Source of the DNA: Bacteroidota bacterium | GTDB lineage: Bacteria; Bacteroidota; Bacteroidia; Chitinophagales; BACL12 | Length of the DNA: 56,503 nucleotides | Assembly: GCA_029571985.1 (NCBI GenBank) | Contig: JAKQVC010000268.1 | Span: 1 to 56,503 of the forward strand | Reading direction: 5' to 3' | Notes under the pieces: generated by a model | Seen by the model: only the letters and a program-made list of their open reading frames with translations | What the model was told of the DNA's origin: nothing | Database searches by the model: none | Part shown: positions 1 through 56,503 of the stretch, piece by piece | How the letters are laid out: each line of letters opens with the position of its first letter | Numbering within the stretch: position 1 is the first letter of the stretch | Program-made: the position numbers and the translations under genes

Positions 1-1037
1 TTATACATACCGGTAAGCATTTTCTGACTGAATCCGGTTGTCTGATCCGCTATCAGGGTATTATCACTGTAAATAAGACAATTGATTTTTCCCTTAAAAG
101 TTGCGCCTCTCACCATCACACGTAAATATCCTTGCGGCGACGGTTCTACAATATAATTAACCTGACCCTGGGTTAGGGTAATATCTTTCTTCCATGTTTC
201 AGGCAAGGTATGCACTTGCATATCATATTTAACTCCCGGATCCAATGAAATGGTATCTGGTTTTCCTTTCGGATTAATGGTATGGTAATAATTAAACTTG
301 GCCACATCTGTTGCCTGATCATAAAACGTCATCACCACATCTGTTTCTTCAGGTTTATTTTCTTCATCTAATAAATCGACACGCACAAAAACAGAATTAA
401 ATATTTTACCGATAATTTCATCTGCTGCAGGTATGGCCGACTCCTCATCATCCACATTGGTAAACTCCCCCATACAGGCAAACTCCGAAAACTCCAACGC
501 ATCTATACCAATACCAATTACATATGACTTCGTAAGAATGCCCTGCTTGCGCATGCGTTGAACAACCTCACATGGATTCTTACCACAGGATTCAAAACCA
601 TCACTCACCAGAATTAAAATATTGCGATAATTTTTTGCGTCAGGACCAAAATCGGCTATTGATTGTTCAATAGAATAAGCAATGGGGGTAACACCCTGAG
701 GTCTGATAGCCTGTACACGCGCTTTAATACCTGCTGCATTTTTCGTTTTAAACCCAATCTCCAGTTTAGAATCCTCACAATCATTTGAAGGTTGCGGACT
801 CTGGTGACCATACACACGCAAACCAACCTGAATATTCGGCATATCATTTAAGCTATCCGCAATATGCCCGATAACTTCGCGTGCAGCCTGCATTTTTGAA
901 GTGCGGTCCAGATTTTCCCCCATACTTCTGCTCGCATCCATAATAATCAACACACGTGTGGTTTGGCCCTGCCCAAAGGCATATCCGAACGACAACATCG
1001 CCAACACCAAACTCATTATATGCATACGCAACTTCAT
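1..1037 (-). CDS. Secreted von Willebrand A domain protein (C-terminus beyond window)
   Basis: The reading frame starts with ATG at 1037 and stays open to base 1, giving about 345 residues of an incomplete protein. An N-terminal hydrophobic signal segment ends near the sequence AFGQ. A VWA domain follows, with the metal-ion-dependent adhesion motif DASRSM (D-x-S-x-S), a later threonine in TPIAYS and an aspartate in LVSDGFE. After the VWA domain come beta-rich repeats. The start overlaps the stop of the upstream VWA gene by 4 bases (ATGA), so the two are translationally coupled. Their VWA domains are clearly similar (both have GLRV and TPIAYS), which suggests tandem duplication. Ligand and function are unknown; a surface or periplasmic binding role is only an inference. 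Confidence 0.85.
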   Translation of the reverse strand, partial: MKLRMHIMSLVLAMLSFGYAFGQGQTTRVLIIMDASRSMGENLDRTSKMQAAREVIGHIADSLNDMPNIQVGLRVYGHQSPQPSNDCEDSKLEIGFKTKNAAGIKARVQAIRPQGVTPIAYSIEQSIADFGPDAKNYRNILILVSDGFESCGKNPCEVVQRMRKQGILTKSYVIGIGIDALEFSEFACMGEFTNVDDEESAIPAADEIIGKIFNSVFVRVDLLDEENKPEETDVVMTFYDQATDVAKFNYYHTINPKGKPDTISLDPGVKYDMQVHTLPETWKKDITLTQGQVNYIVEPSPQGYLRVMVRGATFKGKINCLIYSDNTLIADQTTGFSQKMLTGMY

Positions 1038-2395
1038 ATTTTTAATGTTGTTGTTTTTGCCGATTTAATCTGCAAATTAAATTCTTTGGTTGAAGCTGCT
1101 ACTTTCTTAATATTCGAGCGACTTATTATTTTATAATCGCCGGGCAACAATTGTATGGTTTCACTCGTGCTGTTGAGCTGACTATCAAACACCTTTTCCA
1201 TTTTATCGCCCCGCATAACAAATACCGAGTATAAAATATTATCTGTAGTAGATATCGTTAAATTACCACTCAGCGGAATTTCAATCTTGCTTTCAATGCC
1301 ACCTTTCAATTCGTAATCCTCATAATGTATGCGCGGCAAGGTAAGAATTTCAATATCGTACACACCACTTAAATACTTCATCTTTGTATTAAAATTCTGT
1401 ACGTAAATAATTTCACCGGTAGCATTACTCCGCATCACACATTGCCGCTCATTAAATGTATTAGAGGCGCCTTCAACCAGCGACAGCACGCCAAGTGGCA
1501 CATCAATACCAATAATATTATGCTTACCCGGATTGAGCTCCACATCTGTTAAACGTACAGGAGGCGTGGTGTGCACTGTAATATCATAACGTCCCACCGG
1601 ATTTAAATACAAAGTATCCGGTTGATTTTTTGCATCTGGTGTATGCACGAAATTATAACGCACCTCACCGGTAGCATGATCATACAAAGTAATTTCAATA
1701 TTCTTTTCCAATGGCATCCCAAACGCATCCAGCAAATTAATTTGCGTAGTGGTAATATTTAATGCCTGCGATATGACAATACTCATCGCATTGGAAAATG
1801 TTTTTTCATTCGACGCATCATAAAATGCACCAATACAATCAAATTGCTGCTTATCTTTTTCTTCAATGCCAACTCCAATTATAAATGGCTTCAGTGTGAT
1901 GCGTTTATCGCGCAATACCTGAGCACTTGCACATGGGTCGCCTTCACAATTTTCGATGCCGTCTGTTATTAAAATAATGGAATTAGCTGCTTCAGCCGTT
2001 GGAAAATCGCCGGCAGCCAAAAACAAACTGTAGGCAATGGGCGTATATCCCTGCGGTGTTATGCCCTGCAAAGCATTTTTTACCGCAACCGACGAATTTT
2101 TACTGATAGGCACAACCAGTTTCGAGTCCTTACAATCCTGCATGGCACGTGGCGATTGAAAACCAAAAACACGCAAGCCAATTTCTACATCAGGCTCTGT
2201 TCGTTGTATACTATCAATGGTTTTTACAACAAGTTTTTTCGCTACCTCCCATTTGTTGGTATTCTGCCAGGGGTCAATCATACTCCCGCTGCCATCCAGC
2301 AAAATCAGGATGCGCTTTGTGGCTTTTGATGGCGGGGTTTGCGCAAAAGTCAAACTCCATCCCCCAACTAAAATCAGTAAAAGGAATATCCTCAT
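1034..2395 (-). CDS. Secreted von Willebrand A domain protein
   Basis: This 453-residue protein begins with a Sec signal peptide ending around LTFAQ. A VWA domain occupies about residues 25-210. Its MIDAS residues are visible: LLDGSGSM (D-x-S-x-S), the threonine of TPIAYS and the aspartate of LITDGIE. Cysteines in NCEGDPC and DCKDSK recur in the downstream paralog. The second half (about 215-453) is predicted all-beta, resembling repeated carboxypeptidase-regulatory or Ig-like modules, with no T9SS tail. It is the first gene of a two-gene operon with the overlapping VWA gene. No exact TAnnTTTG promoter was found directly upstream. The partner molecule is unknown. Confidence 0.88.
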   Translation of the reverse strand: MRIFLLLILVGGWSLTFAQTPPSKATKRILILLDGSGSMIDPWQNTNKWEVAKKLVVKTIDSIQRTEPDVEIGLRVFGFQSPRAMQDCKDSKLVVPISKNSSVAVKNALQGITPQGYTPIAYSLFLAAGDFPTAEAANSIILITDGIENCEGDPCASAQVLRDKRITLKPFIIGVGIEEKDKQQFDCIGAFYDASNEKTFSNAMSIVISQALNITTTQINLLDAFGMPLEKNIEITLYDHATGEVRYNFVHTPDAKNQPDTLYLNPVGRYDITVHTTPPVRLTDVELNPGKHNIIGIDVPLGVLSLVEGASNTFNERQCVMRSNATGEIIYVQNFNTKMKYLSGVYDIEILTLPRIHYEDYELKGGIESKIEIPLSGNLTISTTDNILYSVFVMRGDKMEKVFDSQLNSTSETIQLLPGDYKIISRSNIKKVAASTKEFNLQIKSAKTTTLKI

Positions 2396-2815
2396 GTTCA
2401 GGTCTACAACCTTAAACGTTGAAAATCAACGCCTTATTGGTAGCTCTACCGGCAAATAAACAAAAATGCTGCCGTTTTTAACGCCAATCGGCACAAAGAG
2501 AGTCAACAGTCGCGAAAAAATGCTGTATAGGATAGTATGCACAATCGGTAGCCATTTCCTGAAACCCATGCTGGACATCATTTCCAACGCACGTAACCAC
2601 CCCTCACCCACCCTTTCCTGCTCGCTAAATGGGGTCTCGAATTTTTTTTCAGTTAAAGCATAGCAGCCGGGAAAAAGGCTTTTAAGGCAGACAGGTTAAA
2701 GATTTTGGGGGAAATGACCGTGGTCTGTCCTTAACGGGTTCGTTCCAGTACGCTGGTATCGCCTGCAGGTACAATTAAAAGCTCCGCAAAACAGTGTATA
2801 AAGAAAGGTTCCCGA
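2396..2815. other. Intergenic region, no gene recognised
   Basis: These 420 bases separate the VWA operon from the transketolase gene, both on the minus strand. Short open frames exist, but none has a recognisable product. A C-rich stretch near 2595-2615 (CCCCTCACCCACCC) resembles, on the other strand, the GGGTGAG heptamers found at 49.3 kb. No clear terminator hairpin was seen. Confidence 0.5.
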
Positions 2816-3661
2816 TCAGAAATCGCCGAGGGTTTCCTCCAGTTGAGCCATGGCTTTTTCCAGTTGCTCCTTGTTAGGTGCTATACCGTGCCATTCGTGA
2901 CTACCTTCCATAAAATCGACACCGCTGCCCATGGCCGTTTTCATGAGTATCATGACAGGTTTTCCTTTTCCGGTGCGCGATTTTGCTTCAGCAAGAGCTG
3001 CAACAACAGAAGTCATATCATTTCCCTTTTCCAACGACACAATATCCCAGCCAAAAGCAGAGAATTTCGCATGCAAATCGCCCAAATCCATTACTTTTTT
3101 AGTTGGTCCGTCAATTTGCTGGCCGTTCCAGTCTACCGTGCAGATGATATTATCTACCTGCTTATGCGCAGCAAACATAGCCGCTTCCCAGATTTGACCT
3201 TCCTGTAATTCTCCATCGCCGTGCAGGGTGTACACTAAATGATGGTCACCATTTAATTTCTTAGCAAGGGCTGCACCAATACCAACACTCATGCCCTGCC
3301 CCAACGACCCGCTGGCCATGCGCACACCGGGCAGATGTTCTGCAGTAGTCGGATGGCCTTGTAGACGCGTATTTATTTTTCTGAATGTATTTAATTCCTG
3401 CACCGGAAAATAGCCGCTTCTGGCAAGCACAGAATACCAAACCGGTGAAATATGTCCGTTACTCAGGAAAAACAAATCCTCCCCCGCCCCATTCATATGA
3501 AACGCCGGATCATGCTGCATCGCATCAAAATATAAAGCCACCAAAAAATCCGCACACCCAAGAGAACCTCCCGGATGCCCACTCTGACAGTTAAATACCT
3601 GACGAACTATATCTCTGCGCACCTGTGATGCGATTTTTTCCAATTGCTGAATATCGGCCAT
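2816..3661 (-). CDS. Transketolase, N-terminal (thiamine diphosphate) subunit
   Basis: The 281-residue product matches the N-terminal half of a split transketolase (pentose phosphate pathway; two-carbon ketol transfer using thiamine diphosphate and a divalent metal). Visible motifs are GHPGGSLG near residue 25 and the ThDP signature running from GDGELQEG to DWNGQQIDG. The ATG at 3661 is chosen because the product then begins MADIQQLEK as in the family, and a TATCTTTG -7 element (3676-3683) ends 15 bases upstream. An in-frame extension would run into intergenic repeats. The C-terminal (pyrimidine-binding) half, usually the next gene in Bacteroidota, is not downstream; the following genes encode VWA proteins. 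The active enzyme must be assembled with a subunit encoded elsewhere. Confidence 0.92.
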   Translation of the reverse strand: MADIQQLEKIASQVRRDIVRQVFNCQSGHPGGSLGCADFLVALYFDAMQHDPAFHMNGAGEDLFFLSNGHISPVWYSVLARSGYFPVQELNTFRKINTRLQGHPTTAEHLPGVRMASGSLGQGMSVGIGAALAKKLNGDHHLVYTLHGDGELQEGQIWEAAMFAAHKQVDNIICTVDWNGQQIDGPTKKVMDLGDLHAKFSAFGWDIVSLEKGNDMTSVVAALAEAKSRTGKGKPVMILMKTAMGSGVDFMEGSHEWHGIAPNKEQLEKAMAQLEETLGDF

Positions 3662-3675
3662 GAGAAAATTTTTTG

Positions 3676-3683
3676 CAAAGATA
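3676..3683 (-). promoter_or_regulatory. TAnnTTTG -7 element of the transketolase gene
   Basis: On the minus strand the sequence reads TATCTTTG, an exact match to the Bacteroidota -7 consensus. It predicts a transcript start around 3670 and a leader of about 9 nt. No clear -33 TTTG is present. Confidence 0.6.
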
Positions 3684-3705
3684 AGGGAATTGGGGGAGTG
3701 TGGTG

Positions 3706-4125
3706 GGAATGCAGATGTGCAAGTGAGGCCCGCCTTACGGCGGATTAGCGTGTGAAAATGTGCAAGTGTGGGATAGTTGCTCATTAAAACACTAATTCTT
3801 TTGATACAATAGATGCAATTGATAAAAAACAAAAAGTAAGCTCCCTCTCCTGCAAGGAGAGGGCGGGGGGTGAGGTTCACAACAAGGCCGAATAAATGCA
3901 CAAGTGCGGACGTGAGAAAACAAATGTGCAAGTGAATCCCGCCATACGGCGGATTAGCGTGTGAAAATGTGCGAGTGTGGGAAAGTTGCAAATCATGATA
4001 CTAATTCTTTTAATACAACAGATGCATTTGATAAAAAAACAAAAAGTAAGCTCCCTCTCCTGCAAGGAGAGGGCGGGGGGTGAGGTTCACAACAAAGCCG
4101 AATAAATACACAAATGCGGAGATGC
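3706..4125. repeat. Tandem imperfect duplication of about 210 bp with REP-like hairpins
   Basis: Two copies of a unit of about 210 bp lie head to tail. Landmarks recur at constant spacing: GCGGATTAGCGTGTGAAAATG (first 20 bases identical in both copies) near 3739 and 3949, and CTCCCTCTCC at 3841 and 4051. Each copy contains a hairpin with 9-bp arms CCCTCTCCT and AGGAGAGGG around a 3-nt loop, followed by GCGGGGGGTGAGGTT. This resembles the REP-like palindromes common between bacterial genes. Copies differ by scattered substitutions and small indels. The duplication sits between divergently transcribed genes and has no credible coding content. Confidence 0.85.
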
Positions 4126-4200
4126 AAATGCAATTATGTTCATGACATACAGCTTAATGTGCAAAATTGCACAGTAGCCCAAAAACCAATTCAATGCACT

Positions 4201-4221
4201 AACCACTCATCATTCCTCATT
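4201..4221 (-). repeat. Short period-7 repeat (AATGAGG family)
   Basis: Read on the minus strand, three heptamers (AATGAGG, AATGATG, AGTGGTT) stand in register. They match the heptamer family seen at 49281-49350 and 52057-52112. Confidence 0.5.
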
Positions 4222-4253
4222 CCGATTTTTTATTTTTATCCTTTGTTAAAACT

Positions 4254-4802
4254 ATGACTATACATTTTAAAAATCTTGACATCCCCCTGCTCCAATATGT
4301 CGAATCTGATTTTATGGGTTTGCCTGTGCGTGGGGAAGATATGGCTTTGATTATAGAAACCGGACTTCCAAAAAATTGTCCGCCTAATGGTTTGCGGTTT
4401 AAAATACCGGCATCAATGGGCGGCACCGGTTTTAGCCGGCTAAGTGATGAATGGCCCAAGTTTAAAGAAGTTGTTGCAGCGCAACAATGCATTGTGATAG
4501 CTACTGACAGTAATGGCAATTGTTTATTCATTAATGCAACAGATGCAGGTAACCATCAGGTGAGTTTTTATGACCATGATTATGGCGTGTTCAGATACGT
4601 TGCCGGCAGCGTACAAACATGCCTGACCTGTCTGAGCTTATACCTGGAGTTTTTAAAACGATATCCCGAAAACGGCACTGAACCTGCAACAAAGGACGAC
4701 TATCAATTGCTTGCCAATCAAATTTCAGAAGTGGAACCACTTGCCCGGGTAAATGCCGAAACCTTTTGGTCTGAAATGGTTTTTTATGGTCGTCTGCCTT
4801 AA
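4254..4802 (+). CDS. SUKH-4-like immunity protein
   Basis: This 182-residue cytoplasmic protein has no signal peptide or membrane segment. It resembles the SUKH-4 immunity family: a central GLRFKIP, an I-A-T-D-S-N-G turn, the segment RYVAGSVQTCLTCLSLY that aligns with the family's F-V-N-S-S-L-x-x-F region, and a C-terminal stretch ending in AETFWSEMVFYG, like the D-x-E-x-x-W tail of the family. SUKH proteins typically neutralise polymorphic toxins delivered by neighbours or by the same cell. No toxin, Rhs or VgrG-like gene lies nearby, so this is an orphan immunity candidate. A near-consensus -7 (TATCCTTTG, one base too long) ends 15 bases before the ATG. Confidence 0.7.
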   Translation: MTIHFKNLDIPLLQYVESDFMGLPVRGEDMALIIETGLPKNCPPNGLRFKIPASMGGTGFSRLSDEWPKFKEVVAAQQCIVIATDSNGNCLFINATDAGNHQVSFYDHDYGVFRYVAGSVQTCLTCLSLYLEFLKRYPENGTEPATKDDYQLLANQISEVEPLARVNAETFWSEMVFYGRLP

Positions 4803-5044
4803 GCGTTTGCAGTTACTTCTAGCTTTTTTGTTTCAAATCCGACTAGGTTGTGACTGTTAATTTTATTACATTCTGAAGTAATATAATACGTAAGTCCTTG
4901 AAAATCAAAGACTAATAGCTTTCGATTTATGCAAATAGCTGACATGGCAGTTATTTAATTTATGTAGTTAAGATGCCACTCTTGAATATCTTTCCGCATC
5001 TCCTGTGCAACCCACACGCACATTAACTACTAAAATTAATCAAT
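4803..5044. other. Intergenic region, nothing recognised
   Basis: These 242 AT-rich bases between the SUKH-4-like and MopE-repeat genes hold no recognisable gene, terminator hairpin or exact -7 element. Confidence 0.4.
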
Positions 5045-6673
5045 ATGAAAAAAAGCTACATTTTACTGAGCCTGGCTTTGGCTTGCGTGATGACAGTGTC
5101 GAAAGCACAAATTTATTCTTACCTGGATGACCCAACCGGAACATACGCCAGCGTTGCCGCAAATGCTACCGGAACAAATTTGTCCCGAGTAAACGGTTTA
5201 TTGGCCGACCCGGCATGTGGTGTCGGATTTAGTTCAAACAAGCATACCTCCGGCGGTTATGGTAATGGCCGCCCGAGTGTTGAGTTTACAGTTTCACCTG
5301 ACGCCGGATTCCAGCTTGATGTTACCAGCATTAGTGTTGACATCAGAAGAAATTTAAAAGGTCCAGCCTACTGGCGCATTGCCTATTCAACAGATGGCGG
5401 TGCATCCTGGACAAATAGTGGAACCGATTTTGAAGTATTAAACGGCAATTGTTTTACTACCACCAATTTAACGTTTGATGTGACAGACTTTTCTACGTCG
5501 TCTCCACTTATCGTTCGACTGATCGGACATACCGCTTTTAGTCCGCTCAACGGTACATCTACTTTGAGAAACATTACCGTATCCGGTGCAGTTTCTTATG
5601 CGGATGCAGATGGCGATGGTTACACATCTGATGTAGATTGTAATGATAGCGATAGTGCTGTAAATCCAGGCGCAACTGAAGTTTGTGATGGCATCGACAA
5701 CAACTGCGATGGCAACATTGACGAAGCAGGCGGCTCTACTTGGTATGCAGATGCTGATGCTGATACTTATGGCGACCCGGCTTCAACAACGGTTTCCTGC
5801 GATATGCCAATGGGATATGTTGCTGATAATACTGATTGTAATGATGGCGATGCCGCTATCAATCCAGCAGCAACTGAAGTTTGTGATGGTGTTGATAATA
5901 ACTGTGATGGTAACATCGATGAAGGTATCGACTTGTCTATCAGCATTACACCTTCAGGTGTTATTGAATTATGTAAACCTGATGAAGTTACCCTGGAAGC
6001 TGTAGGTACTTTTGATAGCTACCAATGGTATAAAAACGGTTCTCCGCTTACAGGTGAAACAGGTGCTACTTATACGACTAATAAACCAGCTTACTATCAG
6101 GTAGAAGGCTTTATCGGAGCCTGCTCTTCCGGTTTATCTGCTGTTCAGGCTGTAGCTGTTTATGAGAGTCCGAATGCGAACATCTTTTATCCAGATGGTT
6201 TAAATTTATGTGTAGCTTCTCCATTACTGCTTAAAGCCAGCTATGACGAAACATATACCTATGTTTGGTACAAAGATGGTGTTGAAATTCCGGGTGCTAC
6301 TATTGCAAATTATTCAACAACAGAAACCGGCGATTACTATTGTGTGGTTACATCAGCAGAAGGTTGCTCAAGAACAACTGCAACTGTAACCGTAATTGAT
6401 GAATGCCGCGAAGCAGCACCGGTAAATGCTGAATTTAATGTTTATCCAAATCCGGTTAGCGATTACCTGAATATCAATTTCTCAGGTATGCAGGCCGGTG
6501 ATGTGGCAAACATCCTGATTACTGACATGACTGGTAAAGTGGTTTATGCAGGCGCTGTATCTGCAAATACAAACTTCATCGCTATCGGTGATCAAATTAC
6601 AGATGGCTTGTATGTTGTTACCGCTGAAATCAACGGACATACATCCAATCAGCAAATTGTTGTGCTGAAATAA
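5045..6673 (+). CDS. Secreted T9SS protein with two MopE-type metal-binding repeats
   Basis: The 542-residue protein opens with a signal peptide (MKKSYILLSLALACVMTVSKAQ, cut after KAQ). Residues 25-180 are a beta-sandwich-like domain. Two MopE-type repeats follow at about 197-227 and 262-292, each of the form DCND...NPxATEVCDG and DNNCDGNIDE. Ig-like segments with Q-W-Y-K-N-G and V-W-Y-K-D-G cover about 300-450. The end (from VYPNPVSDYLNI) is a T9SS type A sorting domain finishing in IVVLK. MopE-family repeats take their name from a copper-binding protein of methanotrophs; metal binding here is an inference. T9SS would carry it across the outer membrane. A strong terminator follows. Confidence 0.9.
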   Translation: MKKSYILLSLALACVMTVSKAQIYSYLDDPTGTYASVAANATGTNLSRVNGLLADPACGVGFSSNKHTSGGYGNGRPSVEFTVSPDAGFQLDVTSISVDIRRNLKGPAYWRIAYSTDGGASWTNSGTDFEVLNGNCFTTTNLTFDVTDFSTSSPLIVRLIGHTAFSPLNGTSTLRNITVSGAVSYADADGDGYTSDVDCNDSDSAVNPGATEVCDGIDNNCDGNIDEAGGSTWYADADADTYGDPASTTVSCDMPMGYVADNTDCNDGDAAINPAATEVCDGVDNNCDGNIDEGIDLSISITPSGVIELCKPDEVTLEAVGTFDSYQWYKNGSPLTGETGATYTTNKPAYYQVEGFIGACSSGLSAVQAVAVYESPNANIFYPDGLNLCVASPLLLKASYDETYTYVWYKDGVEIPGATIANYSTTETGDYYCVVTSAEGCSRTTATVTVIDECREAAPVNAEFNVYPNPVSDYLNINFSGMQAGDVANILITDMTGKVVYAGAVSANTNFIAIGDQITDGLYVVTAEINGHTSNQQIVVLK

Positions 6674-6703
6674 AATAAATCCGACTCAATAATCTATAAA
6701 AAA

Positions 6704-6733
6704 AACCTTCCGGAAATTCCGGAAGGTTTTTTT
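6704..6733 (+). terminator. Rho-independent terminator after the MopE-repeat gene
   Basis: A perfect hairpin with arms CCTTCCGGAA and TTCCGGAAGG (one-base centre) is flanked by A's on the left and followed by seven T's. It lies 30 bases past the stop codon. The flanking A-run makes it potentially bidirectional. Confidence 0.9.
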
Positions 6734-6910
6734 ATTTCTGTGCCGTGTATTTTTTTTCGGCTTAAGGTGATAAGCAGGCAACTTATAAACAATTCCTCCC
6801 GTCTATCTCTTTATCCTCGCCCCCTAAAAAGTATAGGCCGACATCCCCGGCCGTCACACGACCTGAAATACACACATGCCGTTTTTTGAGTATTATTGTT
6901 TTGAATTTAT

Positions 6911-8593
6911 ATGCGCAGAAGAAATTTCATTCAATCATTAGGCCTTGCAGTGCCGGCTGTACTAATCGGGCCTTCCTTTATGGAATGGCATAGAGGTTTA
7001 CCTAAACAAAATATTACCGGAAGTGTAATCATCATCGGAGCAGGTGCGGCCGGTTTATATGCCGCGCGTGCGCTGCAGGATGCCGGACTTACCGTTACGG
7101 TTTTAGAGGCTTCTGATACACATGGTGGACGCGTGCGACCATTACCCGGTTTTGCTGACTTCCCGGTTGAGGCAGGCGCTGAGTTTGTGCACGGAAAAGG
7201 CAATACTACCGGTGATCCGCCTTCCTTTTTATGGAGCTCAATCAACGACTATAATCCTGATTTGCTGTTGGAGTATGGTACACATAAAGAAATGTATGAT
7301 GTTGGGGGCGTTATTAAAACAGACCCTTATTGGGATTTGGGACTTGAAGCTGCCTGGCAGTTTTATTTAAATATGTATGCTTATACCGGCGAGGAGCTGT
7401 TGATGTCTGATTACCTGGATACCGAATTTGGTATTACACCGGCTCATCCCTATTGGCATGTTTACGAAGCCTGGATTGGCTCAGAATTTGGCACCAGCAT
7501 TAAACGAATTGGCATGAAAAGTATTGCCATCAGTGAAGTGTTGTGGCTAACCGGAGGGAAAGATTTTTTATTGGATACCAGCTATCGCGATTTATTAGAC
7601 ACCCTATTTTTTGAACCTGTTTTAGATACGATTCAATACAATAAAATTGTAAATGCAGTAAATTATACCGCTGGCGGTGTTACTGTTACCTGTGCAGATG
7701 GCAGCACGTTTACAGCTGATAAATGTGTTGTTGCCGTACCACTCCCAATTTTACAGGAGAACAGTATTGCATTTACCCCCGCATTACCTACGCTCAAACA
7801 AAATGCCATAGACACCCTGAAAATGGATGCCGGCATGAAATTATTTCTCAAATTCAGCACGAATTTCTGGGGAAGTGATATTGGTGATATTACCGTTGAT
7901 GGTTACTCGACGTTTTTATGGGCACCAGGCATAGATAAAACAGATGCCACTAACAACGTGCTCATTTGTTTTATCATGGGCGAAAATGCTGAATACATGA
8001 GCAGTATCGATGCAGGCGCCATTGATGTAGCACTTGCCGAACTGGATAGTTTATTTGATGGTGCAGCAACAGCCAATTTTGTTGACGCCTTTATTCAGGA
8101 TTGGAGCAAAGAACCGCATATCAAAGGCGCTTATTCCTATCCGGCCCTCAATACCTATACAACTGAAACCAATACTACCCGCCTCGATTTAGCCGAACCG
8201 GTTGATTGTGTGCTCTTTTTTGCGGGAGAAGCCACCAACAATAATCATCCGGCCACCGTGCATGGTGCTTTGGAAAGTGGAGCCCGTGTGGCAGCAGAAA
8301 TAATTGCCTGTCCGTTCACCGGCATTACAGAAACCACACCTCAAACATTTGTTCAGGCATATATACATGATCAGTTTGCTTATTATGCTTTAACGGGTAT
8401 TACAAGCGGTAAATGGACACTTAAAATCACCGGAATTGATGGTAAACTCGTGTCTGTTTTTATGCCGGATGGCATAATTGACAGTCCACAGGTTTTGCGA
8501 TTTGCTCTACCGGAACTTGCAACGGGCAGCTATATTTTATCTGCCGAACAAAATGGTCAGGTTCAGTGCAGTCATGTAGTCGTGATACATTAA
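6911..8593 (+). CDS. Twin-arginine-exported flavin amine oxidase with T9SS-like C-terminal domain
   Basis: This 560-residue FAD enzyme of the monoamine/polyamine oxidase family would oxidise an amine and release an aldehyde and hydrogen peroxide; the substrate is unknown. The N-terminus MRRRNFIQSLG has a twin-arginine signal. The Rossmann dinucleotide motif GAGAAGLYAARAL with the downstream ...LEAS lies at about 43-70, and the C-terminal FAD contact is FFAGEATNNNHPATVHGA at about 437-455. After about residue 480 a domain of about 75 residues has the T9SS layout (WTLKITGIDGK, LPELATGSYIL, final VVVIH), though without the usual YPNP. Tat export fits a cofactor-loaded protein. It overlaps uvrB tail to tail by 3 bases. 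No exact -7 consensus was seen. Confidence 0.88.
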   Translation: MRRRNFIQSLGLAVPAVLIGPSFMEWHRGLPKQNITGSVIIIGAGAAGLYAARALQDAGLTVTVLEASDTHGGRVRPLPGFADFPVEAGAEFVHGKGNTTGDPPSFLWSSINDYNPDLLLEYGTHKEMYDVGGVIKTDPYWDLGLEAAWQFYLNMYAYTGEELLMSDYLDTEFGITPAHPYWHVYEAWIGSEFGTSIKRIGMKSIAISEVLWLTGGKDFLLDTSYRDLLDTLFFEPVLDTIQYNKIVNAVNYTAGGVTVTCADGSTFTADKCVVAVPLPILQENSIAFTPALPTLKQNAIDTLKMDAGMKLFLKFSTNFWGSDIGDITVDGYSTFLWAPGIDKTDATNNVLICFIMGENAEYMSSIDAGAIDVALAELDSLFDGAATANFVDAFIQDWSKEPHIKGAYSYPALNTYTTETNTTRLDLAEPVDCVLFFAGEATNNNHPATVHGALESGARVAAEIIACPFTGITETTPQTFVQAYIHDQFAYYALTGITSGKWTLKITGIDGKLVSVFMPDGIIDSPQVLRFALPELATGSYILSAEQNGQVQCSHVVVIH

Positions 8594-10614
8594 ATTTTTT
8601 CGTCAAGTAATTTTTCTAACGCATACATTTCATCACGCAATCGGGCTGCTTCTAGAAAATCCATGTCTTTTGCAGCTGCCAGCATTTTCTTTTTGGTATC
8701 GGCAATTGCTTTTTCCAGTTGCGGTCTGCCCATCATGGCCACTACCGGATCGGCAACCATGCTGGCTGATGTAATATCCTGTGGTTCTATATATGGTTGA
8801 CCGTACTTTTTCGGATCTCTGCCGATGGTAAATACCTCATCAGTAGATTTAATTACTGTAGTAGGTGTAATGCCATGTTCTAAATTGTAGGCAATTTGTT
8901 TATCGCGTCTGCGCTGGGTTTCATCGATAGTGCGCTGCATGCTAACCGTAACTTTATCTGCATACATAATTACACGTCCATTTGCATTTCGCGCTGCACG
9001 ACCCGCTGTTTGGGTCAAACTTCTGGTATTGCGCAGGAACCCTTCCTTGTCGGCATCCATTATAGCCACCAACGATACTTCAGGCAAATCCAATCCTTCG
9101 CGCAGCAAGTTCACACCAACAACTACATCAATTCTGCCAAGGCGGAGATCACGCAATATTTCAACCCGTTCGAGGGTTTCTACTTCACTGTGAATATACC
9201 GGCATTTAATACCCATGCGCAACATATACTTCGACAATTCCTCAGCCATGCGTTTGGTAAGGGTTGTTACTAATACGCGTTCATCTATTTTAATACGCTC
9301 ACCAATTTCATGTAATAAATCGTCAACCTGATTTAATGTAGGGCGAATTTCAATTGGCGGATCCAGCAAGCCCGTTGGTCGCACTACCTGATCAACCACC
9401 ACCCCACCACTTTGCGTCAATTCAAAATCAGCCGGTGTGGCACTTACGTAAATGACCTGATTAAGCAGCGACATAAATTCATCAAAATTCTGAGGCCTGT
9501 TATCCATGGCACTTGGCAAACGGAATCCATATTCTACCAGATTCATTTTTCTGGCACGGTCGCCGCCATACATAGCGCCAATTTGCGGAACAGATACGTG
9601 ACTTTCGTCAATAACCAACAAATAATCATCCGGAAAATAATCAATCAGACAAAACGGACGCTGGCCTTTTTGTCGCCGGTCGAAAAATCGGCTGTAGTTT
9701 TCAATACCTGAACAATAGCCCAATTCCTTAATCATCTCCACATCAAAATTCACCCGTTCGCTCAGTCGCTTGGCTTCAATAAATTTACCAATACTCTCAA
9801 AATACTTTACCTGCGCATCTAATTCGGTATAAATTTCCTGGATAATGGAGGGCAATATATCTTTTGGTGGAATGTATAAATTCGCCGGGAAAATGGCAAT
9901 ATTATCCTGTTTGCCCGTGCGTTTTCCATTTTCCGGATTGATGATTTCAATTTCCTCAACCTCATCACCAAAAAAGGTAATACGATAGGCATAATCAGCA
10001 TATGCCGGAAACACATCCACCACATCACCATTTACCCTGAAATTGCCGCGTTTAAACTCAACGGCTGCACGCGCATATAAGGCATCTACCAACCTGTGCA
10101 ATAAAAAATTGCGGCTCATTTTATCCCCCACATTTACGCGGACAATACTTTCTTTAAATTCTGCCGGGTTGCCCATACCGTAAATACAACTAACAGTTGC
10201 TACCACAATCACATCTCTGCGGCCACTCTGCAAACTCGAGGTTGTTTTTAACCGCAGCTTCTCCACTTCGGCATTTATAGACAGGTCCTTTTCTATGTAA
10301 GTATCTGTGGTGGCTATATAAGCCTCCGGTTGGTAGTAATCGTAATAACTCACAAAATACTCCACTGCATTATCCGGAAAAAATTGCTTGAACTCGCCAT
10401 ACAACTGTGCCACCAACGTCTTATTGTGCGATAAAATCAGGGTTGGCTTTTGAACCTGCTGAATAACATTGGCAATGGTAAACGTTTTTCCACTGCCTGT
10501 TACACCCAGCAAAACCTGAGCAGGCTCTCCCGCCTGAATACCGTCTGTAAGTTGCTGAATAGCAGCGGGTTGGTCGCCAGTTGGCGTATAGTGACTGGTA
10601 AGTTTGAATTCCAT
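8590..10614 (-). CDS. uvrB: UvrABC system protein B
   Basis: UvrB is the damage-verifying helicase of nucleotide excision repair; it is loaded by UvrA and recruits UvrC. Of the two possible starts, the ATG at 10614 (674 residues) is preferred over the TTG six bases upstream. Walker A GVTGSGKT lies at 37-44. The damage-probing beta-hairpin region YYDYYQPEAYIATTDTYIEKD is present (first 20 residues YYDYYQPEAYIATTDTYIEK). Later motifs include YVSATP and the arginine-finger region QTAGRAARN. The UVR domain that contacts UvrC forms the C-terminus (about 635-672). Length is normal. Upstream on the minus strand TATTTTG is one base short of the -7 consensus. No SOS-type box was identified. Confidence 0.97.
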   Translation of the reverse strand: MEFKLTSHYTPTGDQPAAIQQLTDGIQAGEPAQVLLGVTGSGKTFTIANVIQQVQKPTLILSHNKTLVAQLYGEFKQFFPDNAVEYFVSYYDYYQPEAYIATTDTYIEKDLSINAEVEKLRLKTTSSLQSGRRDVIVVATVSCIYGMGNPAEFKESIVRVNVGDKMSRNFLLHRLVDALYARAAVEFKRGNFRVNGDVVDVFPAYADYAYRITFFGDEVEEIEIINPENGKRTGKQDNIAIFPANLYIPPKDILPSIIQEIYTELDAQVKYFESIGKFIEAKRLSERVNFDVEMIKELGYCSGIENYSRFFDRRQKGQRPFCLIDYFPDDYLLVIDESHVSVPQIGAMYGGDRARKMNLVEYGFRLPSAMDNRPQNFDEFMSLLNQVIYVSATPADFELTQSGGVVVDQVVRPTGLLDPPIEIRPTLNQVDDLLHEIGERIKIDERVLVTTLTKRMAEELSKYMLRMGIKCRYIHSEVETLERVEILRDLRLGRIDVVVGVNLLREGLDLPEVSLVAIMDADKEGFLRNTRSLTQTAGRAARNANGRVIMYADKVTVSMQRTIDETQRRRDKQIAYNLEHGITPTTVIKSTDEVFTIGRDPKKYGQPYIEPQDITSASMVADPVVAMMGRPQLEKAIADTKKKMLAAAKDMDFLEAARLRDEMYALEKLLDEKI

Positions 10615-10696
10615 AGACAATAATAACGGGACAAAATACGAAAGCCTGAGCGATTGCCCTTATAACAGAAACAATAATTTCTACGAAACGTTTCCG

Positions 10697-10704
10697 TAAT
10701 TTTG
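10697..10704 (+). promoter_or_regulatory. TAnnTTTG -7 element of the DUF5606 gene
   Basis: TAATTTTG is an exact -7 match and ends 16 bases before the ATG at 10720. It overlaps the in-frame ATG at 10702, so the shorter start is favoured. Predicted leader is about 10 nt. Confidence 0.6.
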
Positions 10705-10719
10705 CACAAAAATAGGATT

Positions 10720-11166
10720 ATGCGTTTCAGAGAGATAACAGCCATCACCGGGATGGGCGGTTTGTTTAAAATGGAAAGTCAGAAACCGAGCGGACTTATT
10801 GTAACTAGTTTGTCGGAAGGATGGACAAAGTTTGTTTCCAATCGCGAACATCTATTCAGTCCGCTGGATAATATCGCCATCTACACTAATGACGATACAA
10901 TGCCATTATTAGACGTAATGTTAAAAGCATTCGAGCAGCGCGATACCAACCCACCGGTTGATCCTAAATCAGACAATACAACAATATCGGCCTGGTTTGA
11001 AAAAATATTGCCTGAATACGATCGTGAAAAAGTGTATATCAACGACATTAAGAAATTCATCAAATGGTTTCACTTGTTAGATGCCCAGGGCATTTTGCAA
11101 ACTGAAGCGGATGAATTGGAGAAAGAAAAGGCAGAAGCTCAGTCATCAGAAAAAACAGAAGAATAA
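10720..11166 (+). CDS. DUF5606 family protein
   Basis: The 148-residue product matches the Bacteroidota-restricted DUF5606 family, recognised by the start MRFREITAITGMGGLF, the central LFSPLDNIAIYTNDDT and the conserved KKFIKWFHLLDAQGIL. It has no signal peptide or membrane segment and ends in a charged, low-complexity tail (LEKEKAEAQSSEKTEE). The biochemical role is unknown. The ATG at 10720 is chosen over one 18 bases upstream because the promoter element covers the longer start. It is monocistronic, divergent from uvrB and closed by a strong terminator. Confidence 0.85.
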   Translation: MRFREITAITGMGGLFKMESQKPSGLIVTSLSEGWTKFVSNREHLFSPLDNIAIYTNDDTMPLLDVMLKAFEQRDTNPPVDPKSDNTTISAWFEKILPEYDREKVYINDIKKFIKWFHLLDAQGILQTEADELEKEKAEAQSSEKTEE

Positions 11167-11194
11167 TCTACACACAAAATACATAGTACCAGGA

Positions 11195-11224
11195 GGCTGT
11201 TGACACATCAACAGCCTTTTTTTT
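11195..11224 (+). terminator. Rho-independent terminator after the DUF5606 gene
   Basis: Nine-base arms GGCTGTTGA and TCAACAGCC enclose the loop CACA and are followed by eight T's. The T-run reaches the stop codon of the convergent gene. Confidence 0.92.
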
Positions 11225-12063
11225 CACCATACCATTACCTTACGGGCTGCGAATGATTGTTTGGATGAAACAGACATCACATAATTACCTGCAGGCAACT
11301 GCGTATTCGGAATAAAAAAAGCTTCATTACCTTGCGAAAATTGTTCGGTATACATCAGCTGCCCGCTCAGTGAAAAAATCTGCACTGTGCAATCGCCCGT
11401 AGCATTTGTTTGCAGATACCAGCCATCGGCCACCTGCCAGCATTGTTGAATAGACAATTCAAATCCGTTTATGGGTACCGGAATATTGTTCGGGTCTTCC
11501 GGAATAACCAGCTTGTCGATATAAATTTTATCGCCGGTAGCATTTTCCTCATTATTCGTGGCATTTACAGCAACATAAAACGTTACATCGCCGGTGCTGC
11601 TTCCCGACTGCCAGTTAAAGGTCCACGTAGCCGTATCAACTGCTGCGGTGCCTGCTTCTTTATGTGTAATATATTTTCCACCGCCGGTAAATTTGGTTCT
11701 GTCTGCATCAATTATCGACATCGTGCCCAATTTATCACCTGTCAGGTTTTGTGGGGATGCCTGAAATCCAAATTTGACGATGCCGGTATCTATCATAAAA
11801 ACCGTAATCGTGTAAACGGCATCACTCCGGTAACCCGTTTCCGGAACATTTGAGCTGATAATTCCCGGACGATCCTGCGCGGTTCCTGTATGACATTTTA
11901 CGTGGGCACAGGTTTGATCATCGCCCGGCGAGCCTGTATTACCGCTGGGCGCACCATCTGTTTTTGCCTGTAAGCCCTGTTGAAAAAGCGACATCAGCAG
12001 CAATACGCTGATAAGTAATACACTTATAAAAACGGTTTGACTACTGACTTTGCCTGCCTGCAT
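11224..12063 (-). CDS. T9SS-targeted choice-of-anchor V-like protein
   Basis: The 279-residue protein has an N-terminal hydrophobic segment (VFISVLLISVLLLMSLF), then GAPSGNTGSPGDDQTCAHVK followed by CHTG, the hallmark start of the choice-of-anchor V family seen in Bacteroidota. A beta-sandwich of about 130 residues follows, and the C-terminus (from about 215) has a T9SS layout (CTVQIFSLSGQL, LPAGNYVMSV). Family members usually carry a CxxCH- or CxxxCH-like motif; here the spacing is C-x4-C-H, so covalent haem attachment is doubtful. The gene lies 49 bases after the peroxiredoxin gene and may be the last member of that minus-strand operon. Confidence 0.75.
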   Translation of the reverse strand: MQAGKVSSQTVFISVLLISVLLLMSLFQQGLQAKTDGAPSGNTGSPGDDQTCAHVKCHTGTAQDRPGIISSNVPETGYRSDAVYTITVFMIDTGIVKFGFQASPQNLTGDKLGTMSIIDADRTKFTGGGKYITHKEAGTAAVDTATWTFNWQSGSSTGDVTFYVAVNATNNEENATGDKIYIDKLVIPEDPNNIPVPINGFELSIQQCWQVADGWYLQTNATGDCTVQIFSLSGQLMYTEQFSQGNEAFFIPNTQLPAGNYVMSVSSKQSFAARKVMVW

Positions 12064-12112
12064 ATGCTATTTCGTACTAAAATATTTTCGGGCGTATCTC
12101 ATCGACTTACCA

Positions 12113-12580
12113 TTAACCTGCTGCTAAAATCTGTTGGGCAGCTTCGCCGGATTTTACCGGATAAATAACACGTTCAATTACGCCTTGTTCATTTATCACA
12201 AAGGTTACCCGGTGAATAGTGGTAATGGTTTTACCCATAAATAATTTTTCGCCATACACCCCAAATTTTGCAGAAACCTTATATCCTGCATCAGCTAACA
12301 GCAAATAGGGTAACGCATATTTATCTGCAAACTTTTTCTTACTGGAAACCGGTGCATGCGAAATACCAAACAAGGCATATCCGGCCTTTACAAGGGCCTT
12401 ATAATGATCACGCAAATTGCACGCTTCTTTCGTACAGGTTTGCGAATCATCATTTGGATAAAAAAAGAGGACATACTTTTTTCCCTTCATGGATGCTGAA
12501 GAAATCATTTGTCCGTTTTGATCCGGCAATGTAAATACAGGCACCTTTTTCCCAGCTGCAATAAAGCTAACGGCTTCCAT
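12113..12580 (-). CDS. Peroxiredoxin, BCP/thioredoxin-like type
   Basis: The 155-residue product is a thiol peroxidase of the AhpC/TSA family, closest to bacterioferritin comigratory protein. It would reduce hydrogen or alkyl peroxides in the cytoplasm using thioredoxin. The peroxidatic cysteine is in SQTCTKEACNLRD; a second cysteine five residues later (EAC) is in the position of the BCP resolving cysteine. The start of the fold is VPVFTLPDQNGQ. The ATG at 12580 shares one base with the stop of the upstream LOG-like gene (TGATG), indicating coupled translation. No signal peptide is present. Confidence 0.92.
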   Translation of the reverse strand: MEAVSFIAAGKKVPVFTLPDQNGQMISSASMKGKKYVLFFYPNDDSQTCTKEACNLRDHYKALVKAGYALFGISHAPVSSKKKFADKYALPYLLLADAGYKVSAKFGVYGEKLFMGKTITTIHRVTFVINEQGVIERVIYPVKSGEAAQQILAAG

Positions 12581-13287
12581 CAGAAATTAGGACGCAAATG
12601 AGAGGTGGCGTAAAAAGCATTAATATGCTGCACAATTTCTTCCGGTTCGTCTGACACGAAGAACAAATCCAAATCTTCTTCACTGATATTATGTTCTTTA
12701 TGCAACATAGTATCGCGCATCCAGGCAAGTAATCCTTTCCAATAAGTTTTACCTACCATAATAACGGGAACGCGTTCAATTTTATGGGTTTGAATTAAGG
12801 TCAGTGCTTCGAACAATTCGTCCAGTGTGCCAAAACCGCCCGGCATAAAGATGAAGGCCTGAGCATACTTTACCAGCATCACTTTGCGCACGAAAAAGTA
12901 TTTAAAATTAATCAGTTTATCGCTGTCGATATATGGATTATGACTTTGTTCGTAGGGCAATTCGATATTGAGTCCAACTGATTTTCCACCTTCTTTATAA
13001 GCGCCTTTATTTCCGGCCTCCATAATTCCGGGACCACCGCCGGTAATAATGCCGAAGCCTTCTTTTACGAGACGGGCAGCTAATTGTTCAGACAGCTTAT
13101 AATATTTATGATCCGGTTTTGTTCTTGCCGAACCATAAATAGATACGCAAGGGCCGATTTTATCCATGGTTTCAAAACCATCAACAAACTCTGCCATTAT
13201 TTTAAACATCCTCCAGCTCGACTGGGCGCTTAATTCAGTCCAGTCCTTTGTTTTAAACAGCTTCTTTTTTCTATACTTTTCTGCCAT
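12580..13287 (-). CDS. LOG / TIGR00730-family Rossmann-fold protein
   Basis: The 235-residue protein has the family's signature MPGGFGTLDELFE (PGGxGTxxE), which binds the nucleotide phosphate in LOG phosphoribohydrolases. GGGPGIMEAGNKGA and YGSAR are also in place. LOG enzymes release a base from nucleoside 5-prime monophosphates; in bacteria they often act on AMP or cytokinin nucleotides, and many remain uncharacterised. It sits 10 bases downstream of the symporter gene and overlaps the peroxiredoxin start, so the three appear to form one transcript. The shared function of the three is not evident. Confidence 0.9.
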   Translation of the reverse strand: MAEKYRKKKLFKTKDWTELSAQSSWRMFKIMAEFVDGFETMDKIGPCVSIYGSARTKPDHKYYKLSEQLAARLVKEGFGIITGGGPGIMEAGNKGAYKEGGKSVGLNIELPYEQSHNPYIDSDKLINFKYFFVRKVMLVKYAQAFIFMPGGFGTLDELFEALTLIQTHKIERVPVIMVGKTYWKGLLAWMRDTMLHKEHNISEEDLDLFFVSDEPEEIVQHINAFYATSHLRPNF

Positions 13288-13297
13288 AATCGTCAGG

Positions 13298-14764
13298 CTA
13301 CATTTTAACCGCTAAGGTATTAGCCGGCTTTGAAATTAACAATAATCCTAAATAGGTCAAAATACCGTTCATCAGCAAGAGCTCATACCCGATTTGGTAT
13401 CCATTGAACCAGGCCGCTGCATGGCTATTGATATAATAACACAAAACCGGTGGCACTAAACATACAGGCAATACCCAGGCATTGCGCAATAATCGTTTAC
13501 TGCCTATTCCAAAGGCAAATAATCCGAGCAAAGGCCCATATGTATAACCGGCGGCAACAAATACCTGATTAATGACACTGTCATTATTGATGGCATTAAA
13601 CAATACAATCACCAATAATAAAGCGGCAGCAAATCCGATATGTACAATGTGTCTGGTTCTTTTGTGGTGTGCTGTTTCCGTTTGCGTAGTATCCCAGCCG
13701 AGCACATCAATACAAAAGGAGGTAGTAAGTGTCGTCAATACAGAATCAGCGCTCGAAAAAGTAGCCGCGGCTATACCGAGGATAAATACGATGGCTGCAA
13801 ACGTGCCTAAATGGTCTAAAGCGAGTATGGGGAATAAATGATCGGCTCGTGTGGGTAATTCCAGCGAAATAGATTGTGCATATGCATATAACAATGCGCC
13901 CAGAGCCACAAAAAACAAATTAATAAAAATCAATACCACACTAAACCACATAATATTTTTTTTCGCATCCGGCAAAGAGCGCATACTGAGGTTTTTTTGC
14001 ATCATATTCTGATCTAAACCTGTCATCACTATTGCAATCAAAGCGCCGCTGATAAACTGCTTGAAAAAATAATTTGGTGCTTTTGCATCCCAGAAAAATA
14101 TTTGGCTATAGGGACTATCTCTTACTGTTTGCACAATTCCGCCCACATTTAAATGCATGGCTTGCGCAATAACTAGAATACTCAGCAATACACCTGCAAG
14201 TAAGAAGGAAGATTGCAATGTATCCGTCCACACTAAGGTTTTAATACCGCCTTTATAAGTATAGAGAAGAATCAAAATAATAACAACCGATACGGTTATT
14301 TCAAAAGGGATATTCCACTGATCAAAAATAAATAATTGCAATACGGTTGCCGAAACATATAACCTGAACGCCGCACCTATGAGTCGTGACAAAACAAAGT
14401 ACAAAGAGCCGGTAACCTGTGCACTTTTACCAAAACGTTGACCGAGATAGGTATAAATGGATGTGAGGTTCATTTTATAATACAGTGGCAAAAGCACCTG
14501 TGCAATTACCAGATAACCCAATAAATAGCCGAAAACCATTTGCATGTAGCCAAATTGAGCTGTGGCTACATTTCCGGGCACTGAAACAAAGGTTACACCA
14601 CTGAGCGAATCGCCTATTAACCCAAAAGCAACAGCATACCAGGGTGAAGCTTTATTGCCCAGATAATAGGCATTATCATTTGCCTTGCGGGATGTAAACC
14701 AGCTTATGGTAAACAACATGGCAAAATAAGCGAGCAAAACAACTAGAAATACGATGCCTGACAT
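13298..14764 (-). CDS. Sodium:solute symporter family protein
   Basis: This 488-residue inner-membrane protein has about 13 predicted transmembrane helices, as in the SSS (LeuT-fold) family. The N-terminal part contains NDNAYYLGNKASPWYAVAFG and SLSGVTFVSVPG, typical of family members whose first helix is followed by a conserved glycine-serine stretch. The ATG at 14764 is chosen because it places the first helix (IVFLVVLLAYFAMLF) right at the N-terminus; a longer frame adds 18 untypical residues. The substrate cannot be told from sequence. It leads the operon with the LOG-like and peroxiredoxin genes. Confidence 0.9.
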   Translation of the reverse strand: MSGIVFLVVLLAYFAMLFTISWFTSRKANDNAYYLGNKASPWYAVAFGLIGDSLSGVTFVSVPGNVATAQFGYMQMVFGYLLGYLVIAQVLLPLYYKMNLTSIYTYLGQRFGKSAQVTGSLYFVLSRLIGAAFRLYVSATVLQLFIFDQWNIPFEITVSVVIILILLYTYKGGIKTLVWTDTLQSSFLLAGVLLSILVIAQAMHLNVGGIVQTVRDSPYSQIFFWDAKAPNYFFKQFISGALIAIVMTGLDQNMMQKNLSMRSLPDAKKNIMWFSVVLIFINLFFVALGALLYAYAQSISLELPTRADHLFPILALDHLGTFAAIVFILGIAAATFSSADSVLTTLTTSFCIDVLGWDTTQTETAHHKRTRHIVHIGFAAALLLVIVLFNAINNDSVINQVFVAAGYTYGPLLGLFAFGIGSKRLLRNAWVLPVCLVPPVLCYYINSHAAAWFNGYQIGYELLLMNGILTYLGLLLISKPANTLAVKM

Positions 14765-14828
14765 AGTATTACAAATAGGTATGCAAGGTAATGGATAAAG
14801 CCTGAACGCACTGTTCACTTATGCACAC

Positions 14829-14857
14829 AAAAAAGGGACGACACCCGTCATCCCTTT
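14829..14857 (-). terminator. Rho-independent terminator of the DUF6089 gene
   Basis: On the minus strand an 11-bp stem (AAAGGGATGAC with GTCGTCCCTTT, one G-U pair) with loop GGGT is followed by T's. It lies 20 bases beyond the stop of the upstream DUF6089 gene. Confidence 0.85.
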
Positions 14858-14877
14858 GCATGCGTTATGATAGAAAA

Positions 14878-15780
14878 TCAGGCCCTTCTTTTCTTCACTT
14901 TATTAATATGTTTAGGACCCGGACAACCGAGAATATCCTTTGTTGTTGTGCGGAAACCTTCATCAATACCTTTAATTAAGTTCCGGCTGAAGGTAATGCC
15001 TAACCACATATATTTATCCTTATCAGTTGGATCGCCCCTCCAATCGTTATTATCATAATCGAAAGGAGTGCCATTCAGGAATTCACCGCTTCTGTTAGAC
15101 AAATTATAAGCGTCAATACCATTAGATTCGATGAGAAGATTTCGGTCAACATAGGTGCGGCTTACATCATCGAGGTAATCGGTAAATGTAAAACGGGCAC
15201 CATATTCTATTCCCATATTCCAACGTTCGGTAAGTGCGAATTTAAATCCGAGACCAACCGGGATGGCGAATTCATACAATCGATAGAATTCACGTTCTGG
15301 GAAATAGTCAGAACCCTGACCTTCAGTGCCCAGTGGTTGCAAATCGTACCATTCGCCTTCATAGAAAGCCTGAGGATTGAAATGAAAACCTGCTAGACCT
15401 GCGTAAGCATATGGAGAAAAGCGCTGGGCAAATTCTACAGGGCGATATCCGAAGAAATAATATTGAAAGGTAAAAGCCGCTTCCGTAACTGGAGATGTGA
15501 AGCTCAGGTTACGCGCTTTCAGGTTGGCACGATCACTGTTTGCATCTGCACCTGAAACTGATCCGCTATAAATATTAAACTTTAAAGCCATCTTGTGGTC
15601 AAGATGGTATTCGACAAACCCGCCATAGGCAAGTTGTGATTCTTTTGGTTCAACGTAGTCATGGGTCATGTCGCCATAATAATTGGCCACACCACCCATA
15701 ATACCTACTTCAACATATTGCATTTGAGCAGATACCGTTCCGGTAACCAGAAGTAAAGCGAGGAGGTTAGTTACTTTCAT
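14878..15780 (-). CDS. DUF6089 family outer-membrane beta-barrel protein (copy 1)
   Basis: The 300-residue product starts with a signal peptide ending in TVSAQ, then QYVEVGIMGGVANYYGDMTH, the family's opening strand. Alternating aromatic beta-strands continue to the end, as expected for a small outer-membrane barrel. From memory, this family includes PorG, a T9SS accessory component; this copy's role is not proven. The ATG at 15780 gives the cleanest signal peptide; an ATG at 15795 is also possible. A TAACTTTG -7 element lies at 15806-15813. The basic C-terminus (NKVKKRRA) is unusual for a barrel, which normally ends in an aromatic residue. Confidence 0.82.
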   Translation of the reverse strand: MKVTNLLALLLVTGTVSAQMQYVEVGIMGGVANYYGDMTHDYVEPKESQLAYGGFVEYHLDHKMALKFNIYSGSVSGADANSDRANLKARNLSFTSPVTEAAFTFQYYFFGYRPVEFAQRFSPYAYAGLAGFHFNPQAFYEGEWYDLQPLGTEGQGSDYFPEREFYRLYEFAIPVGLGFKFALTERWNMGIEYGARFTFTDYLDDVSRTYVDRNLLIESNGIDAYNLSNRSGEFLNGTPFDYDNNDWRGDPTDKDKYMWLGITFSRNLIKGIDEGFRTTTKDILGCPGPKHINKVKKRRA

Positions 15781-15805
15781 CCGTTTCGGGCGCATCTTAT
15801 GGTAA

Positions 15806-15813
15806 CAAAGTTA
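15806..15813 (-). promoter_or_regulatory. TAnnTTTG -7 element of DUF6089 copy 1
   Basis: The minus strand reads TAACTTTG, an exact -7 match. It ends 26 bases before the preferred ATG. The identical octamer precedes copy 2. Confidence 0.6.
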
Positions 15814-15912
15814 GTGAATTGCACTTGATTTATGTCATTCCGACTGCTAAATAACAGGAAAAATGACACATTTATTGTAAAGATTGTATAGAAAAGGGAA
15901 CAATCCAAAGAA

Positions 15913-16830
15913 TTACAGCTTGAGATTTACCCCTGGACATTGCATTTTCTTCCGCGATTTGCGCAGACCGGGCTTTTTAGGATTGTCACTGGCTTTGTAT
16001 TTTTTTCCATCCCAACCCTTCACCTCATGGTTACGGCTGAGGGTCATCCCGGTAAAGATGTACCAGTCTTTGTTGGTATCATCACCCCGATATTTTTTAT
16101 CGTCGCGTAAAATCTCCGTACCCCCATTCATTTCATCGGTGCGATTGGACAGCTGCCAGGCAATATCCCCGTTGTCAGCCAATAAAAGCTCCTTTGCGAT
16201 ATAGGTAGTACTTACATCATCCAAATAGTCGGTAGTTGTTTTTCTATAGCCGATTTCGATACCCAGGTTCCAATATTTGTTAAGTGAGCCCTTGATACCA
16301 AAACCAACCGGATAGCTATATTGCTGAAGCGGATAGCGTTTGCGGTCAGGATAAGCCGGATTGCCTTGCCCTTCAGTGCCAAGCGGCTGAAGCTCATACC
16401 AGACACCCTGATATTGCGCCCTTGGATTGAAGCGGAAGGTAGCTATCCCAAAATAGACATAAGGTGAGGCGATATTCCAGCGATATTTAGGGTTATAGCG
16501 CTTGAGGAAGATCTCAAAAACAGCATTGGCCTCATACACCGGGGAAACGAAATGGAGATTACGCTCCTGCTTCCACTCTTCGGTAGAGTTATCATCGTTT
16601 CCACTGATGAAACCACTGTACAAGCCGGCTTTCAGTCCAAACCAATAGTTGAGGTTAAATTTATAGTATGCACCAAAGGCTGAATGGGTCTCCTTGGGCA
16701 CAAAGGCCACAGGAGCCAAGTCGCCCTGATAGTTACTGGCACCGCCGAATACCCCTATTTCGAGGTATTGCTGCCCATAAACTAAGGGCGATAATGCGGC
16801 CAAAATAATTAGGAACAGTGCTTTTCTCAT
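15913..16830 (-). CDS. DUF6089 family outer-membrane beta-barrel protein (copy 2)
   Basis: This 305-residue paralog of the next gene begins MRKALFLIILAALSPLVYGQ (signal peptide), then QYLEIGVFGGASNYQGDLAP. Many blocks are shared with copy 1: LQPLGTEGQG, DYLDDVS-T-Y, the asparagine-glycine loop near LLADNG, and LSRN near the end. The ATG at 16830 gives a normal signal peptide; an upstream in-frame ATG at 16863 adds 11 residues that would weaken it. The C-terminus is basic and lysine-rich (KPGLRKSRKKMQCPG), as in copy 1. Both copies have their own TAACTTTG promoter, so they need not be co-transcribed. The role is as for copy 1, possibly linked to T9SS. Confidence 0.82.
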   Translation of the reverse strand: MRKALFLIILAALSPLVYGQQYLEIGVFGGASNYQGDLAPVAFVPKETHSAFGAYYKFNLNYWFGLKAGLYSGFISGNDDNSTEEWKQERNLHFVSPVYEANAVFEIFLKRYNPKYRWNIASPYVYFGIATFRFNPRAQYQGVWYELQPLGTEGQGNPAYPDRKRYPLQQYSYPVGFGIKGSLNKYWNLGIEIGYRKTTTDYLDDVSTTYIAKELLLADNGDIAWQLSNRTDEMNGGTEILRDDKKYRGDDTNKDWYIFTGMTLSRNHEVKGWDGKKYKASDNPKKPGLRKSRKKMQCPGVNLKL

Positions 16831-16902
16831 GAACTTGAACAATGGTGCTAAAGGGAACTTCACAAATTTGAAAAAATCCTGTCATTCCCGCCTAGATTAA
16901 CG

Positions 16903-16910
16903 CAAAGTTA
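16903..16910 (-). promoter_or_regulatory. TAnnTTTG -7 element of DUF6089 copy 2
   Basis: TAACTTTG on the minus strand, 73 bases before the preferred start. It is back to back with the plus-strand element at 16978. Confidence 0.55.
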
Positions 16911-16977
16911 GGCCGAAAGGATGGGTATACCTAATGTCACAAATCCAGCCATCCATGTTGGTTCGTTGAATTGTGTC

Positions 16978-16985
16978 TATTTTTG
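16978..16985 (+). promoter_or_regulatory. TAnnTTTG -7 element of the TM2/OB-fold gene
   Basis: TATTTTTG is an exact match ending 19 bases before the ATG at 17004. It lies inside a longer in-frame extension, so it argues for the shorter start. Confidence 0.6.
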
Positions 16986-17003
16986 CTGATAGCCTACACG
17001 CTC

Positions 17004-17699
17004 ATGAAGTCAAAAAAGTTATCGATTGTGCTGGCCCTCTTGGGCGGCAGCGCCGGTGCCGACCGGTTTTACCTGGGCCAAAAAAACGCCGGATGGCTTA
17101 CGCTGCTGGCTTTTTGGTTGGTATTGCCGGGAGCCATTTATGGCATCATCCGCTTTAACTTAACTCCAAACTGGGAGCCCTTCCTGCTGGCTAAGTACGC
17201 CCTGCCAATCTTGTTCCATATGTTCGCTACAGGCAGGTATATGGTCATGAATGAGCGAAAATTCATGTCACAAGATGCCTCAAAAGGAAAATTTTCACCC
17301 ATGGTTGTCGGATGCCTGGCTTTGGCGGTTGTTTTAGCTATTGGCGGGAGTCGCATGATAGAAACGGTTAAAAAACCGGATATCGATACCGCATCCACTT
17401 CCGGAACTATCGACGCCGTTACCCTGTCACAAGAATTTAGAAAAGATGAAGATGCCTATCGCAAGAAATACGACAATAAAGCATTTGAAGTAACAGGCAG
17501 CGTAAGTGAAACGGGGATGGATTTTGAAACAGGCGCCTATTTTGCCTTACAAGGCATGGAAGGCGATCCGTTTGGCATTAAATGCCTCTTTGCCCCAAAC
17601 CACCAGAATGAGCCCGAAACGGTTCAGGTTGGCAGCGAGGTGCGCGTTAAAGGTTTTATCAACGGCAACAAACTGGAAAACTGTACTATTTTGAAATAA
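17004..17699 (+). CDS. TM2-domain and OB-fold (tRNA_anti-like) membrane protein
   Basis: The 231-residue product has an N-terminal TM2 domain: MKSKKLSIVLALLGGSAGAD followed by RFYLGQKNAGWL, two helices joined by the conserved D-R-F-Y-x-G turn. Further hydrophobic segments follow at about 75-90 and a membrane helix at about 100-120. The C-terminal 95 residues (from about 140) form an OB-fold of the tRNA_anti-like type, with YDNKAFEVTGSVSE, FGIKCLF and VRVKGFINGNKLENC. Such OB domains are often found in envelope proteins of Bacteroidota. The function is unknown. The downstream gap to recR is 49 bases, so read-through transcription is possible. Confidence 0.8.
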   Translation: MKSKKLSIVLALLGGSAGADRFYLGQKNAGWLTLLAFWLVLPGAIYGIIRFNLTPNWEPFLLAKYALPILFHMFATGRYMVMNERKFMSQDASKGKFSPMVVGCLALAVVLAIGGSRMIETVKKPDIDTASTSGTIDAVTLSQEFRKDEDAYRKKYDNKAFEVTGSVSETGMDFETGAYFALQGMEGDPFGIKCLFAPNHQNEPETVQVGSEVRVKGFINGNKLENCTILK

Positions 17700-17748
17700 T
17701 AGTATGTTGCACCTTTACGGTTTCCCGGAAAAATAAAAATAACTCAGG

Positions 17749-18378
17749 TTGAATCTGCCCTCACAATGGATGGAACAAGCGGTAGACGCTTTTGCAAAAC
17801 TACCCGGCATTGGCAAAAAAACTGCCCTGCGTTTGGTTTTGCATATGATGAAACAACCTAAAGACCAGGTTGATGCCTTTGCCGCAGCTATCATGAAATT
17901 AAAAACGGATATACATTATTGTCCGAATTGCCATAACATCACCGATCAGCAAGATACACCTTGTCGTATCTGTGCTTCACCGCGACGCGATCATACCATT
18001 ATTTGCGCAGTTGAAAGTATTCGCGATTTAATTGCCATAGAATCAACGAATCAATTCTCAGGTGAGTTTCATATTTTAGGCGGTGTCATTTCACCAATTG
18101 AAGGAATTGGTCCCGAACAATTAAATATGGATGATCTGATTGTCAAGGCAAACAGCGGGAAATATACAGAGATTATTATGGCCTTAAATCCGACCATAGA
18201 AGGTGACACAACGGTATTTTATATTAGCAGAAAAATAACACATCCTCAGGTAAAAGTTACTTCTATTGCTCGAGGTATTGCCTTTGGCGGTGAATTAGAA
18301 TATACAGATGAACTTACGCTTGCCCGTTCACTCGCCATGCGACGACCATATGATAATTATATGCCGGATAACGAATGA
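17749..18378 (+). CDS. recR: Recombination mediator protein RecR
   Basis: RecR, with RecO (and RecF), loads RecA onto single-stranded gaps during recombinational repair. The 209-residue product has the N-terminal helix-hairpin-helix LPGIGKKTALRLVLHMM, a four-cysteine zinc finger (CPNC ... CRIC) at about 57-75, a Toprim domain beginning CAVESIRDL, and the C-terminal GGELEYTDELTLARS. The start is a TTG at 17749, giving MNLPSQWMEQAVDAFAKLPG, the usual RecR opening; no in-frame ATG gives a full domain. The stop overlaps the next gene's ATG (ATGA), so recR and the glycosyltransferase are translationally coupled. Confidence 0.96.
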   Translation: MNLPSQWMEQAVDAFAKLPGIGKKTALRLVLHMMKQPKDQVDAFAAAIMKLKTDIHYCPNCHNITDQQDTPCRICASPRRDHTIICAVESIRDLIAIESTNQFSGEFHILGGVISPIEGIGPEQLNMDDLIVKANSGKYTEIIMALNPTIEGDTTVFYISRKITHPQVKVTSIARGIAFGGELEYTDELTLARSLAMRRPYDNYMPDNE

Positions 18379-20360
18379 CGCAACTATCCATTATCATAGT
18401 AAATTACAACGTCAAGTATTTTCTTGAGCAAACTTTGCGTTCCTGCTTTCCTGCTTGTGAAACAATTCGTGCCGAAATTATTGTTGTAGATAATCATTCT
18501 CAAGATGGAAGTGTTGCGCATATTGAGCGCACTTTTGGAAATGGCACTGCACAGACACCACTTTATATTATTGCCAATTCAGAAAATACAGGATTTTCAA
18601 AAGCAAACAATCAGGGTATTGCACGCGCAAATGGCAAGTATATTTTATTGCTGAATCCCGACACGGTTATTGCAGAAGATACTTTGGTGAAATGCATCCA
18701 GTATTTTGAAGATCATCCCACCTGCGGTGGCATGGGCGTGCGGATGCTGGATGGCACCGGTGCTTTTTTACAGGAAAGCAAACGCGCGTTTCCGAGTCCG
18801 GAAGTTGCTTTCTATAAAGCTTTCGGACTGGCCGGATTATTTCCTAAATCAAAGATCTTTGGAAAATACCACTTAGGCTATCTCGATGAGCATAGCACGC
18901 ATGAGGTTGAAGTGCTTGCCGGTGCGTTCATGATGATTCGTTCGGAAGTGCTGAAAAAAATCGGCAACCTGGATGAAACTTATTTCATGTATGGTGAAGA
19001 CATCGACCTGAGTTACCGTATTGTAGAAGGCGGCTATCAGAATATTTATTTTGCCGATGCACCCATTTTACATTACAAAGGCGAGAGCACTAAAAAAGCA
19101 AGCTTCAACTATGTGCGGATGTTTTACACTGCAATGAAAATTTTTGTTGCGAAGCATTTTAGCGGACCGCGTGCAGGGCTATTCATTGTATTTTTAAACA
19201 CAGCCATTTATTTACGCGCAGGTATTGCTGCCTTAATGCGTATGATGGGCAAAATGGCCCAACCCATTTTTGACAGCTTGCTGTTCTTTGGTGGGTTATT
19301 TGCTGTTAAGTATTATTGGGAATATTATGTCAAGTATATTGAAGGTGGCACTTACCCAGATTCCTATTTATATATCAATACACCCTTGTACATTTGTATC
19401 TGGTTGTTGATGGTTTTTTTATCCGGGGGCTACGACAGAAATACCAACTCCGGAAAATTAATTCGAGGCATGGCCTTAGGCACGCTGGCTATTGCAGCTG
19501 TATATGGTTTTTTACCGGAGCATCTGCGATTTAGTCGCGGTATGATCATCGCCGGTGCGGCATTAAATACACTTCTCCTCATCATTTCCCGTGGAATAGC
19601 GCATTTAATCCGTCACGGCAATTTCCGATTAGGCGAGCCACCTATTAAGCGCATACTGATTGCAGGAAGTGCGTCGGAATGCACCCGCACTTTGCAATTA
19701 CTCCAACAATTACAGTTAGGTAATCAGGTAATCGGATTTGCCAACGCAGGCAAACAACCTTCTTCACATCCCTATACCTTAGGCGAAACAGCCACACTTG
19801 AAAATTTAGTGGCGACCTATCAGATTAACGAGTTAATATTTTGCGCAAAAGATATTGCCCATGCGGATATTATCAGAATAATGGAAAAGTTATCCGGTAA
19901 AACCGATTTTAAAATTGTGCAACCGGACAGTGATGCCATTATCGGAAGTAATTCGCGCGATACGGCGGGAGATATTTATACACTGGATACACGTTTCGCC
20001 ATAGCTCAACCAGAAAGTATCCGCAGCAAAAGAACACTGGATATACTTATTGCACTCATGGGCATAATAGGTGCTCCTGTGCTGATTTGGGCTATTCAAA
20101 ATAAAACCGGTTTTTTAGGCAATTGCCTGCAGGTGCTCAGCGGAAAAAAAACATGGATTGGGTATCTACCCTCCGAATCACAGGAAACATTACCCCATTT
20201 ACGTGCGGGCATTTTACATCCGCTTGCCGGTAGTGATATTGATGGTTTGAATACGCATATTTGTGCGCGTGTAAATTTTATGTACGCCCGCGATTATCGC
20301 ACCAGTGATGATGTGCGACTTATCTGGAAGCATCGTCGCTTACTCGGAAATAAAGGATAA
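18375..20360 (+). CDS. GT2 glycosyltransferase fused to a WcaJ-like module lacking its catalytic core
   Basis: This 661-residue protein is a fusion. Residues 1-265 are a family 2 glycosyltransferase of the rhamnosyltransferase type, with LSIIIVNYNVKYFLEQTLRS, the metal-binding LLLNPDTVI, and YFMYGEDIDLSYRI. Residues about 298-412 form four to five membrane helices. Residues about 424-545 are a Rossmann-like CoA-binding_3 domain (PIKRILIAGSAS). A segment beginning KRTLDILIALMG (about 551) matches the helix before the catalytic part of polyprenyl-phosphate sugar transferases, and VLSGKKTWIGYLP matches the family's V-L-x-G-D-M-S-L-V-G-P-R-P, but the roughly 70 catalytic residues between them are missing. 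It probably glycosylates a lipid-linked surface sugar. Confidence 0.85.
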   Translation: MTQLSIIIVNYNVKYFLEQTLRSCFPACETIRAEIIVVDNHSQDGSVAHIERTFGNGTAQTPLYIIANSENTGFSKANNQGIARANGKYILLLNPDTVIAEDTLVKCIQYFEDHPTCGGMGVRMLDGTGAFLQESKRAFPSPEVAFYKAFGLAGLFPKSKIFGKYHLGYLDEHSTHEVEVLAGAFMMIRSEVLKKIGNLDETYFMYGEDIDLSYRIVEGGYQNIYFADAPILHYKGESTKKASFNYVRMFYTAMKIFVAKHFSGPRAGLFIVFLNTAIYLRAGIAALMRMMGKMAQPIFDSLLFFGGLFAVKYYWEYYVKYIEGGTYPDSYLYINTPLYICIWLLMVFLSGGYDRNTNSGKLIRGMALGTLAIAAVYGFLPEHLRFSRGMIIAGAALNTLLLIISRGIAHLIRHGNFRLGEPPIKRILIAGSASECTRTLQLLQQLQLGNQVIGFANAGKQPSSHPYTLGETATLENLVATYQINELIFCAKDIAHADIIRIMEKLSGKTDFKIVQPDSDAIIGSNSRDTAGDIYTLDTRFAIAQPESIRSKRTLDILIALMGIIGAPVLIWAIQNKTGFLGNCLQVLSGKKTWIGYLPSESQETLPHLRAGILHPLAGSDIDGLNTHICARVNFMYARDYRTSDDVRLIWKHRRLLGNKG

Positions 20361-20368
20361 TCCCGGAT

Positions 20369-21796
20369 TTATCTATGGTTGAGTTTCTCTTCCACTTTAG
20401 CCTGCAACCAGCCTATGTCAGCTATTTGTCGTGTTTCCTCAATCCGGCTGCGCAAGTCTTCGAGCTTCGTTTTATCCCGCTTGGTTAATCGGGAGAGTTT
20501 ATCAATAAACTTTAGGAAATTGACATAGAGCAATTTCACATTTTCACTTAGTGTTTTATTTCTGCGCAGGTACACCTTAAATGCTTCAATCGCACTTTGC
20601 ATCGGGTCCCATTCATCGAGCTGATAATAAATTTTAATTTGCATGGTACGGGTATCGAGGGCATAAAAAATATCCGTAAACTCCACCTGATTAATCAAGC
20701 GAAGTGCTTCACCCAAATTTCCCTTGTAAAAAAGCAAGGCGCCCATATTATAATTATATGCGTTAGCTCTGAATTTCTCATTCAATTTAGAGCGATACTG
20801 CTTAATAAACTGTTCTGCCCAATCATATTCACCAACGCGGAGTGCTGCTACCACTAAATTTTTATACGTCCACGGGCTGAGGTCACCATCCACCATCAAC
20901 AATCCTTTCTCGAGTGCTTGCACGCTTATATTAAAATATTCCCGTAAATATTTTTTATCACCAGCATTTATTTTGCGAATAGTGAAATTCTGCGCGTAGG
21001 CATACATATCCCTTGCTTCAGCAGGTGGAAATTTTTCAGTGTGCTCCTCTAACTGGTGCTTCAGTTTTTCGAAATGCACCTCATTGTCTCCTTCCAGGAA
21101 AGTCATCAACACCTGAAAATAAATGGAAATCGACGGGTAATCATCATAGGCATGTTCGCGCAAATGATCGGTAATTTCTTTTAACAAGCGTAACGAATAA
21201 TCGGAGGCCACCAATTTTTGCCTGTTGATGAGTTCGCACGAGTACCGCAATTTGGTAGACAAATAAAATAAGTCGAGGTAATTAGCTGCCTCTTGCAAAC
21301 TCACATCATATGCCCGTTTTTTTTGCCGGTCGAAGAAGGTATTTAATTCTGATTGGAGCAAAAACGCCTTATAAAAATGGGGTGCATTTCGGTATGGCTC
21401 AGCGTCAAGATAGGCTCTTGCATCACGTAGGGTTTGCTCAAAAAACTTATCCGCTTCCCAGTCATTGTATTTACTAAGCAAATGCACATACCCCTCCAGG
21501 TCATCGGCCATATGTTGATTATACCGGATAAACCCTTCCAAATGCTCAACAATATCACTCATCAGGTAGCCCAACTTCTTTTCAGAGAGCGCTAAACCGG
21601 GAATACCTTTTTCCAGCATGCGTTCCTTTTCGAGGTTACGGGATTCAAATTCCGGGGCGTACTTTTTCAGGTAATGAAAAAAAACGGGCAACTGCTCATC
21701 CTTGTTAAAAAAGGGCGAGGCGAGATACTCCCCAAAACGGGTAAGCTCCTTCGGACTTAAGTTCCGAAGCATTTGAATCATTTTACTTTTATACAT
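20369..21796 (-). CDS. Conserved all-helical protein of unknown function
   Basis: The 475-residue product is not assigned to a named family. It is predicted almost entirely helical, with repeated pairs of aromatic and leucine-rich helices (for example NAPHFYKAFLLQSELNTFFD and YNMGALLFYKGNLGEALRLI), suggesting TPR-like repeats in the second half. The opening LRNLSPKELTRFGEYLASPF recalls a conserved Bacteroidota N-terminal helix. There is no signal peptide with the ATG at 21796; an in-frame extension to 21859 would add 21 atypical residues. It is convergent with the glycosyltransferase, only 8 bases apart. A TATCTTTC element, one base off the -7 consensus, lies about 12 bases upstream. Confidence 0.7.
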   Translation of the reverse strand: MYKSKMIQMLRNLSPKELTRFGEYLASPFFNKDEQLPVFFHYLKKYAPEFESRNLEKERMLEKGIPGLALSEKKLGYLMSDIVEHLEGFIRYNQHMADDLEGYVHLLSKYNDWEADKFFEQTLRDARAYLDAEPYRNAPHFYKAFLLQSELNTFFDRQKKRAYDVSLQEAANYLDLFYLSTKLRYSCELINRQKLVASDYSLRLLKEITDHLREHAYDDYPSISIYFQVLMTFLEGDNEVHFEKLKHQLEEHTEKFPPAEARDMYAYAQNFTIRKINAGDKKYLREYFNISVQALEKGLLMVDGDLSPWTYKNLVVAALRVGEYDWAEQFIKQYRSKLNEKFRANAYNYNMGALLFYKGNLGEALRLINQVEFTDIFYALDTRTMQIKIYYQLDEWDPMQSAIEAFKVYLRRNKTLSENVKLLYVNFLKFIDKLSRLTKRDKTKLEDLRSRIEETRQIADIGWLQAKVEEKLNHR

Positions 21797-22030
21797 TACC
21801 GGGGCACGAAAGATACACCAAAATAGCGGAAAACGCATTTTTTGGGCGCAAAATTTCAACGGATAATCTAATCATATCAGACTGATTATCAAGTAGTTAT
21901 GATAATTCAGGCAAAAAATACGCCAAATTGTTTTAACATTATATACTGGAAAACATGGAAATTTATGAAAAGTGTCCCTTTCTGTCGAAAATAAAACTTG
22001 TTTCTTTACATTGTAAAATTGAGTCAGACC

Positions 22031-23440
22031 ATGCCGCGTAACGCAAATCGTATTCTTCATGTAATCTTGTTGGTGGGTATCTGGTGCTTGTCAGGACTGA
22101 GTAACCTTCGCGCACAAACAGCACCTGATGCTGTTAACGATACTATTGCTATTTGCGTGGGCGAGCCTGTCATTATCGATTTGCTGGCTAATGATTCAGA
22201 TGCGGATGGTGATCCATTGGAAACAGATATCATTAGTGGTCCAGTTTCACCGCTTATCGATTATGATGATGATGGTTTACCGGAAGGTAGTTACTTAATT
22301 GATATCGAATCTGATTTTATAGGCACCGATTACATTATTTATGAGGTCTGCGGCGATGATGATGATTTATGCGCAATAGCTGTATTGGTCATTATTGTTG
22401 GAGGTGAGGAGGGATGTGTTTGGCCAGGTGATGCAAACCTGGATAGTATTTGTAATGTAATCGACTTATTACCCATCGGTTTGTATTTCGGCGAAGTTGG
22501 TCCGACCAGAACCGATGCAGATGGCGGATGGGAAGAAACATTCTGTGAAGACTGGGGAGATGTTCCCGGGTTGGAATTATACAGTAACCCAAAATTTGCC
22601 GACTGTAATGGAGATGGTGTCATAAATGCTGAAGATACAACCATATTAATGTCTAATTATGGTCAACTGCGTGGTGCTTATGTGCCTTTAGCTTTTGTAG
22701 GTGGCCTTGATGATCCTGAATTAGTTCCTGGTGTGTTTGGTGATACGCTGCCGGCAGGAACAGAGGTTGTAATTCCCATTTATTATGGTTCTGACGAAAC
22801 TCCCGCCACAGATGTATATGGCATTGCATTTAGTATCGATTATGATGAAACTGTAATTGATCCGCAAAGCGTCTATATCCATTTTGATGCCAGTTGGCTG
22901 GGAGATGTAGGTGAAGATTTAATATTTCTTCAATATAATGATACCCTAAATGGTGTATTGGAAGTTTCGGCTACCAGAACGAATCAGATTTCACGCGCAG
23001 GGTCTGGACATTTTGCAACTATGGGTTTTGTGATGGAAGATAATATCGCTGGCAAAACTACAGGCACCATTTATGCCCAAACCACTTTATGTATGGAGCA
23101 ACCGCTTGCCATCAATGCGCTTGGTTTACCGATGCCAACACGTATCTCCTGTGATACTTTTGTTATTGCTGATGGTTCGCAGGTTATTACTAACTCTGGG
23201 CTACAAACCATTCGTATTTTCCCAAATCCTGCGCAGGCTACAGCATATATTGATGTAGCAGATATAAACGGACAGAAATATATTCAGTTACAAACCATAA
23301 CCGGTCAGATTGTATTTGAATGCATGACAAATGAAAACAGGATAGAAATTCCGGTTTCTGGTTACGCATCCGGGTCATACATGGTACAAATCATAGCGGC
23401 ACAAAATAAATACACACAACAATTAATTATACAACATTAA
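22031..23440 (+). CDS. T9SS protein with Ig-like and dockerin-like regions
   Basis: The 469-residue protein has a signal peptide ending in NLRAQ. Residues about 35-120 form a cadherin-like Ig domain of the type APDAVNDTIAICVGEP ... LLANDSDADGDPL. Two dockerin-like calcium loops follow: WPGDANLDSICNVIDLLPI and DCNGDGVINAEDTTIL, separated by a spacer of about 45 residues. Next is a cohesin-like beta domain (GIAFSIDYDETVIDP). The end, from IRIFPNPAQATAYIDV, is a T9SS type A domain. Fourteen bases separate it from the PKD-repeat gene, so the two likely share a transcript. No scaffoldin or glycoside hydrolase lies nearby, so a cellulosome role is not supported. Confidence 0.85.
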   Translation: MPRNANRILHVILLVGIWCLSGLSNLRAQTAPDAVNDTIAICVGEPVIIDLLANDSDADGDPLETDIISGPVSPLIDYDDDGLPEGSYLIDIESDFIGTDYIIYEVCGDDDDLCAIAVLVIIVGGEEGCVWPGDANLDSICNVIDLLPIGLYFGEVGPTRTDADGGWEETFCEDWGDVPGLELYSNPKFADCNGDGVINAEDTTILMSNYGQLRGAYVPLAFVGGLDDPELVPGVFGDTLPAGTEVVIPIYYGSDETPATDVYGIAFSIDYDETVIDPQSVYIHFDASWLGDVGEDLIFLQYNDTLNGVLEVSATRTNQISRAGSGHFATMGFVMEDNIAGKTTGTIYAQTTLCMEQPLAINALGLPMPTRISCDTFVIADGSQVITNSGLQTIRIFPNPAQATAYIDVADINGQKYIQLQTITGQIVFECMTNENRIEIPVSGYASGSYMVQIIAAQNKYTQQLIIQH

Positions 23441-23453
23441 ATCAGCCTACAAA

Positions 23454-25727
23454 ATGAAACAGGTTTATTTCCTATTGCTACTTATCCTCAGTAGTTTTTC
23501 AATTGCCCATGCAGAAGAGGTTGTTGGTGGTTGCGATGCAGCATTTACATACACCATCGACGGCATGACCGTTTCCTTTACCGACGTATCAGATCCCGGT
23601 GTGGGACCTATTTTAGAATGGATTTGGAATTTTGGAGATGGCACAACCTCTTCTGATCCAAATCCGGTACATACCTATGCTGAACCCGGTGAATATGATG
23701 TATGTTTAACCATACATGCAGATGGCGGTTGCTGGTCGGACGATTGTGAAAGCAATATTCCTGTCGGCCCCGATGGTGATTGTACTGTAAATGCAGAATT
23801 GCTGACAACTGACGGCACAAATGCCCATTTTATTGCATCTGTAGAGCCTACACCTGATGAAGTAACTTATACCTGGATTTTTGGTGATGGTTCAACCTTT
23901 ACGGAAACGCTTCCAGGCACCGCTTCAGACCCGTGGCACACCTATACCGAACCAGGCATTTATGAAGTTTGTGTAACTATAACAACAGCAGCTGGCTGTG
24001 TTGATGCATATTGTTTCGCTGTTGAGATTTTAGGTGATGTTTTTTGTTTGTCTGATTTCGAATTTGATGTTGATGGATACCTCGTTGAATTCACCGAAAC
24101 AGCAGATGCCAGTGGAGATATTTTAGTGTACAATTGGAATTTTGGTGATGGCACAACTGGTAGTGGTGAAACGGTTGACCATTTGTATGCTGAACCCGGG
24201 GTTTATGAAGTGTGTTTAACTATCGAAACCGCAGAATGTTCGTCTACTGAATGTTATGCTGTGGTTGTTGAAGGTGCAGGCGGTGATTGCTCCAGTGATT
24301 TTGAATTTGATGCGGACGGATTAAGTGTTCACTTTTTTGAAACAGCCGACGGAGGTGGAGATGATATTATCAGTTATATGTGGACGTTTGGCGACGGAAG
24401 TATTTCTGATGCACCAAATCCAATTCACACTTATACAGAACCGGGTACTTATGCCGTTTGCCTAACGATTACGACAGCAACCGGATGTACTGACACCTAT
24501 TGTTTTGAAGTAAGTGTTGAAGAAGATGCAGGACCATGTGCAGCTTACTTTGAGGTAGATGATATTATACTCACCCCTGATGGATTTGTGGTATTACTCA
24601 ATAATACATCAGAAGCCGCAGGAGATATCACCGAAACAACCTGGTATTATGGTGATGGCGCCGTTGGTTATTCTGAGGATGGCGAACACCTGTATACTGC
24701 CGGTGGCACATATGTAGTATGTCTGGTTATTGAAACTGCAGATGGCTGTGTTGACGAATATTGTATGTCGATAACCTTATCAGAAGCAGAAGATTGCACC
24801 TCACATTTCAATTATGAAATTGATGGCGGAACAGTACATTTTGTTGAAGATGCAACAGGAGGTGGTGCCGATATTGTTTCCTATTATTGGTCGTTTGGAG
24901 ATGGCAGCTTTGGCGATGGCGCTGAAATCAATCACACATATGATACACCCGGCTGGTATGTAGTATGCTTAACCATTACTACTGCCGACAGTTGTGTATC
25001 AACCTGGTGCGATGAAATTTTAGTTGAAGGCTTTGAGCCGATGTGTGCTGCGCACTTTAATGTAGCTTCAATTACGCCTGGCATTGATAATTGGATTGTT
25101 GTTTTTGAAAACACCTCCATTGGTTCAGAAGTATATCATTGGTCATTCGGAGACGGCGGTATGTCAGAAGCAGAAAATCCAGATCATGCTTTTAGCGAAG
25201 CAGGCGTTTACAATATTTGTTTGACAATAGGCACAGCAGGTACTGATTGCTTCAACACCTATTGTTCTGAAATTTTTGTAGGTGGAGATGATGATTGCAT
25301 AAATACAGAAATGATAGATACTACTTATGCATGCACAGAAGAATACATGCCTGTTTGTGGTTGTGATGGCATTACATATGACAATGCCTGTTACGCTGAG
25401 TATTATGGCGGTATTGTATATTATACCGAAGGCGCTTGTGGAGGCACCGGCATACAGGAAGAAGCCATCATCGGCGGTGTGGTAATCGCACCTAATCCGG
25501 CTTCAGACGTGCTGAATTTAAGTATAGCACTTACAGAATCGGATGAAATCACCTATACCATTGTGAATCATGTAGGACAGATTGTTTATTCTCCTTCAGT
25601 GCAAACAGCTGCTGCGGGTACATTTGTAACGCAACTGAATATATCCGCTTTACCTTCGGGCATGTATTATGTGCAGGTGCAAACTTCACATGATTCAAAA
25701 ACAACTCAGTTTATCATAAGTAAATAA
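23454..25727 (+). CDS. T9SS protein with seven PKD repeats and a Kazal-like domain
   Basis: The 757-residue protein opens with a signal peptide ending in SIAHA. Seven PKD repeats of 80-90 residues follow, each with W-x-F-G-D-G (or W-Y-Y-G-D-G), H-x-Y/F and V/N-x-C-L-T-I. Each also carries extra cysteines at its start and end (for example CSSDFEF and GCTDTYCFEV), probably an internal disulfide. At about 625-665 lies a Kazal-type inhibitor fold: CTEEYMPVCGCDGITYDNAC and a final C in EGAC. The C-terminus (VVIAPNPASDVLNLSI ... FIISK) is a T9SS type A domain. The Kazal part suggests protection against serine proteases, but that is inference. A terminator follows. Confidence 0.88.
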   Translation: MKQVYFLLLLILSSFSIAHAEEVVGGCDAAFTYTIDGMTVSFTDVSDPGVGPILEWIWNFGDGTTSSDPNPVHTYAEPGEYDVCLTIHADGGCWSDDCESNIPVGPDGDCTVNAELLTTDGTNAHFIASVEPTPDEVTYTWIFGDGSTFTETLPGTASDPWHTYTEPGIYEVCVTITTAAGCVDAYCFAVEILGDVFCLSDFEFDVDGYLVEFTETADASGDILVYNWNFGDGTTGSGETVDHLYAEPGVYEVCLTIETAECSSTECYAVVVEGAGGDCSSDFEFDADGLSVHFFETADGGGDDIISYMWTFGDGSISDAPNPIHTYTEPGTYAVCLTITTATGCTDTYCFEVSVEEDAGPCAAYFEVDDIILTPDGFVVLLNNTSEAAGDITETTWYYGDGAVGYSEDGEHLYTAGGTYVVCLVIETADGCVDEYCMSITLSEAEDCTSHFNYEIDGGTVHFVEDATGGGADIVSYYWSFGDGSFGDGAEINHTYDTPGWYVVCLTITTADSCVSTWCDEILVEGFEPMCAAHFNVASITPGIDNWIVVFENTSIGSEVYHWSFGDGGMSEAENPDHAFSEAGVYNICLTIGTAGTDCFNTYCSEIFVGGDDDCINTEMIDTTYACTEEYMPVCGCDGITYDNACYAEYYGGIVYYTEGACGGTGIQEEAIIGGVVIAPNPASDVLNLSIALTESDEITYTIVNHVGQIVYSPSVQTAAAGTFVTQLNISALPSGMYYVQVQTSHDSKTTQFIISK

Positions 25728-25750
25728 TACAAGTGCAATTATTATGCAAA

Positions 25751-25777
25751 AAGCCATCCAAAAGGATGGCTTTTTTT
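25751..25777 (+). terminator. Rho-independent terminator after the PKD-Kazal gene
   Basis: Nine-base arms AAGCCATCC and GGATGGCTT with loop AAAA are followed by T's, 23 bases past the stop. The A-rich left flank could also serve the opposite strand. Confidence 0.92.
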
Positions 25778-25897
25778 ATGATGTTTAGCGCCATATAAAT
25801 ACCCTATATTGTGACAACTGATTATTGAAAAGATTTCCTGACACATGCAATCACACGAGTATCTGCGTGTCTGTACGCTATTATCCGAAATAAAAAT

Positions 25898-26878
25898 TTA
25901 ATGTTCTTCGTGTGTCCGGCCTTTCATCTCTCCCCCATTGTAGGCCTTGTCGATTTCATCCATTTCCTTTAATTCCTCTTCTGTCCACGGGCGCATAACC
26001 ACACCTGTAAGATCAGGCTTGCCGGCATTTATCCAGGCTGTTAACCAGAAGCTGCCTAATTGAATAATGCTTTCTTGTAGTCGGCGTTCAACCATGCCGT
26101 TTAATAATTCATTATACCGGAGTGTATATTCCTGTGAATATACGCGAACCGTAGAAGCGCCTCTTGTTTCGTAACTATATTTTCTATCGGCAGGAATTTC
26201 CTTATTTACTTGAAGCTCCAGTTTTAACACTGAATCTACCAGTGCATTACTGGCCAATACTATTTCCCACACTTTTGCATTCACATCTGGGATATACTCT
26301 GCTTTTCCTACAAAATAATCAAAGTTTTCGCCCAATAATTCGGGGATACGCGATTCCCAAAACCCGTGTATACCTACCTGGTTGGTGAGCTGTCCATTAT
26401 AATTTTCAGTACAGTGTAAAGGCACATGTGCATCGCCGATATAATGACCGAGGTCTGCCGTATTTTTTAATATATAATTTACATCCTTTTCACGGAAGGC
26501 ATCTGTTAAACGATACATCATGCGTTCAATATGCCACGGAACGATGCCGTAAGCCTGCAGCGAATCTTCCGTGAATTTAATAACAGCATCATTCCATTTG
26601 CGGGGAACTTCAGTAAAGGGTGCTTTTCCGTAATGGTCGAGATCAATATAATGACGTGCAGCTTCATCAGCTACTGCATAGCGGCGTTTATCCGGATCAA
26701 CCGCATGTGTGGTAACGTAATCAATGTATGGTTTATAAAAACCAAATAAATCTTCCGGCAGCGTATACAACGCCATTTTATTTATGCGCTGATGCCCCCA
26801 GAACCCCCAGGGCGCCGGTGCTGCAGCATATTGCACGGTGCTTATCAATAAGCTGATACACAAAAAAACCTTTCGCAT
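25898..26878 (-). CDS. Zinc-dependent phospholipase C-like secreted protein
   Basis: This 326-residue protein has a signal peptide (MRKVFLCISLLISTVQYAAA). Its fold matches the zinc-dependent phospholipase C / S1-P1 nuclease superfamily: the N-terminal WGFWGHQRIN, the acidic-histidine run YIDLDHYG, and ADLGHYIGDAHVPLHC, with further histidines in GIHGFWES. These positions fit the trinuclear zinc ligands of the family. Many Bacteroidota homologs are annotated this way without a proven substrate. It would be periplasmic or surface-bound. It is the last gene of the pheS-led minus-strand run, 34 bases after the aminotransferase. Confidence 0.85.
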   Translation of the reverse strand: MRKVFLCISLLISTVQYAAAPAPWGFWGHQRINKMALYTLPEDLFGFYKPYIDYVTTHAVDPDKRRYAVADEAARHYIDLDHYGKAPFTEVPRKWNDAVIKFTEDSLQAYGIVPWHIERMMYRLTDAFREKDVNYILKNTADLGHYIGDAHVPLHCTENYNGQLTNQVGIHGFWESRIPELLGENFDYFVGKAEYIPDVNAKVWEIVLASNALVDSVLKLELQVNKEIPADRKYSYETRGASTVRVYSQEYTLRYNELLNGMVERRLQESIIQLGSFWLTAWINAGKPDLTGVVMRPWTEEELKEMDEIDKAYNGGEMKGRTHEEH

Positions 26879-26912
26879 ACAACGAAGATAATACGTGCAA
26901 ATGACATGCAGT

Positions 26913-28112
26913 CTATTGCGCAGATGTTTGCAGTTGCTCTAGCACCTCTGTAATTTTAGAACAAGCCAGTATAATTTCAGGCTCTGAAATGGTCAAAGGC
27001 GGCGCGATGCGCAAAGAAGCTGGTGCATAAAGAAACCAATCAATAAATACACCAGCGGCGACTAAACGGCTGACAGCCTGCATATTTATTTCTACATCCG
27101 GTAAATCAACTGCTATCATTAAACCACAGCGCCGATAACCGGTTACACCTGGTGCGTGTTGCAGAAAATGGTCAAACAATTTACCTTTTTGTTCAACCGA
27201 ATCCAGCAGCTGTTCTTCCATTAAAACCTGAGCAGCAGCTAAACCAGCAGCACAGCATAAAGGATGACCACCAAATGTGGTTATATGTCCTAATATGGGT
27301 TCAGTAGTAAAAGTTTGCATGGCTTCCCGACTGGAAATACAAGCGCCTAATGGCAATCCGCCACCTACTGCTTTTCCTAAGGTGAGTATATCCGGAATTA
27401 CCTGAATAGCGGTGCATCTGAATAAAGAACCTGTTCGTCCGAAGGCGGTCTGACATTCGTCAAAAATCAATAAGGCTCCTGTTTCAGTACATTTTTTTCG
27501 TACGGCCATCAGATAAGCCTGATCCGGAATGCGTATTCCCGCTTCTGCCTGAATTGGTTCAATGAGTACGGCTGCCGTTTTATCTGTAATGCGTTCCAGC
27601 GCCGAATAATCCAGATAAGGAATGAGGGTATTATCCGGAATTAATGGTCTGAATGCCTGTTTGCGCGATTCGTCGTTCCCTGCGCTCAGAGCCCCCATTG
27701 TACTGCCGTGGTAGGCATGGGCACAACTCACGATTTCAGAACGGCCGGTAACACGCTTGGCTAATTTCAATGCACATTCTGTTGCTTCAGAACCGGAGTT
27801 AACGAAATACACACTATTTAAATTTTCCGGCAAGTGTTGTGCGAGCCAGGTAGCATATTGCACCTGTGGCGATTCGATTACTTCACCATATACCATCACG
27901 TGCAAATATTTTTCTGTTTGCGCATGAATAGCTGCTTTTACTTTTGGATGACCATGACCGACATTGCTGACAGCAATACCGGAAATTAAATCAATGTACG
28001 TTTTACCATGTACATCAGTAAGTATACAGCCTTCTGCTTTTGCTATTTCAAGCATAAGCGGTGCGTGACTGGTTTGCGCCACATGTTGCAAAAAAAGCTG
28101 ACGTTGATGCAT
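26913..28112 (-). CDS. Class III PLP-dependent aminotransferase
   Basis: The 399-residue product belongs to the acetylornithine/ornithine/GABA aminotransferase class. The cofactor lysine is in LGKAVGGGLPLGA (about residue 245). SGSEATECALKLAKRVTGR, YHGSTMGALS and FDECQTAFGRTG (aspartate contacting the pyridine nitrogen) are present. Length is standard. It is not next to arginine genes, so argD is not assigned; the neighbours are a radical SAM gene 9 bases upstream and a phospholipase-like gene downstream. The substrate is open. Confidence 0.92.
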   Translation of the reverse strand: MHQRQLFLQHVAQTSHAPLMLEIAKAEGCILTDVHGKTYIDLISGIAVSNVGHGHPKVKAAIHAQTEKYLHVMVYGEVIESPQVQYATWLAQHLPENLNSVYFVNSGSEATECALKLAKRVTGRSEIVSCAHAYHGSTMGALSAGNDESRKQAFRPLIPDNTLIPYLDYSALERITDKTAAVLIEPIQAEAGIRIPDQAYLMAVRKKCTETGALLIFDECQTAFGRTGSLFRCTAIQVIPDILTLGKAVGGGLPLGACISSREAMQTFTTEPILGHITTFGGHPLCCAAGLAAAQVLMEEQLLDSVEQKGKLFDHFLQHAPGVTGYRRCGLMIAVDLPDVEINMQAVSRLVAAGVFIDWFLYAPASLRIAPPLTISEPEIILACSKITEVLEQLQTSAQ

Positions 28113-28121
28113 GGTTCGATA

Positions 28122-29144
28122 TTAAGCCCAGACACGTGTGCCTTCGGTGCAGTTTTTACATATTTCAATTTCACTACGCGAACGCAATAATGCGCTGCGA
28201 AAATTTTTATACGATGGCGATTGCCATAATTCGCGGAAGGTTTGGTCTTTCAGGTGACCGAGGGTATGTTCGGCGTCTTTATCAAAACAGCAAGGCACTA
28301 CAGCACCATCCCAGGTAATGACACATGAATGCCACATTTTCCAGCAATGATTGAGTAATTTATTTTTTATGGTATAAGAACCATTATCCTGTTTAGCGTA
28401 ACGCGAATAGTAATCGATAGTAGGAATTAAATTGCTGCCATTTTCGTAATCGTAAATTTGTGCCGTTTTAAAGGCAACTTCATCTACGCCAATTTCCTTA
28501 CCCAATTTTTTCACATCTTCAATCTGATGTTCGTTAGGGCGCACAACTAAAAACTGAAAAATGACAAATGGTGTGGCAGATTTTAATTCTTTTTTCCATT
28601 TAACAATATTGCGGGCACCTTCGAGGACTTTATCCAATTTTCCGCCAATGCGATATTGCTGATACACTTCCTGAGTAGTGCCATCAATGGAAATAATTAA
28701 CCGGTCGAGACCACTTTCTACTGTTTTGCGCGCCATTTCATCATTGAGGTAATGTGCATTAGTAGAGGTAGCTGTATAAATTTTCTTTTTTGAGGCATAT
28801 GCAACCATAGGCAGAAATTCAGGGTTCAGATACGGTTCGCCCTGAAAATAAAAAATGAGATAACTCAGGTCTTTATGAATACTATCAATAGTTTCCTTAA
28901 AAAAATCCTGTTGCAGCATGCCGGTTGGCCGGGTAAAGGAGCGCAAACCACTGGGGCATTCGGGACAGCGCAGGTTGCATGAGGTAGTTGGTTCAAAAGA
29001 AATACTCACCGGCATACCCCAATGCACGGGACGTTTGGTGAGCATACTATAATAATAAGAACCCAGCACCTTTGCCATATTCCAGGCACGGCGAGGCGTT
29101 AATTTGGAAGCATAATTCAGTGAATCTTTGTAGCTAAATGGCAT
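28122..29144 (-). CDS. Radical SAM/SPASM domain protein
   Basis: This 340-residue protein has the radical SAM cluster motif CNLRCPECPSG (C-x3-C-x2-C) at about residues 55-65, preceded by SISFEPTTS. The C-terminal SPASM region contains further cysteines (CWKMWHSCVITWDGAVVPCC and later CKNC) likely binding an auxiliary iron-sulfur cluster. SPASM enzymes modify peptides, sugars or other substrates; none can be named here. The ATG at 29144 places the start 5 bases after the upstream stop; a longer frame would overlap the preceding gene. No small precursor peptide was found nearby. Tight spacing links it with the aminotransferase gene. Confidence 0.9.
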   Translation of the reverse strand: MPFSYKDSLNYASKLTPRRAWNMAKVLGSYYYSMLTKRPVHWGMPVSISFEPTTSCNLRCPECPSGLRSFTRPTGMLQQDFFKETIDSIHKDLSYLIFYFQGEPYLNPEFLPMVAYASKKKIYTATSTNAHYLNDEMARKTVESGLDRLIISIDGTTQEVYQQYRIGGKLDKVLEGARNIVKWKKELKSATPFVIFQFLVVRPNEHQIEDVKKLGKEIGVDEVAFKTAQIYDYENGSNLIPTIDYYSRYAKQDNGSYTIKNKLLNHCWKMWHSCVITWDGAVVPCCFDKDAEHTLGHLKDQTFRELWQSPSYKNFRSALLRSRSEIEICKNCTEGTRVWA

Positions 29145-29148
29145 TCGG

Positions 29149-29754
29149 TCATTTTTGGCTTTCAGGACCGCGCAGATATGCTTCAAATCCTTCGAGCGAC
29201 ATGAAATTATCCAGTGAGATGCTACATCGTTGTTTAGTTGTGCTTTGGTCGTAGGCGTATTCCAGAATTTCAGTAAATACACTCGGAATGCGGTATGAGC
29301 GTTTTAAAGAACTGCGCTCCTTATCCCCATCGTACCAAAACACTTGCAGGGTTTGACAATAATTACATTTGACCGGATAATTCGGTTGCTTTAGTAATTC
29401 CTCATTAAACTCCTGCATATATTGCATCAGCCGGTCAAAGGCAAAGGGTGTTATTTCAAAGCAATAAGTACTTGAATCAAGGCTGCTCAGCATGAACTGA
29501 AAACTGGTTGAATTTTCTGCAATATGAAAGCTCACGATATTGTAGCTGCCATCAAAAAACATAAAGTCGATAAATCGTTCATTATACGACCGAAAAGTAA
29601 TTGGTTTTCCAACAATGGTATCACCATTAATAATACTGATTGTATCGCCGTAGAGCACAACTTCGGCACTATCGGATTGGAGGGTAGTATTTTGTCCTTG
29701 TGCGGTGTGAGCAAATCCGATTAACACACAGCAAAATGCGTAAAGCCACCTCAT
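29149..29754 (-). CDS. Secreted protein of unknown function
   Basis: The 201-residue product begins MRWLYAFCCVLIGFAHTAQG, a clear signal peptide. The mature part is mixed alpha/beta with a C-x-x-C pair (KCNYCQTLQVFW) and no recognised domain. The ATG at 29754 lies two bases after the pheS stop; an in-frame ATG at 29769 would overlap pheS. It is sandwiched between pheS and the radical SAM gene in one transcript. The CNYC pair might bind metal or form a disulfide, but this is not shown. Confidence 0.7.
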   Translation of the reverse strand: MRWLYAFCCVLIGFAHTAQGQNTTLQSDSAEVVLYGDTISIINGDTIVGKPITFRSYNERFIDFMFFDGSYNIVSFHIAENSTSFQFMLSSLDSSTYCFEITPFAFDRLMQYMQEFNEELLKQPNYPVKCNYCQTLQVFWYDGDKERSSLKRSYRIPSVFTEILEYAYDQSTTKQRCSISLDNFMSLEGFEAYLRGPESQK

Positions 29755-29755
29755 G

Positions 29756-30808
29756 TTACAGATGTTCAAATTGTTTTAAAAAGCGGAGATCATTCTCTGT
29801 AAACAAACGGATATCATTGATTTTATATTTCAATATAGCGATACGTTCCAAACCGAACCCGAATGCAAAGCCGGTATATTTTTCGCTATCAATACCACAG
29901 TTTTCGAGTACAACCGGATCAACCATACCACAGCCACCAATTTCAACCCAGCCGCTATGTTTACAGATAGCGCATCCATTTCCGCCGCAAACAAAGCAGC
30001 TCACATCCATTTCGGCGCTTGGCTCAGTAAAAGGGAAATAACTTGGGCGGAGGCGGATGGTTGTTTTCTCACCATATAATTCCTGTGCCAGGTACAATAG
30101 TGTTTGTTTCATATCGGCAAAGGTTACGCCTTCATCGATATATAATAATTCGATCTGATTAAAAGTACAATGTGCGCGTGCAGATATGGTTTCATTCCGA
30201 TAAGTGCGACCAAGAGCCACTATTCGTACAGGTGGTTGCTTTCCACTTTTGCGCAATGCATCCATTACACGAATCTGCACATTTGAAGTATGGGTGCGCA
30301 ATAAAACGGGTGGTTCGGTACTCACATAAAATGTATCCTGCATATCACGTGCCGGATGATCTTCCGGCATGCCCAATGCACTGAAATTATGCCAGTCGTC
30401 TTCAATTTCCGGTCCATCCACCACTGTATAATTGAGGCGGATAAAAATCTGCATCAATTCATCCTTGACCAGCGTTACCGGATGCCTTGCACCTGCGGGT
30501 TTGGTTTGTGATGGACGAGTTACATCTACATCCGCCCCGTTATCCGTTTCTTTCTGTTTGAATTGCGCTTCTAATTCACTGAACCGCTGTTCGGCGAGTT
30601 GCTTAACCGCATTAACCTGTTGGCCAAATTCTTTCTTGCGTTCGTTTGGCACATCTTTGATGCCAGCGAATACATCTTTCAGTATGTTTTTACTGCCTAA
30701 AAATCGTATACGAAACTGTTCAAGTGAAGCTGCGTCGTTTATTGCATAGGCTTTCACTTCATCGAGCAGTTGGGCGACGTGATCAAATAACTGGTTTTTG
30801 GCTTCCAT
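29756..30808 (-). CDS. pheS: Phenylalanine--tRNA ligase alpha subunit
   Basis: PheS pairs with PheT to charge tRNA-Phe. The 350-residue protein has the N-terminal coiled-coil tRNA-binding arm (about 1-90) and the class II catalytic domain: motif 2 around THTSNVQIRVMD ... RTYRNETISARAH, the phenylalanine-site region SYFPFTEPSAEMDVSC, and motif 3 FAFGFGLERIAILKY. A four-cysteine knot (CFVCGGNGCAIC) is inserted, as in many bacterial PheS. pheT is not adjacent, as usual in Bacteroidota. A weak -7 (TATTTTTA) lies upstream. It heads the run of five minus-strand genes. Confidence 0.97.
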   Translation of the reverse strand: MEAKNQLFDHVAQLLDEVKAYAINDAASLEQFRIRFLGSKNILKDVFAGIKDVPNERKKEFGQQVNAVKQLAEQRFSELEAQFKQKETDNGADVDVTRPSQTKPAGARHPVTLVKDELMQIFIRLNYTVVDGPEIEDDWHNFSALGMPEDHPARDMQDTFYVSTEPPVLLRTHTSNVQIRVMDALRKSGKQPPVRIVALGRTYRNETISARAHCTFNQIELLYIDEGVTFADMKQTLLYLAQELYGEKTTIRLRPSYFPFTEPSAEMDVSCFVCGGNGCAICKHSGWVEIGGCGMVDPVVLENCGIDSEKYTGFAFGFGLERIAILKYKINDIRLFTENDLRFLKQFEHL

Positions 30809-30956
30809 CGGGTGTAAAAATAATGAATGTTCGGGTGCGTATGCAGCAATAAATTCGATTGCGCCCTGAACAGGGGTTTCCGGTAGCGGAAAGGCAAGGG
30901 CGATACACGGTCATCTCCCCCCAAACCCTTACCAATCAAGTGATACATGCGGAAAT

Positions 30957-30986
30957 AAAAAAGCCGCCTTCTTACGAAAGCGGCTT
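30957..30986 (-). terminator. Rho-independent terminator of the M43 protease gene
   Basis: On the minus strand a stem of arms AAGCCGC and GCGGCTT (12-nt loop with partial inner pairing) is followed by a run of six T's, 23 bases beyond the stop. Confidence 0.85.
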
Positions 30987-31008
30987 AAATATTGAATTCA
31001 GTTATGGA

Positions 31009-32943
31009 TTAATCCACAATGAAGTTTTCAGTATAAGATGATTTACCATTGCTGATAACCACGATGTAAACACCGGCTTGGAGGTCAGCAACACTTAAAT
31101 CGATCATGTTTTCACCGCTAACAACAGATGCGTTTGTAGTAGAAACTACACGACCTAAGATGTCAACGATTTGAACAGATACATTCATATCTTCCTGAAC
31201 GCTGAAGTAATCAACTGTAACAGCATCACCAGTAACAGGGTTAGGATAGATACTAGTGATAGCGTTATCCCATTCTTCATTTACTACAGTGAAAGAACCA
31301 TCTTCACGATAGTTTGCAGACTGAACGCTGATTAATAAATCGTAGCAATCAGCCGTGCTGAACACGCCACCATATCCATACACCTGCACATAGCGGGTTC
31401 CGGCAGCGGTAGTATTCCAGATGATTTGCTCATTTGTAGTACCACCGTTTTCAGAGATACCTTTTTGAGAAACTGATTGGTTATACAGACGCACATCATA
31501 ATCGGCAGGTAAAGAAGTGAGGGTTACCTTGATTTTAGTATTTGGTGATGTGGTTGTAAACTTGAACCAGTCTAAATCTGTAGAAGAAGCAATAAGTTCC
31601 TGATAGGTAACATTGGTTGACAATGTTGCTGCAGTACCTGAAGTATTGTTTGGCTCATAGTTATCTACGCAAGCACCGCCACCGCCACCGGTAGTAGTGA
31701 AGTTAGTAGAAGCAGTATAAGCGCTGGTAGTTCCACCAGAACAAACGGTTTGTACTTGCCATTCGTAAGCAGTAGCAGCTGTTAAACCTGTAACTGCTTT
31801 AGAAGCGGTAGCAGAAGTTGTTGTTGTCCATGTTGCACCTGCAGTTGTTTTATAACGAACGTTATAGCTGGTAGCGCCGGCAACAGCAGTCCAGTTGAAA
31901 GTAGCACCTGAAGCAGTAACACCTGTAGTGCTCATGCCAGTAGGCACGTTACAGGTACCACCACCACCGCCACCGGAACAACCGTTAGAAGTAGTAAGGC
32001 TTACGCGAGTACCACCTGGAGCGAATAATGCCTGCATACGTGTTTTCTGACCAGCAGTAAACATGTTCATACAACCATCATCTGTATAGTCCATATAGTT
32101 TTGGAAGTTATCACCATTAGGACCGTTAGTACAAGAGATACGGATAGTACCACCTGGGCAACCGTACGTTTCATCAGCCTGGTTAGGTGTATCAGCAACT
32201 AAGTCAGAACCACCGCAACTGGTACCATCGTCACCCCAAATGTGGTAAAGATTTAACCAGTGACCCACTTCGTGAGTAGCAGTACGGCCTAAGTTATATG
32301 GAGCAGCAGCGCCAGTAACACCGAAATAAGCGTAGTCGATAACCACACCATCAGTAGAAGCAGCACCACCAGGGAACTGAGCATAACCTAATAAACCACC
32401 GCTCAGGTCGCAAACCCATAAGTTGAGGTATTTGTTGCGATCCCATGCAGTGTGACCATAAGTAGCACCTTTCATTTCGTCAGCAGTGCTGAATGAAGTT
32501 TTAGTAGTGCTTGTGCGGGTAATACCCGTAGTTGGGTTACCACTTGGGTCGGTAGTAGCTAAGCAAAACTGGATTTCGCAGTCAGCAGCAATACCAGCAA
32601 AATAAGCAGGTGTTTCACCCACGTCGCTATTTAAGCGGCGGAAGTCATCTGATAATACATCAATCTGTTCGAGGATGCGTGTATCAGAAATGTTTTCAGC
32701 AGCTACGTTATACACCACGTGCACAACAACCGGGATAGTAACGATTGCGCGTTCGCCATCGGTTGCGATGTAGTTTTGGGTAAATGTTTCGATAGCCTCG
32801 CGGTTAGCCGCGTAGAATGGATCTTCAGCACGTAAGCGTGCATCAACATCCATTGTAGAACAGGTGCGCTGTGCGTCCTGTGCCATCACTGACGTGGCCA
32901 TTAGGGCAGCGCACGCAGCGAACAGAATTGATTTTTTAAACAT
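31009..32943 (-). CDS. Pappalysin-like (M43) zinc metalloprotease, T9SS-secreted
   Basis: The 644-residue protein has a signal peptide (MFKKSILFAACAALMATSVM then AQ). An M43 catalytic domain covers about 40-325; its zinc motif is HEVGHWLNLYH at about 224-234, followed by DLVADTPNQ and the N-F-M-D-Y Met-turn region (FQNYMDYTDDGCMNMFT). A glycine-rich linker leads to a fibronectin III domain (CNVPTGMSTTGVTASGATFN). A second linker leads to a pre-peptidase C-terminal domain (DNYEPNNTSG ... DLDWFKF), and then the T9SS tail (SIYPNPVTGDAVTVDY). The likely substrates are external proteins. The ATG at 32943 gives the better signal. Codon choice looks strongly biased, suggesting high expression. Confidence 0.94.
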   Translation of the reverse strand: MFKKSILFAACAALMATSVMAQDAQRTCSTMDVDARLRAEDPFYAANREAIETFTQNYIATDGERAIVTIPVVVHVVYNVAAENISDTRILEQIDVLSDDFRRLNSDVGETPAYFAGIAADCEIQFCLATTDPSGNPTTGITRTSTTKTSFSTADEMKGATYGHTAWDRNKYLNLWVCDLSGGLLGYAQFPGGAASTDGVVIDYAYFGVTGAAAPYNLGRTATHEVGHWLNLYHIWGDDGTSCGGSDLVADTPNQADETYGCPGGTIRISCTNGPNGDNFQNYMDYTDDGCMNMFTAGQKTRMQALFAPGGTRVSLTTSNGCSGGGGGGTCNVPTGMSTTGVTASGATFNWTAVAGATSYNVRYKTTAGATWTTTTSATASKAVTGLTAATAYEWQVQTVCSGGTTSAYTASTNFTTTGGGGGACVDNYEPNNTSGTAATLSTNVTYQELIASSTDLDWFKFTTTSPNTKIKVTLTSLPADYDVRLYNQSVSQKGISENGGTTNEQIIWNTTAAGTRYVQVYGYGGVFSTADCYDLLISVQSANYREDGSFTVVNEEWDNAITSIYPNPVTGDAVTVDYFSVQEDMNVSVQIVDILGRVVSTTNASVVSGENMIDLSVADLQAGVYIVVISNGKSSYTENFIVD

Positions 32944-32952
32944 AAAGTACAA

Positions 32953-33404
32953 ACTGTTAAGGGTTAAAAATTAATACGTTAACTAAATAAATGAACTGTG
33001 GTGTGTGTGCTGTTCATTTGAGTCGCTTCGGAGAAGAGTGCCGAAACTTAAAAATTCCAATAAAACCCCCTCCCCCGAAAAAGCGACGTAAAGTTACATA
33101 TTTTTTAAACCTTACAAACGATTGAAGAGGATTTTACAAACAAGTAGGGTGCGCATGTCACGAAGTTGCATCCTTTTGTCAAAATTTGTGTCATATATTT
33201 GTCTAAATGACTGATTTTCAACATATTAGGTTTTGAAAAATATTTTTTTGACCTGTCACGAAACACGTATTTTTTGAACAAATAACAACTTTGTAACCAA
33301 GGGATTAGATTTAGAGACTGGATTGAAAAAAATGCAATAAAGTAATCGTTGGACTGCCATTTATATAATATTCATGTATATGTGGTATTCATCTCAGTGC
33401 CACC
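32953..33404. other. AT-rich divergent intergenic region between the M43 protease and metH
   Basis: No gene is seen in about 450 bases. The 9-mer TGTCACGAA occurs twice in direct orientation, at 33156 and 33254, with related TGTCA and TTTGTC motifs between them. No B12- or SAM-riboswitch consensus was recognised upstream of metH. The region also holds the protease promoter noted separately. Confidence 0.5.
33089..33118 (-). promoter_or_regulatory. Candidate promoter of the M43 protease gene
   Basis: On the minus strand TTTG (33115-33118) is followed, after an 18-base spacer, by TAACTTTA (33089-33096), one base off the TAnnTTTG consensus. The geometry matches the Bacteroidota -33/-7 pair. It implies a leader of about 140 nt. 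Confidence 0.5.
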
Positions 33405-33412
33405 TATTTTTG
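33405..33412 (+). promoter_or_regulatory. TAnnTTTG -7 element of metH
   Basis: TATTTTTG ends only four bases before the GTG start, so the transcript should begin at or within a few bases of the start codon (leaderless or nearly so). Confidence 0.55.
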
Positions 33413-33416
33413 CAGG

Positions 33417-36400
33417 GTGAAAGAAAAGTTGCAGGCATTACTACGAGAGCGCATTCTGATTTTGGATGGCGCCATGGGGAGTATGATACAAAAGTACCCC
33501 TTGGGCGAGTCCGATTTCAGAGGGGAACGTTTTGCAGGGCATAACCAGGATTTGAAGGGTAACAACGATTTGCTTACACTCACACGTCCGGATGTAATCA
33601 GAGAAATACATCGTTTATATCTGGAGGCAGGTGCCGACATCATAGAAACGAACACCTTCAGTGCAACCGCTATTGCACAGGCCGATTACGGATTAGCCAG
33701 TTTGGCCTACGAACTCAACAAAGAAAGTGCAGTCCTTGCCAAGTTGGAAGCTGCGGCTATGACTGCCCAAAACCCGTCAAAACCGCGATTTGTCGCCGGA
33801 GCCCTCGGGCCAACCAATAAGACTTTGAGCCTGTCGCCCGACGTCAATAACCCCGGCTATCGGGCAGTATATTTTGATGAGATGGCGTCAGCTTATTATG
33901 ATGCAGCAAAAGGTTTAATAGATGGTGGCGCAGATATTCTGCTGGTGGAAACCATTTTTGACACGCTGAATGCAAAAGCTGCTTTATATGCGATAGATAG
34001 TTTATTCACCGACACAGGTAAACAATTACCGGTGATGATCAGCGGCACGATTACCGATGCCAGCGGTCGCACACTGAGCGGACAAACTCTGGAAGCTTTT
34101 GTGATATCGGTGAGTCACATGCCGTTATTGAGTATCGGATTAAACTGTGCACTTGGCGCGAAACAATTAAAGGAGCATATCGAAATATTATCGCGGGAAA
34201 CAGATTTATTTGTTTCTGCGTATCCGAATGCAGGCTTGCCGAATGCTTTTGGTGAATATGATGAAACACCGGAAAGCAATGGCAGTGATGTAGAAATCTA
34301 TTTACAACATGGATGGGTAAATATTATTGGTGGATGTTGCGGCACTACGCCGGATCACATTCGCTATATCGCAGAAAAAGCAAAAAAATATCCGCCGCGT
34401 GTGCCGCCTACCCTGCCGAGACTACCGAGATTTTCGGGATTAGAAAAATTGGTGATTTATCCTGAAAGCAATTTTCTGAATGTTGGTGAACGCACGAATA
34501 TTACAGGCAGCAAACAATTTAAGCGACTTATTACAGAAGAGAAATACGATGAAGCATTAGTTGTTGCACGTCAACAGGTAGAAAACGGTGCGCAAATGAT
34601 TGATGTGAATATGGATGAAGGCATGCTCGACTCTGTTGAAGTGATACGGACCTTCCTGAATCTCATTGCAGCAGAACCCGATATTTCGAAAGTGCCGGTG
34701 ATGATTGATTCCAGTAAATGGGAAGTGATTGAAGCGGGATTAAAATGTGTGCAGGGAAAAGGTGTGGTGAATTCAATTTCACTCAAAGAAGGTGAAGCAG
34801 TGTTCATCAAACATGCACAACAGGCAAGACGTTTAGGCGCAGCAGTGATTGTGATGGCATTTGATGAAACCGGCCAGGCCACCAGCTACGAACATCGTAT
34901 TGCCATTTGTGCACGGGCATATAAAATACTTACGGAAGAAGTGGGCTTCTCTCCTACCGATATTATTTTCGACCCGAATATTTTAACTGTTGGCACAGGC
35001 ATTGAAGAGCACAATAATTATGCTGTTGATTTTATTAAAGCAACCACATGGATAAAAGAAAATTTACCCGGTGCATTGGTAAGTGGTGGTGTGAGTAATA
35101 TTTCTTTTGCGTTTCAAGGCAACAACACCGTGCGTGAAGCCATGCACAGTGCCTTTTTATATCATGCCATTCAGGCAGGTATGGATATGGGGATTGTAAA
35201 TGCGGGTATGATTGATATTTATGAAAATATTCAACCGACATTACTTCAACATATTGAAGATGTATTATTAAACAGACATCCCGATGCCACTGAAAAATTA
35301 ATTGTCTTCGCGGAGCAATTAAAACAAAAAGACAAAGTAGCGGTGCAGACAGATAGCTGGCGCACATTGCCATTGGTGGAGCGCATGCAGCATGCATTGG
35401 TAAAAGGTATCGCCGACCATGTAGAAACAGATATGGCAGAAGCGTTGACACAATACCCTACTCCACTCGATATTATTGAAGGTCCGTTGATGGCCGGCAT
35501 GCAGGTGGTGGGTGATTTATTCGGCAGCGGGAAAATGTTTTTACCGCAAGTCGTAAAAAGCGCCCGCGTGATGAAAAAAGCGGTGGCTTATATACAGCCG
35601 TATATTGAACAAAGCAAACAACAAAATAATCAAAGCACCCAGCGAAAAAAAATTCTACTGGCAACCGTAAAAGGCGATGTGCATGATATCGGTAAAAATA
35701 TTGTGGGTGTTGTATTAGCATGTAATAATTATGATATAGTTGATTTAGGTGTGATGGTGCCGGCAGAAAAAATATTGCAGACTGCTGCAGCAGAAAATGC
35801 AGATATCATCGGCTTGAGCGGATTAATCACGCCTTCATTAGATGAAATGGTGCATGTGGCACAACTCATGCAGGACAGAAATATGCAAGTGCCTTTATTG
35901 ATTGGCGGTGCAACAACATCACGTGCACATACGGCTGTAAAAATTGCACCTGCCTACAAACAACCTGTTGTGCATGTAACGGATGCCTCACGCAGTGTTA
36001 CCATTGCAGGTAAATTATTGGGGAACGAAAAGGCTGCTTTTGTAAAAGAGATTGCTGATGAATATACCATAGTGCAGCAGCAGCATGCAGCGCGCCAGCA
36101 ATTTAAAGGATACTTATCCTTGGAGGATGCGAGAAAAAATGCGTTTGTACCTACAAATGCACCTGATTATCCGTATATCCCCAAGCAACCCGGTGTACGT
36201 GTATTAGATATTGCGATTGATACATTAATTCCATATATCGACTGGACGCCATTTTTCACGACGTGGGAACTCCATGGAAAATATCCGGCCATTTTTGAAG
36301 ATGCATTGATTGGCGAAGAAGCTAAAAAATTATTTGATGATGCACAGCGCATGCTGCAGCAAATTGTCAATGAAAAATGGTTGCAATCAAAAGCAGTGAT

Positions 36401-37070
36401 TGGATTATTTGCGTGCAATAGTGCAGGTGATGATATCATTGTGCAGACGGAAACAGGAGCAGTTACCTTACATCATATTCGTCAGCAAAATAAGAAAGCC
36501 GATGGGCAGGCGAATTATTGTTTAAGTGATTTTATTTTACCTGCATCATCAGGCAAGCAAGATTATATTGGTGCCTTTGCGGTAACTGCAGGTATCGGCA
36601 TTGAAAGCAAAGTAGCAGCATTTGAAGCAGCGCATGATGACTACAACAGCATTTTACTAAAAGCCCTTGCCGACCGACTTGCAGAAGCCTGTGCGGAATA
36701 TATGCATCAACAAGTGCGTAAAACATTCTGGGGTTATGCGGAGGATGAGCAATTGGACAACGAATCTTTAATTCACGAGAAATATCAGGGCATACGTCCG
36801 GCGCCGGGTTATCCTGCGTGTCCGGATCATACTGAAAAAACAACCTTATTCAGTTTACTGGAAGTTAGTAAACATACAGGTATCACCTTAACCGAAAGCA
36901 TGGCGATGTATCCGGCAGCGAGTGTAAGCGGATGGTATTTTGCACATCCGGATGCGAAATATTTTGGTGTGGGGAAAATCGGCAAAGATCAGGTTGAGGA
37001 TCTGGCTAAGCGGAAGGGAAAAGATTTTGTGGAGATGGAGAGGATGTTGCGGCCGGTGGTGAATTATTGA
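33417..37070 (+). CDS. metH: Cobalamin-dependent methionine synthase
   Basis: The 1217-residue enzyme transfers a methyl group from methyltetrahydrofolate to homocysteine through methylcobalamin. All modules are present. The homocysteine-binding barrel (about 1-330) has zinc cysteines in GLNCALG and [11 protein letters not shown]. The pterin-binding barrel covers about 350-610. The cap and B12 domain (about 640-880) has [10 protein letters not shown], whose histidine is the lower ligand of cobalt. The AdoMet-activation domain (about 900-1217) ends with [15 protein letters not shown] and [11 protein letters not shown]. The start is a GTG, since the next ATG would remove the ILDGAMGSM motif. 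It stands alone with its own promoter. Confidence 0.97.
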
Positions 37071-37136
37071 TTTTTCATGCAAAGTTCTAACTACCGGTAA
37101 ATTGAGATTGCCATTAAAAGTAGGATATTTATGGGT

Positions 37137-37157
37137 TAGTATCTAGTATCTAGAGCC
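37137..37157 (+). repeat. Short period-7 repeat (TAGTATC)
   Basis: Two perfect TAGTATC heptamers and a degenerate third (TAGAGCC) follow each other between metH and the convergent T9SS gene. This is another heptamer block in a gene gap. Confidence 0.5.
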
Positions 37158-37258
37158 AAGACGGGTGTTAGTGCCCACTGGTGGAAAAATACAAATTTAT
37201 ACACCGCATGTAGTATGGCCGGCTTACAATATATGCACAGATGGCCGCATAAGTTTTA

Positions 37259-38779
37259 TCACCTATAAATTTCCAGCTTGCCGGAATAAATCAATTGACC
37301 TCCGGTTTCGAGCACCACTTCATATAAGCCATTTGGGAGCTCGGGTAATGAAGTGGAGGTATTAAGTTCAACGTTGTTGTATTTGAATACTTCATCACCC
37401 AATAAATTATACAGATGCAAGTCAATAACCCCCGAAGAATATATCTCGGACCCATCAAGGTAAATATGATCTGATGCGGGATTGGGGTAGAGTTTTATGC
37501 CTTTAGGCGGCGGCAAATTATTGACAGCAACAAGTGTATCACATTCACTACCCTCCAATGGACCTAAATTGTAGTTGGGCATGTTGGGGAGGCCATTCAC
37601 TTTAGGGAATGCAATACCACCAGTTGATACCTTTATGCTATCAAAATTACAACTAATTCCTCCGGCTTCCGGATTATTGATTACATAAAGAAGAGTATCG
37701 GATGGGTTATCAACGGAATAAGACGTCATATAAATTTTACCATTCGGTGCTAAGAGCATTGCAGCCAAGTACATACCAGTGTCTGGTTCATAAATCGTAG
37801 CTTTTGTTTCTTCTAAAGGCTCAGGGCAAGAAACACAAAACTGATACAAATATGGACGAGAAACTGAGGCCGCATAATTATATGTGGATATGTATAAGTA
37901 TCTTCCATTAACTGCGTATTCGATACCATATATAATATTAATTAGATCCCATTCCTGGACTAAGTTCGAAATATTAATATAGTTAGTAAATTCACCGGTG
38001 CACCGGTTAAAATCATACACATCAGCATCCTTCCCCTTTGCAATGCAAACTTTATCACCTTGCTGTGAAAACTTCATATAGCCCATATCTTGATTATCAC
38101 CATCAATAGCTTGATAGGTTGCGGCATAGGCTTGATAAAATGGTCCCTCAATTCCAGAGGGTGAAATCAGAAATTTCACGAATCTGGGCAATTCACCTTC
38201 ATTGTAGACTTTACTTAATGCTATTAACCACCAATCTCTACCATTGCCATGTTTTACAAGTTGAAGTTTTTCAGTCAATGTATCTGAAGGCAGTAACATG
38301 TTTTTTTCAGAAATATCCCCCAAGCCGCCATTCAATTTCATATTGACTACGGAATATTTAAGTCCGAGACAACACCCTGTGCCTATTGTAATTCTTGACA
38401 GATAAATAATATAAAATAAACTGTCAGTCAGTGGCGCAGGTGCAATGAGTACACCTTGTGTGATTGTACTGCCGTGATCAGGCGTGGCATAACCGATGTC
38501 CAAGTCCTCTCCATTAGGCATAATACTATGATTCCCATCCCAAACAATATTTCCATTTGTATAAAACAAAAGGTTGCCATCTGAATCAGAAATGCTTGCA
38601 CAAGCTTCAAATGGGTTGTTAATTCCCGTTTCAAAAAACACCGGCTCTCCTGTTGAAAAATTCAATCCTATACTATCGCCAAAAACCCAGTTATTGTCAT
38701 AGGATTGGGAATAGGCGCAACGACAAATAATCATCGCTGCGCCTATCAAAAGTATTTTATAAATCGTATTCACTAGCAC
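37259..38779 (-). CDS. T9SS-secreted beta-propeller-like protein
   Basis: The 506-residue product begins with a signal peptide (ILLIGAAMIICRCAYSQ). The start is a GTG directly after the TAG of the preceding gene; another GTG lies two codons later. The body contains WVFGDSIGLNFSTGEP, then LLFYTNGNIVWDGN and repeated blades typical of a Bacteroidota propeller family whose members are surface proteins of unknown role. The tail, from IKLYPNPASDHIYLDG, is a T9SS type A domain. It shares frame and strand with the two upstream open frames and is probably co-transcribed with them. Confidence 0.85.
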   Translation of the reverse strand: MLVNTIYKILLIGAAMIICRCAYSQSYDNNWVFGDSIGLNFSTGEPVFFETGINNPFEACASISDSDGNLLFYTNGNIVWDGNHSIMPNGEDLDIGYATPDHGSTITQGVLIAPAPLTDSLFYIIYLSRITIGTGCCLGLKYSVVNMKLNGGLGDISEKNMLLPSDTLTEKLQLVKHGNGRDWWLIALSKVYNEGELPRFVKFLISPSGIEGPFYQAYAATYQAIDGDNQDMGYMKFSQQGDKVCIAKGKDADVYDFNRCTGEFTNYINISNLVQEWDLINIIYGIEYAVNGRYLYISTYNYAASVSRPYLYQFCVSCPEPLEETKATIYEPDTGMYLAAMLLAPNGKIYMTSYSVDNPSDTLLYVINNPEAGGISCNFDSIKVSTGGIAFPKVNGLPNMPNYNLGPLEGSECDTLVAVNNLPPPKGIKLYPNPASDHIYLDGSEIYSSGVIDLHLYNLLGDEVFKYNNVELNTSTSLPELPNGLYEVVLETGGQLIYSGKLEIYR

Positions 38780-39688
38780 CTATTTTTGAACAATAAATTT
38801 AATTGACGTGCTACCTTTTTCAAGTATAACCTCCAGGAAATAAATTCCATTTGACAAATCTCCTACAAATAAAGTACTATCTTCATCAGGCGAATCATAT
38901 GATTTCATCAGTTTACCGTTTATATCATACAAATTAATAATTTGCATTTGATTCTCAAACCAAATCGGATCTGCACATGAAATAATTAGGTAGTCAGTCG
39001 CCGGATTGGGCGCTACAAATATGTTTTGAATAGGATTTGTAAGCCGGATGTCCACTTCTGGTTCATTTACCGGGAACACGGTATCGAGCATTGCTCTTGC
39101 GTATGATACCCCCGGGCCATAGTAATCCGCATCCAGGTTAGCTATACTCCACAGGTCTGGTTCAATTTCAGCATTTAAGATAAATTCACCTGCAGTATCA
39201 AGATTATTTATATAAATATCAACAGCTTGCTTCCAGTTATTTTCAATTTCGTTCTGCGGTGCTAATGCGGAGGTGATTTCAAGTGCTGCTGTATAATCCC
39301 TTCCTGCCACTGAAGAAGTTAATTTGAAAAATTCGGGGATATTCGTTGTTGAAATTTCATAGTATAATTCAAAAACTACATCATCCAACAAATCCACTTT
39401 AATTGAATCATTGAGTAGCCTTTTCCAAAATTGATAAAATTTGAACCATGTTAGTGGTGCATCATCAATTAAACCATTACTGTAATTCTCTGCAAGGTCA
39501 ATATAATCACTATTAAATTGTATAGCTATATCTTCATCCGTTAGTTCTCCCAAGCGATATGGTGAAGAAACACAATGATCATATCCAGTCCCTAAATCAT
39601 TGAAGTATGGCTCAACAATACCAGCACCAGGCCAACAATAGGGAATATCAAGATTATATTCAGGAAATGACATGTCTTCCATATACAA
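38780..39688 (-). CDS. C-terminal part, with T9SS domain, of a beta-helix protein split by TAG
   Basis: This 302-residue open frame lies in the same reading frame directly after the TAG that ends the upstream beta-helix frame, with no bases between. It lacks a signal peptide, opens mid-sequence (DMSFPEYNLDIPYCWPGAG), has a helical middle (about 85-175) and ends in a T9SS type A domain (FVAPNPATDYLIIS ... FIVQK). T9SS cargo needs an N-terminal export signal, so this part cannot be secreted alone. If translated, it would need read-through or re-initiation at TTG 39688 or ATG 39682. Most likely it is the 3-prime part of one gene of 887 sense codons broken by a nonsense change. Confidence 0.75.
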   Translation of the reverse strand: MYMEDMSFPEYNLDIPYCWPGAGIVEPYFNDLGTGYDHCVSSPYRLGELTDEDIAIQFNSDYIDLAENYSNGLIDDAPLTWFKFYQFWKRLLNDSIKVDLLDDVVFELYYEISTTNIPEFFKLTSSVAGRDYTAALEITSALAPQNEIENNWKQAVDIYINNLDTAGEFILNAEIEPDLWSIANLDADYYGPGVSYARAMLDTVFPVNEPEVDIRLTNPIQNIFVAPNPATDYLIISCADPIWFENQMQIINLYDINGKLMKSYDSPDEDSTLFVGDLSNGIYFLEVILEKGSTSIKFIVQK

Positions 39689-41446
39689 CTAATCAACTGC
39701 TGAAAGATCGGACCCGTTTATCCATAGTTGGTAATCCGTTTCTTCAGGAAAAAAATAATTATCCGATGGATAACCCGATAGCAATCCATTTTCAACTGTT
39801 CCCGCAATAGGTGCTGATGTTGGAGTGCCACCTACATTCCAGAAGTGAAATCCATGCCAGGCATTATCTAATTGATTACACCAAAAATTTGCATCATCAC
39901 TGTTGTTGCCTTTTACAACAATACCACCGTTAACATATTGCGCATGGTTCTCGCTTACCATAGCCACAGGGCAGTCTTCCAACAAGAAAGATCTTAAAGG
40001 TGTACCTAAAGGCACCCATGTATCATGTGTAGAAAAGTTGCCTTTTACTATCGGATCTTCACATTGGAATAGCCTCACACCATAAGCCCATAGCATAACA
40101 TCATACTGCAGAAAATGCAAGTCGTTACCCTCTATAACAGCTTCATTTACATTCTGAACATAAATGCAGGTCTGCAAATCATGCATTGTGTTTCGCTGAA
40201 TTAACAGATTATCAACTACTGCCACATCTTCCTGCACAAAAATACCGTATGGGTTGATATCATCTGTATAAATTGCTGTTTCCTCTATTGTATTTAATAC
40301 TATGCGGTTTAGCGCTGAACCATTGTTGTTTGATTCATAAATTCCGTATAAGTCAAAATTGTATATCTGATTTTTTTCTATTTCAATTTTATTGCAATTA
40401 TTCTCAATATGAATCCCTTCTTCCATAACCCAGGTAGCGTCGGTAGAGGCTACTGCACCTCCAATCTCGTTTGAATAAGCAATTAAATTCACATGTTGTT
40501 TACAATAAATTCCTACGCGACAATTGTAAATTTTGTTATATAAATCAGGTAATACATCGTCATGACCAACGATTAATTCATAATCTGTCCCGCTAACTCC
40601 TTTGACTGCAATACCTGTTTGCGGAGGGTCAAGCCCCACATCTCCTGTGGCTAATAAATCATGTATATAATTATTTTCAACGGTGAGATATGATTTATAG
40701 GCTTTTATACCAATACAATAATTATCTATCTCATTATAACTAGGGGTGACTGCAGTATAATACAACCCGTCACCAATCAATAAGTTACCTGCATCGCCAA
40801 CCTGATACACAACAATAGCATACTTCCCATTAGACCCGGTATTCAAGGCAGGAGCCGTAAAATGCGTATCCTTAATAGTGGTATTCATTACTGTTGCACC
40901 GGTATAGGTATTAAGGTAGATACCAGTTTCATTATTACAAAATATATTGCCGCCGTAGATTTCTAAATCTGATTCTACAGTCCCATTCTGAGCGTGAATA
41001 CCTTCAACGGCATCTGCAATAACGCTGGCATTGTTAACTGTTACTGTGCCCCCGCCTTCTACAACGATACCTTGCCACAAGGCAGTTGTGCTGCTGCAGT
41101 ATAGGGCAGCACCATTTATGGTAAGTGAACATCCGTCTTTAACTAAAATCTTTATTCCGGGTGAAATAGCAACACAGACACCTGCTGTTATCGTAAGATT
41201 CCCAGGGGTTCCGCCAGCATCTTTTTTAACTATTAAATCAGATGATATGCAATAATAAGGACTAGACCAGGTAACGGTTGTGCCAGCTGTAAAAGTTCCG
41301 GTAATGCAAGTGCCTCCACAAGGTGTTGGGTCACATGTTTGACCATACATGGGTCTGGTAGAAAGTAAAATTGCCAATACAACGAACAGGTGAATAGGAT
41401 ACCTGAATCGAAGATTGTGCATGTGTTTAAAATTGCCGGTTTTCAT
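39689..41446 (-). CDS. Secreted right-handed beta-helix protein, truncated by in-frame TAG
   Basis: The 585-residue product has a signal peptide (LFVVLAILLSTRPMYGQ), a cysteine-rich start (CDPTPCGGTCITG) and a long parallel beta-helix with repeated N-x-I/L and G-I-x-V steps (for example IENNCNKIEIEKNQIYNF). It stops at TAG (39689-39691) just after QLWINGSDLSAVD and has no sorting domain. The next in-frame segment supplies one. Homologous beta-helix T9SS proteins normally carry the tail, so this product would remain periplasmic. The start at 41446 is chosen; an ATG at 41422 also leaves an intact signal. No exact -7 was found upstream. Confidence 0.82.
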   Translation of the reverse strand: MKTGNFKHMHNLRFRYPIHLFVVLAILLSTRPMYGQTCDPTPCGGTCITGTFTAGTTVTWSSPYYCISSDLIVKKDAGGTPGNLTITAGVCVAISPGIKILVKDGCSLTINGAALYCSSTTALWQGIVVEGGGTVTVNNASVIADAVEGIHAQNGTVESDLEIYGGNIFCNNETGIYLNTYTGATVMNTTIKDTHFTAPALNTGSNGKYAIVVYQVGDAGNLLIGDGLYYTAVTPSYNEIDNYCIGIKAYKSYLTVENNYIHDLLATGDVGLDPPQTGIAVKGVSGTDYELIVGHDDVLPDLYNKIYNCRVGIYCKQHVNLIAYSNEIGGAVASTDATWVMEEGIHIENNCNKIEIEKNQIYNFDLYGIYESNNNGSALNRIVLNTIEETAIYTDDINPYGIFVQEDVAVVDNLLIQRNTMHDLQTCIYVQNVNEAVIEGNDLHFLQYDVMLWAYGVRLFQCEDPIVKGNFSTHDTWVPLGTPLRSFLLEDCPVAMVSENHAQYVNGGIVVKGNNSDDANFWCNQLDNAWHGFHFWNVGGTPTSAPIAGTVENGLLSGYPSDNYFFPEETDYQLWINGSDLSAVD

Positions 41447-41917
41447 GATTTTGTGTTTTATGGATGAGAGTAATACTTTAGGTGGGATTGTTCAGCAGGG
41501 AATTTGATGCCGGGGATTTATGGAGCACTCATTTGGTCATCATTTTCGTGCTTAGTAATTCAATTGGATATCCGAATCTATCCATTCCTATCCGAAATTC
41601 CAAATATTTTGTGTCATTTTTTGAGGATTGCAGCCCATATTCACGGAAAACCGTGAATATAATGCGGTATTAAGATGAAACTTGATGGATTTTGGTTCAG
41701 GCATGCATCCTACTTAGCTGAGTGTTGCTCGAGTCCTAGTCAATTTTTATTTGGATACTTGGCAGGATAAAGCGGAGTTGAGCGTATACGGTTTGGGGTA
41801 TTGCAAGCTTTTTGTATAAATACAATTACACTACATTACTATCTTCTTTAATCAGGAATATTTGCGAGTGCAACGGTACAAGTGATTAGTAGACACACAA
41901 CCATCTTATTCAATAGC
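41447..41917. other. Intergenic region containing a perfect inverted repeat
   Basis: In this 471-base gap upstream of the beta-helix gene and downstream of tolC no gene is supported. At 41637-41660 lies a perfect inverted repeat with 10-base arms ATATTCACGG and CCGTGAATAT and loop AAAA. It has no adjacent T-run, so it looks more like a regulatory site than a terminator. A T-arm-like string near 41727 (CTCGAGTCCTAG) is not part of a tRNA. Confidence 0.5.
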
Positions 41918-43231
41918 TCATTCGCTCTCTTTTACAATCAATTGTCCCGACAAATACAACAATTCCAACTCAGCAAGTTTTGTTTCGAGCATGTATAGGC
42001 TTACCTGATTGCCGGCGTCGATGCGGGATTGTTGGATGGCGCGTAGGTCGATGCTGCTGATGGCGCCGCTATTAAATTTTTCGAGGGCGATTTGTGTGTT
42101 TTCTATTGCTGTTTTTTCATTATCCAGTGCCAATCGTGTAAGATATTGTGCAGTACTATATGATTGCCAGGCTGCATAGGTCTGCTGATAGACATCCATC
42201 AATTGTTTTTGCAAAGTCTCCTGCGCGATAGCTGCCTGTTGTTCGGCTATGCGTACATTATTTTTATTGACACCGCCATTAAATATCGGCACTTGTAAGG
42301 TCAAACCGGCTGATGGTCCGAGATTGATATTTGAACTCACAAAACCTGCTTCAGAAGTAGAACGGAAATAACTATATCCTGCCTGAACACTTAATGTAGG
42401 CATTAAAACAGATTTAGAGGAGCTCACTAAAGACTCCATATACGCTTTACGGGCATTAGCAGAAATAACACTTGTGTTTTCTTCTGCGGCCTGCATGATA
42501 TCAGCATATGCCAATTGTGATTGTAACACCAGTGTGTCGGTGATATTTAAGGGTGTTTCAGGTTTACGTGCCAGCAGGTTATTAATGACACTTAATTGCT
42601 GTGCCATTTGCATTTCTGTTGCAGCCAGTTGGGCACTATCGCTGCGCAAATCAACCAATGCCTGCATCATATCCAGTCTCGAGCCGGCTCCTATTGATTC
42701 ACGATAGGAGGCGATGCGATAACGTTCATTACTTACTGTAATTGTTTGATGCAATACATCTGCAGTCCTGTTGAGTTGAATGGCAGTATACCAGGCGGCA
42801 CTTAATGCCAAAATAGTTTGTTCAATGGTGTTGCGCGTTTGCAGATTACTGATATCTGCCTGTAATTGTAACTGGTCGCGCAAGGCAGTGCGACTCATGC
42901 CATCAAACAATGTATAATTTACAAATACGCCAAGATCAAGCGCATCAGCACCTGCGTTAGCAACAATTCTTTCATCACCTGTAACAAATTGTTGTTCACT
43001 ATTCAACAATTCGGTAGTATAACCTGCAGAGGCCTGCACCTGAGGCAATAAACCGGCATAAGCTGCAGTATTTTGAGATGCACTAATGGCTTGTTGCGAT
43101 CTGGCAATGCGCACATCGAAATTTTGCTGCAGAGCTATTTGCAGGGCGTCCTGCAAGGTCATATCCTGCGCCTGCAATTGCACACCCAACAGCATCCCGA
43201 ATAGCATCAGCACATAATTACGCTTCTTCAT
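41918..43231 (-). CDS. TolC-family outer-membrane efflux protein
   Basis: The 437-residue protein forms the outer-membrane channel of the tripartite pump. A signal peptide (MKKRNYVLMLFGMLLGVQLQAQ, first 20 residues hydrophobic) is followed by two OEP repeats rich in long coiled-coil helices. Each repeat has A-x-x-x-L-L-P motifs (AAYAGLLPQVQASAGY in the first, VLMPTLSVQAGYSYF in the second). Its start overlaps the RND gene stop by 14 bases, so translation is coupled. Length is normal for Bacteroidota TolC proteins. Confidence 0.94.
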   Translation of the reverse strand: MKKRNYVLMLFGMLLGVQLQAQDMTLQDALQIALQQNFDVRIARSQQAISASQNTAAYAGLLPQVQASAGYTTELLNSEQQFVTGDERIVANAGADALDLGVFVNYTLFDGMSRTALRDQLQLQADISNLQTRNTIEQTILALSAAWYTAIQLNRTADVLHQTITVSNERYRIASYRESIGAGSRLDMMQALVDLRSDSAQLAATEMQMAQQLSVINNLLARKPETPLNITDTLVLQSQLAYADIMQAAEENTSVISANARKAYMESLVSSSKSVLMPTLSVQAGYSYFRSTSEAGFVSSNINLGPSAGLTLQVPIFNGGVNKNNVRIAEQQAAIAQETLQKQLMDVYQQTYAAWQSYSTAQYLTRLALDNEKTAIENTQIALEKFNSGAISSIDLRAIQQSRIDAGNQVSLYMLETKLAELELLYLSGQLIVKESE

Positions 43232-46200
43232 GAGGGGTATGTTTTTTTGTTGATGACATGATGGTATATAATAAAGGAATTACAATCAGGGTCAATATCA
43301 GCGAAAACAATAATCCACCAATAATGGCAATACCCATCGATACCCTGCTTTTAGCAGATGCACCTAATGCCAGTGCAATGGGCAAGGCACCTAATACGGT
43401 GGCCAGACTTGTCATTAATATCGGCCGGAACCTTTGTTTTGCGGCATCCAGTGCTGCGGCGAATTTATCCATGCCTGCTTCCTTGCGTTGATTGGCAAAT
43501 TCGACAATCAGAATACCATTTTTGGTAACAATACCAATCAACACAATGATGCCAATCTGGCTGAAAATATTCAATGTTTGATCGAACATGGCCAAGGCAA
43601 ATAATGCACCTGCTAATGCAAGCGGCACCGTAAACATCACAATAAGCGGGTCGATAAAACTTTCGAATTGCGCGGCCAAAATCAAAAACACTAAAATCAA
43701 TGCCAGCATGAATGCAAACTGCAAACTATTCGAACTCTCTGCAAATTCTTTTGATGGTCCGGCGAGTGCGGTAGAAAAATCATCTGACAATACATCTTTG
43801 GCAACTGCATCCATAGCTTCAATGCCATCACCAATTGTATATCCGGGGGCAGGATTAGCCATCACGGTTGCGGAAACGTAACGATTATATCTATATAATG
43901 CAGGAGGAGAGCTTTGATCAGTGAGATGAACGAGATTATCTAATTGGATTAATTCACCCCGGTCATTTTTAACATACGCCTTACTTAAATCAAGCGGCTC
44001 ATCGCGATTATCGCGGGTGGCTTGTCCGATAACCTGATATTGTTTGTTATTAAAAATAAAAAATCCAAATCGCTGTCCGCTGAAATACAATTGCAGTGTT
44101 TCAGCAATATCCCGAACCGTAACACCTAGTGCACGGGCGCGATCGCGATCTATTTCAACCGTCAATTCAGGTTTATTGAATTTGAGGTTAATATCAACGA
44201 CTGCAAATCTTGGATCCTGTGAGGCTTTTTCCATGAACTGCGGAATCACTTCACGCAAACGTTCAAAATCAGGGGCCTGAATAACATATTGCACGGGTAA
44301 TCCTGCTCTTCGGTCGCTGCTGATGGTTTGTTCCTGCGAAATAAAGGTGCGGGCGAAATTGTATTTTTTAACGGCTGCTGCAATTTCATCTGCAATTTCC
44401 TGTTGGGATCTTGTTCTGTTTTCAGGTTCAACTAATGTTACCCGAATAAATCCGCTGTTGGCAGCAATACCGGCACCGAAAGTTGGTGCAGTAACGGCTA
44501 TAATATTTTCTTTTTCCGGAAGCGTATCTACGATACCAATTAATTCCTGCTGGAATGCATCCATTTTCTCAAACGAAGTACCTTCAGGTGCAGTTGAATT
44601 AATAATAAAGCGGCCTTTATCTTCCATAGGTGCTACCTCCTCCGGTAAACCGCCCCCAAAAAAGACAATCATGAAAGTTGCGAGTCCCATGATGATAACC
44701 AGTGCAACCCAGCGAATCCGCAGGATGGCAGATAAGGCGCGACTATACAGTGCATTGAGTGTTTCAAAGAAGGGCTCCGTAACTCGATATAACCAATTGT
44801 GTCGCTCGCGATGTTTTAAAATTCGTCCGCTCATCATGGGTGTGAGCGTGAGGGATACCAATGCAGAAATCAAAACACTGCCGGCAACCGTAATACCGAA
44901 TTCGCGGAAGAGACGGCCGGTTAAACCCTCGAGGAAAACGATGGGTAAAAACACAACGGCCAGTGTAATAGTAGTAGAAATAATCGCGAAGGTTATTTCT
45001 TTTGCACCTGCATGTGCAGCATCCATTGGACGCATGCCACGTTCAACCTTACTATAAATATTTTCGAGCACCACAATGGCATCATCTACCACAATACCGG
45101 TTGCTAATACAATTCCAAGTAGTGTCAGCACATTAATTGAAAATCCAGAGATATACATGATAAAAAATGCGCCGATGAGTGAAATCGGTATGGCAATAAC
45201 CGGAATCAATGTAGTCCGCCAGTCGCGCAAAAAAATAAATATAATCAGCACGACTAATACAAATGCAATTAGCAATGTTTCTTGCACTTCATCAATAGCC
45301 TTGCGGATACCTTTTGTTGTATCGAGCGCTATTTTATAATGCAAGTCGTCCGGTAATTCTTTTTTGATTTGCTCGAACCGACGATAATATTCATCAGCAA
45401 TATCAATATAATTAGAACCCGGTTGTGGGGTGATGGCAACAGCTACTTGCGGAATTCCACCATTGCCACGCAAAACAGTCCGCTCATTTTCCGGTAATAA
45501 TTGTGCCTGACCGATATCGCTGAGTTTTATCACACGACCATCCTGTTCTAAAATAATTAAATCATTAAATTCTGCTTCCGTAGTTAATCTGCCGAAAGTG
45601 CGTATAGATAATTCGGTTTGGTAACCTTCTATGCGACCGGTTGGCAATTCAACATTTTCCCGATTCAATGCATTTCGTACATCAAGTGGCGTTAAATGAT
45701 AACCTGCCAGCTTCACGGGATCCAGCAATAATTTCATACTGTATTTTTTTTCACCCCATACACGTACTTCACTTACACCGGGAATTGTTTGCAAACGCTC
45801 CTTGAAAACATTATTGGCAATTTCGGATAATTCGAGCAGTGTGCGCTGATCACTTTGAATCGTCATCGACACAATCGGATTCGCATCTGCGCTTGATTTA
45901 GCTACAACCGGCGGATCACAATCAGGTGGAAGATTTCGCACAGCCTGACTCACACGGTCGCGGACATCATTTGCTGCTGCCTCGAGGTCGACATCCAATT
46001 CAAACTCTACAGTAATAGTACTTCTGCCATCAGAGCTATTTGAAGAAAGCGAATTGATACCCGCTATTCCATTAATTTGTTCTTCCAGCACTTCTGTAAT
46101 CTGCGATTCAATGATATCCGCATTGGCACCGATATAATTTGTGGTAACTGTAATAATGGGCGGATCAACACTCGGAAATTCGCGCACACCTAAAAACGAA

Positions 46201-46286
46201 TATCCGATAACGCCAAACAACACAATCAGAATACTGATTACCGTTGCCAGTACGGGTCGATTAATGGATAAGGAAGAAATATTCAT
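43218..46286 (-). CDS. RND efflux transporter permease (HAE-1 type)
   Basis: This 1022-residue inner-membrane pump has the AcrB layout: helix 1, a large periplasmic loop, six helices, a second loop and six helices. The opening is SINRPVLATVISILIVLFG and EFPSVDPPIITV. The proton-relay motif of helix 4 is visible as GIVVDDAIVVLEN (about 400-412), with its two aspartates. The C-terminus holds QRFRPILMTSLATVLGALPI. HAE-1 members export hydrophobic drugs or lipids driven by the proton gradient; the substrate is unknown. It is 4 bases after the adaptor gene and overlaps tolC. Confidence 0.96.
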   Translation of the reverse strand: MNISSLSINRPVLATVISILIVLFGVIGYSFLGVREFPSVDPPIITVTTNYIGANADIIESQITEVLEEQINGIAGINSLSSNSSDGRSTITVEFELDVDLEAAANDVRDRVSQAVRNLPPDCDPPVVAKSSADANPIVSMTIQSDQRTLLELSEIANNVFKERLQTIPGVSEVRVWGEKKYSMKLLLDPVKLAGYHLTPLDVRNALNRENVELPTGRIEGYQTELSIRTFGRLTTEAEFNDLIILEQDGRVIKLSDIGQAQLLPENERTVLRGNGGIPQVAVAITPQPGSNYIDIADEYYRRFEQIKKELPDDLHYKIALDTTKGIRKAIDEVQETLLIAFVLVVLIIFIFLRDWRTTLIPVIAIPISLIGAFFIMYISGFSINVLTLLGIVLATGIVVDDAIVVLENIYSKVERGMRPMDAAHAGAKEITFAIISTTITLAVVFLPIVFLEGLTGRLFREFGITVAGSVLISALVSLTLTPMMSGRILKHRERHNWLYRVTEPFFETLNALYSRALSAILRIRWVALVIIMGLATFMIVFFGGGLPEEVAPMEDKGRFIINSTAPEGTSFEKMDAFQQELIGIVDTLPEKENIIAVTAPTFGAGIAANSGFIRVTLVEPENRTRSQQEIADEIAAAVKKYNFARTFISQEQTISSDRRAGLPVQYVIQAPDFERLREVIPQFMEKASQDPRFAVVDINLKFNKPELTVEIDRDRARALGVTVRDIAETLQLYFSGQRFGFFIFNNKQYQVIGQATRDNRDEPLDLSKAYVKNDRGELIQLDNLVHLTDQSSPPALYRYNRYVSATVMANPAPGYTIGDGIEAMDAVAKDVLSDDFSTALAGPSKEFAESSNSLQFAFMLALILVFLILAAQFESFIDPLIVMFTVPLALAGALFALAMFDQTLNIFSQIGIIVLIGIVTKNGILIVEFANQRKEAGMDKFAAALDAAKQRFRPILMTSLATVLGALPIALALGASAKSRVSMGIAIIGGLLFSLILTLIVIPLLYTIMSSTKKHTPHEEA

Positions 46287-46290
46287 ACCA

Positions 46291-47346
46291 TTAATCCTGT
46301 TTAGTATTAAGTAAAATAGGTTTTACTGCCATTCCCGGACGCACAGTTAATAATCCGGTTGTAATAATAGTATCACCCGGCGTTACACCTTCCGTAATTT
46401 GCGTGCCGATAGATGTGCGAATACCTGTTTTTACCTGTTGTACGGTAGCTTTACCATCGCGCACCAGCATAACAGTTTGTCCGGAGATAGCCGGAATAAT
46501 TGATTCTGCGGGCAATACAATGGCTTCCGGAATTGTGCCGAGATTGATGGTCAATTTTGCAAATGCACCTGGTATCAGTTGTTGATTTGGATTCTGTAAA
46601 ACAGCCCTTACCTGCACAGAGCGTGTTTGCGGATCAATTTTGGGTTCACGCGCATATACTTTTGCTGTGTACATGTTTTGATCACCCTCCACCACAAACT
46701 GCACGGCATCTCCGGTCGAGATTCTGGATGCATATTTTTCAGGAACAGAAAATTCTACCTTTACAATATGTGTTTGCTGTAAATGTGCAATTAAAGTTGA
46801 TGAGGATACATAGCCGCCCTCACTTACGTATCGCAGTCCGATAGTACCGCTAAAAGGCGCAATTACTTTTGTTTTAGCAATTTGCGTGAGTAATAATTGT
46901 TTATCAGCCTCAAGCTTGAGCAGATAATTTCTGGCAGCATCATATTCTTCTTTTGCAATACCTCCAACATCAAGCAATTTCTTCTTGCGTTGTTCATCTT
47001 CCTCAGCCAAATCAATAGATAACTCTGTTTTTGTCAACTGTGCCTGCAACTCCCGGTCGTCAATGGTGAGCAAGAGTGTCCCGGCATTTACAACATCCCC
47101 CTCCTGAAAATATAATTTCGTAATGCGGCCGCTTGTTTCGCTGCGGATTTCTACTTCTTCATTCGCCAAAATAGTACCAGTAGTTTCAATGCGGTCATCT
47201 AAAGTCGCAAATTCGGCTACAACTGCTTTTACCGGTTGTGCAGGAGGAGGACCGGTTTGAGTGGTCGCTGCATCTGGCTGATCTGATCCACCACAGGCAG
47301 ACAGCAATAAAATCATCAGGAACAGAAGGGTACTATTTATTTGCAT
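46291..47346 (-). CDS. RND efflux periplasmic adaptor (lipoprotein)
   Basis: The 351-residue membrane-fusion protein has a lipoprotein signal: LFLMILLLSACGG, with the lipobox cysteine. The barrel-sandwich hybrid (VEIRSETSGRITKLYFQEGD) is split by a helical hairpin; the lipoyl half returns at VIAPFSGTIGLRYVSEGGYV. A beta-barrel and a membrane-proximal domain follow to the end. It links the permease with TolC. It is first of the three pump genes; the sulfotransferase stop lies 33 bases upstream, so the pump may be co-transcribed with the glycan genes. Confidence 0.94.
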   Translation of the reverse strand: MQINSTLLFLMILLLSACGGSDQPDAATTQTGPPPAQPVKAVVAEFATLDDRIETTGTILANEEVEIRSETSGRITKLYFQEGDVVNAGTLLLTIDDRELQAQLTKTELSIDLAEEDEQRKKKLLDVGGIAKEEYDAARNYLLKLEADKQLLLTQIAKTKVIAPFSGTIGLRYVSEGGYVSSSTLIAHLQQTHIVKVEFSVPEKYASRISTGDAVQFVVEGDQNMYTAKVYAREPKIDPQTRSVQVRAVLQNPNQQLIPGAFAKLTINLGTIPEAIVLPAESIIPAISGQTVMLVRDGKATVQQVKTGIRTSIGTQITEGVTPGDTIITTGLLTVRPGMAVKPILLNTKQD

Positions 47347-47379
47347 ATTTCCATTTTAATTAACGGATAGTAGCAGACA

Positions 47380-48252
47380 CTATAAGGTTATCTGCCATTC
47401 ATCCTGTAATTGCTTCAAGTCGTTTTCAAAATAAGGTGAAACACGATTTCTTTCTTCTTGTGTGAGTTTCGGGAGCTTAACCTGTTTGGTATTCAGAGAA
47501 TAGACTTTGTCTATAATGCCACTTTTAATAATAAGGTTCCGGAATGGCCGGATAAAAAAAGTTAATATTCTTCGGACTGGATGATTGCGATTCAGTAGAA
47601 ATTGCTGCAATTTTTTGCTTTTCACACCTGTGCCGGCATTAAATGCTTTATTTTGTTCAGCAAAAGGCTGGTAGGGAATATTCAGAAATGCAGATAGTCG
47701 CGTATACAAAGCTTCCGGATTATTTTTCAATTCAGGCAGGGTGCCGATAAATACTTGTTGCTTCGGAAAATAATCTGACCATACCTGCAAGTGTTTTGCA
47801 TACAGGCTTCCATAGCAATGACAGAGATTATTTTTTTCTGCGATATCAGAAGATAGCAGACGTTCTGGTTCGAGTGCGATGGTATCTGTAAAAGCAATTT
47901 CAGCACGCTCATGTCCGAATTGCACGGAATACTGATAATTACTGTATGCCCGATCAACAGGATCGCGAAGCATTACAATAATGCGCATGGCAGGATTATA
48001 GGCTTTGATGCGTGCCGGTGCTTCGTGGTCCATTAATAAATAGGTATCAGCAGTTGCGATAACTGATTTTTCAGTCCTTTCAAATAAACTATGCAAATAC
48101 CCATCACCGCGTTTATATAAATCGGGCAATGAAAAATAGTGCACTTCTTTTGTGATAGAAAATTGGATATCGGGATGTTGCTCCATCCAGGCAAACACGG
48201 ATGTAGTGCCACTGCGACCTGCGCCGATGATGATCGTATTTACCTTATTCAT
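47380..48252 (-). CDS. Sulfotransferase family protein
   Basis: The 290-residue protein would move sulfate from PAPS to an acceptor, probably a glycan or lipid. The 5-prime phosphosulfate loop is IIIGAGRSGTTSVFAWMEQH at the N-terminus, and the 3-prime phosphate-binding region is MLRDPVDRAYSNYQYSVQFG (about 93-112). Its length and these motifs match the bacterial Sulfotransfer domain. The ATG overlaps the deacetylase stop by 4 bases (ATGA). The acceptor is unknown, but the partner gene suggests a polysaccharide. Confidence 0.9.
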   Translation of the reverse strand: MNKVNTIIIGAGRSGTTSVFAWMEQHPDIQFSITKEVHYFSLPDLYKRGDGYLHSLFERTEKSVIATADTYLLMDHEAPARIKAYNPAMRIIVMLRDPVDRAYSNYQYSVQFGHERAEIAFTDTIALEPERLLSSDIAEKNNLCHCYGSLYAKHLQVWSDYFPKQQVFIGTLPELKNNPEALYTRLSAFLNIPYQPFAEQNKAFNAGTGVKSKKLQQFLLNRNHPVRRILTFFIRPFRNLIIKSGIIDKVYSLNTKQVKLPKLTQEERNRVSPYFENDLKQLQDEWQITL

Positions 48253-49244
48253 CGACCGAGCATTTTTTTTGCGGTGAAGTAATGCAGTTCTGATTTAACG
48301 ATAGACTCGAGTGACCAGTCTTTATACTCAGCCGGAATGCGGTCAATATGATTGGGATATTTTTCTTTTTGTATGCCCGATGTGCCGAAACTTTTCGACA
48401 CACCATAATGTGCATACATATCGGTCATTAAATTTTTGTCGGCACCATCAGCCGTAAATGGAAATGCAAATGGCGGACGTTCAATCTGAAAAGTATCGCG
48501 CACAAATGCGACACTTTGTTTTATTTGTTCCTGTTGTGCAATTGGCGCCAGGTTATAAAATTCAGGATGATCAACGCTATGCGCACCTAAAGTAAAATCA
48601 TCCTGTTGCAATTTACGGAGCTGATGTGAATCCATGTATGGAAGCACCTCTGTTAGATACTGTTTGAAATCAATTCCTGCAGCACTTGCAATATCATCTA
48701 TTAATTTTTCCTGAGCAGCACGGAGGCTCAATAAAAATCGAATCGGTTTTTTCACCTGTATATTTCCTGCACCGGTTGCGATTGAAATTGCCTTCGACAA
48801 ATCAGACTCAGATACTGTATCGATGAGCACACTTACTTTATATCTATAAAATAAAGCCTGATTATCAGCGAAACCACTATTAATAAAAAAAGTGGCCGGA
48901 ATACCTTTTTCCAATAAAATTGGACGCACGATATGGTACATTTCTGACAAGCCATCATCAAAGCTCAAATGGAAATAGGGTTTATCGGGCTCGTATCTGC
49001 CTTTGACATAATCATCAAAATGCAGCGGTGTAAAATGCCGCAACAAAAAATCCATATCGCTTTCAAAGGCGGCCACATTGCGATAGGTATATAAATGCCG
49101 GATATGCGGAATCGGGTCGTTACTCACAACATGATAGAACGGAAAAATAATTTTTTGGCCACTTGCACGCAATAACTCACTCACGGTTTTTTTATCAACA
49201 CGTTTACGAAAAGCAGCAAACCACCAATTTTTCACATTGGGCAT
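48249..49244 (-). CDS. Polysaccharide deacetylase family protein
   Basis: The 331-residue product has the NodB-type fold: LSFDDGLSEMYHIV (catalytic and metal aspartates), ATFFINSGF, and LGAHSVDHPEF (metal histidines), in the right order. The enzyme would remove N- or O-acetyl groups from a sugar polymer. The ATG at 49244 is chosen because an upstream in-frame extension is encoded by heptamer repeats and lacks family character. No clear signal peptide is present, so a cytoplasmic step on a lipid-linked precursor is possible. It is first in the run to the sulfotransferase and pump. Confidence 0.9.
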   Translation of the reverse strand: MPNVKNWWFAAFRKRVDKKTVSELLRASGQKIIFPFYHVVSNDPIPHIRHLYTYRNVAAFESDMDFLLRHFTPLHFDDYVKGRYEPDKPYFHLSFDDGLSEMYHIVRPILLEKGIPATFFINSGFADNQALFYRYKVSVLIDTVSESDLSKAISIATGAGNIQVKKPIRFLLSLRAAQEKLIDDIASAAGIDFKQYLTEVLPYMDSHQLRKLQQDDFTLGAHSVDHPEFYNLAPIAQQEQIKQSVAFVRDTFQIERPPFAFPFTADGADKNLMTDMYAHYGVSKSFGTSGIQKEKYPNHIDRIPAEYKDWSLESIVKSELHYFTAKKMLGR

Positions 49245-49280
49245 AGGGATGTAAAAGTAAAACAAGTGTTGTTCTTTAGG

Positions 49281-49350
49281 AATAAGGAATGAGGAATGAG
49301 GAATGAGTTGGTGAATGGTGAGTGGTGAGGGGTGAGTAAGGAGTAGTGAG
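49281..49350 (+). repeat. Period-7 repeat block, ten heptamers
   Basis: Ten successive 7-mers stay in register: AATAAGG, AATGAGG twice, AATGAGT, TGGTGAA, TGGTGAG twice, GGGTGAG, TAAGGAG, TAGTGAG. It is non-coding, upstream of the deacetylase gene, and has no spacers. Confidence 0.85.
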
Positions 49351-49386
49351 AAACATGGAATGACCAATGATTTATTTGCATCGCAA

Positions 49387-49418
49387 CTTACTGCCTTACC
49401 GACTTACCGTCTTTCCGG
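49387..49418 (+). repeat. Period-8 repeat block (CTTACCGN)
   Basis: Four successive 8-mers: CTTACTGC, CTTACCGA, CTTACCGT, CTTTCCGG. A close relative occurs at 52137-52160. Confidence 0.75.
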
Positions 49419-49455
49419 CCTTGTGCATTTATGTCTTTATTCAGTACTTTGCTAA

Positions 49456-50535
49456 TTAAAACAAGCTCAGTTGCCCCGGGCGTTGGAAGTGGGAAGTGTT
49501 GTGCACGTATGGTTTTCGGTTGGGAAAATATTTATCCCTTGACAGCCTGAACAGCTGGTGTATGGACTCCGCGAGCTTACCATCGCCACGCATCCGTGTT
49601 TTCCAGCGGGAGTCGTTGAGGTTGCCTTGGTGCACTGCCCGTATATTATTTAATACACGCTCGGCCTTATCGGGATAGGTTTTCTGAATCCAATCCGCAA
49701 AAATTTCAGCCACACTACCATTGAGTCGCACCATATTAAAAGAACCATCCCGCGCCCCGTTCCGAGCTGCCGTTTCCAGTATATCCGGTATTTCATGATC
49801 ATTTAGTCCGGGAATAACCGGGCCTATCATCACCGAAACAGGGATACCCTTATCGCTCAGTGTCTTCAGAATACGCATGCGGCTTTGGGCGGAGGAAGTA
49901 CGTGGCTCCATCACTTTGCGCAAGGATTCATCGAGGGTGGTAATAGAAATATACACCTGAATCAGGTCCTTTGTGGCCATCTCCCCTAAAATATCGATAT
50001 CACGCAGGATGAGGCTGTTTTTAGTAATGATGCCTGCCGGATGACCAAATTTTAAACAGATTTCGAGCATTTTCCGGGTAAGCTGCATTTTCCGTTCGAT
50101 GGGCTGGTAGCAGTCGGTATTTCCAGAGAACATAATCGGCGTTACCACCCATTTTTTATCCATAAGTGTTTTTTCGAGCAGCTGCGGGGCGTTGTGTTTG
50201 ATGATGATCCGCGACTCAAAGTCAGCTCCGGCGCTAAAACCCCAGTAGTTATGCGTATTTCGGGCATAACAATAGATACAACCGTGTTCACAGCCCTGAT
50301 ACGGATTTACGGAGGCCGGCATGGGGGCGTCGGGGGTGTCAATCAGGTTGACAATTTTTTTAGCCTGCTCTGTAAAAAACTGCGTTTCAGCCTCCAGGGG
50401 CCATGTTTCGTCCAGGCCCTCATAGTGCTCGCGGGTATAGTTTGTCGAGTGATAAGGATTAAAAGGGTTGATCTGAGCGCCCCGACCTTTAAAAAAAAAT
50501 TTTTCGCTTTCTATTGGATTTTCCAAAATTGTCAT
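49456..50535 (-). CDS. PA0069-like radical SAM protein
   Basis: The 359-residue protein has the cluster motif CEHGCIYCYARN (C-x3-C-x2-C) preceded by VNPYQG, characteristic of the SplB-like/PA0069 radical SAM family. FSGNTDCYQPIERKMQLTRK and VSVMIGPVIPGLND are also typical. The family is related to spore photoproduct lyase, but the biological reaction is unproven. The ATG at 50535 is preferred to a TTG at 50547 that would extend it by four residues. It is divergent from the S24 regulator across a 56-base intergenic region filled with TGACA half-sites, which suggests control by that regulator. Confidence 0.9.
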   Translation of the reverse strand: MTILENPIESEKFFFKGRGAQINPFNPYHSTNYTREHYEGLDETWPLEAETQFFTEQAKKIVNLIDTPDAPMPASVNPYQGCEHGCIYCYARNTHNYWGFSAGADFESRIIIKHNAPQLLEKTLMDKKWVVTPIMFSGNTDCYQPIERKMQLTRKMLEICLKFGHPAGIITKNSLILRDIDILGEMATKDLIQVYISITTLDESLRKVMEPRTSSAQSRMRILKTLSDKGIPVSVMIGPVIPGLNDHEIPDILETAARNGARDGSFNMVRLNGSVAEIFADWIQKTYPDKAERVLNNIRAVHQGNLNDSRWKTRMRGDGKLAESIHQLFRLSRDKYFPNRKPYVHNTSHFQRPGQLSLF

Positions 50536-50568
50536 TATTTTTGACAAATAAAGTCAACCTATTTGACA
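50529..50568. promoter_or_regulatory. Clustered TGACA half-sites between divergent genes (candidate operator)
   Basis: Two interleaved inverted repeats share a half-site: TTGTCA and TGACAA seven bases apart (50529-50547), and TTGAC and GTCAA seven bases apart (50541-50557). TTTGACA also recurs at 50540 and 50562, 22 bases apart (about two helical turns). The first half-site overlaps the start of the radical SAM gene. Confidence 0.55.
50536..50543 (+). promoter_or_regulatory. TAnnTTTG -7 element of the S24 regulator gene
   Basis: TATTTTTG is an exact match, overlapping the half-site cluster, 49 bases before the ATG. Binding there would block transcription. Confidence 0.5.
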
Positions 50569-50591
50569 TTAGCAAACAAAAAAGCAGGCAT

Positions 50592-51380
50592 ATGTCATTT
50601 TTAGCAACAAATCTCAGACACTTACGCGGAGAGCGGAAGATGAGTCAGCAGGAGCTGGCAGAAATGATTGGTATTGGTCGCACCACTATTGCCAACATCG
50701 AATCCAATATTGCGAATCCAGGTCACAAGACCCTGGTAGAAATTTCGCGGGTTTTTGACATTTCTATAGATGAGATGTTACATACCGATTTAACCCGTCG
50801 CGGTCGTGGGGCCGAAAAATTTACCGGTGGGGTAATTTTTAAGCCGGTGGTGGTAACAGTGGATGAGCATGGCGACGAAAATATTGTAATGGTCGACACC
50901 AAGGCGGCAGCCGGTTATCCAACCCGTTATCTGGAGCCGGAATTTTACAGAGAACTACCTGCCTTCAAATTACCGGGTTCTGATTATCGAAATGGCACTT
51001 TCAGATGCTTTCAGGTTGAAGGAGATTCTATGCAGGATACTATTCAACATGGTGATTTTGTAATTGGTCGCTTTTGCGATAATCATTTTAAAGATGTGCG
51101 TGATGGGTATGTGCATGTAGTGGTTACCAATGATAATGTATTGGTAAAGCGCATTGTCAGTCGCGCCGAAAGCGAGCATAAATTATATCTGATCAGTGAT
51201 AATGAATCGTATCCGGAAATTGTGGTAGATATTGATGATGTGCGAGAAATCTGGTTTGTGAAAAGTAAAATATCCAGTTACATGCCGGTGAAGAAAAATG
51301 ATTTGGATAAAATGATTGGTGATTTAACCACACAGCTGCACGTCTTAAAAAGCAGATTAGATCAGTTAGAAAGAAATTAA
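50592..51380 (+). CDS. LexA-like XRE/S24 regulator
   Basis: The 262-residue protein joins an XRE helix-turn-helix (about 5-62; MSQQELAEMIGIGRTTIANI) to an S24 peptidase domain. Self-cleavage residues are all present: the Ala-Gly site at 107-108 (KAAAGYP), the nucleophile Ser146 in VEGDSMQD and Lys186 in VLVKRIV. The spacing resembles LexA and phage repressors. A C-terminal coiled coil (about 238-262) may add oligomer contacts. The ATG at 50592 removes an unrelated N-terminal extension. It may repress itself and the divergent radical SAM gene, with RecA-stimulated cleavage as a possible trigger; both are inferences. Confidence 0.88.
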   Translation: MSFLATNLRHLRGERKMSQQELAEMIGIGRTTIANIESNIANPGHKTLVEISRVFDISIDEMLHTDLTRRGRGAEKFTGGVIFKPVVVTVDEHGDENIVMVDTKAAAGYPTRYLEPEFYRELPAFKLPGSDYRNGTFRCFQVEGDSMQDTIQHGDFVIGRFCDNHFKDVRDGYVHVVVTNDNVLVKRIVSRAESEHKLYLISDNESYPEIVVDIDDVREIWFVKSKISSYMPVKKNDLDKMIGDLTTQLHVLKSRLDQLERN

Positions 51381-51637
51381 TATAGGCATTTGTCCAACAA
51401 TTCTTTAAGGCAATTATTTTATTCTCTGAAGCTAAAAAACGAATAGATAAACAAACCAAAACGCTCCGGTTATTATTGAGTTGAGGATTGCTGTTGGGAA
51501 AAATATTTGGTAGATCTTTTTTCACTGCAATCACTCACTCTCCGGGGATAAACAATTGTAATGGTAAACGGGTTGACACCTTCTGTATCAGATGGTGCAG
51601 GGGATTGTCGGCTTTAACAAAAACAAAAAACACGATT

Positions 51638-52051
51638 ATGACTGTATCAAAGCACATCATCACAAATCGCCAGCGCATTGCTATTGGAGAGGAATTCATC
51701 TGGCAACAATTGAAAGAGCGCAAAGTGTTTGGACTTGCATTTGCGCGTCAATATCCATTTTATTTACAACGCCCCGATGGCGAGCGCATTGTCTTTAATG
51801 CAGATTTTTATTGTCACGATGCCGGCATTGTTGTCCGCATCATCAATTGCGAAGCGGTAACCGTTGAATCAGCAGAACAAGCCGCCTGGGCAAAAACGCA
51901 ATTAGAAATGCGCGGCATTATGGTAATCGAATTACCATGTGATGAAATTGCAGATGTAAAAAATGTGTTGATGGTTATTAAGCGGGAAATTAAATATAAT
52001 AGTAAACAAACTGTTTCTGCACAAGCAAACTATGCTGCTGTAGTTGCCTGA
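51638..52051 (+). CDS. DUF559-like protein lacking catalytic residues
   Basis: The 137-residue product aligns with the DUF559 PD-(D/E)xK endonuclease-like family: EEFIWQQLKERKVFGLAFAR followed by QYPF, then NADFYCHDAGIVVRI, and a helix (EQAAWAKTQLEMRGIMVIEL). The aspartate of the D-F-Y-C motif is kept, but the family's V-E-I/L-D-G-x-x-H becomes V-R-I-I-N-C-E-A, so the catalytic glutamate, aspartate and histidine are lost. It is therefore probably a non-cleaving DNA-binding or decoy protein. The ATG at 51638 matches the family start; 50 upstream codons lack similarity. It is 257 bases downstream of the S24 gene; co-transcription is uncertain. Confidence 0.7.
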   Translation: MTVSKHIITNRQRIAIGEEFIWQQLKERKVFGLAFARQYPFYLQRPDGERIVFNADFYCHDAGIVVRIINCEAVTVESAEQAAWAKTQLEMRGIMVIELPCDEIADVKNVLMVIKREIKYNSKQTVSAQANYAAVVA

Positions 52052-52056
52052 TTGTT

Positions 52057-52112
52057 GAGGAAAGAGGAATGAGGAAAAAGGAATGAGGAATAAGGAATGA
52101 GGAATGAGGAAA
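52057..52112 (+). repeat. Period-7 repeat block, eight RAGGAAW heptamers
   Basis: Eight consecutive 7-mers alternate GAGGAAA, GAGGAAT and AAGGAAT without a slip. It starts a few bases past the DUF559-like stop and is non-coding. Confidence 0.88.
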
Positions 52113-52136
52113 TATTAGCAACAACTTTCCAATTAA

Positions 52137-52160
52137 CTTACCGGCTTACAGTCTTACCGG
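52137..52160 (+). repeat. Period-8 repeat block (CTTACCGG)
   Basis: Three successive 8-mers: CTTACCGG, CTTACAGT, CTTACCGG, closely related to the block at 49387-49418. Confidence 0.75.
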
Positions 52161-52186
52161 CTCCTGAATTTTACATTTGCCTATTG

Positions 52187-52214
52187 GTAGTGAGTAGTGG
52201 GTAGTGAGTAGTGA
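52187..52214 (+). repeat. Period-7 repeat block, four GTAGTGR heptamers
   Basis: GTAGTGA, GTAGTGG, GTAGTGA, GTAGTGA in register. The same heptamer type ends the block at 49281-49350 (TAGTGAG). Together with the two blocks above it fills most of the gap before kdsA. Confidence 0.8.
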
Positions 52215-52356
52215 GACAATGCAGGGATTTTAGTAACAATAGAGTTTATACTCTCAGTTAATAATTATCGTATGTACGAGCTGTTTTACAAGGCCGTTGG
52301 CCTTTTTGCGACCAAATGATGTACCCGTTGATGCATGCTGATACCTGTGTTCTCGC

Positions 52357-52364
52357 TACCTTTG
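52357..52364 (+). promoter_or_regulatory. TAnnTTTG -7 element of kdsA
   Basis: TACCTTTG ends four bases before the kdsA ATG. The transcript start predicted from the consensus falls on or next to the A of ATG. Confidence 0.6.
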
Positions 52365-52368
52365 TAGG

Positions 52369-53193
52369 ATGTTGCATATTTATTCTAACCCTGTGCAGAT
52401 TACGCCGACTATTCAAATTGGCAATGGCAAACCGCTTTTACTGGCCGGTCCATGTGTAATTGAAAGTCGCGACTTGTGCATGCAAGTAGCCGAAACCATG
52501 ATGCATGTGGCTGAGAAAACGGGCTTTTCTTATGTTTTTAAAGCCTCTTTCGACAAAGCCAACCGCACTGCAGGCGGCTCTTTCAGGGGTGGAAGTATGG
52601 AAGAGGGTTTACGCATTTTACAGGAAATCAAGGAAACATTGGGCGTAGCACTCGTAACAGATATCCACCTGCCAGAACAGGCAAAACCGGTGGCGGAAGT
52701 GGTGGATCTGTTGCAGATTCCTGCATTTTTATGCCGGCAAACCGACTTATTACTTGCAGCCGGAGCCACCGGAAAAGCTGTAAACATTAAAAAAGGGCAA
52801 TTTATGGCCCCGGAAGATATGGCCTATGCGGTTGAAAAAGTTGGATCAACCGGCAACCCTAACTCCCTCCTTACCGAGCGTGGAGCCAGTTTTGGCTACC
52901 ATAACCTGGTTGTAGATATGCGCTCGTTACCCATCATGCGTCAGTATGCGCCCGTGCTTTTCGATGTAACCCATAGCGTGCAGATGCCGGGCGGGGCAGG
53001 TGGCAAAAGTGGCGGAAAGCGTGAATTCGCGCCATATCTGGCTAAAGCAGCAGCCGCCACAGGTGTTGACGGCTTTTTCATTGAAACACACCCGAATCCC
53101 GACCAGGCCCTGAGCGACGGTCCTAATATGATTCCTCTTTCAGACATGGAAACGCTGCTGAACAAATTATCAGCTATTATACAGATAGGCTAA
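52369..53193 (+). CDS. kdsA: 3-deoxy-8-phosphooctulonate synthase
   Basis: KdsA condenses phosphoenolpyruvate with arabinose 5-phosphate to make Kdo-8-phosphate for lipopolysaccharide. The 274-residue product has the family motifs [54 protein letters not shown] and [17 protein letters not shown], ending with [13 protein letters not shown]-terminal C in GPCVIES fits the metal-dependent subclass. It is first in this plus-strand stretch and is followed by the winged-helix regulator. Confidence 0.97.
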
Positions 53194-53312
53194 TCCATGT
53201 TACAACTACAGCAAAACCCGCATACAAGGGGGTAAATTAGCTCTAGCCGCTTAAAAACGCCCGATTTTGGGGTTTTCGTCGAAATTTTTCTCTCCTTACA
53301 GGTAAAATCTTC

Positions 53313-53339
53313 AAAATGAGTAAATTTGTTACTCATTTT
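53313..53339. promoter_or_regulatory. 27-bp perfect palindromic operator candidate over the -7 element
   Basis: Two perfect 11-base arms, AAAATGAGTAA (53313-53323) and TTACTCATTTT (53329-53339), flank the 5-base centre ATTTG. The -7 element TAAATTTG (53321-53328) lies inside it, straddling the left arm and centre. It is 7 bases upstream of the regulator start. Confidence 0.8.
53321..53328 (+). promoter_or_regulatory. TAnnTTTG -7 element of the winged-helix regulator gene
   Basis: TAAATTTG is an exact match, 19 bases before the GTG start, embedded in the palindrome. Confidence 0.6.
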
Positions 53340-53346
53340 TGGCGCG

Positions 53347-53889
53347 GTGTTAGAATCTCTTATTACCTCGAGAACCAGAATCAAGCTGTTGCTGAAATTT
53401 TTCAGCAACACACGTTCATCTGCCCATTTACGCGGACTGGCCAAAGAAATGCATGAGTCGACCAATGCGGTCAGACTGGAACTCAACAAATTATCCAAAG
53501 CAGGCTTTTTGATTTCCTATGATGAAGGCAACACCATTCAATATAAGGCAAACGAAAAGCATCCTTTATTTCCTGAATTAAATAGTCTGGTCAGAAAATA
53601 TCTCGGCATTGATAAAATAGTAGAGAATATTGTCAACCAAATAGGCGAAATCAAATTTGCCTTAATCACCGGTGATTATGCCGAAGGAAAAGATACCGGC
53701 ACAATTCAATTACTGATTGTAGGCGAAGTAGATCCAGAACGCTTGCAGTATTGGGTACAAAAAACAGAAGCGCTGATTAAACGCAAAGTAGTAACCACTG
53801 TGGTGGACGAGACTGCATTTGCACAAGATAAAGCATCCGGCATTTTAGAATCGGCCATTGTTTTGTGGTCGAACGGAAAGGCCGGTTAA
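53347..53889 (+). CDS. Winged-helix transcriptional regulator with nucleotidyltransferase-like C-terminal domain
   Basis: The 180-residue product has an N-terminal winged helix (about 1-70): TRIKLLLKFFSN, HLRGLAKEMHESTNAVRLEL (recognition helix) and GNTIQYKANEKHPLFPEL (wing). The C-terminal half has IGEIKFALITGDYAEGKDTG and LLIVGEV, like the G-D/S-Y/F region of MNT-type nucleotidyltransferase folds used as sensors. GTG at 53347 is chosen because an earlier TTG lies within the palindrome. In Bacteroidota such regulators often precede surface-sugar genes; here it precedes a NeuB-like gene by 64 bases. It probably binds the palindrome at its own promoter. Confidence 0.8.
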   Translation: MLESLITSRTRIKLLLKFFSNTRSSAHLRGLAKEMHESTNAVRLELNKLSKAGFLISYDEGNTIQYKANEKHPLFPELNSLVRKYLGIDKIVENIVNQIGEIKFALITGDYAEGKDTGTIQLLIVGEVDPERLQYWVQKTEALIKRKVVTTVVDETAFAQDKASGILESAIVLWSNGKAG

Positions 53890-53953
53890 AAAAATAAAAA
53901 AATCAAAGGCTTACTTAGCACCTATGTGACTGAGGAAGCGAAGCTGTGAAAGT

Positions 53954-54835
53954 ATGTTTACATTTAATTATCAGCCGCCCAAAATCATTGCAGAAATTGG
54001 CTGCAACCATATGGGCAATTTTGACATTGCACTGGAACTTATTCGTTTAGCGAAAGAATGCGGTGCTGACTATGCAAAATTTCAAAAGCGGAATCCACGT
54101 GAATCCCTTTCAGCAGATCAATATGCGGCACCACACCCGGAACCGTGGCAGAGTTATGGTGATTCATATGGTCAACACAGGGAGTTCTTAGAATTCTCGC
54201 TTGAGCAGCACACTGAATTACAAGCCTATGCAAAATCCATCGGCATAGGATACACAGCTTCCGTATGGGACATGACAAGCGCACAGGAATTAATTTCCTT
54301 GCAACCTGAATTTATTAAAGTGCCTTCTGCTTGTAATAATCAAACCAATATACTCACCCTTTTACGCGATGGTTATTCAGGAGATGTGCATGTTTCAGTT
54401 GGCATGACAACAACCGAAGAAACAGATTCCATCATACAATTATTTGAAGAAACAGGTCAGGCGAAAAACAGATTAGTACTGTATAGCTGCACCAGTGGGT
54501 ATCCAATAAAATTTCATGAAATATGTTTACTTGAAATTCAAAAATTATATCAGCTATATGGTTACCGTGTTAAAGAAATCGGATTTAGCGGCCATCATTT
54601 AGGCATTGCAGCTGATATTGCAGCTTATACGTTAGGGGCACGTTGGATAGAACGCCATTTTACAAAAGATCGAACCTGGAAAGGAACTGATCATGCAGCG
54701 AGTTTAGAAATTCCGGGATTGCAAAAACTTGTACGTGATTTACATCATATGCATGAAGCATTGCAATATAAGTCAGAAGAAATACTTCCGGTGGAAGCTA
54801 TTCAACGAACAAAATTAAAATCCGGTAAGCAATAA
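53954..54835 (+). CDS. N-acetylneuraminate synthase-like (NeuB/SpsE family), without SAF domain
   Basis: The 293-residue protein has the NeuB barrel motifs IIAEIGCNHMGNFDIALELI, GADYAKFQKRNPRES, YTASVWD, IKVPSACNNQTNIL, VSVGMTT and IGFSGHHLG, ending with HFTKDRTWKGTDHAASLE. Family enzymes condense phosphoenolpyruvate with a hexosamine-type sugar to give nonulosonic acids such as sialic, legionaminic or pseudaminic acid. The usual C-terminal SAF (antifreeze-like) domain of about 60 residues is absent; the frame ends soon after the barrel. The exact sugar is unknown. The next gene starts 4 bases after the stop. Confidence 0.85.
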   Translation: MFTFNYQPPKIIAEIGCNHMGNFDIALELIRLAKECGADYAKFQKRNPRESLSADQYAAPHPEPWQSYGDSYGQHREFLEFSLEQHTELQAYAKSIGIGYTASVWDMTSAQELISLQPEFIKVPSACNNQTNILTLLRDGYSGDVHVSVGMTTTEETDSIIQLFEETGQAKNRLVLYSCTSGYPIKFHEICLLEIQKLYQLYGYRVKEIGFSGHHLGIAADIAAYTLGARWIERHFTKDRTWKGTDHAASLEIPGLQKLVRDLHHMHEALQYKSEEILPVEAIQRTKLKSGKQ

Positions 54836-54839
54836 GTCT

Positions 54840-55589
54840 ATGCAAACGGAAACACATGTTCAACATCAGGAAGTGCTCGCAATTATACCAGCCAGAGGTG
54901 GCAGCAAAGGACTTCCCGGAAAAAACACTAAACCTTTATGCGGACATCCGCTGTTAGCTTATAGTATTCTGGCTGCGCAAAAAAGCAAGTATATTACACG
55001 CATCGTCGTGAATACCGATGACCCGGAAATTGCCGCAGTTGCAAAACACTACGGAGCAGAAGTGCCATTTATTCGGCCCGCCGACTTAGCTGAGGATACC
55101 AGCACTGATTTAAGTGTATTTCAACATGCTATCGCCTGGCATTATAATGAAGAACAGTATCGACCAGATTACATTATTCAATTACGGCCCACATCTCCTT
55201 TGCGAAAAGCGGATTGGATAGATGCCGCCATTTCACTCCTGCACCAGTCAGAGGCCGATTCATTGCGCGTAGTAACACCGGCTCCCATTACACCATATAA
55301 AATGTGGCGGATTTCAGATACAGAAAAACCGATGCAGCCACTTTTACAGATTGATGGAATAGATGAACCTTATAATATGCCGCGGCAATCACTACCTCAA
55401 ATATTTTGGCAAATAGGCACATTGGATGTTATTCGGACTGCAATTATTGAAAATGGCAGCATGAGCGGTAAAAATATATTACCCTTTATTGTAGATGCCG
55501 CATATGCAGCAGATATCGACGATTTACACAGTTTCATAGAAGCAGAAAAAAAATTGCAACAATTGGATTGCCTTCGATTTGATGGATAA
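54840..55589 (+). CDS. Acylneuraminate cytidylyltransferase-like protein
   Basis: The 249-residue product activates a nonulosonic acid with CTP. It shows the NeuA/KdsB-type motif IIPARGGSKGLPGKN (about residues 14-28), VNTDDPEIAAVAKHYGA, the phosphate-site ALAEDTSTDL-type run (DLAEDTSTDLSVFQHAI), and QLRPTSPLRK. It is close to NeuA. The gene overlaps the next start by 8 bases, so translation is coupled, and follows the NeuB-like gene by 4 bases. Confidence 0.9.
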   Translation: MQTETHVQHQEVLAIIPARGGSKGLPGKNTKPLCGHPLLAYSILAAQKSKYITRIVVNTDDPEIAAVAKHYGAEVPFIRPADLAEDTSTDLSVFQHAIAWHYNEEQYRPDYIIQLRPTSPLRKADWIDAAISLLHQSEADSLRVVTPAPITPYKMWRISDTEKPMQPLLQIDGIDEPYNMPRQSLPQIFWQIGTLDVIRTAIIENGSMSGKNILPFIVDAAYAADIDDLHSFIEAEKKLQQLDCLRFDG

Positions 55590-56503
55590 ACAATCACCCA
55601 TATTAGTAGTAGGTGCCGGTTCTGTTGGAGAAAGGCATATTCAAAATTTGCTACATGCGGGCTATACAGACATACATGTTTTGCGACGTGCTGCTGGTCC
55701 GATGCGGCAGGTAGATGCACAATTAGTAACAACACATATCAATAAAGAAGAAGTAGCACATTGTGTTTGTGCCATCATATGTAATCCGACTTCCCTGCAT
55801 GCAGAAACAACAAAATGGTGTCTCTCGCAGGGCATGCATGTATTAGTTGAAAAACCTTTGTCGCATACATTAGCGCATTTGGATGAAATTCAGTTACTGG
55901 CAATGCAAAACAATTTAGTGGTGCAAGTTGCCTATATGATGCGCTATCATCCACACCTGCAATTGATTGCTTCGATTATTCGAGACAAAACATATGGTTC
56001 ACTGCAACGCATGGAAACGTATTGGGGAAGTTATTTACCTGACTGGCATCCATGGGAAGATTATCGGTCATCCTATGTCGCACTAAAGGACCTGGGTGGC
56101 GGTGTTGCCTTAACACTCAGTCATGATTTAGATGTGGTTAACTGGCTTGCGCAGACTCCCGTGCTAACCTATGCAAAAAAATATGCCTACTCGAACGAAC
56201 TTAACATCGAAACAGAAGCTATCGCAGATTTCGATATTCGCTATCAAAATGGCATTGAAGCACATGTGCATATGAATCTGCTGGACAAACCGCAGAAAAG
56301 GAGGTATCAATTCCAATTTGAACAGGCTGTTATTTCGCTAAATTTTTTCTCTGCAGAAATGCACATAGAAACAAAAACAGGCACTATCAAAGACATTATT
56401 CCAGATTTTGACCGAAACAATTTATTTGTGGATGAACTACAAGATTTTCTGAATCGCATAAGCCGAACCGAAAATCACAACCAATTTACAGCTCAACAAA
56501 TCC
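55582..56503 (+). CDS. Gfo/Idh/MocA family oxidoreductase (C-terminus beyond window)
   Basis: The frame starts with ATG at 55582 (inside the preceding gene) and stays open to the last base, about 307 residues so far. The N-terminal Rossmann motif is ILVVGAGSVGERHIQNL, and the family's EKP motif is present in LVEKPLSHT. The C-terminal domain includes LKDLGGGVALTLSHDLDVVN, whose histidine-aspartate pair is catalytic in many members. Such NAD-dependent enzymes in nonulosonic-acid clusters act on UDP-sugar or sugar-acid intermediates. It continues the operon. Confidence 0.88.
   Translation, partial: MDKQSPILVVGAGSVGERHIQNLLHAGYTDIHVLRRAAGPMRQVDAQLVTTHINKEEVAHCVCAIICNPTSLHAETTKWCLSQGMHVLVEKPLSHTLAHLDEIQLLAMQNNLVVQVAYMMRYHPHLQLIASIIRDKTYGSLQRMETYWGSYLPDWHPWEDYRSSYVALKDLGGGVALTLSHDLDVVNWLAQTPVLTYAKKYAYSNELNIETEAIADFDIRYQNGIEAHVHMNLLDKPQKRRYQFQFEQAVISLNFFSAEMHIETKTGTIKDIIPDFDRNNLFVDELQDFLNRISRTENHNQFTAQQI

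Follow-up and report, generated by a model that had tools for sequence, protein, structure and literature searches.

A conserved palindrome as the probable operator of a winged-helix regulator with a pseudo-nucleotidyltransferase domain at surface-sugar loci of Bacteroidota and allied phyla

Winged-helix repressors that regulate their own genes through palindromic operators are already known. Among the local controls of surface-sugar loci, UpxY/UpxZ and the invertible promoters of gut Bacteroides are the best described, and in the case of the EPS-associated MarR-type regulators a small winged-helix gene heads exopolysaccharide loci, as does the regulator described here. The ops element of E. 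coli has the sequence GGCGGTAGCGTG, and the consensus for transcriptional pausing is GG-N6-TGYG. According to PMC7819879, ops fits the pause consensus. The promoter consensus of Bacteroidota is TAnnTTTG, located at −12 to −5 (PMC9723704).

Here, we analyze a palindrome in a contig of a Bacteroidota bacterium (JAKQVC010000268.1), together with the genes that follow it; the whole stretch of 56,503 nucleotides is called the window below. In a preliminary description of this DNA, a perfect 11-bp palindrome with a −7 box inside it had been placed ahead of a gene for a winged-helix protein with a nucleotidyltransferase-like half, followed by NeuB-like, NeuA-like and Gfo/Idh genes in a surface-sugar setting. 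This picture holds up well. Both arms are exact over 11 bases, the box TAAATTTG is found inside the palindrome, the two halves of the protein are borne out by predicted structure and fold matches, and the subsequent genes are NeuB-like, CMP-sugar-synthase-like and Gfo/Idh genes on the same strand, while the Pfam matches of downstream genes identify the loci of the relatives as surface-polysaccharide loci. The description had also suggested autoregulation by a ligand-sensing regulator, an interpretation that is supported in part, with autorepression predicted from the position of the site on the −7 box and ligand sensing putative. We consider it highly likely that the winged-helix protein, whose gene starts 7 bp downstream, uses the palindrome as its operator; the protein would repress its own promoter and the surface-sugar genes on it.

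The palindrome (53313..53339, assigned to neither strand) has the mismatch-free arms AAAATGAGTAA (53313-53323) and TTACTCATTTT (53329-53339), with the five-base spacer ATTTG in between. Perfect arms of at least 11 bp with a spacer of 3-10 nt occur at three places in the window, i.e. at this one and at two others, in several nested registers, as compared to a mean of 0.17 perfect repeats of at least 11 bp in simulated windows of the same dinucleotide make-up. The exact word TGAGTAAN5TTACTCA is present once in the 4.0 Mb genome, namely at the palindrome of the window, and elsewhere in that genome no match with fewer than two mismatches was found. The part kept in relatives is the inner GAGTA-N7-TACTC with T or C outside it, which gives the conserved operator core TGAGTAAATTTGTTACTCA (53317..53335, assigned to neither strand) and the family consensus YGAGTAN7TACTCR. 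The AAAA/TTTT extension is peculiar to the window's genome. A search of Rfam around the palindrome and the ops-like element discussed below gave nothing near any gathering score. There is also a second inverted repeat, TGTTGCTGAAATTTTTCAGCAACA, with 10-bp arms at 53387-53410 within the early coding sequence of the regulator, and this one is terminator-like on the minus strand only.

The regulator gene (53347..53889, plus strand) starts, by homology and alignment, at the GTG codon at 53347 (MLESLITSRTRIKLLL...), 7 bp after the palindrome. On the basis of homology and predicted structure, the protein consists of an ArsR-like winged helix (residues 1-70) and a domain with the minimal-nucleotidyltransferase fold (residues 85-180). 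The assignment of the former as a DNA-binding domain is based on an AF2 model with a pLDDT of 89.9 and on structural matches, the ArsR-like fold being matched with Z ~11. Its predicted recognition helix spans residues 39-51 (53461..53499, plus strand), with residue 44 encoded at 53476-53478. No Pfam or NCBIfam model scores over its cut-off for the window protein; the ArsR/SmtB model NF033788 yields an E-value of 0.005 and 16.5 bits, below the cut-off of 55, and the metal-binding cysteines of the ArsR/SmtB metalloregulators are missing from a protein that contains no cysteine at all. Identity with the EPS-associated MarR-type regulators was considered as well, and dropped because none of the family members matches the corresponding NCBIfam model.

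The C-terminal half, when folded alone, reaches a pLDDT of 87.5 and adopts the minimal-nucleotidyltransferase fold, with the MntA-type antitoxins as its nearest neighbours. The superposition on 7bxo_E has a Foldseek E-value of 5e-5, a Z of 9.8 and an rmsd of 2.9 over 93 residues, and there is in addition a sequence match to the nucleotidyltransferase 2rff. The catalytic motif is eroded from GS ... DxD to GD ... IxD, with the first Asp present in 2 of 52 members and lost in 50. The window protein does not have the G-S ... D-x-D motif of an active nucleotidyltransferase, as T119 and Q121 occupy the places of both Asp residues of DxD. The members L023:6001-6540 and L073:6001-6540 retain Asp at the first DxD position (SSDID and SPDIE, respectively), which means that an active enzyme may be the ancestor of the family. 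The domain is probably a sensor or dimerisation module, and the ligand could be, e.g., a nucleotide or a nucleotide sugar.

In a scan of 84,980 genomes, 80 relatives of the regulator were found, ca 40-57% identical, which come from Bacteroidota, Kapaibacteria, Chlorobi and Marinimicrobia MAGs. The preliminary description had proposed to look for the palindrome at orthologous promoters; it is conserved there across all of these groups, and it covaries with the recognition helix. The exact GAGTA-N7-TACTC is found at −500 to +60 of the regulator in 55 of 86 loci. The remaining 807,541 positions of these loci contain 23 further exact occurrences, nearly all of which belong to the same loci and are situated further upstream of the regulator, before NusG-type genes, or before regulator copies on the opposite strand. 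When two loci are re-oriented, YGAGTA-N7-TACTCR is located upstream of the regulator relatives within 500 bp in 58 of 87 cases and within 1.7 kb in 72 of 87. Grouping of the proteins at 65% identity results in 26 clusters, 24 of which have the core site, and the other two (L036 and L051) have sites with one mismatch.

It should be noted that the search pattern itself dictates the ten core positions; the first base outside the core is T or C, and variation is seen at the inner bases. The reversed pattern is made up of different words and is a poor yardstick, and genomes with and without the regulator were therefore compared instead. Among 296 genomes of the phylum, YGAGTAN7TACTCR is present in 32 of the 40 that bear the regulator and in 68 of the 256 that do not (Fisher p 1.3e-10). 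Two further details of these loci can be mentioned. In L012 and L018, an additional operator half or copy, which is imperfect, is present ~20-25 bp after the exact one upstream of the regulator, and in Algoriphagus (L048, L054, L057, L061, L071 and L081) a short ORF, of the four-helix 23S-IVP type as judged by eye, is inserted between the operator and the regulator gene.

The strongest evidence that the regulator binds the palindrome is the covariation between the two, which was examined for 175 distinct regulators, 128 of them with an exact site, in an unbiased scan of all protein columns. For the inner operator base, i.e. base 6 of the half-site, the best column over the 128 regulator-site pairs is residue 44 of the predicted recognition helix, with a normalised MI of 0.33, the next column having 0.22. 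Proteins with V44 have A in both halves of the site (34 of 43), those with L44 have G in at least one half (45 of 59), and those with K44 have C (4 of 4). The window protein, with L44 and an A/A site, shows the minority pairing, which accounts for 13 of the 59 L cases. The covariation is partly confounded with phylogeny, yet close pairs support it: when the L proteins are paired with their nearest V relatives in disjoint pairs, 31 pairs go in the expected direction and 2 against it (p 6.5e-8), and among the pairs that are at least 60% identical the ratio is 10:1 (p 0.006). For the G count, the two best columns are residues 44 and 48, which are one helix turn apart, with 48 being the second. 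The site features used as controls (the outer base and position 7) select no recognition-helix residue. From the site conservation and the covariation with residue 44, we predict that the winged-helix protein very probably reads the palindrome. A regulator dimer would then place one recognition helix at each GAGTA half-site, with residue 44 touching the sixth base.

The −7 box (53321..53328, plus strand) is assigned on the basis of the sequence, its agreement with the Bacteroidota consensus, and strand asymmetry. In the dereplicated sites, TAnnTTT occurs inside the palindrome 12 times in the direction of the gene and once in the opposite direction, and a TTG 19-21 nt upstream is enriched (p 0.007). 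Both the asymmetry and the upstream TTG fit a Bacteroidota promoter; a full −33 box was not seen in the window. Judging from the −7 box, transcription would start near 53333, a position in the right arm. The operator encloses the box, and a dimer bound to it should thus exclude RNA polymerase, which favours autorepression. By repressing its own promoter, the regulator would also repress the surface-sugar genes read from it.

One could also envision that the palindrome is an operator but that the protein is an activator, or an autoregulator that does not repress and acts via distant sites only. This scenario has the merit that the site is 100-270 bp from the start codon in several relatives and that further sites are found before other operons. 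However, both the window and many relatives have the −7 box within the site, with strand asymmetry, an arrangement expected to block the polymerase, and we therefore regard it as unlikely. Besides the distant sites, what speaks against the autorepression reading is that several sites are only 19-24 bp from the start codon, where an internal −7 box would give a leader of just a few nucleotides.

In a more serious rival reading, the palindrome would not be a winged-helix operator but a hairpin, in RNA or in non-template DNA, by which a NusG paralog (e.g. UpxY) is recruited. The palindrome can be folded as RNA, with energies of −5 to −9 kcal/mol, and some copies of the site are situated 20-30 bp before a NusG-type gene; NusG is also the commonest family after the regulator (23 of 126 downstream ORFs with Pfam matches). 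The sites, however, track the winged-helix gene and not the NusG paralog. According to hand tallies, they are present in 10 of 16 regulator-bearing genomes that lack the paralog, whereas among the 52 genomes of family f37 with the paralog and without the regulator only 7 have them. Moreover, the site covaries with the winged-helix protein, and its outer and seventh base pairs are not kept complementary. The hairpin was accordingly rejected as very improbable. Finally, a terminator of kdsA or a chance repeat, although suggested by the position 120 bp past that gene, the A and T runs on either side and the similar repeats elsewhere in the window, can be dismissed as hardly credible, because the palindrome has just two G-C pairs and is not called as a terminator, and because it covaries with the protein and is conserved before the regulator also where kdsA is absent.

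With the palindrome taken as the operator of an autorepressor, the genes under its control can be considered. The upstream neighbour in the window is kdsA (52369..53193, plus strand), encoding KDO-8-phosphate synthase (above the cut-offs of NCBIfam TIGR01362 and NF003543). On the other side, and likewise on the plus strand, the first cargo gene encodes a NeuB-family synthase (53954..54835; Pfam PF03102, below the NCBIfam equivalog cut-offs), followed by a CMP-sugar synthase-like cytidylyltransferase (54840..55589; Pfam and NCBIfam profiles, nearest to PseF but below cut-off) and a Gfo/Idh/MocA-type oxidoreductase (55582..56503; Pfam) that is truncated by the contig end. From the 64-nt gap on the same strand, we infer that these nonulosonate-type genes are co-transcribed with the regulator.

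Among the relatives, 132 of 140 ORFs in the first three positions after the regulator are on its strand. The 126 downstream ORFs with Pfam matches are led by NusG, UDP-sugar dehydrogenases, epimerases, polysaccharide export, aminotransferases and ABC exporters. A NeuB relative is found in 1 of 86 loci, and the nonulosonate-type genes of the window are thus one cargo among many. KdsA upstream of the operator was seen in the window and in the distant relatives L006, L012 and L141, a gene order that is otherwise not conserved, with kdsA present in 3 of 86 loci. The genus g63 (L122-L133; genomes G131, G166 and G247) has two paralogous regulators and two operator types, with TTACTC and GGTACTC halves, respectively. 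There are 5-6 operators per genome in this genus, some of them before UDP-sugar dehydrogenase/Wza/Wzc-type and GDP-mannose/LPS operons (named by eye), which shows that the system can be a small regulon. The window's genome has a single operator site.

A second conserved element was found in the leader, between the regulator and the NeuB-like gene. It is the ops-like sequence TGTGACTGAGGAAGCGAAGCTGTG (53925..53948, plus strand), which is unique in the genome and ends 5 bp before the NeuB-like gene. It recurs in ~39 of 87 loci with the consensus TGKGASTGANNNGGCGRAGCYGTG, always on the regulator's strand; the sole minus-strand entry, in L007, has its regulator on the minus strand too. There are 107 distinct matches; an operator is located up to 1.5 kb upstream of 76 of them, and on the downstream side there is no operator in any case. 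Operator and element are separated by 36-60 nt, by a broader range of 92-253 nt, or by 585-665 nt, and in this longest class the regulator gene is in between. In G131, each of the five operators has its own element. The 12-mer resembles E. coli ops, and at least five of the six positions of the pause consensus fit in 57 of 76 copies and all six in 20 of 76; the copy in the window fits five of six. DNA folding gave no support for a hairpin in the element.

By hand tally of the regulator-bearing genomes, the element is present in ~11 of the 24 that have a NusG paralog and in 0 of the 13 that lack one (p 0.007, computed with 10 of 24; 3e-4 with a looser tally), a co-occurrence that is confounded with phylogeny. 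We hypothesize, from these sequence patterns, that the element may serve to recruit the NusG paralog. The only paralog found in the window's genome (L258, G000:C60) is on another contig, behind WlbA/WlbB-like LPS genes (assigned by eye), such that any action on the operon of the window would probably be in trans.

Taken together, these results could describe a two-stage control leader in the surface-polysaccharide operons of many Bacteroidota and allied phyla, a proposal that we consider about evenly balanced between right and wrong. The pseudo-nucleotidyltransferase winged-helix autorepressor and its operator would constitute the switch at initiation. Further downstream, mostly 36-60 or 585-665 nt from the operator, an ops-like pause element would, once transcribed, recruit a NusG paralog of the UpxY type for antitermination. 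If this is true, the element is the missing recruitment sequence of the Bacteroidota NusG paralogs. The consulted passages of PMC7593976, PMC7819879 and PMC12691694 define no recruitment sequence for UpxY, and relative to these the element is an explicit candidate for how the paralogs find their operons. In the literature outside subscription journals, we found no description of ops in Bacteroidetes, nothing relevant on the operator words TGAGTA/TTACTC, and no description of the pseudo-nucleotidyltransferase fusion, the cross-phylum operator or the recognition code. For surface-sugar loci of several phyla, the analysis provides a regulator and an operator that are defined by sequence, and the covariation adds a partial recognition code, V:A, L:G and K:C.

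Compared to the known systems, the leader element resembles the RfaH/ops and UpxY systems in its position in the leader of long surface-sugar operons and in its occurrence with a NusG paralog. It differs from E. coli ops in its sequence, which is GGCGRAGCYGTG here, and in the additional upstream TGKGASTGA block, and its reader protein is putative. The regulator has its best structural matches (Z ~11, over 81-88 residues) among the ArsR/SmtB autorepressors SmtB, CzrA, BigR, SqrR and NolR, with which it shares a palindromic operator on its own promoter. In contrast to these, it has no metal-site cysteines, no curated model above cut-off, and an extra domain of the nucleotidyltransferase fold. 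This C-terminal domain has the fold of the minimal nucleotidyltransferases and MntA antitoxins, but here the DxD motif is eroded and the domain is fused to a DNA-binding domain.
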